From contig JAOTYE010000013.1 in the NCBI GenBank assembly GCA_029862045.1, forward strand, positions 1-64,000: a stretch of 64,000 nt of DNA, in the 5' to 3' direction. A model generated the notes under the pieces. The model saw nothing but the letters and a program-made list of their open reading frames with translations. It made no database searches and was not told the DNA's origin. The position numbers were made by a program, and so were the translations under genes. The DNA is from Gammaproteobacteria bacterium (GTDB lineage: Bacteria > Pseudomonadota > Gammaproteobacteria > Steroidobacterales > Woeseiaceae). Positions 1 to 64,000 of this stretch are shown here, piece after piece. The first letter of the stretch is position 1, and each line of letters starts with the position of its first letter.

Positions 1-3000
1 CAGCCGGGACAGACCAATGAGCGCTGGCTCATCATTTTCGACAACGTCGTACACACGGGCAACATGTCGTGTAACTCCGTTCTCGAACACAAGATCTGGT
101 TCACGAACGGCTCGTCGTCCAAGATCAGGCAAAGCTGTCAGAACCTTCTCATACCCGTAGAAAAGATCGACAAGCAAAACCCGGCGGGCCAGACCACGGC
201 CGCCATCGGCGTGCCGTTTACCTACACGCTCACGAGCCCGGTGCTGTTCGATCCGGCCACGGATACAGTTATCAATACGAGTGGCTCGGTCAACGATCTG
301 CACGGCATCACGATCTGGGATGATCTGAACGCAACCGGCGTCGACATGACGTTCGTGGGCTACACGGCTTACTGGAAAACGAGCGGCGCGCCGATACCGC
401 ACACATTCTCCAACGTAGGCGGATTCCTGACCTTCGACAATTTCCCGATCGTCCCGGCAGGCGAGCAGTTCGTCATCGAGATCACGGTCGTGCTCGACGA
501 CACGCCAGCAAACGCGCCCGGAACGCAGTTCGTCAATACCGCCAAGTGGGACTTCGGGCGCCTCATCGACGGCGTGTTCTACGAGCCCCTCCCGGGCGAG
601 TGGGGCATCACCGAACCGATGACGATCGCCGCGCCGCAGCTCATCGTCACGAAGACCGGCCCGGCGACCCTCGGCAGGACGCTCAACCTCGGCGAGTGGG
701 GCGACTTCGCGGTTGACGTCCACAACACCGGACTCACCGACGCCTGGGACATCACGATTCTCGACCGGCTCCCGGACGGCCCGACGGGCGGCATGTGCGA
801 TATCGCACCCGAGATTCAAAGCGCGCAAGTTTTCATGGCCGACGGCGTTACACCGGTTCCGGGCAAGGGCCCGCTGACCGCCGGCACCGACTTTGCGGTG
901 AGCTATGTCGGCGCACCTGCCTGCGAACTCACGCTGAACATGCTCACGCCTGCGGCTGCGATTGCTGCGGACGAGCGACTGATCGTCAACTATCGCACCC
1001 GCCTCGATGCCGACACGGACGACGGCATCACGCTCACGAATGTTGTTGGAGCGACCCTATGGTTCAACGGCGACAGCAGCAACCCCAACCGCCTGAGTTT
1101 CACGCGCACGCTGACCGATGGCACGGTCGGTATCCTCGATCACGAAGATGCCCATAGTGTGACGACGGCGCTGTTCGGCTATTTCTTCGAGAAGACCGTC
1201 GCGAATCTCACGACCGGCGTGAACCCGGCCACGATAGCTGCTCCCGGCGACACGCTGCGCTACACATTGCGCCTGCAAACCACCGATGGCCCGCTCAACA
1301 ACGTCACGTTCTACGACGACCTCGGTGAGATGAATCCCACACCCGTTTTCGTGCCAGGCAGTCTGACGCTCGTTCCGGGAAGCATCCCGCCCGGCGCCGA
1401 TACGTCCAACACCGATCCCAACGGCGGCACGAACGGAGCCGGCATTCTCGACGTCAGCAGCCTGAGTCTGCCCGCCGCGAGCGAGGTCTCGATCCGGTTC
1501 GACATCACGCTGGCGTCGCCGCTTGTCAATGGCACGGTCGTGACCAACCAGGCGGAACTGCTTGCGCTGATCAAGCTGGCCGATAGTGATGATCCGTATG
1601 TCAACGGTCAGTCCGATCCCAGCGTCACAGGCGACGAGGATCCGACGCGGGTACTGATCGAGGGGCCGCCACCCACGGCGCTCGCAAAAGCGAACACCCA
1701 GGCCACCGCAACGATCGGCGAGGAATTCAGCTACCTGATAACGGTGCCGTCCGCCCCGCACACGTCGCCGCTGTATGACGTGCGTATCCTGGATGATCTC
1801 GCGGCGTCTGCTGCCGACCTGGAATTCGTTGGCATCACAAAGGTCTCGACGTTCGGCGCGTGGACGCCGGTCAACACGGGAACGGCGACGAGTCTGGTCA
1901 TCGAGGATCCGGTCAACGGCATCGACATCCCGATTGGCGAGCAGGCCGTTATCGAAGTCACCGTGCGGTTGGCGGACACCCCGGCGAATGTGGCGGGCCT
2001 CACGTTTACGAATACGGCCGCGTACACGTATAACCTCGTCGATACCGATGTTACGACCGTAAGGCCGGGCGATCCCGGCACGACCGGGCCGATGACGATC
2101 GTCGAGCCGGAGCTGACGCTCGAGAAGAGCGGACCGCTGCGCATGCGCGTCGGTACGCCGGACACATTCACCCTGAACGTCCACAATATCGGGGCGTCGC
2201 CTGCATACGCTACGTATCTCACGGATCTGCTGCCGAACCTCGCCCTGGGCGGCATGTGCGACGCCGCTCCTCTGGCGGTTACGGCGCAACTATTCGAGGC
2301 GGATGGCGTGACGCCGGCCGCTCCGGCGCTGATCGCAGGCACCGACTACACGGTGACATTCAACGGCGATCCGGCCTGCACGTTCACGCTCGAGATGCTC
2401 ACTACAACGGCCGCAATCGGTCCGGATCAGCGGCTGATCGTCACGTACCAGGCATCGCTCGACGCGGATACGCCGGATGACACCGCGCTGACCAATATTG
2501 CAGGCGCGACTGAATGGTTCAGCCTCGATCAGACGGTACCTAACCCGCAGGCACGAACATACACGCGTGTTCTGACCGATGGCACTGTCGGCGTACTCGA
2601 CCACGAAGATGCGCACACGGTCGTCGAATTCTCGCCGTTGCTGATCTTCGAGAAGACCGTGGCCAACGTCACGAGCGGGGACGATCCAGCAACGCTCGCT
2701 ACACCCGGAGATACGCTGCGTTACAGCCTGCGCGTCGAAAACGCCAGCGATACACCGCTCGACAGCTTCAGCATCGTCGACGAGCTGGACGCGCTCAACG
2801 CGATGCCGATGTTCCAGGCAGGCACGCTAAACGTGGTTACGCTGCCTGCCGGCGCAGATGCGGTCAATACCGATCCGAACGGCGGCGCTGCCGGCACGGG
2901 CCTGCTCGACATTCGCGACCTGAGCCTGGGCGGTCTCGGCACAAGCGTGCTGATCGAGTTCGAGGTCGCACTGATACCCGTCATCGCCAACGGCACGTTC

Positions 3001-6000
3001 GTCTACAACCAGTCCGAGCTCATGTACGCCGGCAACCCGGTTGCGCTGAGTGACGATCCTTACGTTAACGGTGCGGCTGACCCGAATGTCGAAGGTGACG
3101 AGGATCCCACGCAGATACAAATCGAGTCCGCACCCGCGTTCCGCGTCGAGAAGATTTCTTCGTACATTACCGGCGACCCGAACGTACTGCTTGCCGGCGA
3201 GACGCTGCGTTACACGATCACGGTGCAAAACGTCGGCACGGATAACGCGACCAGCGCCGATATCGTCGACCTCGTGCCCGCAAACACGACCTATGTCACG
3301 GGCAGCACCACGCTGAACGGCATTGCAGTTCCGGATGCAAACGGGGGCGCCTCACCGCTGATCAATGGCATCCTGATCAACGCGCCGCAGGACGTAACGC
3401 CTGGCGTCATGAACGCGGGCATTGCCGACAACATTGCGACGATAGTTTTCGATGTCGTTGTGTATCCGGACGCGCCGGACGGCACCATAATTTCGAACCA
3501 GGCATTCGTCAGTGCGCCCGACAACGGCATTGCGGATCAGCCATCCGATGATCCGCGGACACCGCTCGCCGACGACCCGACGCGTGACGTCGTCGGCAAT
3601 TTCCCGTTGTTGTTTGCGCCAAAATCTGCCGCGCTGCAGGTGGACCTCGGCTCGCCGGGCATCGTCGATCCGGGAGACACGCTGCGCTACACGATAACGA
3701 TTTACAACAACGGCACGGTGCCGGCGACCGCCGTCGAACTGACCGACACGGTGCCGGCCGACACGACCTACGTCGCCAATTCGGTGACTCTGAATGGCGA
3801 GGCAGTCGGGCAGCCCGACGGCGGGGTATTCCCGCTGATCAACGGTATCCCGGTCAGCTCCGCTGACCTGACGCCGCCAGTGCCTGGTGCAGGCGAAGGG
3901 GTCCTGAATCCCGGACAGTCGGCCGTCGTCCAGTTCGACCTGCAGGTCAATGCCGCTGTACTCCCCGGAACCCTGATCACCAACCAGGCCGTCGTGTACA
4001 CGGCCGAGGTGCCGAACCTGCTGACCGATGGTGACGGCAATCCGGCGACCGGGCCGGAGCCGACGGTCGTGGTCGTGGGCGATGCCCAGCAGCTTGCGAT
4101 CATCAAGGACGTCGCGGTGGTCAACGGTGGGCCCGCGCTGGCTGGCGCCGAACTCGAATACGTCGTCACGGTACGGAACGTCGGTGCCGTGCCGGCCTAC
4201 TTCGTCACGATTTACGACGACCTCGATGTGCCGATCCCGGGTTACCTGACCTACGTTAACCAGTCCGCGACGATGAACGGCCTGACGGACGGCGTCAGCT
4301 TTGCCGGCACGCTGATTACCGCTGACTACTTCAACGAATACGGGCCTTTGAATCCGGACGAAACGGTTACTCTGCGTTTCAGGGCGATCATCAATCCAGC
4401 GCTTCTCGTGGGCACCACCGTCACAAATACCGGGCGAGTGTCGTGGAACGACCCGCTGCAGTGGGCGGAGGCGAGCGTGTCGATCGACGTCGGTGCGATG
4501 CCGGATGCCGGCATGCTGAGCGGCAACGTCTGGCATGACGCCGACCACGACAATACGCCTGACGGCGTGGAACGGCCGCTCGAAGCCTGGACCGTGGAAC
4601 TGCTCTTTAACGATCAGCCGGTTCGTTCAATGCTGACCGACGTCGACGGCAACTACCTGTTTACCGGCGTGACGCCGAACTATGTGCCCGGCGAGACGTA
4701 TTCGCTGCGCTTCAGCGCGCCAGGCGCGGGCAGCCGCACTGCGCTGCTCGGTCAGACCGATTCGGACTTTACTGACGGTCAGCAGCGTATCGATGACATC
4801 GATGTTCAGGAAGGCAGTAACCTGCTGGCCCTGAACATGCCGGTCGACCCGAATGGCGTGATCTACGATTCGGTGGCGCGCTCGCCGATCGCGGGTGCGA
4901 CCGTTTCGCTTGTCGACGTGCGTAACGGTTTGCCCGTGCCGAGCGGCTGCTTCGATGACCCGAACCAGCAGGACCAGGTCACTATCGCGAACGGCTACTA
5001 CAAATTCGACATCAACTTCTCCGATATCGCGTGCCCGAGCAACCTGAATTACCTGATCCAGGTGGTGCCGCCGGACAGTACCTACATCGCCGGCGTATCC
5101 GAGCTTATTCCACCCACGTCGGATCAGACGACCCTGCCGTTCGACGTGCCTGCGTGTCCGGGCTCGGCGACCGATGCGGTACTCGCAACAGCGCAAACCT
5201 GCGAGGCGCAGGTGTCGGAGTTTGCACCGCCCCCATCGGTGCCGGCCAGAAGTGCGGGCACGGACTATCACTCGTTCCTGACGCTTGACAACACACAGGT
5301 GCCAGGGTCATCGCAACTGTTCAACAATCACATTCCGCTGGATCCGCGGCTGGGCGGTGCGGTCGCGATCACCAAAACGACACCTGTGATAAATGCCACA
5401 CGCGGGCAGATGGTGCCGTACGTGATTACGGTCAGTAACTCGTTCGGCGTCGATCTGCAGGATGTCACGATCGTCGACCGCTTCCCGGCCGGCTTCCGTT
5501 ACGTCGAGGGTTCAGCGCGCTTCGATGACGTAGAGACCGAGCCCGCGATCGTTGGCCGTGAGTTGATCTGGCCGAGTCTCTCGCTGGCGACAGATGGTCG
5601 TCATACGATCAAGCTGCTACTCGCCGTGGGCGCCGGCGTTACCGAAGGCGAATTCGTTAACAGCGCCCAGGCCGTCAGTTCGATTTCGGGCACCGCCATG
5701 TCCGAGGTGGCAGAGGCAACGGTACGTCTGGTACCGGATCCGACCTTCGATTGCACCGATGTCACGGGCAAGGTATTCGACGACACCAACCGCAACGGCT
5801 ATCAGGATGGTGACGAGTCCGGCCTCGCCGGTGTGCGGGTCGTTACTGCGCGCGGCCTCACCGCGACGACGGACCCGCATGGCCGCTATCACTTCACTTG
5901 TGCGACCACGCCGAACGAAAGTCGCGGCAGCAACTTCGTCCTGAAGCTTGACGACCGCACACTGCCAAGCGGCTTCCGCGCTTCGACCAGGCCGGTGCAG

Positions 6001-6363
6001 GTGCAGAGGGCGACGCGTGGTAAGGCGCTGCGCATGAACTTCGGCGCGTCGATTCACCGTGTCGTCGGTCTCGATATCGCCGATGCCGTCTTCGAACCGG
6101 ATTCGATTGAAATGCGCCATCAGTGGCGTCCGCGTATCGAGCTGCTGGTGCAGGAACTGCAGAAAAGTCCCGCTGTACTGCGGCTGTCGTATGTCGCTGA
6201 CGTCGAGTCCGAGGCTCTCGTCGAGCAACGCCTGGACTATCTGAAAGATCAGATTATGACGGTCTGGGGGGACCTGAACTGTTGCTATGAACTCGTTATC
6301 GAACCCGAAATTTACTGGCGACTGGGGGCACCGCCGGATAAGCGAAAGGGGGCGAAGCGATGA
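1..6363 (+). CDS. Giant DUF11/SdrD-type repeat surface protein (5' end outside window)
   Basis: The reading frame is open from base 1, so the first in-frame ATG at 64 is probably internal and the true start lies upstream. About 2,120 codons are visible. Two copies of a roughly 500-residue module (about 154-1668 and 1675-3135) each end in a DEDPT motif. They are followed by at least three DUF11-like domains (about 3140-4490) with the repeated signature GDTLRYT or GETLRYT. An SdrD-B/Cna-B-like domain (about 4500-4850, GNVWHDADHDNTPDG), another Ig-like segment, a further DUF11 unit (about 5350-5750) and a second SdrD-B domain (about 5755-6050, GKVFDDTNRNGYQDGD) come next. The C-terminal 100 residues resemble a degenerate OmpA-like domain. 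Such proteins are exported adhesins or surface-layer components. Its stop overlaps the start of the next gene (ATGA), so the two are very likely made together. No anchor or sorting motif was recognised. The family assignment is confident; the ligand is unknown. Confidence 0.85.
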   Translation, partial: QPGQTNERWLIIFDNVVHTGNMSCNSVLEHKIWFTNGSSSKIRQSCQNLLIPVEKIDKQNPAGQTTAAIGVPFTYTLTSPVLFDPATDTVINTSGSVNDLHGITIWDDLNATGVDMTFVGYTAYWKTSGAPIPHTFSNVGGFLTFDNFPIVPAGEQFVIEITVVLDDTPANAPGTQFVNTAKWDFGRLIDGVFYEPLPGEWGITEPMTIAAPQLIVTKTGPATLGRTLNLGEWGDFAVDVHNTGLTDAWDITILDRLPDGPTGGMCDIAPEIQSAQVFMADGVTPVPGKGPLTAGTDFAVSYVGAPACELTLNMLTPAAAIAADERLIVNYRTRLDADTDDGITLTNVVGATLWFNGDSSNPNRLSFTRTLTDGTVGILDHEDAHSVTTALFGYFFEKTVANLTTGVNPATIAAPGDTLRYTLRLQTTDGPLNNVTFYDDLGEMNPTPVFVPGSLTLVPGSIPPGADTSNTDPNGGTNGAGILDVSSLSLPAASEVSIRFDITLASPLVNGTVVTNQAELLALIKLADSDDPYVNGQSDPSVTGDEDPTRVLIEGPPPTALAKANTQATATIGEEFSYLITVPSAPHTSPLYDVRILDDLAASAADLEFVGITKVSTFGAWTPVNTGTATSLVIEDPVNGIDIPIGEQAVIEVTVRLADTPANVAGLTFTNTAAYTYNLVDTDVTTVRPGDPGTTGPMTIVEPELTLEKSGPLRMRVGTPDTFTLNVHNIGASPAYATYLTDLLPNLALGGMCDAAPLAVTAQLFEADGVTPAAPALIAGTDYTVTFNGDPACTFTLEMLTTTAAIGPDQRLIVTYQASLDADTPDDTALTNIAGATEWFSLDQTVPNPQARTYTRVLTDGTVGVLDHEDAHTVVEFSPLLIFEKTVANVTSGDDPATLATPGDTLRYSLRVENASDTPLDSFSIVDELDALNAMPMFQAGTLNVVTLPAGADAVNTDPNGGAAGTGLLDIRDLSLGGLGTSVLIEFEVALIPVIANGTFVYNQSELMYAGNPVALSDDPYVNGAADPNVEGDEDPTQIQIESAPAFRVEKISSYITGDPNVLLAGETLRYTITVQNVGTDNATSADIVDLVPANTTYVTGSTTLNGIAVPDANGGASPLINGILINAPQDVTPGVMNAGIADNIATIVFDVVVYPDAPDGTIISNQAFVSAPDNGIADQPSDDPRTPLADDPTRDVVGNFPLLFAPKSAALQVDLGSPGIVDPGDTLRYTITIYNNGTVPATAVELTDTVPADTTYVANSVTLNGEAVGQPDGGVFPLINGIPVSSADLTPPVPGAGEGVLNPGQSAVVQFDLQVNAAVLPGTLITNQAVVYTAEVPNLLTDGDGNPATGPEPTVVVVGDAQQLAIIKDVAVVNGGPALAGAELEYVVTVRNVGAVPAYFVTIYDDLDVPIPGYLTYVNQSATMNGLTDGVSFAGTLITADYFNEYGPLNPDETVTLRFRAIINPALLVGTTVTNTGRVSWNDPLQWAEASVSIDVGAMPDAGMLSGNVWHDADHDNTPDGVERPLEAWTVELLFNDQPVRSMLTDVDGNYLFTGVTPNYVPGETYSLRFSAPGAGSRTALLGQTDSDFTDGQQRIDDIDVQEGSNLLALNMPVDPNGVIYDSVARSPIAGATVSLVDVRNGLPVPSGCFDDPNQQDQVTIANGYYKFDINFSDIACPSNLNYLIQVVPPDSTYIAGVSELIPPTSDQTTLPFDVPACPGSATDAVLATAQTCEAQVSEFAPPPSVPARSAGTDYHSFLTLDNTQVPGSSQLFNNHIPLDPRLGGAVAITKTTPVINATRGQMVPYVITVSNSFGVDLQDVTIVDRFPAGFRYVEGSARFDDVETEPAIVGRELIWPSLSLATDGRHTIKLLLAVGAGVTEGEFVNSAQAVSSISGTAMSEVAEATVRLVPDPTFDCTDVTGKVFDDTNRNGYQDGDESGLAGVRVVTARGLTATTDPHGRYHFTCATTPNESRGSNFVLKLDDRTLPSGFRASTRPVQVQRATRGKALRMNFGASIHRVVGLDIADAVFEPDSIEMRHQWRPRIELLVQELQKSPAVLRLSYVADVESEALVEQRLDYLKDQIMTVWGDLNCCYELVIEPEIYWRLGAPPDKRKGAKR

Positions 6364-9300
6364 ACGCAAAATATAAGTGGGGCTTACTAACACTGTTGTG
6401 CGTGGCGTCAGTTTCGATGCCGGTCGCCGCCACGGATGTCGAGGAAGAGCCAATCGGTGAAGCCGTCGAGCGGCATCTGTCGCTTGACTCGCCGTTCGGG
6501 CAGTGGGTGCAGGACCCGGATCGCGTCGAGACCGAAATGGGCGACACCATGGAAACGCGGGAAGCGGTTACGGACGGGCTCGAGACCGTCAAGCTCAGCA
6601 ACCTCGTGCCGCCGATTCGCTTCGAGTCCGGCGTTGCAAACATCCCGGACACGACGGTCGAATCACTCGGTGCAATCCTGGCGCGGATGCGCGATCGAAT
6701 TAACGTGCGCCTGCACCTTATCGGTCATGCGGACAACAGGCCGCTGTCGTATAAGCTCGAGCAGATTTACGGCGATAACGCCGGGCTGTCGCGCGAGCGG
6801 GCCGGCAAGGTCGCCGAGCACTTCCAGACAAGTCTCGCCTTACCGCCCGAGGCCATATCCTATGAATGGGCAGGCGACTCCCTGCCTGTTGCGACCAACC
6901 TCACCGACGCGGGCCGCGCGCTAAACCGGCGTGTTGAAGTCGAGGTCTGGTACGACGAGGTCGTCGAGCGGGTGGCGCTGGAGGAATTCCTTGTACCGGC
7001 CGAAATCAAGCGCGTGAAAGTGTGCCGCATGGAAACGGTCTGTAAGTTGCGCTACATCGAGGGCCATGCCCATCGGGCTCGCGTGCAAAATCTGATCGCG
7101 CCACTGCATTACAGCGCAGAAGCCATCGACGTCAACGAGGATTTCATCGAGCGCGTAGGACAGGCATTCAAGAACCTCGGCGACAAACAGAACGTCGTCG
7201 TCAAATTCGTCGGTTATACGGACGATATGCCGCTGAGTGGCAGGATAGAGCGCATCTACGGTGATCATGTCGGACTGTCGAAGGCGCGAGCGCGACGTGT
7301 CGCTTTGGCGGTCCAGGACAGTCTGAACCTGCCAACCCATGCGATCGAGAGCGACGGGCGGGGTTCGACGAGGCCGCTGGCAGCAAACGAAAAAATCCAG
7401 GGTCGCGCATTGAATCGCCGCGTCGAGGTCGAATTCTGGTACGACGACCCGCTGCAGGAATTACCTGATGAACCGCAATTATGTCCCGAGGATGCCGGTG
7501 CCGTAACAGTGACCAAAATTTACGATCCGCCGTGGGGCGGCATCGCCGATATCGACTTCTTTGACGGGCAACCCGTCATACCGTCCAGCTATCCGGACAG
7601 CCTCGCCCGCGCCCTGGCAGATGTTGCTGACAAGACCAACCCGCGCCTACGCTTTGTTGGTTACACGCGCAATGAGACGCTGCCACGCCGGACAGCGGCG
7701 GTCTACGGAGACGACATCGGCCTGTCCGCTTCGCGGGCGCGTCGAGCCATGGAACTCGTTGCTCAGGACATGCAGCTCGACGCGAGTCAGATCGAGTTCG
7801 AAGGTCGCGGTTACGTGCATTCGAAGGACGTCGTCAACGCCGGCTTCATCCAGGGTGACACTTCGCACGTCGCTGTTCAGGTTGCCTATGACGAGCTGGC
7901 AGTGCTCGACGATTACGAGGGCGTCGATATCACGCGTATTACACGCGAGCTGAGCCCGGAGAATCCTCTCGGACTCAACCTGATGCGCATCACGGTCGAC
8001 GGTGAGCCCATCGACGATCCAAAACGCAGCTCGTCCGACATCCAGCGCTGCACGGACGTAGCGATGAAGCGGGCCGATATTCAGTTCGGATTCGACAATC
8101 TTCGCTCGGCGCCGAGACTGAGTGTCGCCGCGGAACCGTCACGTATTACGATTTCCGAAGCGATTAGATTCAGCCCACGGATTGCACCAACCAGCTTGCG
8201 GGTTTACAAAAATGCTTCGCCGGTGAATTTCCGGATGTACACGAACTACTCGTCGTTCATCGAGCGTGCGGAAATTCGCGTTTTCGAGCCGGGCCAGTCA
8301 CTGGAGTCCGAGCCGCTCGATATCATCGCCATCGATCTCGAAGGGGTCGCCACATGGGCGCCGCCGACCGATCTACTCGCGACTCCCCTAGACGAACTGG
8401 CGTACGTCTTGCGGGCTTATGGTGAGGGCGGCAACTTCGATGAAACGCGGCCGAAGCCACTGTGGTTTGTGCATGAAAGTCTCGACCAGGCCGATCGTGA
8501 TGTAGCGCCCACCGAGAGTGTCCCAACGGCCGCGTTGCTCTCGGCATACGGTGAAAATACGCTGGGGCTGCACAATATCGGGCTCGGCAGCGGCACCGTG
8601 AGCGTGCGTGGCAGCGGCATAACAGAGGAACAGGAAGTCTGGGTTGCGGGACGCCCGATACCCGTCGATGCAAGCGGCAACTTCGTTACCGAAGAGATAC
8701 TGCCCGAGGGCTCGCACACGGTCGAAGTGGCTGTCGTCGACGCAGAGGGCAGCGGCGAACTCTATCTGCGCGACCTCGAGTTCAAGGAGAAAGACTGGTT
8801 CTACGTAGGCGTAGCCGATCTCACGCTGTCCGAAAGTACGGTGAGTGGCCCGATCGATTTGCTGCAGGGCGAGAATTCCGTTTACGACTACGACTCGAAC
8901 GTCGATGGACGGCTGGCATTCTTCGTCGACGGCAAGTTCGGTGAACACTGGAAATTAATGGCGAGCGCCGATACGCGAGAAGGGCCGCTTGAGGACATTT
9001 TCAGCAACTTCATGGACAAGTCGCCCGATTCGCTGTTCCGCCGTATCGATCCTGACTACTACTACCCGACCTTCGGCGATGACAGCACCGTCGAAGAAAT
9101 GGCGCCGAGTATGGGTAAGTTCTTCGTCCGCCTGAGCAAGGGTGACGACTACGGTCAATGGGGCAATTTCAAGATCGGCTACATGAACAGCGAATTGGCG
9201 CAAGTCGACCGGGGTTTGTACGGGGCGAATCTGCATTATCAGTCCGCCGCGACAACCGAATTCGGCGATCGGCGCCTGGTCGTCGATGCTTTTGCGGCCG

Positions 9301-11486
9301 AGCCCGGAACAATCGCGAGCCGCGAAGAATTCCGCGGTACTGGCGGATCGCTCTACTTCCTGCAGCGTCAGGATATCCTGGCCGGATCCGAGCGCGTACG
9401 CATAGAGCTGCGGGACAAAACCTCCGGCATTGTGACCGGCGTCGTTAATTTGATGCCGGTGATGGACTACGACGTCGACTATCTGCAGGGTCGCATCGTG
9501 CTTGCAGAACCGCTCGCCTCCACTGCTGAAGACAATCTTCTGGTTCGCAGCGGCGCGATTTCCGGCGATGAGGCCTATTTGGTCGTGCGTTACGAATACA
9601 CGCCGGGATTCGACGATATCGATGCGCTGGCGACGGGCGGGCAGGCGCATTACTGGTTCGGTGAGCACGTCAAACTCGGCGTGACCGCGAACGTGAATGA
9701 ACAGGATGACACAGACAGCAGCCTCAACGCCGTCGACCTGACACTGCGGTGGTCTGCGGAATCCTGGCTCAAGGTTCAGCAGGCCAAGAGCGAAGGGCTC
9801 GTTTCCCTGCCACAGTTCTCCAATGATGGCGGCTTCGACTTCAACGCTTACGACCCGACGTCGTTCGTGAACGCAGAGGCGACAGCGGATCGTGCCGATA
9901 TCAGTATCAGTTTCGATGACTTTGTCGACTTTACCGACGGTGAGCTGACCATGTATGTTCAGGAGGTCGAGGCCGGTTACTCCGCCCCGGGACTGACTGC
10001 GCTTGCGGATACGGAGAACTACGGCGGTACGTTCAGCCTGCCGATTGGGGAGCGCTTTTCGTTCGGCGCCAAAGTCGATAACCGAATTCAGGAGCAGGGT
10101 ATCGAGATACGGGCGCAGGAATTCAATGTCGGCTATCAAATTACGGACCGCTGGAATCTGAGTGCCGGTTACCGCAAGGATGAGCGTATCGATGGCTCGG
10201 TTATCGTGCCGCTGACCCAGGAGCAGGGCGAGCGGGCAGATGCGGTATTGCAGCTTGGCTACGATGCCAACTCGAACTGGGACGCCTATCTGTTTACGCA
10301 AGATACGCTGTCGACTACGGGTGACAGGCAGGAGAACGGCCGGACCGGCGTTGGCGGATCGTATCAGATGTCCGAAAAGCTGCGCATCGAGGCCGAAGTA
10401 TCCGACGGTGATCTTGGTGCGGGCGGCCGGCTTGGCACCAACTACCTGCATTCCGACCATACGAGCATGTACCTCAATTATGCGCTCGAGAACGAGCGCA
10501 CCGACAACGGTTTGCCGAGCGGGCGCGGCAGCGAGGGCAATCTCGTCGCCGGCATTAAATCGCGAATTGCGGACAGCACCAGCGTATTTCTTGAAGAGCG
10601 TTATCAGCACAACGCCACGATGACCGGACTGACGCACGGGACTGGCATCAGCTTCGCGCCGTCGCAAAAATGGAATCTGGGCCTCACAACCGACATAGGG
10701 ACTTTACAGGACGTGCAGACCGGCGCCGAGACAGAACGCCTGGCGGGCGGCTTCCAGCTCGGCTTCAACCTCGATAAGTTGCAGATTTCGAGTGGCATAG
10801 AGTACCGCAACGATGATACGGAGCAGCTCGATCTGGGCCGGACCGAGAGAACGACGTGGCTGTTCCGCAACAGCTTCAAGTATCAGAGTAGTCCTGCGGC
10901 GCGCTTTTTGGGCAAGCTGAATCACTCCGAGAGTGAGAGTTCGCTGGGAACCTTCTACGACGGAGGGTTCACCGAGGCCGTGATCGGCTACGCGTATCGC
11001 CCAGTCAGCCACGATCGCCTCAACGCGCTGGTCAAGTACACGTACTTCTACAACGTGCCGACGACCGACCAGATCAATCTGCAGAACATCGCTGCCGAAT
11101 TCATTCAAAAGAGCCACATCGCAGCGGTCGATGTTACTTACGACATCACACCGCGGATCTCCATCGGCGGCAAGTACGCTTACCGTCTTGGTCAGGTCAG
11201 CCTGGACCGGGAGAGCCCTGAATTCTTCGACAACAATGCAAGTCTGTATGTCATCCGCAGTGATCTTCGTTTCGGCAAGAACTGGGAGTTACTCGTGGAA
11301 GGTCGCTTGCTGGATATGCCGGATCTTAGCGAGCATCGTAGCGGTGCGCTTGCGGCGGTCTCGCGGTACGTCGGAGACCATCTAAAGGTCGGCCTCGGCT
11401 ACAACTTCACCGACTTCTCAGACGACCTGACGGATCTCAGTTTCGATCAACAGGGGTTCTTCCTGAATCTGACCGGATCGATGTAG
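6360..11486 (+). CDS. Triple OmpA-domain outer-membrane beta-barrel protein
   Basis: 1,708 residues with an N-terminal signal peptide (about 1-24, cleavage near VAATD). Three successive OmpA/MotB-like peptidoglycan-binding domains lie at about residues 86-200, 247-365 and 395-515. Each carries an IYGD or VYGD motif followed by GLS and a series of arginines, and the first two end in the NRRVEVE motif. An Ig-like linker (about 590-800) follows, then a long, aromatic-rich region of alternating hydrophobic residues (about 820-1708) that reads as an outer-membrane beta-barrel and ends GFFLNLTGSM. The start overlaps the stop of the upstream repeat protein by ATGA. The inferred role is to anchor or secrete that partner while tethering the outer membrane to the cell wall. 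Three OmpA domains before, rather than after, the barrel is an unusual order. The barrel is called by pattern, not by a recognised family. Confidence 0.75.
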   Translation: MNAKYKWGLLTLLCVASVSMPVAATDVEEEPIGEAVERHLSLDSPFGQWVQDPDRVETEMGDTMETREAVTDGLETVKLSNLVPPIRFESGVANIPDTTVESLGAILARMRDRINVRLHLIGHADNRPLSYKLEQIYGDNAGLSRERAGKVAEHFQTSLALPPEAISYEWAGDSLPVATNLTDAGRALNRRVEVEVWYDEVVERVALEEFLVPAEIKRVKVCRMETVCKLRYIEGHAHRARVQNLIAPLHYSAEAIDVNEDFIERVGQAFKNLGDKQNVVVKFVGYTDDMPLSGRIERIYGDHVGLSKARARRVALAVQDSLNLPTHAIESDGRGSTRPLAANEKIQGRALNRRVEVEFWYDDPLQELPDEPQLCPEDAGAVTVTKIYDPPWGGIADIDFFDGQPVIPSSYPDSLARALADVADKTNPRLRFVGYTRNETLPRRTAAVYGDDIGLSASRARRAMELVAQDMQLDASQIEFEGRGYVHSKDVVNAGFIQGDTSHVAVQVAYDELAVLDDYEGVDITRITRELSPENPLGLNLMRITVDGEPIDDPKRSSSDIQRCTDVAMKRADIQFGFDNLRSAPRLSVAAEPSRITISEAIRFSPRIAPTSLRVYKNASPVNFRMYTNYSSFIERAEIRVFEPGQSLESEPLDIIAIDLEGVATWAPPTDLLATPLDELAYVLRAYGEGGNFDETRPKPLWFVHESLDQADRDVAPTESVPTAALLSAYGENTLGLHNIGLGSGTVSVRGSGITEEQEVWVAGRPIPVDASGNFVTEEILPEGSHTVEVAVVDAEGSGELYLRDLEFKEKDWFYVGVADLTLSESTVSGPIDLLQGENSVYDYDSNVDGRLAFFVDGKFGEHWKLMASADTREGPLEDIFSNFMDKSPDSLFRRIDPDYYYPTFGDDSTVEEMAPSMGKFFVRLSKGDDYGQWGNFKIGYMNSELAQVDRGLYGANLHYQSAATTEFGDRRLVVDAFAAEPGTIASREEFRGTGGSLYFLQRQDILAGSERVRIELRDKTSGIVTGVVNLMPVMDYDVDYLQGRIVLAEPLASTAEDNLLVRSGAISGDEAYLVVRYEYTPGFDDIDALATGGQAHYWFGEHVKLGVTANVNEQDDTDSSLNAVDLTLRWSAESWLKVQQAKSEGLVSLPQFSNDGGFDFNAYDPTSFVNAEATADRADISISFDDFVDFTDGELTMYVQEVEAGYSAPGLTALADTENYGGTFSLPIGERFSFGAKVDNRIQEQGIEIRAQEFNVGYQITDRWNLSAGYRKDERIDGSVIVPLTQEQGERADAVLQLGYDANSNWDAYLFTQDTLSTTGDRQENGRTGVGGSYQMSEKLRIEAEVSDGDLGAGGRLGTNYLHSDHTSMYLNYALENERTDNGLPSGRGSEGNLVAGIKSRIADSTSVFLEERYQHNATMTGLTHGTGISFAPSQKWNLGLTTDIGTLQDVQTGAETERLAGGFQLGFNLDKLQISSGIEYRNDDTEQLDLGRTERTTWLFRNSFKYQSSPAARFLGKLNHSESESSLGTFYDGGFTEAVIGYAYRPVSHDRLNALVKYTYFYNVPTTDQINLQNIAAEFIQKSHIAAVDVTYDITPRISIGGKYAYRLGQVSLDRESPEFFDNNASLYVIRSDLRFGKNWELLVEGRLLDMPDLSEHRSGALAAVSRYVGDHLKVGLGYNFTDFSDDLTDLSFDQQGFFLNLTGSM

Positions 11487-11574
11487 GCGAAAAAGGATGG
11501 CCTCGTTTATTCTGGGTATGGCGAATACACAACCATTGCTTTCTTGCGAAGCCCGCAGGCAGCCAGGGCAGGTC

Positions 11575-13515
11575 TTACCTACGTCCCGAGACCGGAGTTT
11601 CGACGAGCACACTTTCTGCAAACAATAGCCGCCCCGTGCTCGCATTGTAGAACTGTACTACGACTTGCGGCTTCTCGAAGGCGACCCAACGTGAGTTCCC
11701 TTTCGTATCAGGACTATTGAACACATTGTTCATTTGCACAATTGCATAAACGGGCATGCGACGACTCTGCCGCGCCGTATCCGCAAGAAAGTGAGTCGAC
11801 CATCGTACTGTGGTGTTGAGGCCTGCACTCGAATATGGACCGTTCGACGGTATGCCGGTGCCATCAAGTCGTCCGGTTGCTCGATTGAGTGATCCAATTG
11901 GGCCAACGGAAAACTCCCATATGCGCTCGCTAATCTGAATTGAGAACGCATTATGCAAATCGCCAGTAAGCAAGATCACGGTCTTGCCGCTCGATTCGAA
12001 CGCCTTGAGCAACTCATCGCGTTCACGCGTGTAGCCAGTCCACGATTGATCGTCAATCCCGCTCGGTCCTTCGGACAAATGCGGTATAACAAAGCTCACC
12101 GACGAAAGTACAAAGACGACGTCCGCCTCACTTTCTTTCAAGCGTCGTAGCAGCCAATCCTTTTGGCTTTCTCCGAGCATCGTTGGTTCGTCGGAAATCA
12201 ACTGCGATCGTCTCCGGCTGCGCGTGTCCAGCCCGATGAACTCTGCGTTCGCGAACTGTTGGTCAAAGAAATAATCCAGGCCACCGATCGAGTAAGAAGA
12301 GTCGCTATCGTGTGCCGGTGCAGGCTCTAACTCCAGCTGGTTATCGCCAACCACTTGTTCGATAGCGTATACCGACGCGTTTGGATCTATCGGTCCTGCT
12401 TCCTCTATGGCCGCGCTGATTTCCGAACGATTCTCCGCATCGCTATTACGGTAACCAGCATCTGGCCCGCCCCAATGCACGTGAAGTGACCGGCCTTCGT
12501 GAAGGGCAAGCTTTCTAAAGTCCGCTGCAGGGTCAGTCAATAACGCACTGCCCGCCTCAAGCTGGGTACGCCCGAACTGAATCTTGTTTATGTCGGTCGT
12601 CGGATTGCTCCAGCCAAGATAATCCCGCCACGCGCGAAGCGCGGGGTCCCGAAACAACGCGTTCCGGGCCGTGTGACCGGGAACCGTGGCGTCTTGGAAA
12701 TTGTTAAGCACCTCATGGTCATCGAAGATGAAGATCGACGGAACCGTCGCATGCCAGAGTTTAAGGTCAGGATCATTGTCGTAGTACGTTTTATAATTCT
12801 GCCAGGCACCCGCGAGGCTTGGTACGATTTGAAGGAGCGGCGGCATGGCTGTACCCGGCGGTGCCGATTCGTTCAGCCACCTCGAAGGCTCAAACCGCCG
12901 ATCCTGTTCGTAAATCCAGTCGCCGAGGACGACATGGAAGTCTATATTGTCGGCGGCGTCTCGAAACAAGGTGGCGTGCTGCGTGGCCCCCTGTGACATC
13001 GTCGGCGACTGCTTGGCGCAGGACATCGCAGAAAACGCGAAGTTAAAAAGCCCATCAGGATTTAATTGACCGACTTTCTGTTTGGCAGACGGCAGACTAC
13101 GGAAGTGAAAAATATCGGAGTCGACGCCGGCCACCGTATCAACGGCCACCTGATAATAATAGACGGTATCGGGTAGAAGGCTTTCGAGCTTTACCCAAGC
13201 CGTGTTGTCGTGTTCGAGGACCGTTGCAACCGTTGCCGATCGCGAGTCTAACGCTCTCTCATTCGTGCCGTATCGAACGTGAAAGGCAGCTGGTTGCGCC
13301 GTTCGTGTCCAGACTCCAACGCTGCCGGCGCCGAGCCTCCCCAAAACCGGGCCGTGTGAGACGTACACCGCGACTTCGGGCTTAAGCTCGGCTGCGCTCG
13401 CAGTTGCCATCAGCAAAACGAGCGACATTAACCAGCCCGTTAACCGGCGACAGCTGCCCACTGACGAGACTCGAGACTCAGACTCCGGGATTATTCTCTC
13501 GGTTTCTGATGCCAT
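11575..13515 (-). CDS. PhoD-family alkaline phosphatase/phosphodiesterase
   Basis: 646 residues. A long n-region precedes a hydrophobic stretch ending LMATASAAEL, so it is probably exported. An N-terminal PhoD_N Ig-like domain (about 45-150) is followed by the PhoD metallophosphatase domain. The metal-site motifs VVLGDWIYEQD, FIFDDHEVLNNF and VILLTGDLHNAF are all present and in the usual order. PhoD enzymes hydrolyse phosphomono- and phosphodiesters, including phospholipid headgroups and teichoic acids, in the periplasm or outside the cell. It lies 30 bases downstream of the TonB-dependent receptor gene on the same strand, so the two likely form an operon. A shorter start at the internal MSLVLLM methionine is possible. 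Substrate unknown. Confidence 0.85.
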   Translation of the reverse strand: MASETERIIPESESRVSSVGSCRRLTGWLMSLVLLMATASAAELKPEVAVYVSHGPVLGRLGAGSVGVWTRTAQPAAFHVRYGTNERALDSRSATVATVLEHDNTAWVKLESLLPDTVYYYQVAVDTVAGVDSDIFHFRSLPSAKQKVGQLNPDGLFNFAFSAMSCAKQSPTMSQGATQHATLFRDAADNIDFHVVLGDWIYEQDRRFEPSRWLNESAPPGTAMPPLLQIVPSLAGAWQNYKTYYDNDPDLKLWHATVPSIFIFDDHEVLNNFQDATVPGHTARNALFRDPALRAWRDYLGWSNPTTDINKIQFGRTQLEAGSALLTDPAADFRKLALHEGRSLHVHWGGPDAGYRNSDAENRSEISAAIEEAGPIDPNASVYAIEQVVGDNQLELEPAPAHDSDSSYSIGGLDYFFDQQFANAEFIGLDTRSRRRSQLISDEPTMLGESQKDWLLRRLKESEADVVFVLSSVSFVIPHLSEGPSGIDDQSWTGYTRERDELLKAFESSGKTVILLTGDLHNAFSIQISERIWEFSVGPIGSLNRATGRLDGTGIPSNGPYSSAGLNTTVRWSTHFLADTARQSRRMPVYAIVQMNNVFNSPDTKGNSRWVAFEKPQVVVQFYNASTGRLLFAESVLVETPVSGRR

Positions 13516-13545
13516 GCAATAAGCGCCAGGAGCAATGATGCAACG

Positions 13546-16323
13546 TCAGAATGCATATGTCATGCCAACGAGTGCAGTCCACGAATAGATCTCGTCTGCG
13601 AGTAGCCGGCTCGATATATCCTGATATTCCTTACGAGACTCATCGTTAATGTTCTGCACCTCACCGAAGATCGACAGGCTATCGGACGCATCGAAAGTCA
13701 GCTTTAGATCGACTTGCGTGTGCTCATCCCAATAGACATCCTCCGTCACATCGCCGCCGATTCCCGCCAGATAGTCATCGCGATAGTTCGCCGCCAACCG
13801 AGCTTCGAATCGCCCAAAGGAATAGTACAGAGTCACGTTCGCTAAGGTGTCAGCCTGACCGAAAAACGTAAGGTCGTCGGACTCACGACCGAATACCTCA
13901 ACGTCGGAATCGACAAACGTGAGATTCACCGAGGCGCCGAGGCCATTCGCGAACTGCTGCTCCCAGCTCAGTTCCAGGCCCAGCAAACTACCGCTGTCCG
14001 CGTTTTGGGGCTGGGATAGCGAAAGAAGATCGACTCCACGGTACGTGACGTTTTGGGTGCGTTCGGTATAGATCGGATTATCGATGTCCTTATAGAAAGC
14101 ACCGATCGACAGGATCCCGGATGGTTCGAGGTAGTATTCATACGAAAAATCGAATCCCATCGACGCGTAGGGTTCCAGTTCGACGTTTCCTGTCTGGCCT
14201 GCCTCATCTTCGACTTCGAACACCGGGACGACATCTTCGAAATCGGGTCTGCCGATTGTATTGGTCCAGGCAGCACGAACGATGACATTGTCTCTCGGTC
14301 GGAAGGTTACGTGAAGACTGGGCAAATAATCTATGTAATTGGTTCGATCCTGCACGGGTACACCGGGATTCAACGGATCAAAGAAAGGGTCGTCGAAGTC
14401 GATCAGGGTCGCAATATATATGGCATCGGTATATTCGACCCGCACGCCGCCAAGGACGGTCGTGCTGCCAAAATCGACGCTGATCATGCCGTAACCCGCA
14501 TACAAGTCTTCTACAATGTCGTAATCCGAAGCAATGGAAGACTCTGCCGAGCCATCGTCGTTAAATTCAAACATCGCTGGATTCGACCGAAAAAAGGCCT
14601 CGTGCCCAGCGAAATCCAGCACCGGGCCTAATTCATATCGCCCGTCGAAGAAATTACTCGGGCCAGAAGAGTACAGACCTGTGTCGGCGAGCGTAAAACT
14701 AACGGCGTCCTCATAATCTGTGTTTTCTCTGTCGCGGAACTTGTCCCGCTCGGCGTATTTGAGTCCAAACTTCAAGTAGCCGGAGCGACCGCCAAAGTCA
14801 CGGTCGATTCTGAGATCGGTCTTGAACGAATTGATATCCTCTTCAATAGCGTCGGTGCGACGGCGAACTCGACGAAACGGATAGTTAGCCGGATCGTTGA
14901 TTGCCGGACCGGCATCGAACTGCCAGTAATAATTTGAGACATCGACCGTGTTAGGAAACGCACCACCTCCCGAGCGATACTCCCAGTCTATGCGTAACGG
15001 AGTAATCTCTTCAGCGTGCGAAAACGTGTAGCTTGCGCCCCAGGTCATGTTATCGAAATCAAATTCGCCGCCGATGGAAATATTGTTCAGTTGCTGCGTT
15101 TGATTGTTTTGCCGGTATTCCCGTGAGGCACGGCCGTCTTCGTTTTGCACCACCGTGCTCGACAACGGAGTCTGATCCCCTCGTGCCGCATCGAAATCCA
15201 GTTGATCGCGCTGTTCCTCGTCGGTGAACTCGTTAAAAATACTTCGCAAATACCACAGTGTGGTGTCATTCGGCCGATATTCGAGATTCGCGTTAATGCC
15301 TATGCGCTCACGCTCGATGTCGTACTCGAACAGGCGTAAGTTCCCGGGTGCAAAGTCCCCCGGCTGAAACTCGGCCCAATCCAGGCCCTCGACCAGTTCG
15401 GTGTCGTAGCGCTTGATGTAATAGCTCCCGGCAAGGACCAAACCCCACTCATCGTTGGGCCCCAGCGTTGATCCCCAGGTTGCACTGGCACCGTATGGGT
15501 TGCGGCCACTCTTATCGTTGTAACCTGCACGGGCACTTATGACCCCAAACGGCTCCGGAGAATCGAAGGCGCTGCGCGTGACAACGTTGATGTTGCCGCC
15601 GATTGCGTTACCGTCGAGGTCCGGCGTTATTGCCTTGACGACTTCGACTATCGATACCAGGTCCGATGGAACGACGTCCAGCGCCACCCGCCGTCCTGAT
15701 CCTTCCGGCGAACCAACGAGATTGCCGTCAATCGTTACATTGTTGAGGTCGGAATCGATCCCACGAATTACTGTATAACGACCTTCACCCTGATCAATTT
15801 CCACCGACAGGCCCGGCAATCGCTGAATGGCCTCAGCCACGTTGAAATCGGGTAGCTTGCCGACCGTATCGGCCGACACCGCATCGAGAATGCTCTCTGC
15901 CGCACGTTTGCGTTGCAGCGCCAGCAGTTGGGATAGACGAGTACCCGTGACGATGACTTCGTCGAGATACTCTGAAGTCAGAGTAATGTCCAGGGCGACC
16001 TCGCCCGTCTGGGGTACGGTGACGCTTACCGACTGTGTTTCATATCCGCCAAAGTCTGCCTTGACCGTGTACTCGCCCGCCGGCAGTCCTCTAAAGCTGT
16101 ATCGTCCCCAACGATCGGTGACTGCACGTCGGTTACCCTGATCGGTAGTAACGGTCGCTCCATCCACAAATCGCTGCAGGGCTGGATCGTTGACCACGCC
16201 GACAATGTCGCCGGCGTAACTCACTCTGGGCGCCAGCACACACAAACTCGCGACGATTGCGAGGCCCAGCATCGTCGTCGAAACGACCGAATGCCCACCA
16301 TTAATTTCTTTCCGAGTAATCAT
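13546..16323 (-). CDS. TonB-dependent receptor with N-terminal carboxypeptidase-regulatory-like domain
   Basis: 925 residues: a signal peptide (about 1-37), a carboxypeptidase regulatory-like beta-sandwich (about 38-115, GRYSFRGLPAGEYTVKA), a plug domain (about 130-245, with AEAIQRLPGLSVEIDQGEGR and YTVIRGI) and a 22-strand-type barrel ending in the C-terminal phenylalanine expected of outer-membrane proteins. It is the general length of the family that imports oligosaccharides and related large substrates rather than a classical siderophore receptor. A strong Shine-Dalgarno (AGGGGGAT) lies a few bases before the ATG. The start overlaps the stop of a truncated RpiR-like reading frame, and phoD follows 30 bases downstream. 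The shared context suggests uptake of a phosphorylated or acidic carbohydrate. That substrate is inference. Confidence 0.9.
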   Translation of the reverse strand: MITRKEINGGHSVVSTTMLGLAIVASLCVLAPRVSYAGDIVGVVNDPALQRFVDGATVTTDQGNRRAVTDRWGRYSFRGLPAGEYTVKADFGGYETQSVSVTVPQTGEVALDITLTSEYLDEVIVTGTRLSQLLALQRKRAAESILDAVSADTVGKLPDFNVAEAIQRLPGLSVEIDQGEGRYTVIRGIDSDLNNVTIDGNLVGSPEGSGRRVALDVVPSDLVSIVEVVKAITPDLDGNAIGGNINVVTRSAFDSPEPFGVISARAGYNDKSGRNPYGASATWGSTLGPNDEWGLVLAGSYYIKRYDTELVEGLDWAEFQPGDFAPGNLRLFEYDIERERIGINANLEYRPNDTTLWYLRSIFNEFTDEEQRDQLDFDAARGDQTPLSSTVVQNEDGRASREYRQNNQTQQLNNISIGGEFDFDNMTWGASYTFSHAEEITPLRIDWEYRSGGGAFPNTVDVSNYYWQFDAGPAINDPANYPFRRVRRRTDAIEEDINSFKTDLRIDRDFGGRSGYLKFGLKYAERDKFRDRENTDYEDAVSFTLADTGLYSSGPSNFFDGRYELGPVLDFAGHEAFFRSNPAMFEFNDDGSAESSIASDYDIVEDLYAGYGMISVDFGSTTVLGGVRVEYTDAIYIATLIDFDDPFFDPLNPGVPVQDRTNYIDYLPSLHVTFRPRDNVIVRAAWTNTIGRPDFEDVVPVFEVEDEAGQTGNVELEPYASMGFDFSYEYYLEPSGILSIGAFYKDIDNPIYTERTQNVTYRGVDLLSLSQPQNADSGSLLGLELSWEQQFANGLGASVNLTFVDSDVEVFGRESDDLTFFGQADTLANVTLYYSFGRFEARLAANYRDDYLAGIGGDVTEDVYWDEHTQVDLKLTFDASDSLSIFGEVQNINDESRKEYQDISSRLLADEIYSWTALVGMTYAF

Positions 16324-16565
16324 TTGTCGATCCCCCTGTTAAAGGTCTTCCGATATTTCGGATAGCAAACGAAGCCGATCTTCTTGACACAGCGAATGAT
16401 CGATCGTGTATGGATTACGGTCTTTGCCGCGACCTCGGCAATCGCTTGAAGGCCGGCCGCCGGGTAATGAGGTAGTACAACCCTTGCGACCTTGCGATGC
16501 GTCTTAGTCATCGACGGCCTTGTCGTCTTAGTAAAGTCTGCAGTTGTTATTCGTTTTGCCATCAC
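16320..16565 (-). pseudogene. Truncated RpiR/MurR-type regulator (HTH domain only)
   Basis: An 81-codon frame. From about residue 19 it matches the N-terminal HTH_6 domain of RpiR-family sugar-phosphate regulators: a KTHRKVARVVL helix, LQAIAEVAAK, and then the recognition-helix region TRSIIRCVKKIGF followed by YPKYRK. The usual C-terminal SIS sugar-phosphate-binding domain (about 180 residues) is missing, because the frame stops directly at the TonB receptor start (ATGA overlap). It is either a decayed regulator or a stand-alone DNA-binding micro-regulator. The intact helix-turn-helix pattern and the coupled stop leave the second option open. It sits in the divergent region opposite the GntP permease, where a local regulator would be expected. 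The family call rests on the HTH motif only. Confidence 0.55.
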
Positions 16566-16625
16566 TGCCTTACGCCCGCCTCGGGATAAGACTTGGCGCC
16601 CGGTTCCCAGACTTTAGCGAACTAT

Positions 16626-16649
16626 ATAGATACTATAGAGAGTATCTAT
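16626..16649. promoter_or_regulatory. Operator-like perfect inverted repeat
   Basis: Two perfect 9-base arms, ATAGATACT and AGTATCTAT, are separated by six bases (ATAGAG). The repeat lies in the AT-rich divergent gap between the truncated RpiR frame/TonB receptor and the GntP permease. The arm spacing and position suit a dimeric repressor. A terminator is unlikely because there is no T-tract. The cognate protein is unknown. Confidence 0.5.
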
Positions 16650-16736
16650 GACAGGTCGTACGTAATTACCACTACAAGGCCGTACCGAGATGACACCACT
16701 CATTGCCATTTCCCACTAGCGCTTGAGCGTCTCCAC

Positions 16737-18074
16737 GTGATTCTCGTCTTGTCTCTGGTTGCGATGATCGTCTTCATCGTCGCCTCGACCACCATCGGTA
16801 AGCTTCACCCGTTTGTTGCACTGCTATTGGCCGCGTTCGGCTACGGCGTATTCACGGGCATGCCGGTCGACAAACTGCTGGGTTCAATCAATGCGGGATT
16901 CGGCGATACGATTGCTTATATCGGCATCGTCATTGTTGCCGGTTCCATCATCGGTACTTTTCTGCAGCGCTCCGGGGCCGCGGCACATTTGGCGGCGTCA
17001 GTCCTGCGCCTGGCAGGTCCCAAGCGCATTCCGATGACGATGGGATTGGTAGGCTACGTCGTCTCGATGCCGGTCTTTTGTGACGCCGCCTATATATTGC
17101 TATCCCCCATCAACCGGGCGCTGTCGTTTCGAGCCGGGGTATCGGCTGCCGGCGGTGCCGTTGCCCTGAGTCTCGGGCTGTACGCAACGCACACCATGGT
17201 GCCTCCAACTCCAGGCCCCGTCGCCGCCGCGGGTATTCTGGGTGCCGATTTGGGGCTCGTGATCGTCTGGGGCATGGTCGTGAGTATGATCGCGCTTGGC
17301 GCGGGATTGCTGTTTGCGGTTCGTTACGCCGCCCAATTCGAGCTCGCGGCTGCACCCGATACGACCTCAGAGACGGCACCAGCAGTTTCTTCCGACGGTC
17401 ATTCGACACTTGGCGCTCTCTTGCCGATATTTGTGCCGATTCTGCTGATCGTCGGCAGATCCGTCGCACAACTTCCAACCTCGCCTCTCGGCACGGGCGT
17501 TGCTGTGAACTTTTTTAATGTCGCCGGTCAGCCGGCGGTTGCACTATCAATCGGTGCTTTGCTTGCTCTGTTCCTTCCGAAGTCGTTCGAACGCTCGATG
17601 CTTTCGGAGCGCGGTTGGTTTGGTGAAGCGATTCTTAATTCCGCGTTGATTATTTTAATTACTGGCGCAGGCGGCGCATTCGGCAGAGTTTTGCAAGCAT
17701 CGGGCATCGCGGATGTTGTCGGCGGCGGCGCAACCCAGCTCGGGATGGGGCTGACACTGCCGTTTGTTCTGGCAGCAGCGATCAAGACGGCCCAGGGCTC
17801 ATCAACGGTCGCCATCGTAACGACAGCCGGTATCGTTGCCCCGCTACTGGCATCGCTCGGCCTTGATTCGGAAACGGCCAAAGCCCTGGCCGTGGTCGCA
17901 ATTGGTGCCGGTTCAATGGTGGTATCGCACGCCAACGACAGTTACTTCTGGGTGGTCACCCAGTTCTCCGGCATGAGCGTGAAGCAAGGCTATCAATTGC
18001 AATCGCTTGGTACCTTCATCCAGGGCGCAGCCGCAGCGATTGCGATCGTCGTGCTTGGCATGTTCCTCATTTGA
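16737..18074 (+). CDS. GntP-family gluconate/sugar-acid permease
   Basis: From the GTG at 16737 the protein is 445 residues, the usual length of GntP permeases. A 48-residue upstream extension in the same frame is polar, unlike the family, and was rejected. An ATG at 16764 is the alternative. About 12 hydrophobic segments are visible. The GntP signature near the C-terminus is clear (GAGSMVVSHANDSYFW), as are the early IGKLHPFVALL and MPVFCDAAYILL segments. The family imports gluconate, related aldonic acids, glycerate or D-serine with protons across the inner membrane. It is divergent from the TonB receptor/phoD operon and convergent with a GDPD gene, so it probably takes up the acid product released in the periplasm. 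Family certain, substrate not. Confidence 0.88.
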   Translation: MILVLSLVAMIVFIVASTTIGKLHPFVALLLAAFGYGVFTGMPVDKLLGSINAGFGDTIAYIGIVIVAGSIIGTFLQRSGAAAHLAASVLRLAGPKRIPMTMGLVGYVVSMPVFCDAAYILLSPINRALSFRAGVSAAGGAVALSLGLYATHTMVPPTPGPVAAAGILGADLGLVIVWGMVVSMIALGAGLLFAVRYAAQFELAAAPDTTSETAPAVSSDGHSTLGALLPIFVPILLIVGRSVAQLPTSPLGTGVAVNFFNVAGQPAVALSIGALLALFLPKSFERSMLSERGWFGEAILNSALIILITGAGGAFGRVLQASGIADVVGGGATQLGMGLTLPFVLAAAIKTAQGSSTVAIVTTAGIVAPLLASLGLDSETAKALAVVAIGAGSMVVSHANDSYFWVVTQFSGMSVKQGYQLQSLGTFIQGAAAAIAIVVLGMFLI

Positions 18075-18112
18075 TCCCTCAGAAAAGAGGAATCAATAAA
18101 GTCATTCATCAG

Positions 18113-18946
18113 TCAATGTTGCTGCGCTCCCCGGCGCCTGGCCTCGAAGTCTGCCATCACCCTGGATGTGACCTCCGGGAAGTCGGACAGTATCCCGTTG
18201 ACACCGGAACCGATGAGTTCCTCCAGTACCTCGCGGGGTGCGTCACCAGCCGTGGTCCAAACGGGCTTTCCCAGCTCGTGGACCTGCGTAACGATTTCCT
18301 GATCTGCCCGGATCCATTCGGGCCACAAGCGAATAATATCGATTCCGCCGGCGACAAAGTCGTCAATGTCTTCAGTCCTGCGAATGAAGCCCAGCGTCCG
18401 GATATTGGGGTTGAGTCGGCGAAACTGTCGCAGATCGTCCAGGGTTCTCACTCCGACAATGACGTCCAATACCGCGTCGTGACCCTCGGTCAATCGGACC
18501 ACCTTCCTTTTGTCCAACACCGGGCTGACCTTGATGTCCAGAAGCAACTTCACACCGGTGCCCGCAACGAGATCAAGCACCTCTGCGTAGGTTGGGATCG
18601 ACTCCCCGCTACCGGCATTCAGCCGTTTCAGTTCTGCGAGAGTGTAATCTGTGACCTTTCCCGTACCGTCTGTGGTGCGATCCAGGGTCTCATCGTGCAA
18701 GACGATGACCTCTCCATCGCGGGTGCCGCGTAAATCGATTTCGATAACGTCAACACCAAATGAAATTGCGCGTCGGTAGGCTGCAAGTGTGTTTTCAGCA
18801 TAGCCAGGTTCGATCCCGCCCCGATGAGCAATGTTCAACACAGTCCAGTCGGGCCACTGCGAGCCCCAGGCCGTCGCCAGAAGTATGCAGCAGACCGCTC
18901 CAACACCCGCTGCCCGACGTGACGAACCGTGCAAATACCCTGTCAT
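18113..18946 (-). CDS. Glycerophosphodiester phosphodiesterase (GDPD family)
   Basis: Starting at the ATG at 18946 (Shine-Dalgarno GAGGAAG seven bases upstream) the protein is 277 residues with a hydrophobic signal segment (GAVCCILLATAWG). A GDPD TIM-barrel follows. The catalytic and metal motifs are present: IAHRGG, AENT, VIEIDLRGTRDG, IVLHDETLDRTTDG, and LLLDIK. The family cleaves glycerophosphodiesters to glycerol-3-phosphate plus an alcohol, and this copy is probably periplasmic. It faces the GntP gene tail to tail, with the stops 39 bases apart. An OPA-type organophosphate transporter four genes away could import the glycerol-3-phosphate. That link is inference. Confidence 0.9.
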   Translation of the reverse strand: MTGYLHGSSRRAAGVGAVCCILLATAWGSQWPDWTVLNIAHRGGIEPGYAENTLAAYRRAISFGVDVIEIDLRGTRDGEVIVLHDETLDRTTDGTGKVTDYTLAELKRLNAGSGESIPTYAEVLDLVAGTGVKLLLDIKVSPVLDKRKVVRLTEGHDAVLDVIVGVRTLDDLRQFRRLNPNIRTLGFIRRTEDIDDFVAGGIDIIRLWPEWIRADQEIVTQVHELGKPVWTTAGDAPREVLEELIGSGVNGILSDFPEVTSRVMADFEARRRGAQQH

Positions 18947-19079
18947 TGCTACTTCCTCGTCAACGATTGTTATTGGTATTGGCAATCTAGGTTACATTTC
19001 TATACTCGAGGCATCAAAGTCGTATAGGTGACAGAATAAATGAACGACATTCGTAGACTTGCGGAGAGGTGGATGAAAG

Positions 19080-20564
19080 ATGCCGAAAATAATTCGTAGC
19101 CTGGTCAGTCCAAAAATCACCAAACGCCGCTTCATGCGGATGCTGGCCTTCGGCGGATCGCTGTTGCCGGCTCTGTCGTTGTTTTCGAGGCAATCTCACG
19201 CACAGGCAAGTCTCTCAAAGGCCCGCGTGCTTCAGGGGCCGATGCTCGGCGCCGTGACGCCAACTTCGATCCAGGTCTGGCTCAGGGTCAGTGATGAATT
19301 CCTCGTTGCCATTGCAATTAGCGAATCGCCGCAATTCGAAAAACAGCATATAACGCAACCGTTGCGTGCGCAGGTCGCAGACGATCTTGCGGTAACGATC
19401 TTTGCAAGCGATCTGAAACCAGGTACCCGGTATTTCTATCGAGTGTTCCTCGACGGAAAGCGCGGCGGCTATGCGACGGACGCCCCTGTGCACTACTTTG
19501 TAACGGCGCCCGGCCCCGGGTCTCCGGCGGCGTTCAGTGTCGCAACGGGATCTTGTGCGCGATACGCGGAAGATCCGGATCAGTTGATCTGGCGGGCCGT
19601 CGATTCAGCTAACCCCGATCTGTTCGTATGGCTTGGTGACAACATCTATGGCGACGCCGCACAAGCAACGGTCCTGAGCGAAGAATACCAACGGCAAAGA
19701 GGCGCAAGGTTATATCAGTCGATCGCGCCGCGAATACCACAGCTGGCAATCTGGGATGATCATGATTTTGGTATCAACAATGGCGATCGAACCAACCCAT
19801 TCAAAGACAAGGCCCTAAGTACCTTCCGAAAATACTGGGCGAACCCGGCCTATGGGCTCGACGGCACGCCGGGCGTGTTCTTCGAGTATCAATATGGCGG
19901 CGTGGACTTCTTTTTTCTTGATGTCCGGTACTACCGCGATCCGAACGCCGCGCCCGATCGGGAAGGCAAGACGATGTTGGGCGCCGCGCAAAAACGCTGG
20001 CTAAAGGCCAGACTAAAATCCAGCAGTGCGCCATTCAAAGTCTTGCTATCAGGAAGCGGTTGGTCTGCCGCCAAGGGTCCTGGCGATGACAGCTGGGCCG
20101 CTTTCATGACGGAGCGCAACGAGCTCTTCGACTATGTTCGGGATGAAGGCATCAACGGTGTAGTTCTGGTGTCTGGCGACACACATGTCGCAGAGCTGAA
20201 TGCGATACCCTGGTCCGACAAAGGTGGCTACGACTATTACGATCTGACGTCGTCACCGCTCGCGCAAGGTACATCGGATAGTTTCCTGGAACGCCGGCCC
20301 GAGGCAAGAATTCGCCAGGTGTATTTCGGCAGTGTCAACTTCGGATTACTAACCTTCGATATGAGGAGTGCCGATCCTTTGCTGGAGTACAACGTTATCA
20401 ATTATCGAGGCGAGGCTGTCTGGGAGCCACTGCGGCTGCACGCGTCCGAATTGGTCAACGGAATGGCAACATGGAAGGACAATATGGACGAGTTGTCGCG
20501 GTCCCGTTACGAAAGCGCGATCAATGGTGGCGAGTACTATGAGCCGTTGCCCTATTTCCGGTGA
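19080..20564 (+). CDS. PhoD-like alkaline phosphatase with Tat-type leader
   Basis: 494 residues. The leader has a twin-arginine-like core (TKRRFMRMLAFGG) and a cleavage site near SHAQA. The PhoD_N domain (about 45-145) precedes the metallophosphatase domain, with FVWLGDNIYGDA, LAIWDDHDFGINNGD and VVLVSGDTHVAEL providing the metal and catalytic residues. Compared with the other PhoD homologue at 11575-13515 it is shorter and closer to the compact PhoD group. Tat export would deliver it folded with its Fe/Ca centre. The start follows a GGAGAGG Shine-Dalgarno. It is divergent from the GDPD gene, with about 130 bases between them that could hold both promoters. Substrate not determinable from sequence. 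Confidence 0.87.
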   Translation: MPKIIRSLVSPKITKRRFMRMLAFGGSLLPALSLFSRQSHAQASLSKARVLQGPMLGAVTPTSIQVWLRVSDEFLVAIAISESPQFEKQHITQPLRAQVADDLAVTIFASDLKPGTRYFYRVFLDGKRGGYATDAPVHYFVTAPGPGSPAAFSVATGSCARYAEDPDQLIWRAVDSANPDLFVWLGDNIYGDAAQATVLSEEYQRQRGARLYQSIAPRIPQLAIWDDHDFGINNGDRTNPFKDKALSTFRKYWANPAYGLDGTPGVFFEYQYGGVDFFFLDVRYYRDPNAAPDREGKTMLGAAQKRWLKARLKSSSAPFKVLLSGSGWSAAKGPGDDSWAAFMTERNELFDYVRDEGINGVVLVSGDTHVAELNAIPWSDKGGYDYYDLTSSPLAQGTSDSFLERRPEARIRQVYFGSVNFGLLTFDMRSADPLLEYNVINYRGEAVWEPLRLHASELVNGMATWKDNMDELSRSRYESAINGGEYYEPLPYFR

Positions 20565-20614
20565 TGCGCAATTTTTCGGTATCGCCTGTTACTCATAAAT
20601 GGCAGCTTGCTCTG

Positions 20615-21883
20615 CTATCTGTCTGCAATGGCACCATCCTCAAATCGCGGTCCATGCCAGTCTTTCTCCACGTAAGGTGACTTTGCAGCTACCGACTCGT
20701 CGAGGTCGATTCCAAGGCCGGGCTTATCTGGCAACTCTGCAAAGCCGTTCCGGTACTCCACTGCGGCGCCAAAGAACAGATCGTCCCATTTATCGCGTTC
20801 CGATCCACTGATTTCTAGTAGCGTCGCATTAGGTGTCGCCGCGCAGAAATGCAGCGATGCAAATGTACAGACCCGGCTGTTCGGATTGTGGGGCAGCACC
20901 TCTATTCTGAAGGTGTCCGCCAGCGCCGCGATTTTGCGCATTTCGGTGATACCGCCACAATGGATGGCATCAGGTTGAACGTAGTCCACCAGGTGCTCAG
21001 CACAAATCTCGCCGAATGCGTATTTCGTGAACAGACGTTCACCCGTGGCGAGCGGTACTCGTGTATGCGTTCTCAAATGCCGGAGTTCGCCGAGATCCTC
21101 TGCTTGTGTAGCCTCTTCGACAAAGTAAGGGCGATAGTCTTCCACCTGGCGACAAAACTCCACGGCGAATGCCGTCGTGGGCTTGCCGTGCAGATCGATG
21201 CAAATATCGAAATCATCTCCAACAGCCGCCCGAATGGCTCGGACACGGGCAACCGAATCCGCAAGTGCCTTGTCCTGGCGCATGACGCCGCCTTCCGGTT
21301 TATAGAAACCGCTCTTGCCAGCTGTCCAGCCTTTTTCCTTGGCGGCAAGCCACAATTCACCCATTTCATCCGGGCTGCTACCCCAACCGGGTTTTGGATA
21401 GACCCGCACTCGATCTCGCGCTTTACCGCCCAACAACTGCCAAACCGGCAATTCCAGTGCCTTGCCGAAAATATCCCACAAGGCAATATCGATGGCGCTA
21501 ATCGCTGACATCATTATCGGTCCGCCCCGATAGCGAGGGCCACGAAACATGGCTTGCCAGTGACGCTCGATTTCGGCCGGATCCTGGCCAACGAGGTAGC
21601 GTTTGTGCTCCAGAATCGCGTGGCTGACTGTCAGCGCCTTTGACGGCAGCGTCGCCTCGCCAAGGCCTGTAAGTCCTTGGTTTGTATATATCTTTACAAA
21701 AACGTAATTCTCGTCGCCGCCTGCGTCCATGACAAAAGTGCGAACGTCGGTGATCTTCAGGCCGAGTTGACGGGCCTTCTCCTGCTTAGCGGCGAGCGTT
21801 ACAGTCGGTATGCTGAGCACTGATGCGCCGACGGCACAGACTGCGGCGCTAACGGTTTGTCTCAGAAAGTGGCGGCGTTTCAT
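20615..21883 (-). CDS. Galactonate-dehydratase-like enolase-superfamily enzyme with Tat leader
   Basis: 422 residues from the ATG at 21883, chosen because it begins with a textbook Tat motif (MKRRHFLRQT). A longer frame upstream is polar and unlike the family. The mature part is a mandelate racemase/muconate lactonising enzyme-type protein. The capping domain (LKITDVRTFV, GLTGLGEA) is followed by a TIM barrel with metal ligands in DICIDLHGK, YFVEEAT and ATGERLF. The DxH motif (IDLHG) plus a later PHNP histidine match the acid-sugar dehydratases of the galactonate dehydratase type. Known relatives dehydrate aldonic or uronic acids to 2-keto-3-deoxy acids, usually in the cytoplasm, so a Tat signal here is notable. 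It is divergent from the 21951 gene. Exact substrate unknown. Confidence 0.82.
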   Translation of the reverse strand: MKRRHFLRQTVSAAVCAVGASVLSIPTVTLAAKQEKARQLGLKITDVRTFVMDAGGDENYVFVKIYTNQGLTGLGEATLPSKALTVSHAILEHKRYLVGQDPAEIERHWQAMFRGPRYRGGPIMMSAISAIDIALWDIFGKALELPVWQLLGGKARDRVRVYPKPGWGSSPDEMGELWLAAKEKGWTAGKSGFYKPEGGVMRQDKALADSVARVRAIRAAVGDDFDICIDLHGKPTTAFAVEFCRQVEDYRPYFVEEATQAEDLGELRHLRTHTRVPLATGERLFTKYAFGEICAEHLVDYVQPDAIHCGGITEMRKIAALADTFRIEVLPHNPNSRVCTFASLHFCAATPNATLLEISGSERDKWDDLFFGAAVEYRNGFAELPDKPGLGIDLDESVAAKSPYVEKDWHGPRFEDGAIADR

Positions 21884-21950
21884 TTTGTTGTGCCGGGTTG
21901 CATGTCTCGAATCCTGCCACAGTATCGGCAAATCATATAGGTAATGCCTT

Positions 21951-22829
21951 GTGGATAAACACTGCACCAAAAAAAACGGACCCGTTAACGCCCCCGCTTT
22001 CTTGACGAAGCTGGTGCTGTCGCTCTTACTTGTCGCAGGCGTGGGTGATGCGGACGAGAAACGCATCTATACCGCCAAGCTGGTAGAGCAGTTCGACGTG
22101 GGCAACGCGCGTCAAGGCGTTGCAGTTGACGCCGGCCACTTCTATGCGGTCAACAATTTCGCTATATCCAAGCACGATAAATCGACTGGTGCGGCTATCG
22201 CGCGATGGGCCGGCCGCGCCGAAGGCGAGCCGTTGATTCACCTCGATAGCTTGATGGAACTCGATGGCCGGCTTTACGCATCGCACTCGAACTATCCGGT
22301 ATCGCCAATGACGAGTTCGGTGGAGATTTGGGACGCTGATACGATGTGGCATGTATCTTCACACAGTTTTGGGATCAGCCGCGGCTCACTGACCTGGTTG
22401 GATCGGCACGACGGGTTCTGGTGGGCAGCGTTCGCAAATTATGACAAGGTTCAAAATGGACAAACGGTGCCTTACGGGCACACGAACAATACTCAGGTTG
22501 TCAAACTCGATGACGACTATAGAGTATTGCAAGCGTGGACTCTGCCATTGGAGATACTCGATAGAATGCGCCCGATGAGTAATTCTGGCGGTTCCTGGGG
22601 ACCGGATGGAATGTTATATCTGACCGGTCACGACCTGGGCGAAATCTACGTAATGCGAATTCCAGACGCGGGATCGACCCTGAGTTGGGTAGCAACCGTC
22701 AAAGTTCCGGTCCTTGAAGGTCAAGGTATCGCGTGGGATCGATCCATGTCCGGACGATACCTCTGGGCCATTAACAAAGGCGACCGGAAAGTGCTGAAAA
22801 TAAAAATGCCGGACATCAGCCAACAATGA
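21951..22829 (+). CDS. Secreted protein of unknown function, propeller-like
   Basis: 292 residues from a GTG start, with a hydrophobic leader (LVLSLLLVAG) before the mature chain. The sequence has repeated short blocks with aromatic and aspartate residues (EIWDADTMWH, WGPDGMLYLTGHDLGE, GIAWDRSMSGRYLWAINKG) like a beta-propeller, but I do not recognise a family. The conserved-looking HSNYPVSPMTSSVEIWD segment suggests a ligand or metal site. Its stop overlaps the start of the OPA transporter (ATGA), so the two are translationally coupled. A periplasmic binding or hydrolytic role feeding that transporter is inference from the coupling. Confidence 0.7.
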   Translation: MDKHCTKKNGPVNAPAFLTKLVLSLLLVAGVGDADEKRIYTAKLVEQFDVGNARQGVAVDAGHFYAVNNFAISKHDKSTGAAIARWAGRAEGEPLIHLDSLMELDGRLYASHSNYPVSPMTSSVEIWDADTMWHVSSHSFGISRGSLTWLDRHDGFWWAAFANYDKVQNGQTVPYGHTNNTQVVKLDDDYRVLQAWTLPLEILDRMRPMSNSGGSWGPDGMLYLTGHDLGEIYVMRIPDAGSTLSWVATVKVPVLEGQGIAWDRSMSGRYLWAINKGDRKVLKIKMPDISQQ

Positions 22830-24166
22830 AACGCATCATCAGATGGTTTGCGACCGGCCCGGATAGCCCGGCAATTGGCGACCCCGATAAGATTCACGCC
22901 CTTTTCCAAAGCCGGCGCCTGCGTGTGTTCGTTTGGCTGGTCCTCGGCTACGGATTCTTTTACACCTGTCGATTAAGCCTGTCGGTCGCCAAAAAGCCGA
23001 TGCTTGATGAAGGCGTCCTTTCTGTAGAGCAAATGGGCATCATCGGCTCGATGTTGCTCTTCGTCTACGCCTTCGGCAAGTTCTTCAATGGCTTCCTCGC
23101 CGATCGTGCGAACATCAGACGATTTATGTCGATCGCATTGCTGTGCTCGGCATTTGCCAACCTTTTATTTGGTTCGGTAAGCAACTTCGCTTTGTTCGCC
23201 ATACTTTGGGCGTTCAACGGATGGTTTCAGTCCATCGGCTCGGCTCCCAGCGTCGTGTCAATATGCCAGTGGTTTAGTAACCGGGAACGGGGCACTCGAT
23301 ACGGTGTGTGGGCAGGTGCGCACAACATTGGAGAAGGGCTGACGTTTGTCGGCACGGCGCTGATCGTCAACGCCTTCGGTTGGCGCTGGGGGTTCTGGGG
23401 ACCTGGTATCGTCTGCGTTATCGTTGCCGTCATTTTATACATCAACCTGGCGGACAGGCCACAGACATACGGCCTCCCGAATGTTGCGGATTACAAGAAG
23501 GACTACTCGGCCGGCAAACCTACCGAGGCATCGACTGGTTCGCTGCAGTTGCTGGTACTCAAGAGTCCGATTGTCTGGGTTCTCGGTCTAAGTAGCGCAT
23601 GTATGTACATGGCTCGCTACGCGATAAACAGTTGGGCAATATTTTACTTACAGGAAGGCAAAGGATATGAGCTTGTCGAGGCAGCGTCAGCAATGGCAGC
23701 TTATCCAATATTCGGCTTGCTCGGCGCTGTTTTTTCCGGCTTTTTGTCTGATCGCTTCTTTGGCGCGCGACGTAACGTGCCGACCTTGTTATATGGGCTG
23801 CTCTTGATTGGTTCGATGTGTTTGTTCTATTACGCGCCACCTGGTCATATCCTGATTGACACCATTGCACTCGCGGCCTTCGGATTTGCCATTGGCGGTT
23901 TGATCGTATTTCTCGCTGGCCTCATCGCCGTTGATCTCATGCCAGTCGGCGCCGCAGGAGCTGTCAAAGGGGTCATCGGGTTGTTCTCTTATCTTGGTGC
24001 CGCATCACAAGATTGGATAAGCGGCGTATTGATCGAAAATACCAAGACCGTTGTCGATGGCGTAACAACCTACTCGTTCGATACCGCGTTTTACTTCTGG
24101 ATTTCAGCATCGGTTGTTTCCATGCTGCTCGCGCTGTTCGCCTGGAACAAGAAGCCACATGAATAA
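22826..24166 (+). CDS. OPA-family organophosphate transporter (GlpT/UhpT-like MFS)
   Basis: 446 residues with about 12 transmembrane segments. The first segments carry family features: the GYGFFYTCRLSLSVAKKPM motif, the loop FFNGFLADRANIRRFM and the QWFSNRERGTRYGVWAG amphipathic region, all typical of the GlpT/PgtP/UhpT organophosphate:phosphate antiporters. The likely reaction is exchange of a sugar phosphate or glycerol-3-phosphate for inorganic phosphate across the inner membrane. The start overlaps the upstream secreted-protein stop (ATGA). Together with the GDPD and two PhoD genes it suggests scavenging of phosphoesters. Family well supported. Which phosphate it carries is not. Confidence 0.88.
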   Translation: MKRIIRWFATGPDSPAIGDPDKIHALFQSRRLRVFVWLVLGYGFFYTCRLSLSVAKKPMLDEGVLSVEQMGIIGSMLLFVYAFGKFFNGFLADRANIRRFMSIALLCSAFANLLFGSVSNFALFAILWAFNGWFQSIGSAPSVVSICQWFSNRERGTRYGVWAGAHNIGEGLTFVGTALIVNAFGWRWGFWGPGIVCVIVAVILYINLADRPQTYGLPNVADYKKDYSAGKPTEASTGSLQLLVLKSPIVWVLGLSSACMYMARYAINSWAIFYLQEGKGYELVEAASAMAAYPIFGLLGAVFSGFLSDRFFGARRNVPTLLYGLLLIGSMCLFYYAPPGHILIDTIALAAFGFAIGGLIVFLAGLIAVDLMPVGAAGAVKGVIGLFSYLGAASQDWISGVLIENTKTVVDGVTTYSFDTAFYFWISASVVSMLLALFAWNKKPHE

Positions 24167-24215
24167 CCGTATTCCCCGACCATAAGAAGCGAACGGCGAC
24201 ATTTGTCGACCATCA

Positions 24216-26204
24216 TTAGATCAGGTCGGCATCAGTAATAATCTCGATTAGCGATGGGCCCCGGCAGGCGAGCGCTTCAGCGAATGCCGATTCCAGTTTT
24301 TCGGCTTTAGTGACCCGAAAACCTTTGCCTCCGCACAGGTTTGCGTATGCGGCGAAACTCGGATTGTGCAGTTCTGTCTGCCATACCGGCCACTCACCCG
24401 CTCTCTGTTCTTTCGATATCTTGCCAAGCTGCGAGTTGTTGAGTAATACATGGGTAATGTCCATGTTGTATTTCACGGCAGTATTGAAGTCGCCCATATA
24501 CTGGCCAAAGCCACCGTCACCACTGATGGAAATTACCTTGCGACCGCGGTATTCATCCTGATCCTGGGTCGCCGCCCACGCACCCATCGCCGCCGAAAAC
24601 GCAAAACCGATCGATCCCAGGTAGCCCGACATCAGAATCCGCTGGCCCTGACTTTCAAAGTAACGGCCGAATGAGTAAGTGTTATTGCCGACGTCCACTG
24701 CAATGATGGCGTCACCGGGAACGGCCGGGCTGAGCGCAGCGAACACCGTCGCCGAGTTCAGGCCCTTGCCCTGATCATCACTGAGCCGGCTGCGTTTCTC
24801 CTCGCGCCAGATCGCCCAGCGTTCCGCGAGTTCCGGACGTTGGTCAACTGATTTGTTGGCCCCCGAGAACTGCGCTGCTATGAGCCTGGCGGTAACACCG
24901 ATCTCCGCCCAAACAGGAATCGTCACGCCGTGAAACTTGCCTAGAGTCATGCGATCGAAATCAACTTGAATAATTGGGCGTTTTGGTGTGATACCTGTGT
25001 GGTTGGAGAAAGAAGAACCAAACGCCAGGATAAGGTCACACTCATTCATGAACCAACTCGCCACCGGCGTGCCCGAGCGGCCTAATACACCAGCGGCCAA
25101 CGGGTGATCATCGGCGATCTGACCTTTGGCCTTGAACGTCGTTAAGACCGGTGCATTGAGGCGATCAGCCAAAGCAATGACGTCGCCCATCGAGTCTCTG
25201 GCGCCATACCCCACGATTACGATCGGACGCTTCGACTTCCTGATCAGCGACACAGTGTCTTCGAGCACGTGCTCGTCCGGAGCGATCGTCGATGCAGCAA
25301 CGCGCCCATCCGGACTGCCCGCACTGGCAGATTCTTTTGCGGGCAAGGTTTGCACATCGTCGGGAAAGGTCAGGTGCGCCACATCACGCTCGACCAACGC
25401 GCTCTTACACGCAAGCGTCATAAGCTCGGCGTGTTTCGACGTGTGCAACACGGTCTGGCTGAATCGAGCGACAGGCGCGAAGGCGGCGGCGAGATCGATT
25501 TCCTGAAAGGCGCCGGGACCCAATACCTGCACATCGACCTGACCAGTCAGCGCCAGGACGGGTGCCCGGTCGACTTTCGCATCCCATAGACCTGTCATCA
25601 GGTTGGTCGCGCCGGGCCCGGCAATGGTCAGGCATGCAGCCGGCTTACCCGTCAGTTTGGCGTAACCGGAGCAGGCAAACGCCGCAGCACCCTCGTGACG
25701 AATACCATAGTAGGTCAGGCTTCCCTTCTTCTCCTGCAATCGCAGCGCATCGGCAAGACCCAGGTTCGAATGGCCAACCATGCCAAACACGGACGTCACG
25801 CCCCAGTTGGTCATGGTTTCCGCCATCACATCGGTAACGGTTGTCGCGTGGGGCGCCTCGGCTTCGAGCCCCACGTAGATGCCGTCCTCACGCACCTCGG
25901 TTGGGTATAGTGTTTGGCCGCTGTCCTCGTGCCCGCCCGGCGGACGGCCGGTCTTCGGATCGAAATCCCAGCCGTGCCATGGACAGCGCAACCAGCACTG
26001 TCCATCTTTACCAATCTCAACAGAACCCTCACCGAGCGGACCACCCTGATGCGGGCAGCGATTATCCATGGCCGTAAATTCACCGTCGATGTGGGTCAGT
26101 GCCATCGAGTGAACGCCGGCTGTCACGGTTTTTACGCGACCTGCGGGAAGCTCATCGACATCCGCAACGCGATACCAATCCAGCTGTTTGTTATTCGTCG
26201 TCAT
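24216..26204 (-). CDS. Rieske [2Fe-2S] domain fused to a pyruvate-oxidase-like ThDP enzyme
   Basis: 662 residues, no signal peptide. Residues about 8-118 form a complete Rieske domain with the ligand pairs C50-x-H52 and C74-x2-H77 (CPHQGG, CPWHGW). From about 122 the chain is a thiamine-diphosphate enzyme. The pyrimidine-domain catalytic glutamate is in IRHEGAAAF (near E171), AGPGATNLM follows, and the diphosphate-binding GDGGF motif is about 25 residues before LLNN. The C-terminal KISKEQRAGEWPVWQTEL region is closest to pyruvate oxidase rather than acetolactate synthase. The Rieske cluster could take electrons from ThDP/FAD chemistry, giving an oxidative decarboxylase. That is inference, and a regulatory or ferredoxin-docking role is also possible. 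The start overlaps the upstream DUF5996 stop by ATGA, with an AGAGG Shine-Dalgarno. Confidence 0.85.
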   Translation of the reverse strand: MTTNNKQLDWYRVADVDELPAGRVKTVTAGVHSMALTHIDGEFTAMDNRCPHQGGPLGEGSVEIGKDGQCWLRCPWHGWDFDPKTGRPPGGHEDSGQTLYPTEVREDGIYVGLEAEAPHATTVTDVMAETMTNWGVTSVFGMVGHSNLGLADALRLQEKKGSLTYYGIRHEGAAAFACSGYAKLTGKPAACLTIAGPGATNLMTGLWDAKVDRAPVLALTGQVDVQVLGPGAFQEIDLAAAFAPVARFSQTVLHTSKHAELMTLACKSALVERDVAHLTFPDDVQTLPAKESASAGSPDGRVAASTIAPDEHVLEDTVSLIRKSKRPIVIVGYGARDSMGDVIALADRLNAPVLTTFKAKGQIADDHPLAAGVLGRSGTPVASWFMNECDLILAFGSSFSNHTGITPKRPIIQVDFDRMTLGKFHGVTIPVWAEIGVTARLIAAQFSGANKSVDQRPELAERWAIWREEKRSRLSDDQGKGLNSATVFAALSPAVPGDAIIAVDVGNNTYSFGRYFESQGQRILMSGYLGSIGFAFSAAMGAWAATQDQDEYRGRKVISISGDGGFGQYMGDFNTAVKYNMDITHVLLNNSQLGKISKEQRAGEWPVWQTELHNPSFAAYANLCGGKGFRVTKAEKLESAFAEALACRGPSLIEIITDADLI

Positions 26205-27061
26205 TGCCTCTGTCCTCGGTCTGAATTCGCGAGCATCTGTTCGCGCCCGGCGGACAACAGGCTGTTCCAGAGGTCCAACAGGTAGGCGTCCGGATCACTG
26301 CTTTCAATCAGCAATCGATACCGGAGCACCGCAGCGTTAAACCCTTGCGTGTGCCAACTGGCACCGGCCGGCAATCGCAGACTCGGGAAACCATCGGGAA
26401 ACGGATAAGCGGTCACGTAAAAGTAGGGTTCTGGAATTCCTTCATCGCCAAACGTGAAACCGAAGTTCATTTGCTTGTCAGAATACTCTTCGTTCCGTGG
26501 GTCCTGGCCGGCAATTTTCTCGCCCGGCAACCATAACATCGACAGATCAAAATGGTGGGGCCATAGTTGGATAGGGCTCGTTTCCTCAGGTATACCGGCT
26601 CGGAACTCCGCCATCGCCGCGCTAACTGAGTTCAAAGTAAGGTGCAGGCTACGGGCGTGCTCAGCTGAGTAAGTGACCCTCGCAACTTCGTCATCACCGA
26701 TGGCGTTTTCCGGGACCAGGTTTTTGCTCAATCCATTGGCAAGCAAGAAATCCTCAGCGAGCCTTGCGACTTCTGCGGCCGGCTGCCCGTGCAGCGCAGC
26801 CTCAAGATTTGCGCCGTGCGAAGTTCGACCGTGGATATTGCTTTGCCTGAGGTCCAGCTCGAGTTCAAAATCGATGTCGGCGTGAACGACGCCCGTCGTT
26901 AATCCGCTCAGTGACGGTCGCAGGCTGGCATGCCACCAATGCTTACGCTTCGGACGACATACCTTCAAGTAGTTACCCAGAATGCGCGCATAGTCGTGCA
27001 AGGCGCTACGTGTATCTGCTGTGTCTGTCTCAAGTAACTGTGGAAATCTCACCTGCGCCAT
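26201..27061 (-). CDS. DUF5996 family protein
   Basis: 286 residues from the ATG at 27061, which has a GAAGGA Shine-Dalgarno. A TTG one codon earlier is unlikely. The sequence matches the DUF5996 pattern: a tryptophan-rich HWWHASLRPS near the N-terminus, the WPHHFDLSMLWLPGE core, then GQDPRNEEYSDKQMNFGF and the YFYVTAYPFP motif. The family is soluble and of unknown function. It is the first gene of a two-gene unit with the Rieske-ThDP fusion (ATGA overlap), so a role in the same reaction or in handling its product is likely. No cofactor motif is visible. Confidence 0.8.
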   Translation of the reverse strand: MAQVRFPQLLETDTADTRSALHDYARILGNYLKVCRPKRKHWWHASLRPSLSGLTTGVVHADIDFELELDLRQSNIHGRTSHGANLEAALHGQPAAEVARLAEDFLLANGLSKNLVPENAIGDDEVARVTYSAEHARSLHLTLNSVSAAMAEFRAGIPEETSPIQLWPHHFDLSMLWLPGEKIAGQDPRNEEYSDKQMNFGFTFGDEGIPEPYFYVTAYPFPDGFPSLRLPAGASWHTQGFNAAVLRYRLLIESSDPDAYLLDLWNSLLSAGREQMLANSDRGQRQ

Positions 27062-27142
27062 CAATTCCTTCTACGCATTCATCTGTTATTTGACCCGATT
27101 CGCGTTGTTTTTGTTACCGCTGGAATTGAGGGGCCTTTGAGT

Positions 27143-27230
27143 GAATGGTAGCCCACCCAATAGAAACACCGTGCCAGTCGATACGACCTACTCGCTACTA
27201 GCACGGCGGACTAATCGGCACAGCCGATGA
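27143..27230. repeat. Interspersed repeat remnant R1 (modules c and b)
   Basis: This lies in the 281-base gap between the DUF5996 gene and the lipoprotein gene. It begins TGGTAGCCC and continues with a CACCCAATAG...CGATACGACCTA unit of about 45 bases that recurs near-identically at 42980-43024. At 27207-27228 it carries CGGACTAATCGGCACAGC..., a hairpin-forming module shared with 30123-30147 and 45315-45339. No gene is seen in the gap. The terminal TGGTRGCC matches the 3' end of tRNA-Phe as found in the other copies. Confidence 0.6.
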
Positions 27231-27342
27231 CCTGCAGCGATCGATGAAGCTCAACCCGAATACGCTCGCGTTGGATAACAACGGTGTCGAGCTCTCGCCG
27301 GAATACATACACCAGGCACCGAGTCACGCGATATACGTCGGG

Positions 27343-27804
27343 TCAATTCTCGACTCTGAGCGGTGGATCGAGAACCGCATTGCCGGATCTGCAAGCCACC
27401 CCGAAAACGCCGTATTTATACTCGCCTGCTAACGTATCCCTGCGGATGATGACCGGTCCAATCTCTTCATCGGGTCCGTGGGAGGCATAAGGCCTGCCAA
27501 CGAAGGGATCGAAAAACACCTCGTAGGCAGTTCGGCTCGCATCACTCTTCCACTTTATCGTGCTGCCGCGTTTGACACAGAATCCCGCTGGGCCGACAGA
27601 ACACGCCAACACGGGAGCTGTGACGCTGGTTGGACAACCATTCGCATCGAAATTGACCGTTACCTCGTGAGTCGCGACAGTGCCGATTCTTGCAATATGT
27701 CGACCGCCAATCTGAGTCGCGCAGCCAGCGAGAAGCAGTGTGGCCATTATGGTGCCAGGCAAAAGTATCGGTGCAGTTGATTTCTTAGCGTCTTTGATTT
27801 TCAT
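27343..27804 (-). CDS. Small lipoprotein of unknown function
   Basis: 153 residues from the ATG at 27804. A longer in-frame extension overlaps the upstream gene and was rejected. A lipoprotein signal ends in the lipobox LLLAGC. The mature part has four cysteines (ANGCPT, VLACSV, GFCVKRG, GVACRSG), possibly two disulfides, and an immunoglobulin-like beta pattern with KRGSTIKWKSD. I do not recognise the family. It starts 26 bases downstream of the TPR protein gene on the same strand, so it is probably co-transcribed. Outer-membrane or periplasmic location is inferred from the lipobox. Confidence 0.65.
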   Translation of the reverse strand: MKIKDAKKSTAPILLPGTIMATLLLAGCATQIGGRHIARIGTVATHEVTVNFDANGCPTSVTAPVLACSVGPAGFCVKRGSTIKWKSDASRTAYEVFFDPFVGRPYASHGPDEEIGPVIIRRDTLAGEYKYGVFGVACRSGNAVLDPPLRVEN

Positions 27805-27829
27805 ATTGTATTTCCTCGACCGGTTATTG

Positions 27830-29836
27830 TTATTGACTGCGTTCTCCCAGCAGCTCGCGAAACTCTGGATTGTCGATGACCGGCGCCATCCCGGCGTCGG
27901 CGAGTAGAAACTGACTCGGGTAACCGTTTTCGATCGCGCGTTTGCTTGCGCTGATCGCGCCATCGACGTCGCCAATCTTTACCGCGATAAGTGCGGCATA
28001 GTAATGAACATACATATTGTCCGGAGATAGTAGCCTCGCCTGAGCCAGATAGGAACTCGCCACATCGGGCTTATCGGTGTTTGCCAGATAGTGAGCCAGC
28101 ATTGCCAACGTATAAGCGTCGTCAGAATTCAGGTCCAGAAATTCCTCGACCAGGGTGATCGCTTTTTCGTAGTTGGCCACGGCCAGGTGATCCTGCCCTG
28201 CCATAAAGCGATAGGCATCGGCGAGCGCGCCCCAAAGCTGATGGTCGTCAGGTGTTAACTCTATCGCTCGCCCATACATCGCAGCGGCCTGCTCAAAGTC
28301 CTGCAATAGAAAGCTGGCCGTGCCCAGGTTGGAGTAGGCGATAGGCGTTGGATCGATCTGTAGCGAGCGGTACCAGGCCGTTCGTGCATCTTCGAAATTG
28401 CCCGTCATGTATAAGACAGTACCGAGGCTGTTCAAGGCTCGCGGATTGCCAGGAGAGAGTTCTACGGCAGTGCGCATGTAGTCGATTGCCTCGTCAGAGC
28501 GGCCGATCCTGAACAGAAAACTGCCCATGGACATATAGCCGCGCCAAAAACCGGGTTGAATGTCGATCGCTTGCTGGTGCGCCTCGCGTGCTTCCTCGAC
28601 GCGGTTCTGGATTTCGAAGGTTCTGGCCAGCCCATCATAGGCCTCGGCCGCGCCGGAATCGATGTGAATGGCACTTCGATAGTTTTGCGCGGCCCTGTCA
28701 TACTGGCCGGAGAGCCGATACAAACGCCCGAGAGCGATTAATGCGGCAGGTGCGTCGGGGCTTAAAGTGAGCACGCGGTTGCAGGCCTGTTCGGCTTGCT
28801 CAAAAGCACCAATATCGGAAGTATGTTCGTAGCGTTCAAGATGGGTGTTACAAATGCCCGCGTGCGCATCCGCATAGCGCGGATCGATCTGCAGCGCCTG
28901 TTTGAAAAAACGTTCTGCGGCGTTCAGCGTCTCGTCCGAAACGGGCTGGCGTAAGTAATTTCGTCCCTGCAGGTAAGCCTCGAAAGCTTGGATCGTCTCA
29001 GTGCCTCGCTGCGCCAAGATGTTCTCCGATTGGTTGGATAACATGAGGTGCAGGGAAGTAACGACATTGCGCGCAATATCATCCTGAATCGCGAAGATGT
29101 CATCCTGTTTGCGTTCGTAGGTTTCCGACCATTTATGAAAATTGGTTTGCGCATCGATCAGCTGCGCCGTAATTCGAATCTTCTCGCCCTGTTTACGCAC
29201 GCTGCCCTCAAGCACGTAACGGACGCCTAGCTGGTTAGCGATCGAAGGCATGTCGAGCGGCTTGTTCCTGAAAGAAAAAGAGGAAGTTCTCGAGGCAACC
29301 TTGAGTTCCGGCAATTTAGCCAGCAGATTCAGCAACTCCTCAGCCAGCCCGTCCGAAAAATAAGCCTGGTCACCGTTCACGCTCATATCGACAAACGGCA
29401 GAACAGCTATCGAATTATCCGCGGTCTGTGTAATAGCAGCGATGGGTTCAGACGAGGCGGTCGTTGCTGCCTGGTCAATCGCGGTCACCTCCTCCGGAAC
29501 GAAGCGATCGATCGCAACGACCACAATCGCCAAGGCAGCGACAGACCCGATGAGAATATTGAGCCGCCGTCCGGTCTCGTGACTTATGGATTCATCAGGC
29601 TTGATTTCTTTTTCGAGCTTGATGCCCTCAGGCGTGATCTCGTAGACCCAGGAGAAGATCACGACCAGGGGAAAGGCGAGCAGCAGCAGCAGAAACACGA
29701 AGGATCCGGTCCAGGCCGGAACCGGCAGCACGTCAGCTAAGACGTCGGAAGCCTGCAACACAACCCAGCCGGCGATGATATACAGCACCGCCACACGGAA
29801 GATGTTGCGTCGTTTGAGTTCTGAAAAGAACGACAT
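27830..29836 (-). CDS. TolB/FlgO-like domain membrane protein with TPR repeats
   Basis: 668 residues. The N-terminus (SELKRRNIFRVAVLYIIAGW) and three transmembrane segments (about 15-35, 42-64, 93-113) are typical of the large family often labelled adenylate-cyclase-like or winged-helix TPR proteins in marine Gammaproteobacteria. A periplasmic domain about 140-280 (IAVLPFVDMSVNGDQAYFSDGLAEEL, then VLEGSVRKQG and ITAQLIDAQ) matches the TolB-N/FlgO-like fold. At least eight TPR units fill about 290-650. No cyclase domain is present. The role is probably as a periplasm-facing scaffold or sensor. Function unproven in the family. The downstream lipoprotein gene is the likely partner. Confidence 0.78.
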   Translation of the reverse strand: MSFFSELKRRNIFRVAVLYIIAGWVVLQASDVLADVLPVPAWTGSFVFLLLLLAFPLVVIFSWVYEITPEGIKLEKEIKPDESISHETGRRLNILIGSVAALAIVVVAIDRFVPEEVTAIDQAATTASSEPIAAITQTADNSIAVLPFVDMSVNGDQAYFSDGLAEELLNLLAKLPELKVASRTSSFSFRNKPLDMPSIANQLGVRYVLEGSVRKQGEKIRITAQLIDAQTNFHKWSETYERKQDDIFAIQDDIARNVVTSLHLMLSNQSENILAQRGTETIQAFEAYLQGRNYLRQPVSDETLNAAERFFKQALQIDPRYADAHAGICNTHLERYEHTSDIGAFEQAEQACNRVLTLSPDAPAALIALGRLYRLSGQYDRAAQNYRSAIHIDSGAAEAYDGLARTFEIQNRVEEAREAHQQAIDIQPGFWRGYMSMGSFLFRIGRSDEAIDYMRTAVELSPGNPRALNSLGTVLYMTGNFEDARTAWYRSLQIDPTPIAYSNLGTASFLLQDFEQAAAMYGRAIELTPDDHQLWGALADAYRFMAGQDHLAVANYEKAITLVEEFLDLNSDDAYTLAMLAHYLANTDKPDVASSYLAQARLLSPDNMYVHYYAALIAVKIGDVDGAISASKRAIENGYPSQFLLADAGMAPVIDNPEFRELLGERSQ

Positions 29837-30122
29837 GTCTATTGCGTCGATCGAATTGACTCTTCAAAGCATAGCAAAAGGCAGCAGCTCCGGTGTGGCC
29901 TTTGCCCATGAAAATCAACTAATTGCGAAGGAAAAGTCAAATAGGAGCACCTGATTGACTACTACGGCTACTATTCCAACCGTTCGCGTGGCGCGAGAAG
30001 ACTGGCTACAGAAGACGTTGACCCCGCCGTAATTTCGATCGTCGATGACTCGCCTGTCGATCGTTGGCGTACGGCCAGCTCGCCCGCAAATTCATGCCGC
30101 GACGCCCTCAGCTCCGCAGGGC

Positions 30123-30275
30123 CGGACTAATCGGCGCAGCCGATTGGACGACGAGCGCAGCGAGGTCGCCCGGAGGGTGAGCGCCGAAGGCGTGAATCAA
30201 TGGAACCACCGACACGCGGATTTTCAGTCGCGAAATTCAACAACTTACCGTAACCCAAGTGCGCCTGACGTAGCG
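30123..30275. repeat. Interspersed repeat R2 with tRNA-Phe anticodon-arm fragment
   Basis: This is in the 514-base gap 29837-30350, in which I see no gene. It starts with CGGACTAATCGGCGCAGC at 30123, which can fold as a 7-bp hairpin (AATCGGC, GCA, GCCGATT). After about 55 further bases comes GAACCACCGACACGCGG and then ATTTTCAG, ending at 30227. The reverse complement of 30203-30227 matches the anticodon loop (CTGAAAA), variable loop and T-stem of a proteobacterial tRNA-Phe(GAA). A TTACCGTAA stretch follows near 30245. The tRNA match is therefore on the minus strand and interrupted at the T-loop. Confidence 0.7.
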
Positions 30276-30350
30276 TATTACAGTGATTTTTCTTGGCGTC
30301 GGGTGCTGCTGGATTACGTTGAGAGATGAAAAACTGGCTCGACCCCTCTT

Positions 30351-31370
30351 CTATTTTTCTTTCGACCACTGCTGATATTGCCTCGGACTCATCGACGTCC
30401 AGCGCCTGAACGCTCTGGAAAAATTACTCTGCTCGGAAAACCCCAGCAGATAAGCAATCTGAGCCAGCGAGTATCTTTTGTCCCGCAGGTACGTCTCTGC
30501 AAGACCGCGTTGGGTACTCTCCAGCACATCCCGATAGTTCAAGCCCTCCGACTTCAGCTGGCGCTGCAGAGTGCTCATGCTTCGATTGAGACGACTGGAC
30601 ACGAGATCCTGATCCACCTTGCCCGACGGCAGCAGTGCAATGAGCAATCGCCGAACTTGCGACGCAACTTTCTGCGGCTCCAGCGTTTCAATATATTGCT
30701 CGGCGATTCTGTCCGTCGCTTTGGCAACGTCCGGCGCGCTGCGTGGCAATGGCTCGCGCAAAACACCTTTATCAAAGTGAATTGCTCCAACTTCGGCATC
30801 AAAGAAAATTGGCGCCCTGAGCGCTTCTCGGTAAGCCTCAGGATGCCTTGTCGCCGGACAAGCCAGCTCGACACGCAAAGGGCAAATTTCCTTCTCCGCA
30901 ACTGCGCCGCACAGCGCCAGCAACGCCGTCATGCCGGCATCAATGCCCTCTTTCGGCGGTGCGTTCGCCGGGTCGGGAAAAATCGAAGCTATTGCATAGC
31001 TGTCGTCTGTTTCGGTCAGACTGACTACCGCTGATGCTGTAGACAAGACCTGCGTGTAGCGGGTAAGCCGCTGCATGGCATCGAGCAGCGTGGAACTCGC
31101 CAACCACGAATACCCGAACGCGTAAAAATGTGTCGGCTTTGCATGGCGGCCTGTCTTCAGGCCAATAGCGTCATCGCCGCACGCCTCTCTGCTGAGCTCC
31201 CATAACTTCCGCATCTTTGATAGTGGATAGCGCAGCTGAGGGGACTCGGGCGGCGTCAGCGGGATACCAGCCTGCAGATAGACAGGCTCCGGGTCGATGC
31301 CGTAGTCCTCTCTAAGCGAGGTGGCCAACAGGGCTGTCGCCGACGCCAATGTTGATGGTTCATAGAGCAT
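30351..31370 (-). CDS. AraC-family transcriptional regulator
   Basis: 339 residues from the ATG at 31370, the normal length for AraC regulators with an Arabinose_bd-type N-terminal domain. An upstream extension of 72 codons would overlap the divergent gene and has no family match. The N-terminal part (SQLRYPLSKMRKLWELSRE, IGLKTGRHAKPTHFYAFGY) is the effector or oligomerisation domain of the OruR/ArgR-like group. Residues about 235-335 carry the HTH_18 domain, with STLQRQLKSEGLNYRDVLE and the second helix-turn-helix ending GFSEQSNFSRAFRRWT. The gene is divergent from the 31442 operon with about 70 bases between the starts, so it is likely to control that unit. Effector unknown. Confidence 0.87.
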   Translation of the reverse strand: MLYEPSTLASATALLATSLREDYGIDPEPVYLQAGIPLTPPESPQLRYPLSKMRKLWELSREACGDDAIGLKTGRHAKPTHFYAFGYSWLASSTLLDAMQRLTRYTQVLSTASAVVSLTETDDSYAIASIFPDPANAPPKEGIDAGMTALLALCGAVAEKEICPLRVELACPATRHPEAYREALRAPIFFDAEVGAIHFDKGVLREPLPRSAPDVAKATDRIAEQYIETLEPQKVASQVRRLLIALLPSGKVDQDLVSSRLNRSMSTLQRQLKSEGLNYRDVLESTQRGLAETYLRDKRYSLAQIAYLLGFSEQSNFSRAFRRWTSMSPRQYQQWSKEK

Positions 31371-31441
31371 ATGAGCTGTATTGAACAGACTTTGACTGGT
31401 TTCGACAAGAGATAAACCGGCGCGTCGCTTACTTTGTGTCC

Positions 31442-31849
31442 ATGAAAAGCGATAACGGCAAGATCTCCAACAACCCCGCAAAGGACGACTCGCTCGAGAC
31501 CGTCGATGCTGTTGCGCGTGCCGCACATTTGTGGGTTCGCTCACTTTGTCTGAGTGAATTTCAGACAGAAGAGGAACGGCACGCAATTGCAGGCGGACTG
31601 ATTACAGGCCTATGCAGACACCTCGAACTCGACGCCAGAATTCGGGAGCTGGTGTCATACGTATACACATTACTCGACGACGAAGACAAACAGGCGCTGG
31701 CTATCTCTCGCTTGATGCTGGATCAACCGATCCCGCGATCGACACGCCGCGCCTATAACAAGGGCAAAACCGAGGCTGCGGGCATCGTCGAAATGCTCGG
31801 CTATCACGACCAATACAGGACAGAGCCTACCCAGGGGTCACAGGAGTGA
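31442..31849 (+). CDS. Conserved hypothetical protein, AraC-divergent
   Basis: 135 residues from the ATG at 31442; a GTG two codons earlier is an alternative. The chain is soluble, helical and without a signal. Notable blocks are HLWVRSLCLSEF, AGGLITGLCRHLELDARIREL, YTLLDDEDKQALA and a basic tail (PRSTRRAYNKGKTEA). I do not recognise a family. Its stop overlaps a GTG start of a very small frame, which in turn overlaps the start of an outer-membrane protein gene. The three therefore look like one translationally coupled unit under the divergent AraC regulator. Function unknown. Confidence 0.6.
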   Translation: MKSDNGKISNNPAKDDSLETVDAVARAAHLWVRSLCLSEFQTEEERHAIAGGLITGLCRHLELDARIRELVSYVYTLLDDEDKQALAISRLMLDQPIPRSTRRAYNKGKTEAAGIVEMLGYHDQYRTEPTQGSQE

Positions 31850-31941
31850 ATACGAAAGAGCTAAACACTAACAGGCCGGTTTTGTACTGGGTAACACTCG
31901 CGATCATGTTCACGGCGTTCGCTGCGGAGGTGCTGTCATGA
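31846..31941 (+). CDS. Putative 31-residue single-pass membrane peptide
   Basis: A GTG-initiated frame of 31 codons whose start overlaps the upstream stop (GTGA) and whose stop overlaps the next start (ATGA). It encodes a polar N-terminus (VNTKELNTNRP) followed by a hydrophobic stretch (VLYWVTLAIMFTAFAAEVL) able to span the inner membrane or serve as a leader. An AGGGG Shine-Dalgarno lies eight bases before the GTG. The double overlap is the main support. It could equally be a translation-coupling leader without a protein role. Confidence 0.4.
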   Translation: MNTKELNTNRPVLYWVTLAIMFTAFAAEVLS

Positions 31942-32435
31942 TTCGCCTTCTCGTAATGCTGCCGCTGCTCGTCGCTTTTTCGCAGGCCCAAGCCGATACC
32001 GACGGTTCGTATCTGGACCTCTTTCAGCGGTCGGCAGTCGAGCAACGTAACTTCTATGCCTCTCTATACACCACGCACTATGCTCCTGATCCGGACCATA
32101 ACAACAGTCAGCACATGCTGGGATTGGAAGTCGAATTAAAGGGAAGTCGCTTGTGGGGCTTTGCCATGTTCGACAATTCGTTTGGCCAGAAATCGCAGTA
32201 TCTCTACATCGGCAAGAAATGGCGTGTTCTCGAATCCGACCGCTGGTACTTCAAGCTGACCGGTGGACTATTGCACGGTTACGAAGAACCCTACGAAGAC
32301 AAGATCCCGTTGAACGGCCTGGGGATCGCGCCAGCGATCGTTCCGGCCATAGGTTACAGCTACAAGAATTTTTTTGTCGAATTCGCGCAATTGGGTTTTG
32401 CCGCCGGCATGATTAACGTGGGCAAAACGTTCTAA
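31938..32435 (+). CDS. Small outer-membrane beta-barrel protein (PagP-like fold, unassigned)
   Basis: 165 residues with a signal peptide (LVMLPLLVAFSQAQA) and a GGAGGT Shine-Dalgarno. The mature part alternates aromatic and small residues in eight likely strands: FYASLYTTHYAPDPDHNN, LWGFAMFDNSFGQKSQYLYIG, WYFKLTGGLLHGYEEPYEDKIP, then GLGIAPAIVPAIGY, and a terminal phenylalanine after VGKTF. Homologues are often named sn-glycerol-3-phosphate transporter in databases, but an eight-stranded outer-membrane barrel fits better, with a size like PagP. No catalytic residues were assigned. It is the last gene of the unit divergent from the AraC regulator. Confidence 0.65.
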   Translation: MIRLLVMLPLLVAFSQAQADTDGSYLDLFQRSAVEQRNFYASLYTTHYAPDPDHNNSQHMLGLEVELKGSRLWGFAMFDNSFGQKSQYLYIGKKWRVLESDRWYFKLTGGLLHGYEEPYEDKIPLNGLGIAPAIVPAIGYSYKNFFVEFAQLGFAAGMINVGKTF

Positions 32436-32574
32436 CGGCAACGCGTTGCGATCATGTCCGAAGGATACCGGCGAAACCCGCGATACGGGTTGATACGATT
32501 CGGTCGACGACAAAGGGCAACAGTTAACAGAGGTTACAGCCGTATCATTTGTGCAACCCAGTGTTCTTGTAATT

Positions 32575-32601
32575 TGGTGGCCAGGGGCGGACTTGAACCC
32601 C
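32575..32601 (-). repeat. tRNA-Phe-like 3'-end fragment R3
   Basis: TGGTGGCCAGGGGCGGA at 32575-32591 is the exact reverse complement of a tRNA acceptor 3' strand plus CCA, identical to 45302-45318. CTTGAACCCC follows, so the minus strand reads a T-loop-like TTCAAGT. The rest does not fold as a tRNA: the T-stem mispairs and no 5' acceptor strand (GGCCAGG) is found within the next 150 bases. It is a fragment, not a functional gene. It lies in the 236-base gap before the MATE gene. Confidence 0.6.
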
Positions 32602-32671
32602 TTGTCTTTCGCCCGAAACGCGTAATGCGTAGACTTGCCCGCCGTCCATAGCAATTTCGACAAAAGGATCT

Positions 32672-34051
32672 GTGTTGTCACTGCAGCGAAATTTCAATCG
32701 ACAGACCATGGTCGAGCTGCTGCGGCTCGCCCTGCCGATGGTGATATCGCAGGGCACGTTCGCCGTGATGATTTTTACCGACCGTTACTTCATGTCGCAG
32801 ATCGATCCTGCTCACATGGCGGCGGCACTGGGTGGCGGTGTGGCGTCGTTCTTCTCGTTTTGTTTTTTCATTGGACTGTTCTCCTATGCAAACGCGATGG
32901 CCGCACAGTACCTGGGTGCGGGCGAGCCGGAGAAATGCCCGAAAGTCGTCACCCAAGGCATGATCATGACGGTGATGAGCGCACCGTTTCTGACGTTGAT
33001 TACGTTTCTGGTCGCCGGAATTTTCGAGGGCATGGGACACGAGCCGGCGCAGGTCGATCTGGAGCGAACGTACTACCTGATCCTGATGTCCGGTGTGCTT
33101 GTGACACTGGCCAAGACCTGCATCTCGTCTTACTTCGCCGGCATCGGTCGAACCCACGTCGTGATGATTTGCGACGTATTCGGTCTGGTCATCAACGTAC
33201 CGCTCTGCTATGTGATGGTGTTCGGAAAACTGGGATTTCCGGCGCTCGGGATTATCGGCGCCGGCGTTTCCACCGTCGTCGCCACGGTCCTTGCCTTCGT
33301 GCTTTTTGTCGCGTTCTATTTTCGTAAGGATCACCGCGACAGATTCGGTGTGCAACGCTCGTTTTCGCTCGACCTGAAGATCCTGCGACGCTTCTGGCGG
33401 CTGGGTTTCCCCTCCGGACTGGAACTGTTCCTGAATGTGGCCGCGTTCAACCTGTTTTTGCTCATGTTCCAGTCCTATGGCGTTGCCGAGGGCGCCGCGG
33501 CCGCCATCGTCTTCAACTGGGACATTCTTTCCTTCGTTCCGATGATCGGCCTGAACGTCGGTATCATCAGCCTGATTGGCCGGTTCGTCGGCGCACGAGA
33601 CATGGCGCGTGCCGACGAAGTCATGACCGCCGGGTTTGCCGTTGCGCTGGCCTATTCCGCGGTGCTCGCGACACTCTACATCATGTTTCGATATCCGCTC
33701 GTCGAGGTGTTTGCACCGCCGAGCGGTGACTTTACTGCCATCCGGGAACTGTCCGCGTTCATGATGATTGGCCTGTCCAGTTACGTGATGGCCGACGCGG
33801 TGATACTCGTAGCCGGCGGTGTCCTGCGGGGCGCCGGGGATACGCGCTGGTTAATGGTCGCCTCGGTGTCGCTGCATTGGGCGATGCTCGTCGCTCAGTT
33901 TTTTATCATTCGGGTGTTCGAGTACAGCCCCAAGGTGTCGTGGATCGCTTTTGTCGCCCTGGTTCTCGCTATCGCCCTGGTTTATGCGCTGCGCCTCAAA
34001 AGTGGTCGCTGGCGTGACCCCGAAGTGCTGGAAATGGTAATGGCCGAATGA
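32672..34051 (+). CDS. MATE-family multidrug/organic-cation exporter
   Basis: 459 residues from a GTG start with AAGGA upstream; a TTG at 32675 or ATG at 32708 are alternatives. About 12 hydrophobic segments form the two six-helix halves of MATE transporters. Family features include LRLALPMVISQGTFAVMIFTDRYF at the start of the first half (P and the D of TDRYF conserved), SYFAGIGRTHVVMICDVFGL, and GFPSGLELFLNVAAFN at the start of the second half. The likely activity is proton- or sodium-driven export of toxic cationic compounds through the inner membrane. It stands alone between two tRNA-Phe-like fragments (32575 and 34067), as expected for a mobile cassette. Substrate unknown. Confidence 0.88.
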   Translation: MLSLQRNFNRQTMVELLRLALPMVISQGTFAVMIFTDRYFMSQIDPAHMAAALGGGVASFFSFCFFIGLFSYANAMAAQYLGAGEPEKCPKVVTQGMIMTVMSAPFLTLITFLVAGIFEGMGHEPAQVDLERTYYLILMSGVLVTLAKTCISSYFAGIGRTHVVMICDVFGLVINVPLCYVMVFGKLGFPALGIIGAGVSTVVATVLAFVLFVAFYFRKDHRDRFGVQRSFSLDLKILRRFWRLGFPSGLELFLNVAAFNLFLLMFQSYGVAEGAAAAIVFNWDILSFVPMIGLNVGIISLIGRFVGARDMARADEVMTAGFAVALAYSAVLATLYIMFRYPLVEVFAPPSGDFTAIRELSAFMMIGLSSYVMADAVILVAGGVLRGAGDTRWLMVASVSLHWAMLVAQFFIIRVFEYSPKVSWIAFVALVLAIALVYALRLKSGRWRDPEVLEMVMAE

Positions 34052-34066
34052 GCGAGTCTTTGAAGA

Positions 34067-34093
34067 TGGTGGCGAGGAGTTGAACCACCGACA
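34067..34093 (-). repeat. tRNA-Phe-like 3'-end fragment R4
   Basis: TGGTGGCGAGGAG then TTGAACCACCGACA resembles the reverse complement of the tRNA-Phe acceptor end and T-arm with a two-base gap and a few changes. It begins 15 bases after the MATE stop, so this gene is flanked on both sides by same-orientation fragments. The rest of the gap to 34230 contains nothing else I can identify. Confidence 0.55.
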
Positions 34094-34229
34094 TTACGCG
34101 GGCTGTCGATGAAATCAGCCCAGTGGGATAATCTCAGGCATGCAGGGTTCTCAGATCGATCGTTCGAGCGATGCTATCACGACGTCGACGGTTCGATTTG
34201 GGCCGTCAGTCGCTACTATTTCCTTGCTA

Positions 34230-34883
34230 TTATTCCAGCTCCTCACGAACCAGATCCGCCAGTTGCTGCCGGCCAAAACTTGGCAGCGGCCGGCCATTGA
34301 CGAAGTAGTCTGGCGTCTTGCTGACCTTCAGGAGTATTGCGTCCTTCTTGTCTTGTTCCATTCGAAGCATGACCTCGATTGAATTCATGTCAGTCATCAG
34401 CTGATCCATATCCAGCCCCACGCTCGCGATCGCCGGTGCGATTTGATCAGGCAGGACGGTGTGGTGCTGTGTCCATTGACGTTGCGACGCCAGCAGCGCT
34501 CCCAAAGTCTCCCAGTACTTGTCTTGCTTTCGACTCGCCTCCAGAACCTTGACCGCGTAGTCAGAGCCCGCATGGAACGCGACGTGGCGAACCGACAGTC
34601 GGATCTCGCCAGGCACTTCAGCCATCCACTGCTTGACCATAGGAAAGAACAGAGCGCAGGTTTCACACGCGGGATCAAGAAACTCGACGATGTGCACCTT
34701 GGCATTCGCGTCGCCCAGCGTTGGTGAATGTTCGCTCGCGAGGGCTGCCTGGCGCGCCGTAGCCCCATCTTGCGGTGACTGGGGATCGTCGCGCTCCGTC
34801 AGGAACGTCGCTGCGACGACGGCAATCGCCAGAACTACGACGAGAAGCACGATTACTTGCTTGTTCATGCTCTTGTTACTCAT
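34230..34883 (-). CDS. DsbA-like thiol:disulfide oxidoreductase, membrane-anchored
   Basis: 217 residues from the ATG at 34883 (AGAGGT five bases upstream). An N-terminal hydrophobic anchor (VIVLLVVVLAIAVVAATFL) precedes a thioredoxin-fold domain with the redox motif CETC (FLDPACETCALFF) and a later cis-proline site in SKTPDYFVNG. The insert between them is helical as in DsbA. It probably oxidises or isomerises cysteines in exported proteins in the periplasm. No DsbB-like partner lies next to it, although in similar genes a DsbB/vitamin-K reductase often does. Clear family, unknown clients. Confidence 0.83.
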   Translation of the reverse strand: MSNKSMNKQVIVLLVVVLAIAVVAATFLTERDDPQSPQDGATARQAALASEHSPTLGDANAKVHIVEFLDPACETCALFFPMVKQWMAEVPGEIRLSVRHVAFHAGSDYAVKVLEASRKQDKYWETLGALLASQRQWTQHHTVLPDQIAPAIASVGLDMDQLMTDMNSIEVMLRMEQDKKDAILLKVSKTPDYFVNGRPLPSFGRQQLADLVREELE

Positions 34884-34978
34884 GGTCACCTCTCTAGCTG
34901 TTATTTTGGATGGCTGAAAGGCGGCTAGCAAGCCAATTGCGAATTAACCAATCCACCGGCACTGGCGGGAGGAACGCA

Positions 34979-35038
34979 ATGAGAAATATCTGGCTTCTCG
35001 TATTGGCGGTAGTCGGTTTGCACGGGAGTTGTTTATGA
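34979..35038 (+). pseudogene. Remnant lipoprotein leader (19 codons)
   Basis: A perfect-looking start (GGGAGGAACGCAATG) opens a 19-codon frame reading MRNIWLLVLAVVGLHGSCL and then TGA. Hydrophobic core plus LHGSC is a lipobox-type signal, but the mature protein is missing. Most likely the start of a lipoprotein gene truncated by deletion, or, less likely, a lipoprotein-like small peptide. Confidence 0.35.
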
Positions 35039-35047
35039 TTATTACTA

Positions 35048-35473
35048 ATGGCAGTCCACTTCGGATTTTCCTACCATCGAGCGCAAATGGGTAAGGGATT
35101 CACAGTTACGTTCCAAGGTGACCACATCAGGATCGATTCGGTCGCGGATTGAAGCATAGCCTATGCCAGAGCGCTCTGGACGGAGCTCGCCGAGATGTGC
35201 AAGAAGCACGATTGTTATTTCGTGCTCGGCGTGTCCAATGCGCCGGAGCCTATGCCAACCATGGACGGCTACGAGCATGCCGAGTTGTTTCTGGAGTTGG
35301 AAATAGACGGAAAATACAGGATCGCATTTGCAGAACTGAACGATGACGCAAGAGACGCAACACCCTTTGTCGAGACAGTGATGATCAATCGCGGCTTGCC
35401 CGACCGGGCCTTTTGTACCGAAGAGGAAGCCAGACAATGGCTGTTCTCGGAATCTGACCCCACGAAGGATTGA
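35048..35473 (+). pseudogene. Hypothetical protein gene interrupted by one in-frame TGA
   Basis: From the ATG at 35048 (or 35087) the frame reads GFTVTFQGDHIRIDSVAD up to TGA at 35150-35152. The same frame then continues without a shift through SIAYARALWTELAEMCKKHD to the stop at 35471. The second half has an acidic, helix-and-strand pattern (GYEHAELFLELEIDGKYRIAF, RAFCTEEEARQWLF). The uninterrupted coding character on both sides indicates one gene of about 140 residues with a single nonsense change, for example CGA to TGA. A restart at the ATG at 35195 would give a 92-residue protein. Family not recognised. Nothing nearby suggests selenocysteine. Confidence 0.5.
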
Positions 35474-35529
35474 TTAGAGAAGGACGAGCTATTCGCCAAG
35501 CGAATTAAGGCAGACGAATGCAAAGAGTC

Positions 35530-35603
35530 ACCGGGGCGTCCGTTGCTCAATCTGCATTACTGTGCAGGACGATGCACAGCTAGTTCACGCAAAATTCACG
35601 CGG
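35530..35603. repeat. Conserved hairpin repeat, module f, copy 1
   Basis: The block begins CCGGGGCGTCCGTTGCTCAA at 35531 and continues to a hairpin at 35560-35579: CTGTGCA, six bases, TGCACAG. It ends with two TTCACG motifs (near 35584 and 35595). Close copies are at 48072-48150 and 53138-53200, and a truncated one at 43085-43101. All are in the same orientation. Confidence 0.7.
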
Positions 35604-35648
35604 CCCATTCATCACCTTTGACGATCCAAAATAGTCGGGGCGTAAGCC

Positions 35649-37643
35649 TTACGGCGTGAAAATGTTCGCCCTGATCTCACGTGTCCAGGGAACAGGACTC
35701 AGATCCATTGGATTGGTGATTACTGCGGCGCGACCGGTACTGCTCATTGCGAACTCCAGCTCTGTGCCATCGCGCAAACCGATCGGCGTGATGACGCTCC
35801 AGGCACCAGCGAGCACATCGAAGTGGCGTGCCTTGAGCTCGCCACCCTGTATCCACACGGCGATCGCATTGCCCGCTGCGTCCTTGCCAACTCGTAATTC
35901 ATCGACGTCCGAAACACCATCATCGGTGTTTATCGTTTCCACCGGGCTCCAAACGGTCAGGGTCGCATCGTAAAATGACGCCGATGCAATGCGCTGTGAA
36001 TTGTCGATTGGATTTGTGGGTTGCCAGGTCGCTACTGCGTTCCCCGCTGCGTCGATGGCCACATCCGGCCACGACGTGTAGATGCTTTGAGAATAGATGG
36101 TATCCGGTGGGCCCCAGCTGTCCGTCAGCGGATCATAGCGAACCGTATCGACGGACCAGTCGGTGCTGCCGCCAATTGCGTTGCGCGTCTGTTCCCAGAC
36201 AGCAACCGCAACACCGTCTGCATTCACCGCCAAGTCGACTCGCTCGGCGCTTTCCCAGTCCTGAATGCTGGCGTGGCCGACGGGTACCGCGGCCGTCCAG
36301 CCACCACCGGTGTGGCGGCTCGCATACAAGGTTGGATTGCGCGGACCTCCGGCGGTCTGTCCGGGGTCGTAAGGCTTCGTGTCCTGCAGCCAGACGATTG
36401 TGAAGTTTCCCTGTCCGTCTGCGCCGAGGGCCGGCTCCTGCACGTTGCGTATGGAGTTACTTTGTGCGGTCGCAATGCCCCAGCTCTCGCTCATGACGTC
36501 ATAGCGATTGGCCCAGATGACCGCATTATCCTGAACCCAGCTTGTAACTACGTTGCCCGCGGCATCAACGGCGATGTCCATGCCGTGCATGAAGGTGAAG
36601 GTAGCGAGATCGATGCCGTCTATTTGCTGCGGCGCACCCCAGCTTCCGTTACTGTAGCGGCGAACCCAGACCGTTGCATTGAGCCAGGAATCATCGGGAT
36701 TGAAGCCGCGTAGCAAGTAGCTCACGGTCACGTCGCCATTCGGCGCAACGACAGTCCTTGGGCTGAATGCCGAGGGACCCGCCAGGATCTCCGGTATTCC
36801 CCAAAGCCCGCCCGAGAAGCGGTTGACCATGACTCGAGCAGTATCCCTGTCACTACCTTCTTCGACCCAGACAGCTGCCGCTGCACCGTCATCATTGATG
36901 TCGACATCACCGACAAAGTGGTCGGTATCGAAGAAATTGAACGGTGTGTTTATCAGCTCTTGCGCGGACCATCCGGCAACCGGCGCGCTGGGAGTCGCAG
37001 AGACTTCCGCCGATGCCTGCCCTTCGCCACCTGCGTTGGCTGCAGTTACCACGAAATAGTGGGCCATACCTGCCGTCAACGACGAAAGTGTGTGCGGACT
37101 CGTTACCCCAGCTATTCGCGTACCGGTTTGCGGTGTTACACCTGTCGATGTGCTCCAGTAGAGGTTGAAACTGTCAGCGCCGTTGACCGCATTCCAGCTG
37201 AGCTGGACGCCCTGAACCAGTGGCGTTACGTTCAAGCCCGTCACTTGTTGGGGTGGCGATATTTGTGGTGTTGCTGATGCTTCTGCCGACGCTGCGCCTT
37301 CTCCCATCGTGTTTTCGGCACTGACGATGAAATAATAAGGACTGCCGTTCGTCAGGCCAGCCAGTGAGTACGGACTGGACACGCCCGCCATGCGGGTCCC
37401 GTTCTGTTTCGTTACACCGCTCGACGTGCCCCAGTACAGGTTGTAGCCAGTTGCGCCGGTGACCGAGTTCCAGCTGATATCGATAACGCCGTCGCCGGCG
37501 CTTGCGTTAACCCCGGACGGCGCGAGCGGTGGCGTGTCGTTCGTCGTTTTGGTTCCTCCGGAACCGGAGGAACCACAGGCCGCCAGCACAAGCGGCGCAC
37601 AGCACAGCAACGTGAGATACAGTTTTCGATGAAGTGAATTCAT
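35649..37643 (-). CDS. FnIII-repeat lipoprotein with propeller-like C-terminal region
   Basis: 664 residues. A lipoprotein signal ends LVLAACGSS, so the protein is lipid-anchored. A glycine/threonine linker leads to two fibronectin type III domains of about 90 residues each (about 40-125 and 130-220). These share the blocks VxxGVQLSWNAV or ISWNSVTG, NLYW and AGVTSPxxLSxL. The remaining 440 residues contain about seven repeats built around DAAGNxxxxW or DGxGNxxxxW (AVDAAGNVVTSWVQ, GADGQGNFTIVWLQ, AIDAAGNAVATWQP). This looks like a beta-propeller or sialidase-like lectin fold. The probable role is surface binding of a polymer. Not a recognised enzyme. It is isolated between two repeat-bearing gaps. 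Confidence 0.75.
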   Translation of the reverse strand: MNSLHRKLYLTLLCCAPLVLAACGSSGSGGTKTTNDTPPLAPSGVNASAGDGVIDISWNSVTGATGYNLYWGTSSGVTKQNGTRMAGVSSPYSLAGLTNGSPYYFIVSAENTMGEGAASAEASATPQISPPQQVTGLNVTPLVQGVQLSWNAVNGADSFNLYWSTSTGVTPQTGTRIAGVTSPHTLSSLTAGMAHYFVVTAANAGGEGQASAEVSATPSAPVAGWSAQELINTPFNFFDTDHFVGDVDINDDGAAAAVWVEEGSDRDTARVMVNRFSGGLWGIPEILAGPSAFSPRTVVAPNGDVTVSYLLRGFNPDDSWLNATVWVRRYSNGSWGAPQQIDGIDLATFTFMHGMDIAVDAAGNVVTSWVQDNAVIWANRYDVMSESWGIATAQSNSIRNVQEPALGADGQGNFTIVWLQDTKPYDPGQTAGGPRNPTLYASRHTGGGWTAAVPVGHASIQDWESAERVDLAVNADGVAVAVWEQTRNAIGGSTDWSVDTVRYDPLTDSWGPPDTIYSQSIYTSWPDVAIDAAGNAVATWQPTNPIDNSQRIASASFYDATLTVWSPVETINTDDGVSDVDELRVGKDAAGNAIAVWIQGGELKARHFDVLAGAWSVITPIGLRDGTELEFAMSSTGRAAVITNPMDLSPVPWTREIRANIFTP

Positions 37644-37868
37644 GATTATCTGGCGTTCCTTCCTTCAGAACGCTGAAGGCGCATTGGGTTAGGTGTGTTC
37701 AGGCCACCGCGATAGCAACCAACCTCAAAACAGACTATCCAAATCGCGCTTCGTATGATGCGATATCAATCACAACGCCACGAAGCTCTTGTGACGCGGG
37801 TCACGTTTTCAGGGATACAGGGTCTGGAGGTTGAAAATCACCGTCCAAACGAACGGCGAAAGAAAATA

Positions 37869-38017
37869 GTGGCCAGGTGCGGACTAACCGGCGCAGCGGG
37901 ACGACAGGCGCCGAAGGCGTGGCAGCGCAGCTGCCGTTCCATCAATCCAGCCGTACGGAATCGGGTAGCCGGCCTAATGCGACACTGACCTCACTAGCGA
38001 AACACGCGGATTTTCAG
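37869..38017. repeat. Interspersed repeat R6 with tRNA-Phe fragment
   Basis: This is in the 606-base gap 37644-38249, in which no gene is seen. GTGGCCAGGTGCGGA (37869-37883) is the tRNA acceptor end with one change. It runs into CTAACCGGCGCAGCGGG, a degenerate module b, followed by GGCGCCGAAGGCG. Further on, CTGACCTCACTAGCGAA (from 37985) precedes ACACGCGGATTTTCAG at 38002-38017, the anticodon-arm piece. The CTGACC-to-TTTTCAG block of 33 bases is identical at 48001-48033. The tRNA pieces are in the same order and orientation as in R2 but separated by about 120 bases. Confidence 0.7.
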
Positions 38018-38032
38018 GACAGAAATAGCGCT

Positions 38033-38055
38033 GATTATCTAGCCGTTAGATAATC
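38033..38055. promoter_or_regulatory. Perfect inverted repeat upstream of 38250 gene
   Basis: GATTATCTA and TAGATAATC, separated by GCCGT, form a 9-bp perfect stem. A second, shorter inverted repeat (TACGGT, five bases, ACCGTA) follows at 38095-38111. Both lie 140-215 bases before the start at 38250 and right after the R6 tRNA fragment. They could be operators or part of the repeat. No T-tract, so not a standard terminator. Confidence 0.35.
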
Positions 38056-38249
38056 CAGTGCGGTGTATTTACGCGATTTCGATCATTCGTACCTTACGGT
38101 GAATTACCGTAGTTGATCCTGGATTCGGCACCAAAGTGGGCACTTGATCATATCTTTCGACGTCCGAAAAATGCTTGCCTATCGACGGGGATCAAACGGC
38201 TACCAATAGTGTCTGAGTACCAAACACACCCTGTTGGAGACCCAACTTC

Positions 38250-40088
38250 ATGAGCCTCAAGACAATTGATACCTGGTCAAGACGTAGGGTCGCGTTCTCG
38301 ACGCTGCTTGTCATCTTCCTCGTGGCAATCTCAGGGTTCACCGGCGCACAAGAGCAGCCAACTTTTGCTGCTACCTTGGATAATCAACTCGGGCTGACCT
38401 TCTCTCCGGATGGGAAGACAGCCTATTGGGTCGAATGGAATGGCGCCTGGGGTAGCCGCGATCGTGGTCAAAGAGGCATTTACACTGCTCGGCAGGAAAA
38501 CGGGATCTGGAGTAAGCCAGAGCCTGCTCCATTTTCACAACGCTACTCAGACGAGGATCCGTTCGTTTCACCCGATGGACACTGGCTGTACTTTGTTTCC
38601 GATCGGCCGATCAACGATGCAGACGAAAAGTTCGACGCCAACATCTGGCGTTATAGCCTGGTAGAAAAAGATCGCGTGGAATACCTGTCGATTAATTCGG
38701 AGTCGGCAGAATATTCCCCGGTCATGACCTCGTCTGGCGCATTATATTTTGCGTCGGCTCGTGATGGTGGCCCCGGAGAAGGTGATATATATCGCGCGGC
38801 TCCGCAGGGAGATGAATTTGGACCAGCTGAGGTCTTGGGGCCAGCCATCAACAGCCATACCGGGGAATGGAATCTCTGGGTCTCATCCGACGAGAATGAA
38901 CTGATATTCGAGGCGTCGTCTCGTCCGACCAATGTTTCAGTGTCTGGTGATCTTTATTACAGCTGGCGTACGCCAGCGGGCTGGACGGCCGCCGTACCGA
39001 TTGAGGACCTGAATTCCGGTGGCAGTGACTTGATGCCGCGCCTGCACCCTGATGGTAATACCCTTTACTACACGACGGCACCGATCGGCGGGCACGCGCG
39101 AATCGCTACGACCGACTGGGGTCGATCGAGTACGCAGTTGCGTGCTGCCTATGCGCCGATACTGCTGGTTGCCAACAGAGCATCTCACGAAGTCACGTTT
39201 GTTGACCTTGCACGTGGAGAGATCGTCGCTCGAATTGCAACGGGTGAGGGGCCGCACCTGTTGTCGAATGTAAGCGATGGCCGGGTGTTGGCAACGGGAT
39301 ATGGGGAATTCCCGAGACCGCACGCCGAACCGATCTCCCGCCGCCCGCCGTTTGTCGAGTCGCCTAACTCACGATTGACATTGATCGACGTAATCAATCG
39401 AACAGTTCTGCTCGATCGGGTTATCGAAAATTGTGCGAAACCACACGCCAGCTGGATAGTCGCGCAGCGGGCTTATGTGACCTGCGAAACGGAGAAACGG
39501 CTGCTTGCTCTTGATCTGAAAAACGGTGAGGCAGTTGGGTTTTTCGACACTCGACAGGAAGGGTCGCACGTACTCGGTTTCGTGCCTGGGCTGAGGACAC
39601 TCGCCGTTTCCAATACCGATTCGGGCTCGTTGACTTTGATCAGTATTGACAACGGAGAAACAAGAATTTTGGCTCTGGCCGACGGCAGCGAGGGTCTGCT
39701 GGTCCGCGCCGATCGAATCTGGGTTGGCAATGCTTGGGATGGATCTGTGTCAGTCGTGGATTCCCACACCGCATCGGTGGTAACGCAAATTGATTCCGTC
39801 TGCAATTTCCCGATCGCACTCAGCTCGGATCCGCAGGAACATGTGTGGGTTGCATGTTTCGGATCGGCGGAACTCGTCTCTATAAATAGTGACACGCTTG
39901 TTGTGGAGCGCCGTATCAGCCTCGACGACCAACCACTCAACCTTCTCCTGCATCCCGGTCTTGAGCTTGCTTACGTCTCCTTTCCCAGAAAAAACGCCAT
40001 CGCCGAGATCGACCTGCGATCCGGTCGCGAACTGCGCCGCATTGTCGTTGGTATCGAACCCGATGGTCTGCGGTGGGCAAAACCATAG
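38250..40088 (+). CDS. Exported double beta-propeller protein (PD40/TolB-like plus YVTN-like)
   Basis: 612 residues with a signal segment (LLVIFLVAISGFTGAQ). Residues about 35-295 contain PD40/TolB-type blades (GLTFSPDGKTAYWVE, DPFVSPDGHWLYFVSDRP, PVMTSSGALYFASARDGG, MPRLHPDGNTLYYTT). Residues about 300-610 carry YVTN/YncE-type blades (ILLVANRASHEVTFVDLARGE, RIWVGNAWDGSVSVVDSHT, HVWVACFGSAELVSINSD). Two propellers in one chain suggest a periplasmic binding or scaffold role. No catalytic site was identified. The gene is followed after about 75 bases by a small secreted protein and a molybdopterin oxidoreductase on the same strand, so it may be the first gene of that unit. Confidence 0.75.
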   Translation: MSLKTIDTWSRRRVAFSTLLVIFLVAISGFTGAQEQPTFAATLDNQLGLTFSPDGKTAYWVEWNGAWGSRDRGQRGIYTARQENGIWSKPEPAPFSQRYSDEDPFVSPDGHWLYFVSDRPINDADEKFDANIWRYSLVEKDRVEYLSINSESAEYSPVMTSSGALYFASARDGGPGEGDIYRAAPQGDEFGPAEVLGPAINSHTGEWNLWVSSDENELIFEASSRPTNVSVSGDLYYSWRTPAGWTAAVPIEDLNSGGSDLMPRLHPDGNTLYYTTAPIGGHARIATTDWGRSSTQLRAAYAPILLVANRASHEVTFVDLARGEIVARIATGEGPHLLSNVSDGRVLATGYGEFPRPHAEPISRRPPFVESPNSRLTLIDVINRTVLLDRVIENCAKPHASWIVAQRAYVTCETEKRLLALDLKNGEAVGFFDTRQEGSHVLGFVPGLRTLAVSNTDSGSLTLISIDNGETRILALADGSEGLLVRADRIWVGNAWDGSVSVVDSHTASVVTQIDSVCNFPIALSSDPQEHVWVACFGSAELVSINSDTLVVERRISLDDQPLNLLLHPGLELAYVSFPRKNAIAEIDLRSGRELRRIVVGIEPDGLRWAKP

Positions 40089-40164
40089 CGCTGGTACTGC
40101 TCGTTAGTATATGTTTTGGTGACCAGAGGCATTTACGCGCACTGTCAACAGTGAGGACTTTCGA

Positions 40165-40803
40165 ATGATGCACAGGCAGTCACCGAACCTAAACGGACTT
40201 GCGATCTTCGCTGTCATTCTTCTGGTTGCGGTGGCCGCTCAGGCTAGCGCACAAGACACTCCGGAGCTCAAAGGCGACCACGCGACGATAGAAGATGCTG
40301 TGGCGATGGTCGAATCCATGGGCGGAATGGCCATCTGGAGAGACCTCGCAGCCGTACACTTCGTGCACGAATGGGACATCGTCAACCGCCCTGATCGTTA
40401 CCTCGAGAATGAGATCCTCGATCTGATCGGACCGCGCTCCCACGTAACAATGGAAAGCGAGATCAATTCTCGAATGCGTGCCTATAGCCCCGAGCATCGC
40501 TACTGGAGTATCAACAACGGCGAATTCGAGTATGGCAGCGAAGAGTTACTCGAACGTGCCATGGAGCGGGCGCCCTACAGCCTGTACCGCCTGGCCAGGG
40601 CCGTGGCCCGTGGCGACAGTGACATCGTAGTTCGATTCGGAACCATCGACGGAATCTCGAACCTACCCGCGCTCGAGTTCATCGGCTCCGATGGCGCAGC
40701 CCACGGCTGGATATTGCTTAACACCAGGAAAGAGCCGACGATCTGGTCAACCACACAGTACATCTATGTGCTCGGCCCGTTGGCAGAGCACATCGAGGGC
40801 TGA
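40165..40803 (+). CDS. Secreted protein of unknown function
   Basis: 212 residues with a signal peptide (LAIFAVILLVAVAAQASAQ). The mature part has histidine- and acid-rich helical segments (DLAAVHFVHEWDIVNRPDRY, RMRAYSPEHRYWSINNGE), then a beta-rich C-terminus (DIVVRFGTIDGISNLPALEF). I do not recognise the family. Its stop is 10 bases before the start of the molybdopterin oxidoreductase gene, so it is probably co-transcribed. The histidines in the VHEW and PEHRYW blocks could bind a metal or substrate. Weak evidence for any function. Confidence 0.6.
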   Translation: MMHRQSPNLNGLAIFAVILLVAVAAQASAQDTPELKGDHATIEDAVAMVESMGGMAIWRDLAAVHFVHEWDIVNRPDRYLENEILDLIGPRSHVTMESEINSRMRAYSPEHRYWSINNGEFEYGSEELLERAMERAPYSLYRLARAVARGDSDIVVRFGTIDGISNLPALEFIGSDGAAHGWILLNTRKEPTIWSTTQYIYVLGPLAEHIEG

Positions 40804-40813
40804 TGCACTGGAA

Positions 40814-42973
40814 ATGATCAACCGTCGCGACTTCATTCAGTTAAGTGCCATCAGCAGTCTTGGGCTGGTCATCGGCATACCGAGGTTCGCACGGTCGGCC
40901 AATGCAGACGTCTTCCTGCACCGGTTGATCCACATCGGCACCGATGGCGGAATCACGCTATTCGCCCAGAACCCCGAGATGGGTCAGGGCGTGAAAACTG
41001 CACTCCCGATGATCATCGCCGAGGAACTCGATGTCGACTGGCAATCGATCAACGTAGAACAGGCTGGCTGGGACGCTGACCTGGAGAATCAGTTCTCGGG
41101 TGGAAGCCTGAGTATCCGCCTGAACTACGCGGCGATGCGACAGGCCGGTGCCAGTGCAAGAGCTATGCTGTTGGCGGCCGCCGCCAACAGGTTGGGTCGT
41201 CCCACGGCCGAACTGATGACCGACAAGAGCTTTGTCATTGACAGCGCGAGTGACACACGCCTGAGTTACGCGGAACTCGCCGAAGACGCTGCGCTGCAGC
41301 CGGTGCCCGACGAGCCCAAGCTTAAGGATGCCTCTCAATTCAAGCTGATCGGGCACTCCGTACCTGACGTTGACAGCCGGGCATTGAGTAACGGACAGCA
41401 GATCTACAGTCTCGATCTCAAGTTGCCCGACATGCTGTATGCTGTAGTGGTCCGCTGCCCGCATGGTGACGGACAGCCGACGTCGTTCGACGACAGTGAC
41501 TCAAGAACCGTTCCCGGTGTCGTCGGCTTCCACATGTTGAAAAACAGAGACCACGGCGGTCGCATCATCCTGCCCAATTGCCCCAACTTCGTCTCGGGAG
41601 TCGCGGTACTCGCGACCAACACCTGGTCTGCGCTCCAAGGGGCGCGCAGGCTCAAGGTCCAGTGGCAGATGCCGGAGGCTCGCGACGACACAACCGACCT
41701 CATGCAGCGATTCGAGGCTGCGCTGGCCGAGGACGCCGAGCTCATAAGAAAGGATGGCGATCCGGCCATACCTGAGGGGGCCACGCACATCGATGCCGTG
41801 TACGAGCTGCCCTACCTCGCACACGTACCGATGGAGCCAATGAATTGCACAGCACGGGTCGACGGCGCCAAAGCTGAAGTCTGGGCACCGACGCAGAATC
41901 CGCCAATGGCAGCCGAAGCCGTTGCGAAAGTGCTCGGGATCCCACAAGAGAACGTCACGGTGCACGTGATGCGTTCCGGCGGCGCATTCGGCAGGCGCTA
42001 TTATGCCGACTTCATCACCGATACGGTGCTGCTCGCCCAAGAATTTCAACGGCCCGTCAAGGTCATTTGGCCACGAGAAGACGATGTGCGCCACGACTAT
42101 TTCCGTCCCGCCAATGTGCAACGCGTTCGCGCGGCCGCCAGTGACAGCCGAATCACGCACTGGCACCAGAAAGTAGCAAGCCATCCCCGTCAGATTTACC
42201 TCGAGCGCGGCGGCTCGCCTGCCGAGATCGGCAACTACGAGTTTCCAGCCGGCTTCGTACCGAACCTCCTGTTCGACTACGTCGCCGTGCCGGCGCGCAT
42301 TCCGCTCGGCCAATGGCGAGCGACCGAGCATTCCGGCAACGTGTTCGTCGTGTCGAGCGCCATTGACGAACTCGCCCATGCAGCGCGCATCGACCCGCTG
42401 GCGTTATGGCTGAAGCTCGTAGGCGACGAACGGTTCGTGCAGGTACGCGAGGATTTTCGTTTCGATGCCTCGAGGCTGAAGAAGGTTGTTGAGGTCGCTG
42501 CAGAGCAATCGGGCTGGGGCACGAGATTGCCCGATGGCAAAGGTCGCGGGCTTGCAGCCAGCTACAACCAGGGCGCCTGGGTGGCCGAAGTTGCCGAGGT
42601 CACGGTCGAAAGCGACCGGCTCAGCGTGGACAGCATTACCTGCGCGATCGACTGCGGCCGGGTCATCAACCCACAGGGCGCGGTCAACCAGGTAGAAGGC
42701 GGCATCCTCGAGGGTCTGAGCGCGGCGCTTTACGGAAAGATAACTGTCAAGGACGGCATCGTGCAGGAGAGCAATTTCCACGATTACCGCTTCTGCAGAA
42801 TCGATGAGATGCCGCGGATAGATGTTCACCTCATTGACAGCGACGATGCTCCCAGGGGCCTCGGCGAAGGGCCGTTGCCCCCCGTCGCTCCCGCGATTAC
42901 AAACGCGATTTTCGCGGCGACGAGCAAACGGATTCGGCAGCTGCCTATAGTCTTGAGCGGGCTGGGGCGATGA
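40814..42973 (+). CDS. Molybdopterin-binding aldehyde/isoquinoline oxidoreductase large subunit (IorB-like)
   Basis: 719 residues from the ATG at 40814, chosen for its Tat motif (NRRDFIQLS) and family length. The xanthine-dehydrogenase-family molybdenum-binding domains follow. Features include the N-terminal QNPEMGQGVKTALPMIIAEEL cofactor region, GGAFGRRYYADF, and the C-terminal GLGEGPLPPVAPAITNAI segment with the catalytic glutamate. The single-chain layout with Tat leader matches the beta subunit of isoquinoline 1-oxidoreductase and related membrane aldehyde dehydrogenases. Those enzymes need a small [2Fe-2S] subunit, which is not adjacent on either side. The partner must be elsewhere, or electron transfer differs. 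A repeat (R7) begins seven bases after the stop. Confidence 0.85.
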   Translation: MINRRDFIQLSAISSLGLVIGIPRFARSANADVFLHRLIHIGTDGGITLFAQNPEMGQGVKTALPMIIAEELDVDWQSINVEQAGWDADLENQFSGGSLSIRLNYAAMRQAGASARAMLLAAAANRLGRPTAELMTDKSFVIDSASDTRLSYAELAEDAALQPVPDEPKLKDASQFKLIGHSVPDVDSRALSNGQQIYSLDLKLPDMLYAVVVRCPHGDGQPTSFDDSDSRTVPGVVGFHMLKNRDHGGRIILPNCPNFVSGVAVLATNTWSALQGARRLKVQWQMPEARDDTTDLMQRFEAALAEDAELIRKDGDPAIPEGATHIDAVYELPYLAHVPMEPMNCTARVDGAKAEVWAPTQNPPMAAEAVAKVLGIPQENVTVHVMRSGGAFGRRYYADFITDTVLLAQEFQRPVKVIWPREDDVRHDYFRPANVQRVRAAASDSRITHWHQKVASHPRQIYLERGGSPAEIGNYEFPAGFVPNLLFDYVAVPARIPLGQWRATEHSGNVFVVSSAIDELAHAARIDPLALWLKLVGDERFVQVREDFRFDASRLKKVVEVAAEQSGWGTRLPDGKGRGLAASYNQGAWVAEVAEVTVESDRLSVDSITCAIDCGRVINPQGAVNQVEGGILEGLSAALYGKITVKDGIVQESNFHDYRFCRIDEMPRIDVHLIDSDDAPRGLGEGPLPPVAPAITNAIFAATSKRIRQLPIVLSGLGR

Positions 42974-42979
42974 GATTGT

Positions 42980-43101
42980 GGTGGCCCACCCAATAGCAAC
43001 ACCGTGCCAGCCGATACGACCTAAGCGGGACACGCGGATTTTCAGAGCGCGCGTGGAAGCGCTAAGGCCATATTTTTTGGTAAGTTACCGGGGCGTCCGT
43101 A
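42980..43101. repeat. Interspersed repeat R7: tRNA-Phe ends with replaced T-arm plus module f start
   Basis: TGGTGGCC at 42980-42987 is the tRNA acceptor 3' end. It is followed by CACCCAATAGCAACACCG and a CGATACGACCTA end (42988-43024), shared with 27152-27190. Then ACACGCGGATTTTCAG at 43030-43045 gives the anticodon-arm piece. About 40 bases later GTTACCGGGGCGTCCGT (43085-43101) is the start of module f, which then diverges. Relative to tRNA-Phe the T-arm has been replaced by a foreign block while both ends are kept. The rest of the gap to 43198 holds nothing recognised. Confidence 0.7.
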
Positions 43102-43197
43102 TTCCCTACTAGCCAATTCCTGCAAGACCCGCTACTTCTGCCCGACCTGTCATCAGAAGCGCATGCTCGCCGACGCGATAGAATTTTCTATCCTCCG

Positions 43198-43809
43198 TTA
43201 GTTTCCGAACATCACGCACAGCAGCAGGTGCCCCGGCAGCTGCAGCGCCAGTGGCACCACTGTCATCAGCAGCAGCATGTGTTGTACCGGCGTGAGGTTT
43301 GCGCCCGCAGCAATCGGTAACCGGTATACATGATTGATATTCGCTTTCGGTTTTGTCAGCCAGCGCGTCAGCAGCAGCACGAGCCATGTAATCAGCACTG
43401 CCCATGGATATACGCCGGGGTCATAACCAAGCCGCCACGGGGCCCAGACGATCACCGCCAACAACGGCACGTGGAACAGCGACACCGCGCGCAGCCACAG
43501 CGGGCTCTGTTTGTCGAACATGTAGTCAGCAAGGCCGATCACGCGCGGCAGGCGCAGCAGGCGGCCGAAGAAGCTCACGCCCCATAACATCTCTGGAACA
43601 AGCACCATGCATGCCGTGAGGCTGACGATGAACGAACTTTCCAGCCACAGGCCCGCTACGAGCGCGAGGAACGCGATGTCGGAGAACCAGAGGAAATTGG
43701 CCGGGCCGCGATGCCGCCAGTAAATAAGGACGATGACGAGCACCATCGCGGTCCACACGACTTTAAGCCATAGCGGCACGAGAGTACTTACCAGCAGTTC
43801 ATCGCCCAT
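43198..43809 (-). CDS. Multipass membrane protein of unknown function
   Basis: 203 residues, about six hydrophobic segments (VPLWLKVVWTAMVLVIVLIY, DIAFLALVAGLWLESSFIVSL, YPWAVLITWLVLLLTRWL, MLLLMTVVPLALQLPGHLLL). Charged residues are in the loops (WRHRGPANF, KPKANINHV). It resembles uncharacterised membrane-associated proteins of Proteobacteria, with no active-site motif that I can name. The gene is alone on its strand, bordered on one side by repeat R7 and on the other by a divergent 194-base gap to the amidase gene. Function unknown. Confidence 0.65.
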   Translation of the reverse strand: MGDELLVSTLVPLWLKVVWTAMVLVIVLIYWRHRGPANFLWFSDIAFLALVAGLWLESSFIVSLTACMVLVPEMLWGVSFFGRLLRLPRVIGLADYMFDKQSPLWLRAVSLFHVPLLAVIVWAPWRLGYDPGVYPWAVLITWLVLLLTRWLTKPKANINHVYRLPIAAGANLTPVQHMLLLMTVVPLALQLPGHLLLCVMFGN

Positions 43810-44003
43810 TGGATCCCGCCTGTATTGTCACGTCGGCCTGCCGAGCAACCGCAGCTGTAAGTAATCCTGCCTCAATCTTTCAACCTCATGTTTCGTAGTA
43901 AATTAATATTACACTCGCCGTCACCTTCTAATGGTTAAAATGGGGCCACGCGCGATTACTTACACAAGTACGTCGATTGAGAACTCCAGCGGGGTAACTT
44001 CGA

Positions 44004-45248
44004 ATGAACTCTGGCCTTTCCACCTGCTTTTCCGTTGGACTACTGTCGACTTTAGCCGTATTTACGGACGCTGCCGCCGAGATCGTAGTAGGCGACAGCC
44101 AGGTTAGCTGCGCCGAAGACCCGGCTTGTATCAATCGCCTGCATCCCGACATCCCGACGGTTGCCAACGCCGATCCTGGTGAGCGCATCGTGTTCGTCGG
44201 CCGCGATGCCTTCGACCTGACGCTCGATCCGGACAATTTTTCGAGCGCCAATGGCATCCCGCGGGAAGGATTCGGCATCGTCCACGCACTGACCGGCCCC
44301 GTTTTTATCAACGGCGCCAAAGCCGGGGACGTGCTGGCAGTGACCATCGAGGCATTCAAGCCTGCCGATGTCGGTTGGACCGAAGCCGGACCATTCGGCT
44401 TTGCCGGCGACCAATTCGGTACCGACGAGCGTTTCATCGTCTGGCGCATCAATGACGAATATGCCGTCAGCGATGCACTTCCGGGCGTGCGCATCCCGAA
44501 TGCGAGTTTTCCCGGCGTCGTGACAACGCTGCCCGGAGCGGCCCTGGTCGCCGAGGTGCTGGCACGCGAGACACAGCTGCTCGAATCGGGCGGCGCCGTG
44601 ATGAATCCCGACCCGGATGAGGCGGAGCCGGCGTCGGTGTGCGGAGCGGAAGGGACAAAACCGGCAGAGTGCCTGCGCACGATCCCGCCGCGGGAGCACG
44701 GCGGTAACATGGACATCCGTTACATTACTACCGGGACAACGGTCTACCTGCCTTGTTACATCGATGGCTGTGGGCTCGCGGTCGGCGACTTCCATTACGC
44801 GCAGGGTGACGGCGAGGTGGCAGGCACGGCAATCGAGATGGGCGGCAGGATGACCGTCACCACCCGTATTGTCGATGAGCCGCCCGACCTTTCCCACGGC
44901 CCCCACTACGAAGGCCCGGCATCGGTGCTCGATATACCGTCGCAACGCTTCTACGCCGTGACCGGTTTCCCGCTCAAAGAAAAAGGCAGCGTACCCGCGG
45001 ACCTTGCCTACCTCGACTCCCCGAAAATCGCAGGTCTGAGCAACCTGTCGAGCGATATCAATCTCGCGGCGCGAAATGCTCTCGCGGCCATGATTGACTA
45101 CATCATGTCGGAATACGGTTATGACCGGACGCAGGCCTACATGATCGCGAGCGTCGCGGTGGATATGCGTATCGGTCAACTGGTTGACGTGCCGAACGTC
45201 GGTGTGACCGCGGTACTGCCGCTGGATATATTTGTAGGGAGTGACTGA
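44004..45248 (+). CDS. Exported acetamidase/formamidase-family protein
   Basis: 414 residues with a signal peptide (about 1-24, FTDAAAE). The FmdA/AmdA fold is shown by GPVFINGAKAGDVLAVTIE, GWTEAGPFGFAGDQF, the PPREHGGNMDIRYITTGTTV block and YLPCYIDGCGLAVGDFHYAQ, followed by GDGEVAGTAIEMGG. Family members hydrolyse formamide or acetamide to ammonia and the acid, normally in the cytoplasm. A periplasmic version with extra cysteines (CIDRL-type and SVCGAEG blocks) may act on another amide. The gene is single, and a fragment of a second copy lies just downstream at 45340-45410. Substrate not determined. Confidence 0.82.
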   Translation: MNSGLSTCFSVGLLSTLAVFTDAAAEIVVGDSQVSCAEDPACINRLHPDIPTVANADPGERIVFVGRDAFDLTLDPDNFSSANGIPREGFGIVHALTGPVFINGAKAGDVLAVTIEAFKPADVGWTEAGPFGFAGDQFGTDERFIVWRINDEYAVSDALPGVRIPNASFPGVVTTLPGAALVAEVLARETQLLESGGAVMNPDPDEAEPASVCGAEGTKPAECLRTIPPREHGGNMDIRYITTGTTVYLPCYIDGCGLAVGDFHYAQGDGEVAGTAIEMGGRMTVTTRIVDEPPDLSHGPHYEGPASVLDIPSQRFYAVTGFPLKEKGSVPADLAYLDSPKIAGLSNLSSDINLAARNALAAMIDYIMSEYGYDRTQAYMIASVAVDMRIGQLVDVPNVGVTAVLPLDIFVGSD

Positions 45249-45301
45249 CTCCTGACAATATTGCCGGCGACGGCAGTTCGAAATGGCAGGTGTCAGGTGA
45301 A

Positions 45302-45339
45302 TGGTGGCCAGGGGCGGACTAATCGGCGCAGCTGATTGG
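45302..45339. repeat. Interspersed repeat R8: tRNA-Phe 3' end plus module b hairpin
   Basis: TGGTGGCCAGGGGCGGA at 45302-45318 is identical to 32575-32591 and to the reverse complement of a tRNA acceptor 3' end with CCA. It passes directly into CTAATCGGCGCAGCTGATT, the module b hairpin with one stem change. The repeat ends abruptly in a fragment of the adjacent amidase gene. It is part of the 316-base gap 45249-45564, which otherwise holds no gene. Confidence 0.7.
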
Positions 45340-45410
45340 GCTGCGCGGAGGATCCGGAGTGTATCAATTGCCTGCATCCCGACATCCCGATGGTTGCCAA
45401 CGCCGATCGC
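45340..45410 (+). pseudogene. Fragment of a second acetamidase/formamidase-like gene
   Basis: About 70 bases (GCTGCGC..., then TGTATCAATTGCCTGCATCC) align without gaps to 44107-44175 inside the intact amidase gene, with roughly one change in six to seven bases. The corresponding peptide is CINCLHPDIPMVANADR against CINRLHPDIPTVANADP. Only this segment is present, fused to the tRNA-like repeat on its left. It is the relic of a duplicated or related gene, most likely left by a recombination event. Confidence 0.7.
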
Positions 45411-45564
45411 GATTTGACATATCGACGTGACACCGCGACGAGATTGATGTCATCGGACACGGATCACAGTATTGGTCGACAGTGTCGTGCGAGACTTCCG
45501 TCACATTGACCCTGACACCATCATCGCGAAGTTCGCTCGCGATACCTTCATGGAGGAACGCGAC

Positions 45565-46557
45565 GTGTCTAACGAATTCCGAAATCTGATTCTTGCAGGC
45601 ATCACCCTTCTATTTGTTGCAGGCTGCGGTAGCAGCGGAGGCAACGATGGCAATCCGAATCCGCCTGTTACGGGCGAACTCGTGACGATCACCTCGGACA
45701 ACGCGACCACCGTCGCCGGTATCGTTGCCCAGCAGGTTTTGGAAGACAACCTGTTCGGTGCCCTTACTACCACCGGCCTGCCGGTCATGAGCGCCGGCTC
45801 CGGCGCGGCAATTGCCCTGTCGAGCCTGTCCGCCGTGCCACTGCCGGCCGATATGCTCGCGGCACAGTCGACACTTCAGAACTGCGCTGACGAAGGCACC
45901 GTCGACGTGACAGTAAGTATTTCGAATCCGCCCACGATTTCGCGCGGCGATGAATTCGCCTTCCAGTTCGATACCTGTGACGACGGAACAGGCACCGTTC
46001 TGCATGGCCGTCTCGTCATGACCATCACCGCCTTCGAGGGCGACCCGACCGGTGAACTGTTCCTCCTCGGTATGAGCATGAAACTCAGCGCGTTTCAGGT
46101 GACACAGGACGGCAACGTCACCAGCGCGACCGGCACTATCAGCGTCGAGATCGATTCGACGATGCCGCCGATCACGACGATCACTGTATCGACGACTGCA
46201 CTGACCACGACTCACAATGGCGTAACCGAGTATATGTCGAGCATGACAATCACCGTCACTACGAACGACGGCACGACCCCGGCATCGGTCGACGTCGACA
46301 CGTCGTTCCGGATCTCGAGTCCGCGTCTCGGCGGCGACGTGATCGTGAGCACATCGATCAGTATGCAGAGCTCGGGTGAAGGGTATCCGTTCATGGGCGA
46401 GCTCGTGATCGAGGCGGCCGACAATACGGCAATCGTCTTTATCGCGCTCGACAACAATATGGTGCGCCTGGAAATCGACATCAATGGCGACGACGTGCCG
46501 GACGAAGTCCTCGATGTGACGTGGGTGGACCTTTTGGCGGCAGCCGACGCAGCCTGA
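45565..46557 (+). CDS. Lipoprotein of unknown function
   Basis: 330 residues from a GTG at 45565, preferred because GGAGG lies eight bases before it. The ATG at 45550 would place the ribosome site inside the gene. A lipoprotein signal ends LLFVAGCGSS with a glycine/asparagine linker. The mature protein is rich in threonine, serine and valine, with two cysteines (LQNCADEG, DTCDDG) and repeated TTTVxxT-type strands, suggesting a beta-rich fold. No enzyme motif. Family not recognised. A strong rho-independent terminator follows ten bases after the stop, so this gene ends its transcript. Confidence 0.7.
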   Translation: MSNEFRNLILAGITLLFVAGCGSSGGNDGNPNPPVTGELVTITSDNATTVAGIVAQQVLEDNLFGALTTTGLPVMSAGSGAAIALSSLSAVPLPADMLAAQSTLQNCADEGTVDVTVSISNPPTISRGDEFAFQFDTCDDGTGTVLHGRLVMTITAFEGDPTGELFLLGMSMKLSAFQVTQDGNVTSATGTISVEIDSTMPPITTITVSTTALTTTHNGVTEYMSSMTITVTTNDGTTPASVDVDTSFRISSPRLGGDVIVSTSISMQSSGEGYPFMGELVIEAADNTAIVFIALDNNMVRLEIDINGDDVPDEVLDVTWVDLLAAADAA

Positions 46558-46566
46558 CCCGCACCG

Positions 46567-46608
46567 ACAGCCCGCCACCGCTTTGCGCGGTGGCGGGCTG
46601 TGTTTTTT
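46567..46608 (+). terminator. Rho-independent terminator
   Basis: A perfect 15-bp stem, ACAGCCCGCCACCGC and its complement at 46587-46601, surrounds a five-base loop (TTTGC). It is followed after one base by TTTTTT. It lies ten bases after the lipoprotein stop and before a separately transcribed serine hydrolase gene. Confidence 0.93.
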
Positions 46609-46804
46609 CGAGGGTCCCGATTGATCTAAGTGGGTTCATAGACGTCAGGTTTTGGCCCATGCCGCGACGACCAGAGCTCCGCAGAGCACCCGCTCATTCG
46701 GCCTCCACATCACGATTCAGCGCCCGCTTTCCAGTCATCGGAGCTCTCCGACGCGTAGAACTTCCTTTCCTTCCGTCTGTCATATCCAGGGAAGGTGTTC
46801 CGAG

Positions 46805-47938
46805 ATGAAGATGCACGGCAATTGGCTGCTGATTGCGGTTCTCGCCGCGCTTCTGTCACTTGTCGCTTCCTGCGACAGCTCTTCGGGTTCTGGCAATTCG
46901 CGAGGCGGCGCCCCGAATTACACCCCGACCACAACAAGCGATGGCTGGCAAATCGCGACTCCCGCGGGTCAGGGCGTGGACGAAGCTGTATTGAACACGG
47001 CGTATCAAGAGGCACAGCGACTGCCAAACCTCTTCAGCCTGCTGGTAGTGAAGAACGGCTACTTGATCGCAGAGGGGTATTTCAACGGCGCGCATATGAA
47101 TCAGGCGTTCGACACCGCCTCGGTCACCAAGAGCATCACATCGGCTCTGACCGGAATCGCCGTGCGAGACGGCCTTCTGACCAGCGTCGATCAAAGGATG
47201 TTCGAATTCTTCCCGGAGATCGGCTGGCAGCAGCTGGATAGCCGCAAGTCATCGATCACAATTCGCCAGATGCTGCAGATGCGTTCCGGGTATCCCTGGG
47301 AGGAGTTCGATGGTTACCTGGGTCGCTTGCTCAGCACTTCGGGGTGGATCGACTTTGCGGCGGAGTTCCCGTTGGTGGCTGATCCGGGGAGCAAGTTCGG
47401 TTATTCCAATCTGACCGCCCACCTGGTTGGCGTGATCGTAGCAAGGGCCGCGAGCGAGTCCCTTCTCGCATTCGGCGAACGCAGCTTGTTCGATCCGCTC
47501 GGCATCAGCGTGGCGTCGTGGGCGAAGGATGCACACGGGTATTACACAGGCAGCGGTGCCACGATGTTCACCGCGAGAGATATGGCCCGATTCGGGCAGC
47601 TCTATCTCGATGGCGGCGCATACGGTGGCATGCAACTCGTTCCCGCTGAGTGGGTACGGGACTCGTTCGAATCCTATTCCGGTACTACCTACAACACCGA
47701 CATCCTGAATGCCATCAGCCAACTTGAGTATGGATATCTTTGGTGGTCCGGCGTTTCGGGTCCCCACCGCTTCAATTTTGCCTGGGGGCACGGCGGGCAG
47801 CTGATCTGCGTAGTCCAGGATCTCAACATGGTGATCGTCACGACCGCGACGGGGCTCGGAGGCGAGTTCGGTCAGGACGCCTGGCGCCAGGAGAGTAGCG
47901 TCCTGGAGCTGGCAGGAAGATTGATCGCGTTGCTCTAA
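46805..47938 (+). CDS. Serine hydrolase of the class C beta-lactamase/penicillin-binding family, lipoprotein
   Basis: 377 residues from the ATG at 46805; a longer upstream frame is basic and unlike a signal. A lipoprotein signal (WLLIAVLAALLSLVASC) precedes a Ser/Gly linker. The active-site set of the family is complete: SVTK (S-x-x-K) in DTASVTKSITSAL, Y-S-N in KFGYSNLTAH, and the HGG triad in WGHGGQ. Members include esterases, D-aminopeptidases and PBP-like proteins rather than only beta-lactamases. Context gives no substrate. It is probably outer-membrane anchored. Confident in the fold, not in the reaction. Confidence 0.85.
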   Translation: MKMHGNWLLIAVLAALLSLVASCDSSSGSGNSRGGAPNYTPTTTSDGWQIATPAGQGVDEAVLNTAYQEAQRLPNLFSLLVVKNGYLIAEGYFNGAHMNQAFDTASVTKSITSALTGIAVRDGLLTSVDQRMFEFFPEIGWQQLDSRKSSITIRQMLQMRSGYPWEEFDGYLGRLLSTSGWIDFAAEFPLVADPGSKFGYSNLTAHLVGVIVARAASESLLAFGERSLFDPLGISVASWAKDAHGYYTGSGATMFTARDMARFGQLYLDGGAYGGMQLVPAEWVRDSFESYSGTTYNTDILNAISQLEYGYLWWSGVSGPHRFNFAWGHGGQLICVVQDLNMVIVTTATGLGGEFGQDAWRQESSVLELAGRLIALL

Positions 47939-47944
47939 TAGAAG

Positions 47945-48150
47945 CACCAGGAGCTGAAACATCGAACCGTCCGGAAAAGATCGCCAAACTCACAGTCAAG
48001 CTGACCTCACTAGCGAAACACGCGGATTTTCAGTCGCGTGCCACTTCACCGGCGGCCATGTAATTCAATAAGTTACCGGGGCGTCCGTTGCTCAAATTGC
48101 ATGACAATGCACAAGGGAGCATGACTGATTCACGTAAATTTCACGCGCGG
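47945..48150. repeat. Composite interspersed repeat R9 (tRNA-Phe pieces plus module f)
   Basis: This is the longest copy, in the 382-base gap 47939-48320, which contains no gene. CCAGGAGCTGAAACATCG (from 47947), then AACC, resembles the acceptor end and T-loop of tRNA-Phe in reverse. After 46 bases CTGACCTCACTAGCGAA and ACACGCGGATTTTCAG (48018-48033) complete the anticodon-arm piece, identical to R6. About 40 bases later AAGTTACCGGGGCGTCCG (from 48070) starts module f, which runs to TTTCACGCG near 48148. It shows that the tRNA-like part and module f belong to one unit of about 200 bases. Confidence 0.72.
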
Positions 48151-48320
48151 CATCTACAGCCCATATAGGTCGAATACGTCGACGAAACCGTATTCTTGGC
48201 AAACGAGTCGTGCGTGCCAACCCCATCATTGGCCACAACAGCCTGAATTTCCTGATGCCGGTGTGGGTCAATCGCGAGAGCGCGCGGCGACCTGCACCTG
48301 CAGTTGGGATGGCCGCCGGC

Positions 48321-49862
48321 CTAGAAGCGATAGTAGACGCCGAGGCGGGTGCGCAGCCGATCGTATGCGCCGCGCGGGTCCGAAGAATCCACGCTATCTT
48401 GCCGGACTTCCGCCCTGAGCGAGAGTTGATCCGTGAACCGGTACACTCCGCCGACAGAAATTTCGAGGTCCTGGTATTCCTTTTGCGGCTGCGTCGGGTC
48501 GTCGAACGCAAACGCGTTCGGGTACTGCTGATCGCGGTAGTCGATTTCGATGCTCGCCGCGATCTTGTCCGTTAAGTCGAAATTAGTGTCCCACTCGATT
48601 CTGTCGCGCGTGTAGTCATTGTAGCCAACGAAGCCATCATCACGCCGCGTATAAGAATAGGTGAACTCGGTAACGACGCTGTCACTGAAGCGGTGCCGGA
48701 TACCGAGTTTAACGACCTGATAGCGATACTCGAGCGTCGGATTATCGACGGACGCATCGCCGGTCTCATCGCGCGCGCGCCGCTCGTCAAAACTGCGATC
48801 GTGGAAACCGTAACCGACCTTAACGCGCGAATTGTTGCCGAGCGGTAATTTCAGCGCGCCCTCGAACCAGAAGTTATCCAGGTCATAAGGTGATGCTGTT
48901 GGCTCGTCCTCATAATCACGCTGCGAGAAGCCCGCGTTGAATTCGTAGCGAGTTCCGCCGAAACGGTTCTTCAGGCTGAATTCGGCGCCAACCGCGCTAA
49001 AATCAAAACGATCAGCAATACTCGCGCCGTCGTCAAAACGCTCGAGTCCATCATCGCGATCGAAATTGGTTTCCGCATGGCTGCGGAAAAATATTTCGCC
49101 GCCGAGCCGCCGCGTCCCCGACTTTCCACTATCGAGATAACGCTGCATGGCAACGGACAAGCGATGGTCTGTGATATTGGCGTTGTCTAATTCGGAGTCG
49201 GTGTAGTAGTCGCCGCGATGTTGATATGTTGCGACGAGCCTCGACAATGTCGACACAGGATTACTGAAAGCAGCCCCGATGCGAACCGGGATGTAAGCGC
49301 CCGACTGTTCCACCGGATCGACCTGTACTGCGGGGTCCTGCGACAGGTCCAGGTAGGGATCGCTCGGCGCTCGAAACGCGTTGCTGTCGTGCCCAAATCC
49401 TGCAGATAGCAAGACCTGGAACTCCGAGGGCGGTGCGCCTATGGTCACGAGCGCCTCAGTGGACATATCGCGAAGTCTCGAGCTGTCCGCTCGCTTGCGT
49501 GACTTGCGAAACCAGGACTCGGCCTCGCTGGTGTTACCTGCTTTGTTCGCCAGTACGCCGAGCTGGTAATACGAGAGCGCCGCCAGCCCCTCGTCGTTTG
49601 CAGATTGCATGAACGCGGACCTGGCCTGCGGGAATTGGCCGAGGCGGTAGTGCGCCAGGCCCATGTTGTAGAAAAGCCGCGGGCTGGTCTTTCCCTCGGA
49701 CATCGCCTCGTCGTACTTGTCCAGCGCACGCCCATAGTTGCCGCTGCGAAATGCCGCATTGCCGATGTCGAATGCCGTGTCCGCAGCCTGCGTGTCGCCC
49801 ATGGCGGGAGTTGCCGCCAGCAGGAGTACGATTAGAAGTCGTGCAGGTGTTCGTATGCCCAT
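48321..49862 (-). CDS. Outer-membrane beta-barrel with N-terminal TPR domain
   Basis: 513 residues from the ATG at 49862, preceded by a polar extension that was rejected. A signal peptide (LLIVLLLAATPAMGD) is followed by three to four TPR-like repeats (about 28-135; FRSGNYGRALDKYDEA, GLAHYRLGQFPQARSAF, LGVLANKAGNTSEAESWF). From about 145 the chain alternates aromatic and small residues to a C-terminal YYRF, as in an outer-membrane barrel of 14 or more strands (VLLSAGFGHDSNAF, FWFEGALKLPLGNNSRVKVG). The layout recalls Slam-type lipoprotein exporters and other TPR-barrel secretion proteins, but no Slam signature was confirmed. It shares a strand with the acidic-protein/anti-sigma/sigma genes but is separated from them by a terminator. 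Confidence 0.72.
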   Translation of the reverse strand: MGIRTPARLLIVLLLAATPAMGDTQAADTAFDIGNAAFRSGNYGRALDKYDEAMSEGKTSPRLFYNMGLAHYRLGQFPQARSAFMQSANDEGLAALSYYQLGVLANKAGNTSEAESWFRKSRKRADSSRLRDMSTEALVTIGAPPSEFQVLLSAGFGHDSNAFRAPSDPYLDLSQDPAVQVDPVEQSGAYIPVRIGAAFSNPVSTLSRLVATYQHRGDYYTDSELDNANITDHRLSVAMQRYLDSGKSGTRRLGGEIFFRSHAETNFDRDDGLERFDDGASIADRFDFSAVGAEFSLKNRFGGTRYEFNAGFSQRDYEDEPTASPYDLDNFWFEGALKLPLGNNSRVKVGYGFHDRSFDERRARDETGDASVDNPTLEYRYQVVKLGIRHRFSDSVVTEFTYSYTRRDDGFVGYNDYTRDRIEWDTNFDLTDKIAASIEIDYRDQQYPNAFAFDDPTQPQKEYQDLEISVGGVYRFTDQLSLRAEVRQDSVDSSDPRGAYDRLRTRLGVYYRF

Positions 49863-49948
49863 GCGTTTTCCTGTCACAAAATCTGAAAAATTAACGTTAA
49901 TCAGCAAGATAGTGAATGCGCCCTATCGGAAGCGTGATATCTGTCACG

Positions 49949-49982
49949 AAAAAAACCTTCCCACAACTCTCGTCGGGGAAGG
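49949..49982 (-). terminator. Rho-independent terminator on the minus strand
   Basis: On the minus strand CCTTCCC and GGGAAGG form a 7-bp stem around a 13-base loop, directly followed by seven T residues. It lies about 45 bases downstream of the acidic repeat protein gene and separates that sigma-operon from the TPR-barrel gene. Confidence 0.75.
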
Positions 49983-50026
49983 CCTCTTTCGATTGAACAG
50001 ACTTCGCAGGTTATCAACCCTTCGTT

Positions 50027-50362
50027 CTAGATCGGTGCGACATCATCGTCGTCTTCCGAGTCATCCTCGGAATCCGAATCGTCAAGGTCACCGTCCGAGT
50101 CTTCGCTGTCGATGTCGTCGCTGTCCATGTCTTCACTGTCGACGTCTTCGCTGTCTACGTCTTCACTGTCTACATCTTCGCTGTCTTCCGAGTCATCCAG
50201 CTCGAGGACGCTGCCCTCTTCGTCGCTGTCAGAATCGTCAAGAACGTCAAACGAATCGACACCAAGGTCATCATCGTCTGCCCATGCCGCCGAAAACGGC
50301 GCCATCGCCAGCGCCAACACAAGCGCGGCCGCAGATAATACTGAAGTGATCTTCCATTTCAT
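50027..50362 (-). CDS. Secreted Asp/Ser/Glu repeat protein (acidic)
   Basis: 111 residues with a signal peptide (LSAAALVLALAMAPFSAAWA). The mature 80 residues are almost only Asp, Glu, Ser, Val and Leu, with a 5-residue unit (SEDVD, four clear copies near 60-82) and acid-rich flanks (LDDSDSDEEG, DDSEDDDDV). Such peptides bind calcium or other cations, or nucleate mineral. The DNA has a matching 15-base tandem repeat at about 50095-50190. It is the last gene downstream of an ECF sigma factor and its anti-sigma factor, with a terminator just after it, so it is likely co-expressed with them. Role in cation sensing or envelope charge is inference. Confidence 0.75.
   Translation of the reverse strand: MKWKITSVLSAAALVLALAMAPFSAAWADDDDLGVDSFDVLDDSDSDEEGSVLELDDSEDSEDVDSEDVDSEDVDSEDMDSDDIDSEDSDGDLDDSDSEDDSEDDDDVAPI
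50095..50190. repeat. 15-base tandem repeat inside the acidic protein gene
   Basis: Units of 15 bases (such as GTCTTCGCTGTCTAC and GTCTTCACTGTCTAC) recur about six times with silent and conservative changes and encode the SEDVD series. Copy number may vary between strains by slippage. Confidence 0.75.
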
Positions 50363-50403
50363 GACGTACTACTCCTTCGTTGAATGCCCAAGTTTTACTG
50401 CCG

Positions 50404-51036
50404 TCAAATGACCGTAACGGCAAATTCGAATGACTTTTGTTTACCCTCGTGCTCGATCTGGGCGAATACCGCACCGCCGTCGCCAGAGCGCACAATAAGC
50501 GGCAGTTTGAGGATGTTGGTGCCGGACTTGACGTTCGTCGTCCAGCGCACCGACCCGCGGCCTTCGTAGCCCACAACCTCTATACCGTCGGGCAGGCGCA
50601 CGGTCAGGGTCGCGTCCTGCAGCTCGCTCTGAGAATCGAAGGTCAGTCGAAACGTCTTCTCGACATTCAGGCTGATCGCAACGCTCTCCAGTTCGGCAAC
50701 AGAGTCAGGCGTCGGCAGGTCTCCCGGCAACACCAGGATAAGCCAGGCGATCACCCCCGCAGCAACGGCGCCGCCGACGCCCGCTGACGACCAGAACCAG
50801 GTTGCGTTGCGGTGTGTATTGACAACCGTCTGACCGACGACCGAATCGAGAAACCCGTCATCGGGCGGCGTTACCGGCATCGTCCGCAGTGCCTGTCTTA
50901 GCCGCTGTTTTTTCTCAAGCTGGGCCGCGCACTCGGGGCAACCCGCCGCATGCGACTCGAGTTCGCGCGCTACAGACGCCTCGAGTTCGACATCAAGATA
51001 CGGATCCAGGCTTTGACGGTATTGATCGCAATTCAT
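50404..51036 (-). CDS. Anti-sigma factor with zinc-finger domain
   Basis: 210 residues. The N-terminus has the zinc-associated anti-sigma motif H-x3-C-x2-C in SHAAGCPEC, with an earlier CDQY cysteine (C3) as a possible ligand. A single transmembrane segment (about 92-112, VGGAVAAGVIAWLILVLPG) separates this cytoplasmic domain from a beta-rich periplasmic domain of about 95 residues (LTVRLPDGIEVVGYEGRGSVRW). The gene overlaps the ECF sigma gene by 44 bases, the usual sign of a stoichiometric sigma/anti-sigma pair. The periplasmic part probably senses an envelope signal and releases the sigma factor. Confidence 0.88.
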   Translation of the reverse strand: MNCDQYRQSLDPYLDVELEASVARELESHAAGCPECAAQLEKKQRLRQALRTMPVTPPDDGFLDSVVGQTVVNTHRNATWFWSSAGVGGAVAAGVIAWLILVLPGDLPTPDSVAELESVAISLNVEKTFRLTFDSQSELQDATLTVRLPDGIEVVGYEGRGSVRWTTNVKSGTNILKLPLIVRSGDGGAVFAQIEHEGKQKSFEFAVTVI

Positions 51037-51616
51037 GATTTTCTCTGCCTCTTACTGCTCTAGACGTAATTGAGGTCCGATCGGATCCATTGCTGAGGAT
51101 TTCCTGCAACCGCTCGCGCGCCCGGTGCCGCCGGGATTTCAGGGTCCCGAGCGAAACTCCTGTAATTTCAGCGATTTCCGAAAGCGTATACCCCTCGACG
51201 TCGTGCAGGCTGATGATGACCCGGTGCTTGTCGCTGAGCCGCGCCACGGCGGCCTCGATCCGCTTTATGGTAAATTCACCCTCGACCAGGTCCTCGGTGC
51301 TCGCACCTTCCGCGGGTGCGAGGTCCGGGTTTGCGGATAGCTCGGCACCGCTCACAAGACGCAGCCGGCGCGCGCAATACCGGCGCTGATCGTCGATGAA
51401 CTGGTTGTAAAGGACCCGATTGAGCCAAGTCTGGGGCGCATCGATCCCGGCCAGGCGATCCACCTGGGGATAGAGTTTGAGCATCACATCCTGCACAAGA
51501 TCCTGTGCGTCTTCGCGAGTGCCGGTCAACCGAAAGGCCAGCCGGTACAGGCGGTCGAGATGCGGCCGCACAAGGGCAGTGAATGCTTGCTGTTTGTTAC
51601 CCGGAAATCTCCGCAT
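50993..51616 (-). CDS. ECF-type RNA polymerase sigma factor
   Basis: 207 residues. Region 2 (about 10-80; AFRLTGTREDAQDLVQDVMLKL, TWLNRVLYNQFIDDQRR) and region 4 (about 120-175; RLSDKHRVIISLHDVEGYTL, EIAEITGVSLGTLKSRRHRA) are complete and joined by a flexible linker, as in group IV sigma factors. An additional C-terminal tail of about 30 residues overlaps the anti-sigma gene. It would direct transcription of its own operon and envelope genes when released. The divergent 157-base gap to the 51774 gene likely holds its autoregulated promoter, though I could not define one with confidence. Confidence 0.9.
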   Translation of the reverse strand: MRRFPGNKQQAFTALVRPHLDRLYRLAFRLTGTREDAQDLVQDVMLKLYPQVDRLAGIDAPQTWLNRVLYNQFIDDQRRYCARRLRLVSGAELSANPDLAPAEGASTEDLVEGEFTIKRIEAAVARLSDKHRVIISLHDVEGYTLSEIAEITGVSLGTLKSRRHRARERLQEILSNGSDRTSITSRAVRGRENHELRSIPSKPGSVS

Positions 51617-51773
51617 ACTTATTACTTGCTAGTGTCGACATGGCGCGTTCGCTTTTTTACCTTACTCTATTTCGAACGCGCGCTCGTACCCGATAAGTGT
51701 GACCGGTTGCACGCTTTTACGCATTGACTGGCGTATTTTTAACCACACAACCTGACTTTGAGGGCACGAATCT

Positions 51774-53069
51774 TTGCTGGCCAATCCGCACAAAGCTGTA
51801 ATTCTGATCGTCTTCGCCATGATCCTTGGCGGCTATACCTTGATGGCGTTCAACTATCCGCTCGCGTACATCTGGGCCACGTATGAAGATCTCGTTGGCG
51901 AGTGGTCACAAACCTATTTCTTTTTTGCGGCCGCAATCTTGTCCGTCATCGTCGCACAGCAGAAGAGCCGGTATAGGTGGTTTTTTGCATTGCTCGCCAT
52001 TGCCTGCAGCTACGTTGTCCTCGAGGAAATATCCTGGGGCCAGCGAATCTTCGGTTTCGAAACACCCGAGTTTCTCAAAGCACGCAACCTGCAGGGTGAG
52101 GCCAATCTCCATAACCTGTTTACGGGGCCGCACAAGACGTTACTCAAAGACCTCATCAGCATTGCCGTCTCGGTCAGTATCGTCGGCTTCGGCCTGTTGT
52201 ACCCGTTACTATTGTCGCGCAAGTGGAAAATCGCACTCTGGGCTGACAAGCTCGGCGTCGCGGCGCCGCCGTTAGTGCTTGCCCCCTTCTTCACGGTGGC
52301 CGCCTTCTTCGAACTCAAGCCGCTCAGCTTCAATGAGGCGGAGGTTGCCGAGCTGCTCATCGCGGTCGCGCTCGCCATGTTTGCGCTGCATCAGCTACTG
52401 GTCTCTCGTCTTGGCCTTGTAACGCCAAATACGAAATGGAACCGGAACGATTCGCTGATTCTAGGAAGATGGCTCATCATCCTCTTGAGCAGTATTGTCG
52501 TTGCCGCGGCGCTGACCACGGCGGGCTTTTATTCCGTGCCAGCCAACAAAGCACGTGTGGACAATCGCATCGAAAACGGCATTGAAAAATTCGCCGGCCG
52601 ATACGAACGTTACGACCGTTGCGACGTTGCAAATAAACTTTACGAAATGCTGTTGCGCAAGGAACCCGATCGCGTCTATATCCTGCGCAAACAGGCAGCA
52701 TGCTACGCCGAGCTCGGCGAATCCGGCAAGTTCGAGGAAACCGTCTCGAAAGCAATCGATATCGATCTGCAGAAGTACAACGGGGAACCCTGGCGCGCTT
52801 CAGTCAATCAATCGCTCGTGCGCAGTTACCGGCTGGCGGGTGATGCCGAACGAGCCGACGCGCATCTTGCCGAGGCGTTGGACATCGGCATCTCGCGAAT
52901 TATGAGCAAGCCCGACAGCGCCTCGGCCGCCTATTCATATGGCCGCACGCTGCGACTGGCCGGCCGCGATGAGGAGGCGCTCGAGCAATTTACACGTGCG
53001 TACGAGATGAAGCCCACGTCATCACGTTATCGCAGCGCATACTTTGCGGCGCGGGCCCGTCTCAACTGA
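51774..53069 (+). CDS. Membrane protein with C-terminal TPR-like repeats
   Basis: 431 residues from a TTG start; the ATG at 51819 is an alternative. The first 270 residues hold about seven hydrophobic segments, with a conserved-looking EEISWGQRIFGF motif in a loop after the third and a NLHNLFTG motif. These occur in a broad family of uncharacterised inner-membrane proteins. Residues about 285-430 form TPR-like helices (RVYILRKQAACYAELGESGKF, SYGRTLRLAGRDEEALEQFTR). Function unknown. It is divergent from the ECF sigma operon and is followed by the repeat at the dsr operon end. Not obviously linked to sulfur metabolism. Confidence 0.7.
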   Translation: MLANPHKAVILIVFAMILGGYTLMAFNYPLAYIWATYEDLVGEWSQTYFFFAAAILSVIVAQQKSRYRWFFALLAIACSYVVLEEISWGQRIFGFETPEFLKARNLQGEANLHNLFTGPHKTLLKDLISIAVSVSIVGFGLLYPLLLSRKWKIALWADKLGVAAPPLVLAPFFTVAAFFELKPLSFNEAEVAELLIAVALAMFALHQLLVSRLGLVTPNTKWNRNDSLILGRWLIILLSSIVVAAALTTAGFYSVPANKARVDNRIENGIEKFAGRYERYDRCDVANKLYEMLLRKEPDRVYILRKQAACYAELGESGKFEETVSKAIDIDLQKYNGEPWRASVNQSLVRSYRLAGDAERADAHLAEALDIGISRIMSKPDSASAAYSYGRTLRLAGRDEEALEQFTRAYEMKPTSSRYRSAYFAARARLN

Positions 53070-53137
53070 GGTTGAAGCCGAAGTTTTGGCCCTCTTCGTT
53101 CTCCGGTCTGGCGCGGGCGCACCTCATACGTCTGTCG

Positions 53138-53200
53138 GCGCGTCCGTTGACCAATTTGCGTCACTGTGCATAACGATGCACAGCTGATTCACGCAGGATC
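53138..53200. repeat. Conserved hairpin repeat, module f, overlapping the dsrN 3' end
   Basis: GGCGCGTCCGTTGACCAA starts a copy of module f. The hairpin CTGTGCA, six bases, TGCACAG is at 53164-53183, followed by CTGATTCACGCAGG. The copy runs over the last four codons and the stop of dsrN (stop at 53189-53191). No other sequence of interest lies in the 119-base gap between the 51774 gene and dsrN. Confidence 0.7.
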
Positions 53201-54589
53201 CCCGCAGACGTTCTTTGGCTTCCGCCGGACAAACTCCACGAAACGATTGACCCAGGGGTCCGCCTCTGTGTTTCGATGGTGTACAAAACCCGCGAGAAGA
53301 TTTCCAACCAGCAGGCCGTCATTATGACCATCGATACCGTTACCACGTATTACTCGATAAGCGTAATCGGGATCATCGGGCAGGTTCTCCAGGCGAGCAT
53401 AATGAAATTCGTGTGCGGGAATGCCGGCGCCTGAATCGCGGGCGCTACGGGATGCCGCGGGCCACAAACTCTTTTCTGTTTCCTCTAACATCACGTAGCC
53501 CCTGCCCTGCGGGCGATCCTCGACGATGACGTCGCCCGGAGCCGCCCCGACCATGTCGAACTTCTTACTGTCCCACTGGATGCTGCGCGCCAGATACATC
53601 AGACCCCCGCACTCCGCGTACGCGGGCATGCCGGCCGCCAGAGCCTGCCGGATCTCTGTAAGCAAATTTTGATTTGCAGACAACGCCGCCAGGTGAGTCT
53701 CCGGAAAACCACCACCAATAAACAGCCCTTCTGCCTTGGGCAGTTGCAGGTCGCTGAGTGTGTCGAACGGAATAAGTTCGGCCCCGGCCCGGGCAAACGC
53801 CTCAAGGTCATCCTGATAGTAGAATCCGAAAGCGGCATCGCGCGCGATGGCGATACGCACATCGGCAACTGGCCGTATCGGTTCGGCGACCGCCGCCCGT
53901 GGCGTTTCGCCAATGTTGGCAATCTCGATCAGACGATCGACATCGACCCCGGCAGATACTGCATCAGCCAGCAGTGAAATCATCGAGTCTGCCTTCTTGT
54001 CTTCATTGGCCGGGACAAGACCGAGGTGGCGCTCGGGAATCTCCAGCACCTGGTCACGGCCGATCGCCCCGATTACTTCCACATCGGTATAACGCTCCAG
54101 TGCTGCGCGGAGCTTACCCTCATGGCGTGTGCCGCCGACCTTGTTGAGGATCACGCCACGAACATCGACGTCCCGATCGAAGTTCAGGTAACCACTAATC
54201 AGTGCTGCGATGCCCCTCGTCATGCCAGCGGTGTCGATCACCAGCACCACTGGTGCCGATAGCATTTTCACCAGTGCTGCGTTGCTGTCCGCACCTTCGA
54301 CGTCAAGGCCATCGAAGAGTCCTTTGTTGCCCTCGATCAGGCTGATATCGGCCCCGGCCGATCTGCTGGTGAAACTGGCGAGAATCTCCGCATCGGACAT
54401 CGTAAAGAAGTCGAGGTTGTAGCAGGCCCTGCCGGCGGCGCGAGCCAGCCACAGAGGATCGATGTAGTCCGGGCCTTTTTTGAAAGGCTGTACCGCCAGA
54501 CCCCGTCTTAGCATTGCGGCCGCAAGTCCGATCGAAACCGACGTCTTGCCGGAGGACTTATGCGCGGCTGCTATGAAAAAGTGTGCCAA
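53189..54589 (-). CDS. dsrN: DsrN, siroheme amidase (CbiA-like glutamine amidotransferase)
   Basis: 466 residues, close to the known DsrN length. The N-terminal ATPase domain has the P-loop-like AAHKSSGKTSVSIGL and FKKGPDYIDP, followed by SLIEGNKGLFDG. The C-terminal triad-type glutaminase domain has the nucleophile cysteine in PAYAECGGLMYL and ends with FHYARLE and a histidine. In Allochromatium it converts siroheme to siroheme amide for DsrAB. It is the last gene of the dsr operon here. DsrJ precedes it directly, so the usual dsrO and dsrP are absent. The last residues coincide with a conserved repeat, and dsrR and dsrS do not follow. Confidence 0.92.
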   Translation of the reverse strand: MAHFFIAAAHKSSGKTSVSIGLAAAMLRRGLAVQPFKKGPDYIDPLWLARAAGRACYNLDFFTMSDAEILASFTSRSAGADISLIEGNKGLFDGLDVEGADSNAALVKMLSAPVVLVIDTAGMTRGIAALISGYLNFDRDVDVRGVILNKVGGTRHEGKLRAALERYTDVEVIGAIGRDQVLEIPERHLGLVPANEDKKADSMISLLADAVSAGVDVDRLIEIANIGETPRAAVAEPIRPVADVRIAIARDAAFGFYYQDDLEAFARAGAELIPFDTLSDLQLPKAEGLFIGGGFPETHLAALSANQNLLTEIRQALAAGMPAYAECGGLMYLARSIQWDSKKFDMVGAAPGDVIVEDRPQGRGYVMLEETEKSLWPAASRSARDSGAGIPAHEFHYARLENLPDDPDYAYRVIRGNGIDGHNDGLLVGNLLAGFVHHRNTEADPWVNRFVEFVRRKPKNVCGDPA

Positions 54590-54595
54590 TACAGC

Positions 54596-55039
54596 TTACG
54601 TCGGTTCGCGCGGCCGCTTCATTGCCGACCGGCGTGGACGCGATTTATGGCAATCGAAACAATCGATCTTCACCGCAGCGTAATCGTGACACGAGCGGCA
54701 AAAATGTTCCGGGCTGTCCGCGGTCAGCGGCCTCGCATCCGGCCCCATAACCGCATGACAGGCTACGCAATCTTTGATGCTGTGCCCCTCGCTGCGTATA
54801 TCTTTCAAATCGGGTTCGTCATGCTGATGCTTTAGTACCGTCATATGGTTACGGCGCATGAACTCCGTATCGTAAACACAGCTGTCGCCTTGTCCCCTGG
54901 GAATGACAGGCATTGGCACACCTTTAGCCACGCCCTCGTCTTCCGCCGCTTCAAGCACGTCGTTCACGCCGGCCAGAGCAACCACCAATAGAACCAGAAC
55001 AAGTGCGACCGCTGCAATGGAGCTGTGGCGCACGGCCAT
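54596..55039 (-). CDS. dsrJ: DsrJ, periplasmic triheme cytochrome c
   Basis: 147 residues with an uncleaved-type signal anchor (AAVALVLVLLVVALAGV). Three CxxCH heme sites are visible: CVACH, CRSCH and CFDCH, in the second half. Possible distal ligands include C53 (GQGDSCVYD) and nearby histidines and methionines, as in the DsrJ heme with unusual ligation. In the canonical DsrMKJOP complex it works with the periplasmic iron-sulfur protein DsrO and the membrane protein DsrP. Neither is encoded next to it. It follows dsrL by only four bases and precedes dsrN by six. Partner complex therefore uncertain. Confidence 0.9.
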   Translation of the reverse strand: MAVRHSSIAAVALVLVLLVVALAGVNDVLEAAEDEGVAKGVPMPVIPRGQGDSCVYDTEFMRRNHMTVLKHQHDEPDLKDIRSEGHSIKDCVACHAVMGPDARPLTADSPEHFCRSCHDYAAVKIDCFDCHKSRPRRSAMKRPREPT

Positions 55040-55042
55040 GAT

Positions 55043-56971
55043 TTACTCTCCCAACCCCATCCGGATATACCCGGACGGACAGACATCTTCACAAATGTGA
55101 CAACCGATACATTTTGTGTAGTCGGTGTCGACATATTTGCCCATGGTCGATTCCGATTTCTCGACCCGGAAAATAGCGTCCTGCGGACAATAGATGACAC
55201 AGTTATCGCACTCGAAACACATGCCGCAGCTCATACAGCGGTTGGCTTCCTGCCGGGCTTCTTCCTCCGATAGACCTTGTATCCGCTCGCCGAAATAGCC
55301 CAGCACGGAGTCGGCGCCTATTTCACTTTCCTTGCGCAGGCGCCTCGCGTCGTATTTGAAATGGCCGAGAAACAACTGGTCCGACGGTACGATTTCGGCA
55401 AACGAGCGGTCCTCATAATTGTGGACTGCGAAATCGGCTTCGTCCGTTCCCCAATCCTGTACGTGTTCATATTCGCTTGGTGCGTGGTCGATTTCCCGTA
55501 ACTTCTCCAGCAGGCTGAAGTGATGCACATCGACCTTGGGTCGCCGTGACGGGTCGGCACCGGTCACGAACCTGTCAATCCCCTCTGCCGCGATCGAGGC
55601 GTGGCCGATCGCGGTCGTCAGCAGATGCGGCTTTATAATGTCACCACCGACAAACAGATCGGCGTGATCCTTGACACGATAGAATCCGTCGGCATCGATC
55701 AACCCCGAACCATTATCGAGATTCTCCAGGCCGACGAGGTCACCTTGCTGGCCTATCGCCGCGACGATCAGGTCGCACTCGATTTCTATTTCGCTCCCTT
55801 CCTTGACGACCATCTTGCCAGTGCTCCAGTCGGCCTCAATGACACGCAGGGCCCTGGCGCGGCCATCGTCACCGACCACCACCGAAACAGGAGCCAGCGA
55901 GTTGCGGATTTTCACGCCTTCCTGGGTCACATGCTCGATTTCCATCTTAGTGGCCGGCATTTTGTCGAGAGGCCGCCGGTAAACGATAGTCACCTCGGCA
56001 CCCTGGCGCTTGGCGACGGTCGCCACATCGTGCACCGTTTGGCCAAGAATGACGCTTTCCGGCCTGTCGTGTTCACGTTTGTGCTGGATATGCCCCAGGC
56101 GCCTGGCAACTGCGGCAACGTCCATTGCCGTATCGCCACCACCGATGACCAGCACGCGCTGGGCAGAGTGCTTTAAGCGCCCGTCATTGAATGCCTCCAG
56201 AAAGGCGATGCCGCTGATGCAGTTTGGCACGTCCCCGCCCGGCACCGGCAAGGCCGCACCGGACTGGGCGCCAACACCAATGAATACGGCATCGAATTCC
56301 GTCTGCAGGTCCTCTAGTGAAATGTCGACGCCGACTTTCGAATTCTTGCGGACTTCGACGCCGAGATCGAGAATGCGTTGGATTTCGCCATCGAGGACTT
56401 CGCGCGGCACCCGATATCCGGGAATGCCGTAACGCGTCATGCCGCCCAATTCGTCGTGAGCCTCAAAAACCGTGCAGGCATGTCCCTTGCGGCGTAACTG
56501 ATAGGCGCAGGCGAGGCCGGCCACCCCACCGCCGATAATCGCGACCTTCTTCCCGGTATCTTTCCCTGCCGGTCGAAGCTGCAATCGATGTTCGAGAGCA
56601 TAGTCGCCGATGAACTGCTCAACCGAATTAATGCCAACATGATCCTCGACCTCATTTCGGTTGCAACCGTCTTCACACGGCGCCGGGCATACCCTGCCCA
56701 TAATGGCTGGAAACGGGTTGGCATCGGTGACGCGGCTGAACGCGTACTCCTGCCAGGGCATATCTCCTGGAGCCTTTTCTATGCCTCGCGCAATATTCAA
56801 CCAGCCACGGATGTCCTCACCCGAAGGGCAACTCCCCTGGCATGGCGGCGCACGGTGAACGTATGTCGGACACTTGAACGATGCATCGGCCGTGAAAATT
56901 TGTTCCTGCCAGGGTCGATGTGCGTTGTCGCCATCTTTGTAGCGACGTCTGGTGAGAAGTTTCTCGTTCAT
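55043..56971 (-). CDS. dsrL: DsrL, NAD(P)H:acceptor iron-sulfur flavoprotein
   Basis: 642 residues. The N-terminal cysteine-rich region (PPCQGSCPSGEDIRGW, VCPAPCEDGCNR) is a GltD-like [4Fe-4S] domain. Two Rossmann motifs follow: VAIIGGGVAGLACAYQLRRK for FAD, and VLVIGGGDTAMDVAAVARRL for NAD(P). The C-terminal ferredoxin region has two clusters, CMSCGMCFECDNCVIYCP and CIGCHICEDVCPSG. In sulfur oxidisers DsrL receives electrons from DsrAB and reduces NAD(P). It is essential there for sulfur globule oxidation. The gene lies between dsrK and dsrJ as in known operons. Confidence 0.93.
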   Translation of the reverse strand: MNEKLLTRRRYKDGDNAHRPWQEQIFTADASFKCPTYVHRAPPCQGSCPSGEDIRGWLNIARGIEKAPGDMPWQEYAFSRVTDANPFPAIMGRVCPAPCEDGCNRNEVEDHVGINSVEQFIGDYALEHRLQLRPAGKDTGKKVAIIGGGVAGLACAYQLRRKGHACTVFEAHDELGGMTRYGIPGYRVPREVLDGEIQRILDLGVEVRKNSKVGVDISLEDLQTEFDAVFIGVGAQSGAALPVPGGDVPNCISGIAFLEAFNDGRLKHSAQRVLVIGGGDTAMDVAAVARRLGHIQHKREHDRPESVILGQTVHDVATVAKRQGAEVTIVYRRPLDKMPATKMEIEHVTQEGVKIRNSLAPVSVVVGDDGRARALRVIEADWSTGKMVVKEGSEIEIECDLIVAAIGQQGDLVGLENLDNGSGLIDADGFYRVKDHADLFVGGDIIKPHLLTTAIGHASIAAEGIDRFVTGADPSRRPKVDVHHFSLLEKLREIDHAPSEYEHVQDWGTDEADFAVHNYEDRSFAEIVPSDQLFLGHFKYDARRLRKESEIGADSVLGYFGERIQGLSEEEARQEANRCMSCGMCFECDNCVIYCPQDAIFRVEKSESTMGKYVDTDYTKCIGCHICEDVCPSGYIRMGLGE

Positions 56972-57006
56972 ACTCTACTCACTCTTTCGGTTTTTTCGCC
57001 GTCGTA

Positions 57007-58512
57007 CTAGTCGGCATGATCGATCGTCTGGCCGTCAAGCACGATGGCATTCGAAACCAGCTGATGTACGCTGACGACGGCGTCCATATCGAATCCATAG
57101 GTGGGCATGACCTTCCCAAATTGCGACTTGCAGATGGCGCAGATCGCCGCCATGTGCGTGACACCATGTTCTTCTACGACTTCCTGCAGTGCCCGCATGC
57201 GTGGTGCCGCTCCCTTGGTCCTGATTTCCAACAGGTCATCTGTCAGCAGCCCGCCGCCTCCACCGCAGCAAAAGGTCTTTTCGTTGATCGTGTCGGCGGC
57301 CATGTCAACGAAGTTGTTGCAGCAGGCCCTGATGATCGCTCGCGGAATCTCGAACTGCCCGCCGGGCCTGTCACCCATGCGCGAGCCGCGTGCGACATTG
57401 CACGAATCATGATAGGTCAGCGTCATGTGATCGTTGGCAGCCTTGTCCAGCGTCAACTCGCCTTTTTCGATCAGGTCGTAGGTAAATTCACAAATGTGTT
57501 GTGGAATCGGGTAATCGGGATCCAGAAAATCGAACGGCCCGGCCAGTGTGTTGAGGAAGCTGTAGGCGACTCGCCACGCATGCCCGCACTCGCCGAAAAC
57601 AATGCGCTTGACGCCCAGATCCTCGGCCGCTTTCCTGATGCGCTCCGCGACCAGCTTCATTTGCTCGTAAGAGCCAATGAACAGCCCAAAGTTCGCGGCT
57701 TCGGAGGCATATGAACTGACTGTCCAGCTGACTCCCGCCTGATGAAACACCTTGGCGTACCCGATCAGACCATCGACGTGCGGCTCCGCAAAAAAGTCGG
57801 CACTGGGGGTCACGAGCAGGATATCTGCGCCTTCCACATTGACCGGCAACCTTACCTTCACGCCGGTTTCTTCCTCGATGTCCTCTTCCAGGCCTTCCAG
57901 CGTATTGATCAGTGCCGCCTCAGGTAGCCCGAGGTTGTTGCCGATCTGGTGAACCTTGCCAATGATTTCGTTGCAGTATTTCTGACCCTTGCCGATGTGA
58001 TCCATGATCTCGCGTGCGGCCATTGATATTTCGGCGGTGTCGATGCCGTAGGGACAATAAACAGAGCATCGCCGGCACTGTGAACATTGGTGGAAATAGG
58101 TGTACCAGTCATCAAGCAACTCTTCGGTCAGATCCTCGGCGCCGACCAGCCATGGCACGAGTTTGCCAGCCCATGTGAAGTTGCGACGATAGACCTTGCG
58201 CATAAGATCCTGACGCGCGACCGGCATGTTTTTTGGATCACCGCTACCGAGAAAATAATGGCACTTATCGGTGCACGCGCCACACTTCACGCAGCTGTCC
58301 ATGTAAACCTGCAGCGCCCGTGACTTGCCGAGCAATTCGGAAAACTTGTCGATCGCTTTCGTTTGCCAATCGTCGACCAGTTCTCCCGGGAAACCGAGCG
58401 CTTGCTGGTGCGCCGGGGCTGCCGCATACGGCGATAAGTGTTCCATCGCTCCTCTCTTGAGCGTCGGAATCTCGATTGGCACGGTGATCGAAGGTGTGTC
58501 GTAGTCAGCCAT
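57007..58512 (-). CDS. dsrK: DsrK, HdrD-like iron-sulfur subunit of the Dsr membrane complex
   Basis: 501 residues. An N-terminal ferredoxin-like part has CVKCGACTDKCHYFLG and CSQCRRCSVYCPYG. The C-terminal part has the CCG-type catalytic features of heterodisulfide reductases: HDSCNVARG, and CCGGGGGLL near residue 430, with CAICKSQ following. It is cytoplasmic and binds the DsrM membrane subunit. It is thought to reduce or oxidise the DsrC trisulfide/disulfide and pass electrons to the quinone pool. It starts three bases after the dsrM stop. The repertoire is as expected for DsrMK. Confidence 0.93.
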   Translation of the reverse strand: MADYDTPSITVPIEIPTLKRGAMEHLSPYAAAPAHQQALGFPGELVDDWQTKAIDKFSELLGKSRALQVYMDSCVKCGACTDKCHYFLGSGDPKNMPVARQDLMRKVYRRNFTWAGKLVPWLVGAEDLTEELLDDWYTYFHQCSQCRRCSVYCPYGIDTAEISMAAREIMDHIGKGQKYCNEIIGKVHQIGNNLGLPEAALINTLEGLEEDIEEETGVKVRLPVNVEGADILLVTPSADFFAEPHVDGLIGYAKVFHQAGVSWTVSSYASEAANFGLFIGSYEQMKLVAERIRKAAEDLGVKRIVFGECGHAWRVAYSFLNTLAGPFDFLDPDYPIPQHICEFTYDLIEKGELTLDKAANDHMTLTYHDSCNVARGSRMGDRPGGQFEIPRAIIRACCNNFVDMAADTINEKTFCCGGGGGLLTDDLLEIRTKGAAPRMRALQEVVEEHGVTHMAAICAICKSQFGKVMPTYGFDMDAVVSVHQLVSNAIVLDGQTIDHAD

Positions 58513-58515
58513 CGG

Positions 58516-59265
58516 CTATTCGCCTCCAGCCTTTTGCCGACCGGCGTCCAATGCTGCGGCCCACGGCGCAAGGTGTCTTTTCTCGCGGGGGTTATCAGCC
58601 TGGTTGCGGCCGGGACTAAAAAACACGCCGGGGGCATGAAGCAACTTCGAAAACGGGAAGATGATCATTAATGCCAACACCAATCCCAGGTGGATCAGCA
58701 ACACCGGGTCGGCGGGAATCGGTTGCCAGTCGAAATAGATCAGGCCCAGGACAAATACCTTTAATGAAATGATGTCCGTGTGCACCACGTACTTCATCAT
58801 CAACCCGGTTGCGACGATCCCGATCAGCAGCAGCAACATGAGATGGTCGGATGGTCCGGAAATATAACGTATGCGTTCGACCGCGAAACGCCGCACCCAG
58901 AGTGCGGCCAGCCCGGCAAGCATCGCGAACCCGGCATACAGCCCATAAGGCTGGACCCACGTCACCCAAAACCAGACCGGCTCGGTGAAATAGCGCAGAT
59001 GACGCAGCACCACCAGCAACAATGCAGCGTGGAACATCCAGCCGAACAGCCAGGTCCATTTGTTGGCCTTGAACAGACTCTCGAAGAAGACGACCTCCTT
59101 CGCCATGCGCATGACCACGCCCGATCGTGTCACGGGGGCCGGCGTCGTCGGGATTTTCAATGGGGCAGGCGTTCTGGCATAGAGCCGGATTCTGTACAGC
59201 AGGCCAATAACGAGAACCGCCGTAGCGAAGTAAGCCAGTACTGCATAGATGGTGCCAAGTACCAA
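58516..59265 (-). CDS. dsrM: DsrM, NarI-like heme b membrane subunit
   Basis: 249 residues with five hydrophobic segments and no signal peptide. The start is TTG; no ATG in this frame suits the length. Candidate heme b ligands are histidines in the second and last helices (GWMFHAALLLVVLRHLRYF, VLLIHLGLVLALMIIFPF, then KLLHAPG). The family links cytoplasmic DsrK to quinone in the inner membrane. It begins 15 bases after dsrC and ends three bases before dsrK, within a tightly packed operon. With DsrK alone it can form the minimal complex, which matters because dsrO and dsrP are missing. Confidence 0.9.
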   Translation of the reverse strand: MVLGTIYAVLAYFATAVLVIGLLYRIRLYARTPAPLKIPTTPAPVTRSGVVMRMAKEVVFFESLFKANKWTWLFGWMFHAALLLVVLRHLRYFTEPVWFWVTWVQPYGLYAGFAMLAGLAALWVRRFAVERIRYISGPSDHLMLLLLIGIVATGLMMKYVVHTDIISLKVFVLGLIYFDWQPIPADPVLLIHLGLVLALMIIFPFSKLLHAPGVFFSPGRNQADNPREKRHLAPWAAALDAGRQKAGGE

Positions 59266-59280
59266 GTTCTTAACCTGTCA

Positions 59281-59613
59281 TTAAATGCAACCCGTCGGTT
59301 TAGGCAAACCGGCAATTTTGCAGGCCTGCTTGGCCGGTCCATAAGGAAACAACTCATAGAGATATTTGCTGTTCCCCTTATCCGCCCCCAGTGATTTTTT
59401 GATCGCCTTGGTCAAAACCCGGACTGCCGGGGCGATCTGGTATTCCTCATAGTAATTCCGCAGGAAGTTCACAACCTCCCAGTGGTCATCGCCCATCTCG
59501 ATATCTTCTTCTGTTGCAATCTGGATCGCTAATTCCTGGCTCCAAAGGCTGATATCAGTGATATAGCCTTCCTCGTCAGTTTCGATAGTTGCACCGTCGC
59601 ATTCATAAGCCAT
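59281..59613 (-). CDS. dsrC: DsrC, sulfur carrier/substrate protein
   Basis: 110 residues, typical length. The mobile C-terminal arm has both functional cysteines: C98 in KQACKIAG and C109 in PTGCI, separated by ten residues as in all functional DsrC proteins. The body (HWEVVNFLRNYYEEYQIAPA) is the family core. It carries a sulfur atom or trisulfide between DsrEFH, DsrAB and DsrMK. The gene sits between dsrH and dsrM, as in known sulfur oxidisers. Confidence 0.95.
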   Translation of the reverse strand: MAYECDGATIETDEEGYITDISLWSQELAIQIATEEDIEMGDDHWEVVNFLRNYYEEYQIAPAVRVLTKAIKKSLGADKGNSKYLYELFPYGPAKQACKIAGLPKPTGCI

Positions 59614-59686
59614 GGCTTACCTCTTACTCGTATTTGAATCCAAATCGATCACCTGGATCACGTGACACCATCGTCAGTCATTGAGC

Positions 59687-59998
59687 TCATAGCCATGACT
59701 GCGTGGCATCATGTTCCGCTACCATGTCGACGAATCCTTCATAGTCGACAACATCAATGCCCTCGATCAAAGGCGCGTCACTCAAGCCCCGTGCCGCAAC
59801 ATCAGGACCAAGAACATAAAAAGAAAAATCGCCCATCCGATCGATAATTTTTTCAGCGTGGGCGGCTTTCGCCAGCGCCGCATACACGCCGTCTTCGATC
59901 AGCAGGATCGAGCTTCCGGACTTTGCCAGGCGAAGGCAGCTATCCAGCGCATTTCTCTCGAACGGTGACTTGTTGATCAAATGCAGCATCGGACTCAA
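59687..59998 (-). CDS. dsrH: DsrH, sulfurtransferase subunit
   Basis: 103 residues of the TusB/DsrH family (LHLINKSPFERNALDSCLRLA, SILLIEDGVYAA). C21 matches the conserved cysteine near position 20. The start overlaps the dsrF stop by ATGA, so expression is coupled. With DsrE and DsrF it forms an E2F2H2 hexamer that hands sulfur to DsrC. Length slightly above TusB, normal for DsrH. Confidence 0.93.
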   Translation of the reverse strand: MSPMLHLINKSPFERNALDSCLRLAKSGSSILLIEDGVYAALAKAAHAEKIIDRMGDFSFYVLGPDVAARGLSDAPLIEGIDVVDYEGFVDMVAEHDATQSWL

Positions 59999-60393
59999 GA
60001 ACTGATTACAACGTCTTGTTGCGCCATGACGTCACGCAAATCATCTGCGGCCAGGACCTCGACGGGGATCACCAGGTCGTCAGCCGTCAGACCGCGCGCA
60101 GCGAGCGATTCTTTTTCGACATAGATTTTCTCAACATCGTAATCATCAAGCGCCCCGTAGGTCTTCGAAAAATTCTTCATGCCGATGCCTGTCGTGTCCT
60201 GGTTTTTCTTCAACTGGCATACACCATCGTCCAGGAACACTACGCTGACGTCCTGATCGAATGCCGCGGCAACCAGAACGACTTCGAGACATTCGAGTGC
60301 GTAAATCGTGCCGTATGGCGCTCTGCGGTTGACGTACATGAATCGTTTGACAACCGTGAGGGCGTTCTCGTCGAGTTCATTCATTTCGCTCAT
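59995..60393 (-). CDS. dsrF: DsrF, sulfurtransferase subunit
   Basis: 132 residues of the TusC/DsrF group. The N-terminal part KRFMYVNRRAPYGTIYALECLEVVL and the central SVVFLDDGVCQLKKNQDTT are characteristic. DsrF carries no essential catalytic cysteine in known hexamers, although C35 and C59 are present here. It starts about six bases after the dsrE stop and overlaps dsrH by four bases. Structural subunit of the DsrEFH complex. Confidence 0.93.
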   Translation of the reverse strand: MSEMNELDENALTVVKRFMYVNRRAPYGTIYALECLEVVLVAAAFDQDVSVVFLDDGVCQLKKNQDTTGIGMKNFSKTYGALDDYDVEKIYVEKESLAARGLTADDLVIPVEVLAADDLRDVMAQQDVVISS

Positions 60394-60399
60394 ACCGTT

Positions 60400-60759
60400 T
60401 CAGTCGCCGAACACGATGAGCCGGTCAGCCTGAATGCCCGCTTCAACGAGTTGACCAAGCCCGGAAATCCGAAACCCGTCTTCAAGAACCTCATCCTTGA
60501 TGCCACGACGCAGCGCGGCGGCAACGCACACCACCAGATCGATGTCGTGTTCCTTGCCCAACTTCGCCCACAAGGAAACCAGGTTACGATCATCGGTCTG
60601 AGGCTCTGACAGCTTGTTGGAGTTGTACACTCCATCGTTGTAGAAGAACACGCGATAGATTTCATGCCCCTTGGCGAGCGCGGCCGCGGTAAAGCGATAT
60701 GCACTATCCGAGGCCTGGTGCGTAAACGGGCCTTCGTTAATCAGGATTCCGAACTTCAT
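60400..60759 (-). CDS. dsrE: DsrE, sulfur-binding sulfurtransferase subunit
   Basis: 119 residues. The essential cysteine is at position 78 in DLVVCVAAALRRG, exactly where it sits in Allochromatium DsrE. The family core is complete (GHEIYRVFFYNDGVYNSN). The start shares one base with the dsrB stop, so the genes are coupled. It is slightly shorter than the about 130 residues of well-studied DsrE because the C-terminus ends early at FGD. Part of the DsrEFH hexamer. Confidence 0.93.
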   Translation of the reverse strand: MKFGILINEGPFTHQASDSAYRFTAAALAKGHEIYRVFFYNDGVYNSNKLSEPQTDDRNLVSLWAKLGKEHDIDLVVCVAAALRRGIKDEVLEDGFRISGLGQLVEAGIQADRLIVFGD

Positions 60760-61838
60760 TAGAAATGCATATGGGTCGATGCGTTCAGGCTACTGCGCGC
60801 ACCGCGCCAATCGTCAATGTGGTGCCTGGTGAAGGCCAGCCCGGTCATCTCGAAAAAGCGCGGCCAGCCGATTCGATCAATCCACTCACCCACGCGCTCC
60901 CAGGCGTGCGCATCCTCCTTGTAAGCATAAAGAATCGTCTTAACGATCTCTGCCACTTCGGGCCAACGCGGCGGGTTGTTCGGCAGTCCTGCGGCAACCA
61001 GCTTGTGAAAGGTCGGCTTCGAGCGCGCATTGGAATGTTTACCACCGACCCAGATCGCCAGCTTGGTTGAATCCGGCCCGTTAATCTGCATCGGCGGGCA
61101 GGGTGGGTAACATGCACCGCAGCAAATGCATTTTTTCTCGTCGACCTCGAGGGACGGCTTGCCATTGACCATCGCCGGGCGGATCGCCGCCACCGGGCAG
61201 CGTGCCACGACCGCCGGGCGCTCGCAGACATTGGCAACAAGATCGTGGTTGATCTTGGGTGGTTTCGTGTACTGCACGTTGATTGCAATATCGCCCTGGC
61301 CACCGCAATTGATCTGGCAGCACGAGGTTGTGATGCGTACCCGGTTTGGCATTTCTTCGTGCGTGAATTCGTGGTGCAATTCATCCATCAACGCTTTGAC
61401 GACACCAGATGCATCAGTGCCGGGGATGTCACAGTGCAGCCACCCCTGGGTATGGGAAATCATCGATATTGAGTTACCGGTGCCTCCGACCGGATAGCCC
61501 GCCCCGTTCAGTCGTTCGATTAGTGGTCCCGTCTTGTCCTGGGAAGTCACCATGAACTCTGCATTGCTGCGGGTTGTAAAGCGCAAGTGGCCATCGGCGA
61601 ATTCATCCGCAATGTCACACAGTTCGCGGATCGTATGCACATCCATCTGGCGCTGTGTCCCGGCACGCACGGTCCATACTTCATCACCGCTCTTGGCGAC
61701 ATGGTGCAAGACACCCGGGCGTAGCCGATCGTGCCAGCTCCATTGCCCATAGTTTTTCTTCAGCAGCGGGTGCATTTGCGGGAACGGATCCATGACCCCG
61801 GATTCGTCCGCTCTACGAGGTTTTTCCGCCCCTTTCAT
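60759..61838 (-). CDS. dsrB: DsrB, reverse dissimilatory sulfite reductase beta subunit
   Basis: 359 residues, as expected, from an ATG with GGAG upstream. The siroheme/[4Fe-4S] part includes SNAEFMVTSQ, ISMISHTQGWLHCDIPGTD and ITTSCCQINCGG. The ferredoxin domain has CICCGACYPPCPPM and CPVAAI. The context with dsrEFH and dsrL indicates the oxidative (reverse) type. With DsrA it forms the alpha2beta2 enzyme oxidising DsrC-bound sulfur to sulfite in the cytoplasm. It starts 72 bases after the dsrA stop. Confidence 0.96.
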   Translation of the reverse strand: MKGAEKPRRADESGVMDPFPQMHPLLKKNYGQWSWHDRLRPGVLHHVAKSGDEVWTVRAGTQRQMDVHTIRELCDIADEFADGHLRFTTRSNAEFMVTSQDKTGPLIERLNGAGYPVGGTGNSISMISHTQGWLHCDIPGTDASGVVKALMDELHHEFTHEEMPNRVRITTSCCQINCGGQGDIAINVQYTKPPKINHDLVANVCERPAVVARCPVAAIRPAMVNGKPSLEVDEKKCICCGACYPPCPPMQINGPDSTKLAIWVGGKHSNARSKPTFHKLVAAGLPNNPPRWPEVAEIVKTILYAYKEDAHAWERVGEWIDRIGWPRFFEMTGLAFTRHHIDDWRGARSSLNASTHMHF

Positions 61839-61910
61839 CGATCGCTCCTCATGTTCGCTTCTCTCTGCCGATTGTGTATTTGCATACCTTGCTACAGATA
61901 CCCCGATGGC

Positions 61911-63161
61911 CTACTCGACCGCAGCGCTTTTCCGTTCAAACCATTTTTGCGCTTCCTCGTCCCAGTCGTCGGTTCGCACATATGAACTGGTGCGCGGATG
62001 ACTGACCATGTTGGGATCAACATCGACACCGATCCCTGCAAGGAAATTGGCAAGACCGATGCGATCGATGGTTTCACCGATACGCTCGTGTTCGAGCGCA
62101 TTCTCGGCAAAGAAATCGATAACCGTTTCCGCCAGTTCATAAAACCGGTCGAAATCCTCGTCGGTCTCAAGCGGCATGAACGGAATGATGACTGTGCCCA
62201 TCTGGTCACCGATTTTCAGTGCGCGCTTGCCGCCAATCAGGATGGTGGCACCGCGCTCCTTGCCAGGTGACAACGCTTTGGTCATGACGTTGATGCAATG
62301 CATGCAGCGCACGCAGCTGCTGTTGTCGATATCCAGGGTGTCGTCGTCGTTCAGGCTGAGCGCGCGTGTCGGGCAGTTAGCGACCACCGTATCGATCATC
62401 TGCTTGCGGCCTACCCTGGCCACGTGTTCTTTGACCTTCTCCTGGTCGGCCTGGATATTATCGCGCCAGATGCCTATGACCGCGAAATCCGCACGATGGA
62501 TGGCGTTTACGCAGTCGTTCGGGCAGCCAGAGAACTTGAATTTGAACTTGTACGGCAATGCCGGGCGGTGCATTTCGTCGAGCAGGCCGTTAATGATCAT
62601 TCGATGCGCACGCACCTCGTCATAACACGACTGCTCACAGCGGGCATGGCCGACGCAGCTCATGGCCGTCCTCAAAGCAGGCCCGGCGCCACCCATGTCC
62701 ATGCCGATTTTATTCAGATCATCGAATGCCTTTTGCACATTATCGGTGCTGCACCCCTGGAACATGATGTCCCCGGACTGGCCGTGGAGTGCAATCAGGC
62801 CTGAGCCGTGTTTCTCCCAGATGTCGCACATATTGCGCAACAGCTCAGTTGAATAATGCAATCCGGCCGGGGGTTGCACACGCAGCGTGTGAAACTCTGA
62901 CGAGTCGGGATAGTCCTCGGCGACCTCGGAGAACCTCGGGATAACGCCGCCACCATAGCCAAAGACGCTGACGGTGCCGCCTTTCCAGTAGCCCATGCGG
63001 GTTTCGTAGGAGTGCTCGAGCTGACCCAGAAGGTCTTTCATCATATTGGCGTACGGCTTGTCATTGTCGCTCGCCAATTGTTTGAGGCCTGAAACGAAAC
63101 TCGGCCAGGGCCCGTGTTCGAGTTCATCCAGCAACGGTGTGTCGTGCGGTCTCTTCGACAT
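61911..63161 (-). CDS. dsrA: DsrA, reverse dissimilatory sulfite reductase alpha subunit
   Basis: 416 residues from the ATG at 63161, chosen because the upstream 16 codons are not family-like and the length then equals known DsrA. Siroheme-[4Fe-4S] ligand cysteines lie in AMSCVGHARCEQSCYDE and FSGCPNDCVNAI. The ferredoxin cluster is in SSCVRCMHCINVMTKAL with the preceding CPTRALSL. First gene of the operon dsrABEFHCMKLJN. The promoter probably lies in the 200-base divergent gap towards the dioxygenase gene, which has a long AT-rich palindrome. Confidence 0.96.
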   Translation of the reverse strand: MSKRPHDTPLLDELEHGPWPSFVSGLKQLASDNDKPYANMMKDLLGQLEHSYETRMGYWKGGTVSVFGYGGGVIPRFSEVAEDYPDSSEFHTLRVQPPAGLHYSTELLRNMCDIWEKHGSGLIALHGQSGDIMFQGCSTDNVQKAFDDLNKIGMDMGGAGPALRTAMSCVGHARCEQSCYDEVRAHRMIINGLLDEMHRPALPYKFKFKFSGCPNDCVNAIHRADFAVIGIWRDNIQADQEKVKEHVARVGRKQMIDTVVANCPTRALSLNDDDTLDIDNSSCVRCMHCINVMTKALSPGKERGATILIGGKRALKIGDQMGTVIIPFMPLETDEDFDRFYELAETVIDFFAENALEHERIGETIDRIGLANFLAGIGVDVDPNMVSHPRTSSYVRTDDWDEEAQKWFERKSAAVE

Positions 63162-63264
63162 AGAAATCCCCGGCTGTCGTGCGTTGCAGCATTGTACCGA
63201 CCGGTGCAATTCTCAAGTAATTGCAGAAAACACCTAGTTGGCACCTCGAAACTTCCTGTGTGAG

Positions 63265-63278
63265 TATATTATAATATA
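63265..63278. promoter_or_regulatory. AT-rich palindrome in the dsrA/dioxygenase divergent promoter region
   Basis: TATATTATAATATA is a perfect 14-base palindrome in the 200-base gap between dsrA and the divergent dioxygenase gene. A second palindrome (AGGAA, T, TTCCT) is at 63285-63295. They are suitable for a -10 region or a dimeric regulator site. No further promoter assignment could be made by eye. Confidence 0.4.
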
Positions 63279-63361
63279 TTAATAAGGAATTTCCTGCCTC
63301 TGTTTCAGCGTAATGTTTCAATCACCATGAACCCCTATTCGACGGTGTCCGGCTCACAGTA

Positions 63362-64000
63362 ATGTTTCTCTCCAGTGCAACGGATTATCGCGAATGGCGA
63401 GCCGCCAAATTGGCCAATTACCCCTTGCATGCGGATGAGCTGATGGTACAGATCGGTGGGTTCATCGGGCTGGATGACAACTCGGTGGCAGCCATCCGTT
63501 CGAGTTGCAAGCGGGCAAATATGGCGATCTATTCCTGCCGTGACACCGTTGTCGACCGCGCAGCGATCCTCGCGTTCGCCGCACATTTCGGCCTGCGCCG
63601 AATCGACCATCACCTGTGTGCGAATGACGACGGCGTTGCCGAGCTGACCGTCGCATCTGAGGGTGCTCGAAGTGACTATGTACCGTATTCCGACCGTAGC
63701 CTCAGCTGGCACACCGATGGCTACTACAATGAGGAGTCGAGCCGGGTGCGCGCTGTCATTCTCCACTGCGTGCAGGACGCGACAACAGGTGGAGAAACTG
63801 CCGCGCTTGACCCCGAGATCGTCTACATCAGATTGCGTGACGCAAACCCCGCGTTTATCACAGCCCTTGAGCATCCTGAGTGCATGACGATCCCGGCCAA
63901 CGTCGGTAATCGGGGCGAGCTCCGGCCCGCAATCTGCGGACCGGTATTCTCGTATGACGCCTCCGACGGAGCACTGCATATGCGCTATAGCGCCCGCAAA
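63362..64000 (+). CDS. TauD/TfdA-family Fe(II)/2-oxoglutarate dioxygenase (3' end outside window)
   Basis: 213 codons are open to the last base, so the gene continues beyond the window. The start at 63362 is the first ATG in frame after a stop at 63311. It overlaps the stop of an 11-codon frame starting at 63327 (TAATG). The iron-binding H-x-D motif is in LSWHTDGYYN, followed by VILHCV, GGETAALDPEIVYIRLRD and the LHMRYSARK stretch near the end. The distal histidine of the facial triad is beyond the window. The family hydroxylates taurine and other small organic acids, releasing sulfite in the taurine case. Placed divergently beside dsrA it may supply sulfite or act on sulfonates. That is inference. 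Confidence 0.82.
   Translation, partial: MFLSSATDYREWRAAKLANYPLHADELMVQIGGFIGLDDNSVAAIRSSCKRANMAIYSCRDTVVDRAAILAFAAHFGLRRIDHHLCANDDGVAELTVASEGARSDYVPYSDRSLSWHTDGYYNEESSRVRAVILHCVQDATTGGETAALDPEIVYIRLRDANPAFITALEHPECMTIPANVGNRGELRPAICGPVFSYDASDGALHMRYSARK

Follow-up and report, generated by a model that had tools for sequence, protein, structure and literature searches.

A conserved fusion of a Rieske domain to a thiamine diphosphate enzyme is linked to other Rieske-bearing proteins in bacteria and on haloarchaeal plasmids

The window analysed here, a 64,000-nucleotide stretch of DNA, encodes a Rieske domain fused to a thiamine diphosphate (ThDP) enzyme. This fusion is a real, stable and conserved family, and the Rieske-bearing proteins of its cassette co-occur strongly and are linked. 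Its companion is a glutamate-synthase-type protein with a Rieske domain of its own (Rieske-GltS), joined in some lineages by a ferric-reductase-like membrane protein that bears a Rieske tail (ferric-reductase-Rieske). Rieske domains occur in bc-type complexes, dioxygenase systems and a few reductases; no report of a Rieske-ThDP or Rieske-glutamate-synthase fusion was found in the titles and abstract openings of the open-licence literature. That such enzymes travel together is a new result beyond the single fusion, and suggests a possible, hitherto undescribed electron-passing stress module.

The fusion is encoded by an intact ORF of 662 aa with an ATG start (24216..26204, minus strand), a call based on the ORF, Pfam and 80 relatives. 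The Rieske domain, predicted to be of the [2Fe-2S] type, occupies residues 9-87 (25944..26180, minus strand; PF00355, E 2.1e-18, 66.4 bits against a Pfam cut-off of 20.3). The three ThDP enzyme domains span residues 122-655 (24240..25841, minus strand), as assigned by Pfam, PoxB alignment and conservation: TPP_enzyme_N at residues 122-239 (E 1.1e-32), TPP_enzyme_M at 315-439 (E 2.3e-30) and TPP_enzyme_C at 504-655 (E 7e-33). All four Pfam matches exceed their curated cut-offs. The cluster-binding stretch, from codon C50 to codon H77 (25974..26057, minus strand), was recognised from the sequence itself and its conservation, and carries the ligand pairs C50-P-H52 and C74-P-W-H77 (CxH and CxxH). 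E171 aligns to the catalytic glutamate E50 of E. coli PoxB, and the ThDP/Mg motif is formed by G562-D563-G564 and N589-N590; F233-Q234, K595 and E599 were further residues noted in the ThDP part. The original prediction of a complete Rieske domain preceding, in one chain, a ThDP enzyme with intact catalytic glutamate and GDG...NN motif was thus borne out. Six Rieske matches were found in the window genome, and that of the fusion was the strongest. A second short Rieske protein lies on the same contig just past the window (G000:C33:66271-66522; open frame of 214 aa). The genes flanking the fusion in the window encode an MFS transporter, a galactonate-dehydratase-like protein and a PhoD-like protein, and stand outside the cassette. 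Promoters and terminators predicted in the window were no more numerous than in shuffled sequence.

A scan of GTDB contigs revealed at least 574 loci encoding a relative of the fusion. The best 80 of these encode a full or nearly full chain at 66-87% identity, under record labels that include Gamma- and Alphaproteobacteria, Nitrospirales, Acidobacteriota and others. Full-length copies (51-61% identity) were also found on five of 72,556 plasmid records, from four haloarchaea and one Mycobacteroides abscessus; the plasmid matches listed below those five drop to 34% identity, start at residue 115 or later and lack the Rieske domain. Because full-length or nearly full-length relatives recur at these identities in loci and plasmids alike, a chance fusion is excluded. 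Conservation was examined in 84 homologues, comprising 78 of the best 80 loci, the window and the five plasmid copies; L034 and L052 were left out because no uninterrupted ORF of more than 600 aa was found there. All four cluster ligands (C50, H52, C74 and H77), which the original prediction had named, are invariant in 84/84 homologues from bacteria and haloarchaea, as are E171, F233, Q234, D563, K595, K598 and E599, and the linker from H77 to T122 measures 43-44 residues throughout. Pairwise identities average 69% in the Rieske domain and 77, 61 and 71% in the three ThDP parts, which puts conservation of the Rieske domain roughly on a par with that of the enzyme. Distribution of the fusion is patchy (13/101 genomes in the window's family and 5/398 in the phylum sample), and relatives occur in the named isolates Labrenzia/Roseibium and Haloferax larsenii.

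The enzyme part had been described as pyruvate-oxidase-type, a label that fits its fold and closest relatives but not the NCBIfam equivalogs. The best NCBIfam match was the pyruvate oxidase PRK08611 (385 bits against a cut-off of 742; residues 122-660), a model that stops short of the Rieske part; PRK09124 gave 298 bits (cut-off 792) and TIGR02720 gave 289 bits (cut-off 638). Since these cut-offs are missed widely, we call the fusion POX-like rather than a pyruvate oxidase. The nearest solved chain by sequence in a PDB search was E. coli PoxB (3eya/3ey9). In a fold search, the predicted fold matched 3eya with Z 41.2 at 28% identity and tied with HKA synthase at Z 42.1, and the fold-search rows listed, which span fusion residues 118-662 only, do not separate oxidases from carboligases. 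When the fusion was aligned with the PoxB sequence from the K-12 genome, both showed the three-domain ThDP fold, the catalytic glutamate and the GDG...N motif, and PoxB residues E50, F112-Q113 and E469 (as E599) were kept. PoxB has no Rieske domain, whereas the fusion carries one at its N-terminus. Moreover, the C-terminal tail of PoxB (about 40 residues), which presumably binds the membrane, begins where the fusion ends; no homologue among the 84 has residues past position 662, and thus none has a PoxB-type tail. F465 of PoxB, which we take to be an electron-relay residue, is replaced by K595 in 84/84; unfused relatives in the alignment also have M or Q at this position. The stretch TQFPY and D292, which we assume to be FAD positions of PoxB, read SSFSN and D415, respectively, in the fusion. 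A classical pyruvate oxidase was therefore rejected as an identity, on scores far under the NCBIfam cut-offs, the missing tail and Lys in place of Phe465. The Rieske part resembles Rieske-type ferredoxins (PF22543, PF00355) in its CxH...CxxH ligands. Its second loop, CPWHGW, lacks the disulphide Cys found in bc1-type Rieske proteins, as is characteristic of the low-potential Rieske ferredoxin type. Unlike those ferredoxins, it is covalently joined to an enzyme.

Neighbours of the best 80 loci were clustered, and nine neighbour families were scored; the resulting counts are lower bounds, ORF picking favouring the longest ORF, which is sometimes antisense (e.g. L226), and contig ends cut many fusion loci. 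A GltS-type gene lies within 6 kb of the fusion in 39/80 loci, with a Rieske motif in front in 35; the motif is lacking in L049, L066 and L085, and the L083 ORF is cut short. A Na_H_Exchanger antiporter was found near the fusion in 26/80 loci, a Ferric_reduct membrane protein with a C-terminal Rieske domain in 25/80, and a predicted exported protein in 23/80, 22 of them together with ferric-reductase-Rieske. ECF-sigma-like genes (11/80) and zinc-type anti-sigma-like genes (10/80) were named by eye from sequence. Another 23 of the 80 loci have none of the nine scored families. Representative members confirmed the domain content of the GltS, antiporter and ferric-reductase groups. In L170 and L171 the operon reads antiporter, Rieske-GltS, DUF5996, fusion and small membrane protein, with sigma/anti-sigma genes upstream in L171. 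In L223 it reads antiporter, Rieske-GltS, small membrane protein, ferric-reductase-Rieske, exported protein and fusion, again with sigma/anti-sigma genes.

In the window's organism, Rieske-GltS is the sole Rieske-bearing cassette partner found, and it is encoded on another contig (G000:C3:9639-11249). Compared with the FMN part of ferredoxin-dependent glutamate synthase (1llw/1ofd), Rieske-GltS keeps the FMN-barrel region and the three-Cys 3Fe-4S motif, but no amidotransferase part was matched and an N-terminal Rieske domain is present instead. Common in the phylum sample is a GltS-type protein that shares 64-70% identity with the core of Rieske-GltS but has a different N-terminus (L158-L163 and phylum-sample matches starting near residue 128 are examples), and gain or loss of the Rieske domain on GltS could therefore be traced. 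No reference-set ThDP gene adjoins six unfused GltS genes taken from the window's family, L158-L163. Rieske-GltS is present only in pieces, adjoining DUF5996 and the fusion, on contig C17 of G093/G499 (the genome of L013), and is interrupted by TAG in G042 and G224; these broken genes reflect either decay or assembly errors. On a plasmid of Streptomyces sp. NBC_01497 (L157:1388-6064), GltS-type, unfused POX-like and cation/proton antiporter genes stand in a row, all of them Rieske-free. A general Rieske-free parallel cassette was considered and rejected, given that such adjacency occurred only in L157 among 60 of 110 GltS-type and 60 of 83 ThDP-type plasmid records; L157 is a possible counterpart, as a single case.

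The ferric-reductase-like membrane proteins with a C-terminal Rieske domain were observed at L223:8241-10116, L243:7218-9429 and L244:7511-9492 (that of L243 was not picked up as an ORF, its match being L239), and a small membrane protein and the exported protein often accompany them. For the member at L041, six membrane segments are predicted, and its positive loops orient the Rieske tail to the inside; a second member yielded five segments. The exported partner has the conserved Cys motif GeI.D.KC..G.MrPg.G..HkaCA.lC..GGiPp; it matched no Pfam family in the two members scanned and gave no credible PDB match.

Co-occurrence was measured in three collections. In the phylum sample (398 genomes), where the fusion is present in 5 genomes and Rieske-GltS in 11 (a partial match in G260 was left out), Rieske-GltS was found in 5/5 fusion genomes and 6/393 others (Fisher p 5.7e-9; with the window's genome removed, 2.1e-7), and because related genomes are not independent, these and the following p-values are inflated. 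Ferric-reductase-Rieske was present in 4/5 fusion genomes, the window genome being the exception, and in 2/393 others, G183 and G380 (p 7.3e-8). On plasmids, full Rieske-GltS was detected on 3 of 72,556 records, and all three are among the five fusion records (hypergeometric 1.6e-13; four other plasmid GltS records without the Rieske part were not counted), and archaeal plasmids repeat the pairing. In the window's family, 11/13 fusion genomes versus 29/88 others carry Rieske-GltS (p 5.6e-4), five genomes with unfused GltS only not being counted as carriers. The family sample and the 80-locus set overlap and are not independent (for example, L019 in G502 has the coordinates of G076). As 29 of the 40 family carriers have no fusion, Rieske-GltS does not need the fusion enzyme. 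Where no GltS-type gene neighbours the fusion (41 loci), Rieske-GltS lies elsewhere in 21 of the genomes (counted by eye); it was not found in the other 20, many of which are fragmented MAGs.

A DUF5996 gene (26201..27064, minus strand; 287 aa, divergent cassette subfamily) lies directly upstream of the fusion and overlaps its start by 4 nt. The assignment draws on PF19459 (E 9.1e-40; 137 bits against a cut-off of 25), coordinates and linkage. The original prediction had proposed its product as a possible required partner. Divergent DUF5996 is indeed a cassette member, being present in 11/13 fusion genomes versus 7/88 others of the window's family (by eye). In these 18 genomes (three short fragments were left out), it lies beside Rieske-GltS only in 7, the fusion only in 5, both in 4 and neither in 2 (by eye). 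Since it also stands beside Rieske-GltS in fusion-free genomes, and only 22/80 fusion loci have a DUF5996-like gene nearby, it is not generally required by the fusion. DUF5996 and ferric-reductase-Rieske are almost mutually exclusive, with a single locus containing both (Fisher p 8e-4). An AlphaFold2 model of the protein had a pLDDT of 88.4. Its best VIA-align hit (Z 5.2, rmsd 4.0, 117 aligned), an uncharacterised Synechococcus protein, fell under the informative level and was rejected as a fold link. In L034 (5149-6393), DUF5996 and the start of the Rieske domain share one stop-free frame that breaks after the Rieske part, which is either a sequencing error or a natural DUF5996-Rieske fusion. 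No mention of DUF5996 was found in the open-licence full-text literature.

The Rieske domains of the cassette are of three distinct types. In a Rieske tree, the fusion, GltS and ferric-reductase groups were each monophyletic (support 0.96, 0.94 and 0.99, respectively). Mean Rieske identity was 20% between fusion and GltS, equal to that between the fusion and other Rieske proteins of the window genome, and 29% between fusion and ferric-reductase types. The separate clades and the 20% identity indicate that neither the fusion nor GltS recently passed its Rieske domain to the other, and separate acquisition by each cassette enzyme would be the simplest reading. The principal argument for a role in electron transfer is that the cassette enzymes, though unrelated, have a distinct Rieske type apiece.

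We tentatively favour the reading that the fusion is a ThDP-dependent 2-oxo-acid oxidase whose Rieske domain lets electrons out singly to the Rieske partners of the cassette, although we hold it at somewhat less than an even chance. A soluble ThDP enzyme would oxidatively decarboxylate a 2-oxo acid, with pyruvate as first candidate, and electrons would reach the Rieske cluster via FAD (if present) or straight from the ThDP intermediate, and pass from there one at a time to a partner Rieske protein. The receiver may be the Rieske protein with glutamate-synthase-type FMN/3Fe-4S parts or, in many alphaproteobacteria, the ferric-reductase-like membrane protein with its predicted cytosolic Rieske tail. 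With that tail predicted inside, electrons could cross the membrane to the predicted exported protein in cassettes of the L223 type. A comparable principle operates in pyruvate:ferredoxin oxidoreductase, where ThDP chemistry hands single electrons to an iron-sulphur cluster; that enzyme uses [4Fe-4S] and yields a CoA product, whereas the fusion has a Rieske-type cluster site and the POX fold. The built-in cluster had originally been thought to suggest a different acceptor route. Such a route is plausible because the PoxB-type tail is missing in 84/84 and two other Rieske redox proteins keep the fusion company; cluster and FAD occupancy, substrate, electron direction, Rieske-to-Rieske contact and the stress role are inferred.

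Several other readings bear on the same evidence. K595 in place of PoxB F465 means that the chemistry may not be oxidative, but M or Q also occupies this position in unfused relatives. Taken with the tie between HKA synthase and PoxB in the fold search, the substitution agrees with a non-oxidative carboligase, acetolactate-synthase-like, in which FAD is structural or absent and the Rieske domain serves assembly or docking only. We consider this distinctly unlikely: the metal ligands, unneeded for a purely structural role, are invariant, and PoxB E469 is kept as E599, versus W in the acetolactate-synthase-like protein of the window genome. K595 and K598, which are invariant, lie near the active site and differ from PoxB, would also suit inward electron flow, in which a reductase or a Rieske partner feeds the Rieske domain and the ThDP enzyme catalyses a reductive or non-oxidative reaction; Rieske ferredoxin-type domains normally take electrons from reductases. 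Yet the scored neighbour families include no recurring gene for a dedicated flavin reductase, and the closest families are oxidative POX, so that inward flow appears quite improbable.

Instead, the Rieske cluster might sense redox state or oxygen and thereby turn the ThDP enzyme on or off, catalysis running via O2, quinone or a soluble carrier as it does in standard pyruvate oxidases. The constant linker that fixes the domain and the sigma and anti-sigma genes, which point to stress control, are consistent with a sensor, but a sensor does not predict distinct Rieske domains on the partner enzymes, and we judge it unlikely. It is highly improbable that the neighbours are fellow passengers in mobile stress islands while the fusion acts alone. 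The patchy spread of the fusion and the position of its haloarchaeal plasmid copies among merA, DsrE, peroxiredoxin and transporter genes agree with such islands, whereas the Rieske-GltS pairing persists unlinked in 21 genomes and in both domains of life.

The cassette is probably a stress module, given its cation/proton antiporter and, in some lineages, its ECF sigma/anti-sigma pair; the haloarchaeal copies close to merA, DsrE and peroxiredoxin genes add to the stress context. In Bacillus subtilis, yerD presumably encodes a GltS-like protein and ydaP a pyruvate oxidase. Both are reported as SigB general stress genes (PMC7824861, PMC5717166). Their presence in the SigB regulon may be a distant parallel to the stress context of the cassette. 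In its widest form, which is possible but rather unlikely, the proposal is of a Rieske-wired stress module, in which the ThDP enzyme, the GltS-type flavoenzyme and, in some lineages, the ferric-reductase-like protein would each have gained a Rieske domain separately, and electrons would run from Rieske to Rieske, bypassing NAD(P)H and quinone, to feed glutamate-type chemistry or to cross the membrane, beside cation/proton exchange. The cassette offers a shared, testable context for proteins with such generic names as 'thiamine pyrophosphate-binding protein', 'glutamate synthase-related protein' and DUF5996. If the proposal is true, Rieske domains would be fitted plugs for electron exchange between unrelated soluble and membrane enzymes, and this would constitute a new organising principle for redox metabolism, from proteobacteria to haloarchaeal plasmids.

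Follow-up and report, generated by a model that had tools for sequence, protein, structure and literature searches.

A dsr operon that keeps dsrJ without dsrO and dsrP points to an inherited loss in a small group of marine-sediment bacteria

How can a sulfur-oxidation operon do without dsrO and dsrP while its triheme cytochrome gene, dsrJ, stays in place? The question is raised by a dsr operon in the window, by which we mean the whole 64,000-nucleotide stretch of DNA analysed here, which is part of contig C33 of a genome (G000) that comprises 36 contigs and is listed as 100% complete. To our knowledge, the individual roles of DsrJ, DsrO and DsrP are unsettled. We therefore describe the operon, its counterparts in relatives with and without dsrOP (the latter hereafter OP-less), and the readings that might account for it.

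Gene content of the dsr operon

On the minus strand, from 63209 to 53189, the open reading frame list and profile matches give the gene order dsrA-B-E-F-H-C-M-K-L-J-N. The first three genes, dsrA (61911–63209), dsrB (60759–61838) and dsrE (60400–60759), were placed as open reading frames and are kept in all dsr loci compared. They are followed by dsrF (59995–60393; TIGR03010, 133 bits), dsrH (59687–59998; TIGR03011, 104 bits), dsrC (59281–59613; TIGR03342, 162 bits), dsrM (58516–59265; NF038037, 174 bits, under the cut-off but adjoining dsrK), dsrK (57007–58512; NF045796, 594 bits, above the cut-off) and dsrL (55043–56971; NF009410, 709 bits), the last being 90% identical to dsrL of other OP-less genomes. 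Placed after dsrL, as in relatives, dsrJ (54596–55039) encodes a membrane-anchored triheme cytochrome of 147 amino acids that carries three CXXCH motifs and matches NF038038 at 52 bits, under the model cut-off of 100. The final gene, dsrN (53189–54589), has a TTG start at 54589 and encodes a member of the cobyrinic acid a,c-diamide synthase family (TIGR00379, 423 bits). The window thus holds dsrAB, dsrEFH, dsrC, dsrMK and dsrL in one cluster, the make-up of an oxidative-type rDsr operon, and the presence of dsrL and dsrEFH suggests that the pathway operates oxidatively.

The J-N junction and its spread among relatives

Six bases (54590–54595, minus strand) separate the dsrJ stop from the TTG start of dsrN at the site of dsrO and dsrP in relatives. 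No dsrOP remnant lies between the two genes and the junction is clean: dsrJ stops shortly beyond its third haem motif, and dsrN follows. The preliminary description of this DNA had reported exactly this, dsrJ retained with dsrO and dsrP missing at the junction, and the observation holds here and in four further genomes. Its remark that dsrR and dsrS are missing downstream is true but not diagnostic, since dsrN followed by unrelated genes was also seen in the two dsrOP-keeping sister genomes checked.

Our dsrL search covered the order first and then 107 genomes of the family, few of which have dsrL. The direct J-N junction recurs in four more members of the genus (G230, G206, G274 and G275), and the OP-less genomes together make up a small group of bacteria from marine sediment. 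Separate projects produced two of these genomes, the named MAGs 13_May_SF_Bin65 (L048) and ES_Gamma_084 (Woeseiaceae, L056). Three further genomes (G210, G269 and G113) and six from another family in the order have ~2 kb or more between J and N, holding dsrO and dsrP, and in G256 dsrP and the end of dsrO are found at the start of another contig. Among the named loci with both genes on one contig, dsrOP lies between J and N in 44 of 46, the two exceptions being L048 and L056 of the OP-less clade. Both genes were found in every other sulfur-oxidising relative examined. Nine Dsr proteins, concatenated, give a tree in which the OP-less loci, four of which were included, form one clade with support of 100/100; a tree of J, covering all five OP-less genomes, also recovers one clade (99/99).

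Judged from these sequence comparisons, the absence of dsrOP is an inherited loss in the ancestor of the clade and not an assembly collapse, and neither chance nor a misjoin would account for it, because the same J-N junction recurs in G230, G206, G274 and G275. Comparing the junction across related genomes also disposes of the collapse caveat attached to the preliminary description, the same junction being present in five assemblies. That collapse or misbinning conceals dsrOP is extremely improbable: every genome involved is a draft assembly, but the same junction recurs in five, two of which derive from separate, named projects, and oxidative-type dsrP was not found by profile search in any of the five.

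Separately, in a relative (G066, L019 11743–12780) dsrJ and dsrO are separated by a transposase-like open reading frame, so the J-O junction can be broken up in relatives.

Search for dsrO and dsrP elsewhere in the genome

A relocated dsrOP had been another suggestion. With oxidative-type search profiles made from DsrP and DsrO of the sister lineages themselves, we found in the window's genome a best DsrP match of 44 bits, compared with 697–838 bits in genomes keeping dsrOP, and a best DsrO match of 143 bits, compared with 467–509 bits for full-length DsrO in dsr operons. Relocation of the oxidative type is thereby excluded within this assembly, dsrO and dsrP being missing both at the J-N junction and, by profile, across the window's genome. 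A pair of genes on contig C15, first suggested as the relocated dsrOP by matches to NF045797 and NF045798, was rejected as a paralogue, because NF045798 acts as a model of the reductive type (with it, genuine dsrP from relatives' dsr operons reaches just 57–66 bits) and the oxidative profile gives the C15 protein 44 bits. A PF14589 search returned no match, the model being uninformative, and solved structures provided no useful match for DsrJ or oxidative DsrP.

In a genome of the order (G134), a second dsrOP pair (C36, 127380–129331; 763 and 476 bits) is located away from the dsr operon contig, with one stop codon reported inside the dsrP match.

An aprBA-qmoABC cluster beside dsr

Contig C33 also carries, upstream of dsrA and beyond the window, aprB, aprA, qmoA, qmoB and qmoC in one cluster (~66.6–73.7 kb; L128 2593–9721). 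Both aprA (943 bits) and qmoC (382 bits) score above their cut-offs and enclose two HdrA-like proteins, while aprB was assigned by its position and 40% identity to the other AprB of the genome. The aprBA-qmo genes are present in all five OP-less genomes, with QmoC above the cut-off in G000, G275, G206 and G274 and aprBA-qmoA cut by a contig end in G230; QmoC above the cut-off was found in no OP-bearing relative tested (family and order; 43 named OP-bearing or unresolved genomes). In G210, a sister genome, an aprM-like gene and aprBA fill the slot that follows cysG and its neighbour. Besides aprBA-qmoABC, the window's genome has a separate cluster on contig C12 that combines an aprM-like gene, aprBA and a sat-like gene. 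In sulfur oxidisers AprM and QmoABC, which are regarded as analogous acceptors for APS reductase, are seldom found together (PMC8269255). Chlorobi carry both QmoABC and DsrMKJOP (PMC10504309).

The locus most likely encodes a DsrMKJ complex of reduced make-up, set in a sulfur-oxidation island with remodelled quinone modules. The best explanation overall, to which we give slightly better than even chances, is an ancestral deletion of dsrOP, with DsrMKJ working without OP and the loss tolerated via a rebuilt neighbouring step. A deletion in the clade ancestor, running from just after the third dsrJ haem motif to the dsrN start, would have removed dsrO and dsrP; the remaining rDsr pathway is kept under purifying selection, with dN/dS of J, K, L and N below 1. 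The membrane complex would now be DsrMKJ, in which DsrK would oxidise DsrC thiols and DsrM, as in organisms that have DsrMK only, would hand electrons to the quinone pool; DsrMK without JOP does occur naturally (PMC10504309). DsrJ would stay periplasmic and swap electrons with DsrM or soluble cytochromes, not via DsrO to DsrP; that J can persist alone is supported by the parallel of cable bacteria, whose divergent dsrJ also stays without OP in the operon (PMC13047784). The loss of DsrOP quinone coupling may have been tolerated because the neighbouring step was rebuilt, with a second APS reductase and its quinone-linked QmoABC standing beside dsr in the slot of G210's aprM-aprBA. The position of aprBA-qmoABC also suggests where quinone coupling may have moved. 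Several points count against this explanation: DsrJ may be in the course of being lost, given a dN/dS above that of the other operon genes; in Allochromatium vinosum every part of DsrMKJOP, DsrJ included, is reportedly essential for oxidising stored sulfur; and the gain of Qmo shares its branch with the loss of OP, while Chlorobi combine QmoABC with the full DsrMKJOP.

A further reading is that DsrOP was traded for the QmoABC-linked APS reductase, leaving a working DsrMKJ whose cytochrome was adapted to a new partner in the periplasm or the membrane. If true, DsrOP would be a replaceable energy-coupling module and not core sulfur chemistry. Gain of Qmo and loss of OP amount to one coincidence, because both map to the same branch; the link we draw between them rests on that branch, and we hold such a trade to be possible but doubtful.

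The distal dsrOhPh-tetrahaem locus

The rejected C15 pair merits a description of its own (L004 7248–10012). It sits behind a tetrahaem cytochrome with four CXXCH motifs, has a twin-arginine motif, and matches NF045797 at 194 bits and NF045798 at 404–405 bits, as against the 44 bits obtained with the oxidative-type profile. By this make-up, a Tat-signal ferredoxin and an NrfD-like protein beside a tetrahaem cytochrome and away from dsr, it matches the dsrOhPh-tetrahaem locus already known from cable bacteria and from several Gamma- and Betaproteobacteria (PMC13047784), and its Ph is of the reductive type, distinct from canonical oxidative DsrP. The locus occurs in five genomes of the family, two of them OP-less (G000 and G230) and three with no dsrL match (G117, G175 and G267). 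G275 and G206 cannot be scored, as their syntenic contigs end in that region.

Could this pair, with its tetrahaem cytochrome, replace dsrOP and couple DsrMKJ to the quinone pool? Among dsr-bearing family members the locus is present in two OP-less genomes and in no OP-bearing one, and cable bacteria likewise combine dsrTMKJ without OP with a distal OhPh-tetrahaem locus (PMC13047784). Yet its occurrence in three family members with no dsrL match implies that its function is independent of Dsr; it is of the reductive type and has a tetrahaem cytochrome of its own; it was not found in the OP-less genome G274 (73% complete); and the authors of the cable bacteria study themselves doubt that OhPh joins DsrMKJ (PMC13047784). 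We consider such a replacement unlikely. As for the different partner of DsrJ suggested in the preliminary description, this distal complex and QmoABC are both candidates.

The surrounding region of C15 (L004 5533–10012 and L005 13162–19949) combines the dsrOhPh-tetrahaem locus with diheme c-type cytochromes and large multihaem proteins, and a fumarate-reductase-like pair and a [NiFe] hydrogenase with TmcBC-like subunits lie nearby, making it an island of periplasmic electron transfer.

DsrJ and selection on the remaining operon

The haem motifs of OP-less DsrJ are intact, with all six CXXCH cysteines and their three histidines in place, and Cys54, His65 and Met66 are also kept. At near-invariant non-haem sites, 3 of 16 are changed, as opposed to 2 of 130 for eight control clades taken together (Fisher p = 0.0096, in a test picked once the data had been seen). 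Arg73, Gly80 and Ser87 are each 100% conserved in 57 J sequences from other loci; the first is His in all five OP-less proteins, and the other two are altered in some of the five. By the same comparison, changes at near-invariant sites of DsrM, DsrK, DsrC, DsrA and DsrB are not above those of control clades, and DsrL is borderline (p 0.06). The proposal of a remodelled DsrMKJ complex, one of the options in the preliminary description, gains support from these changed sites beside intact haem motifs. Arg73, Gly80 and Ser87 may be residues that touch O or P, and DsrJ appears to have been re-fitted or loosened at sites where O or P may have been met.

All five OP-less dsrJ reading frames are intact. 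Over two pairs, the dN/dS of DsrJ is 0.37 (95% 0.26–0.56), below 1 but above the values for K (0.08), L (0.12) and N (0.19). As dsrJ is fast-evolving in OP-bearing relatives too, relaxed selection on J was rejected as the sole story; dS is saturated in OP-bearing pairs, so no proof was drawn from raw between-clade contrasts in dN/dS. The elevated dN/dS relative to K, L and N and the changes at Arg73, Gly80 and Ser87 are what would be expected if DsrJ were a decaying relic, with OP gone and only DsrMK still mattering. We regard this as improbable, since dN/dS is clearly below 1 with five frames intact, every haem motif is kept together with Cys54, His65 and Met66, and the rapid evolution of J is shared with OP-bearing relatives. 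On the sequence data, DsrJ is kept and probably functional.

Comparison with known systems

The operon resembles the Allochromatium vinosum-type rDsr operon with DsrMKJOP in its order A-B-E-F-H-C-M-K-L-J and N and in the presence of DsrL, DsrEFH and DsrC. It departs from that type in having no dsrO or dsrP between J and N, with none found elsewhere by profile, and in a DsrJ altered at near-invariant non-haem sites. Cable bacteria (PMC13047784) share with the window's clade a dsrJ kept without dsrOP in the operon, a distal OhPh-tetrahaem locus and a divergent DsrJ; their Dsr is of the reductive type, whereas that of the window is of the oxidative type with DsrL and DsrEFH, and in the window's family the OhPh locus is also found in three members without a dsrL match. 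Archaeal and some bacterial sulfite or sulfate reducers with DsrMK only (PMC10504309) are alike in that DsrMK works without OP, but they belong to another clade and also lack dsrJ, whereas the window's clade keeps J and lost OP secondarily. Finally, the aprBA-qmoABC cluster resembles, by gene content, SOB Apr lineage II with QmoABC (PMC2211403) as the presumed quinone link of APS reductase, with the difference that both Apr types occur together in the window's genome, the Qmo type beside an OP-less dsr operon.

With O and P alone lost by natural descent, and with J, M, K and the rest still under selection, the DsrMK and OP modules are set apart from each other in an oxidiser. The clade thus offers a natural test of DsrO and DsrP function and makes the role of OP testable.

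Operon history

Single-gene trees of the operon conflict with one another. OP-less A and L group with L049/L050, while K and M are nearer L051/L054/L014, and in its single-gene tree dsrN of the OP-less clade groups with genomes of the same genus. Recombination inside the operon (53189–63209) appears likely from these trees, and it may have produced the J-N fusion.

Two features of dsrL were seen in other genomes. Many gammaproteobacterial contigs from named MAGs (L064–L080) carry a DsrL homologue ~65% identical to that of the window. The profiles used picked up no further dsr gene on these contigs, for some of them over 10 kb to either side of the homologue. In four loci (L061, L062, L102 and L103) dsrL is tandemly duplicated within the dsr operon.
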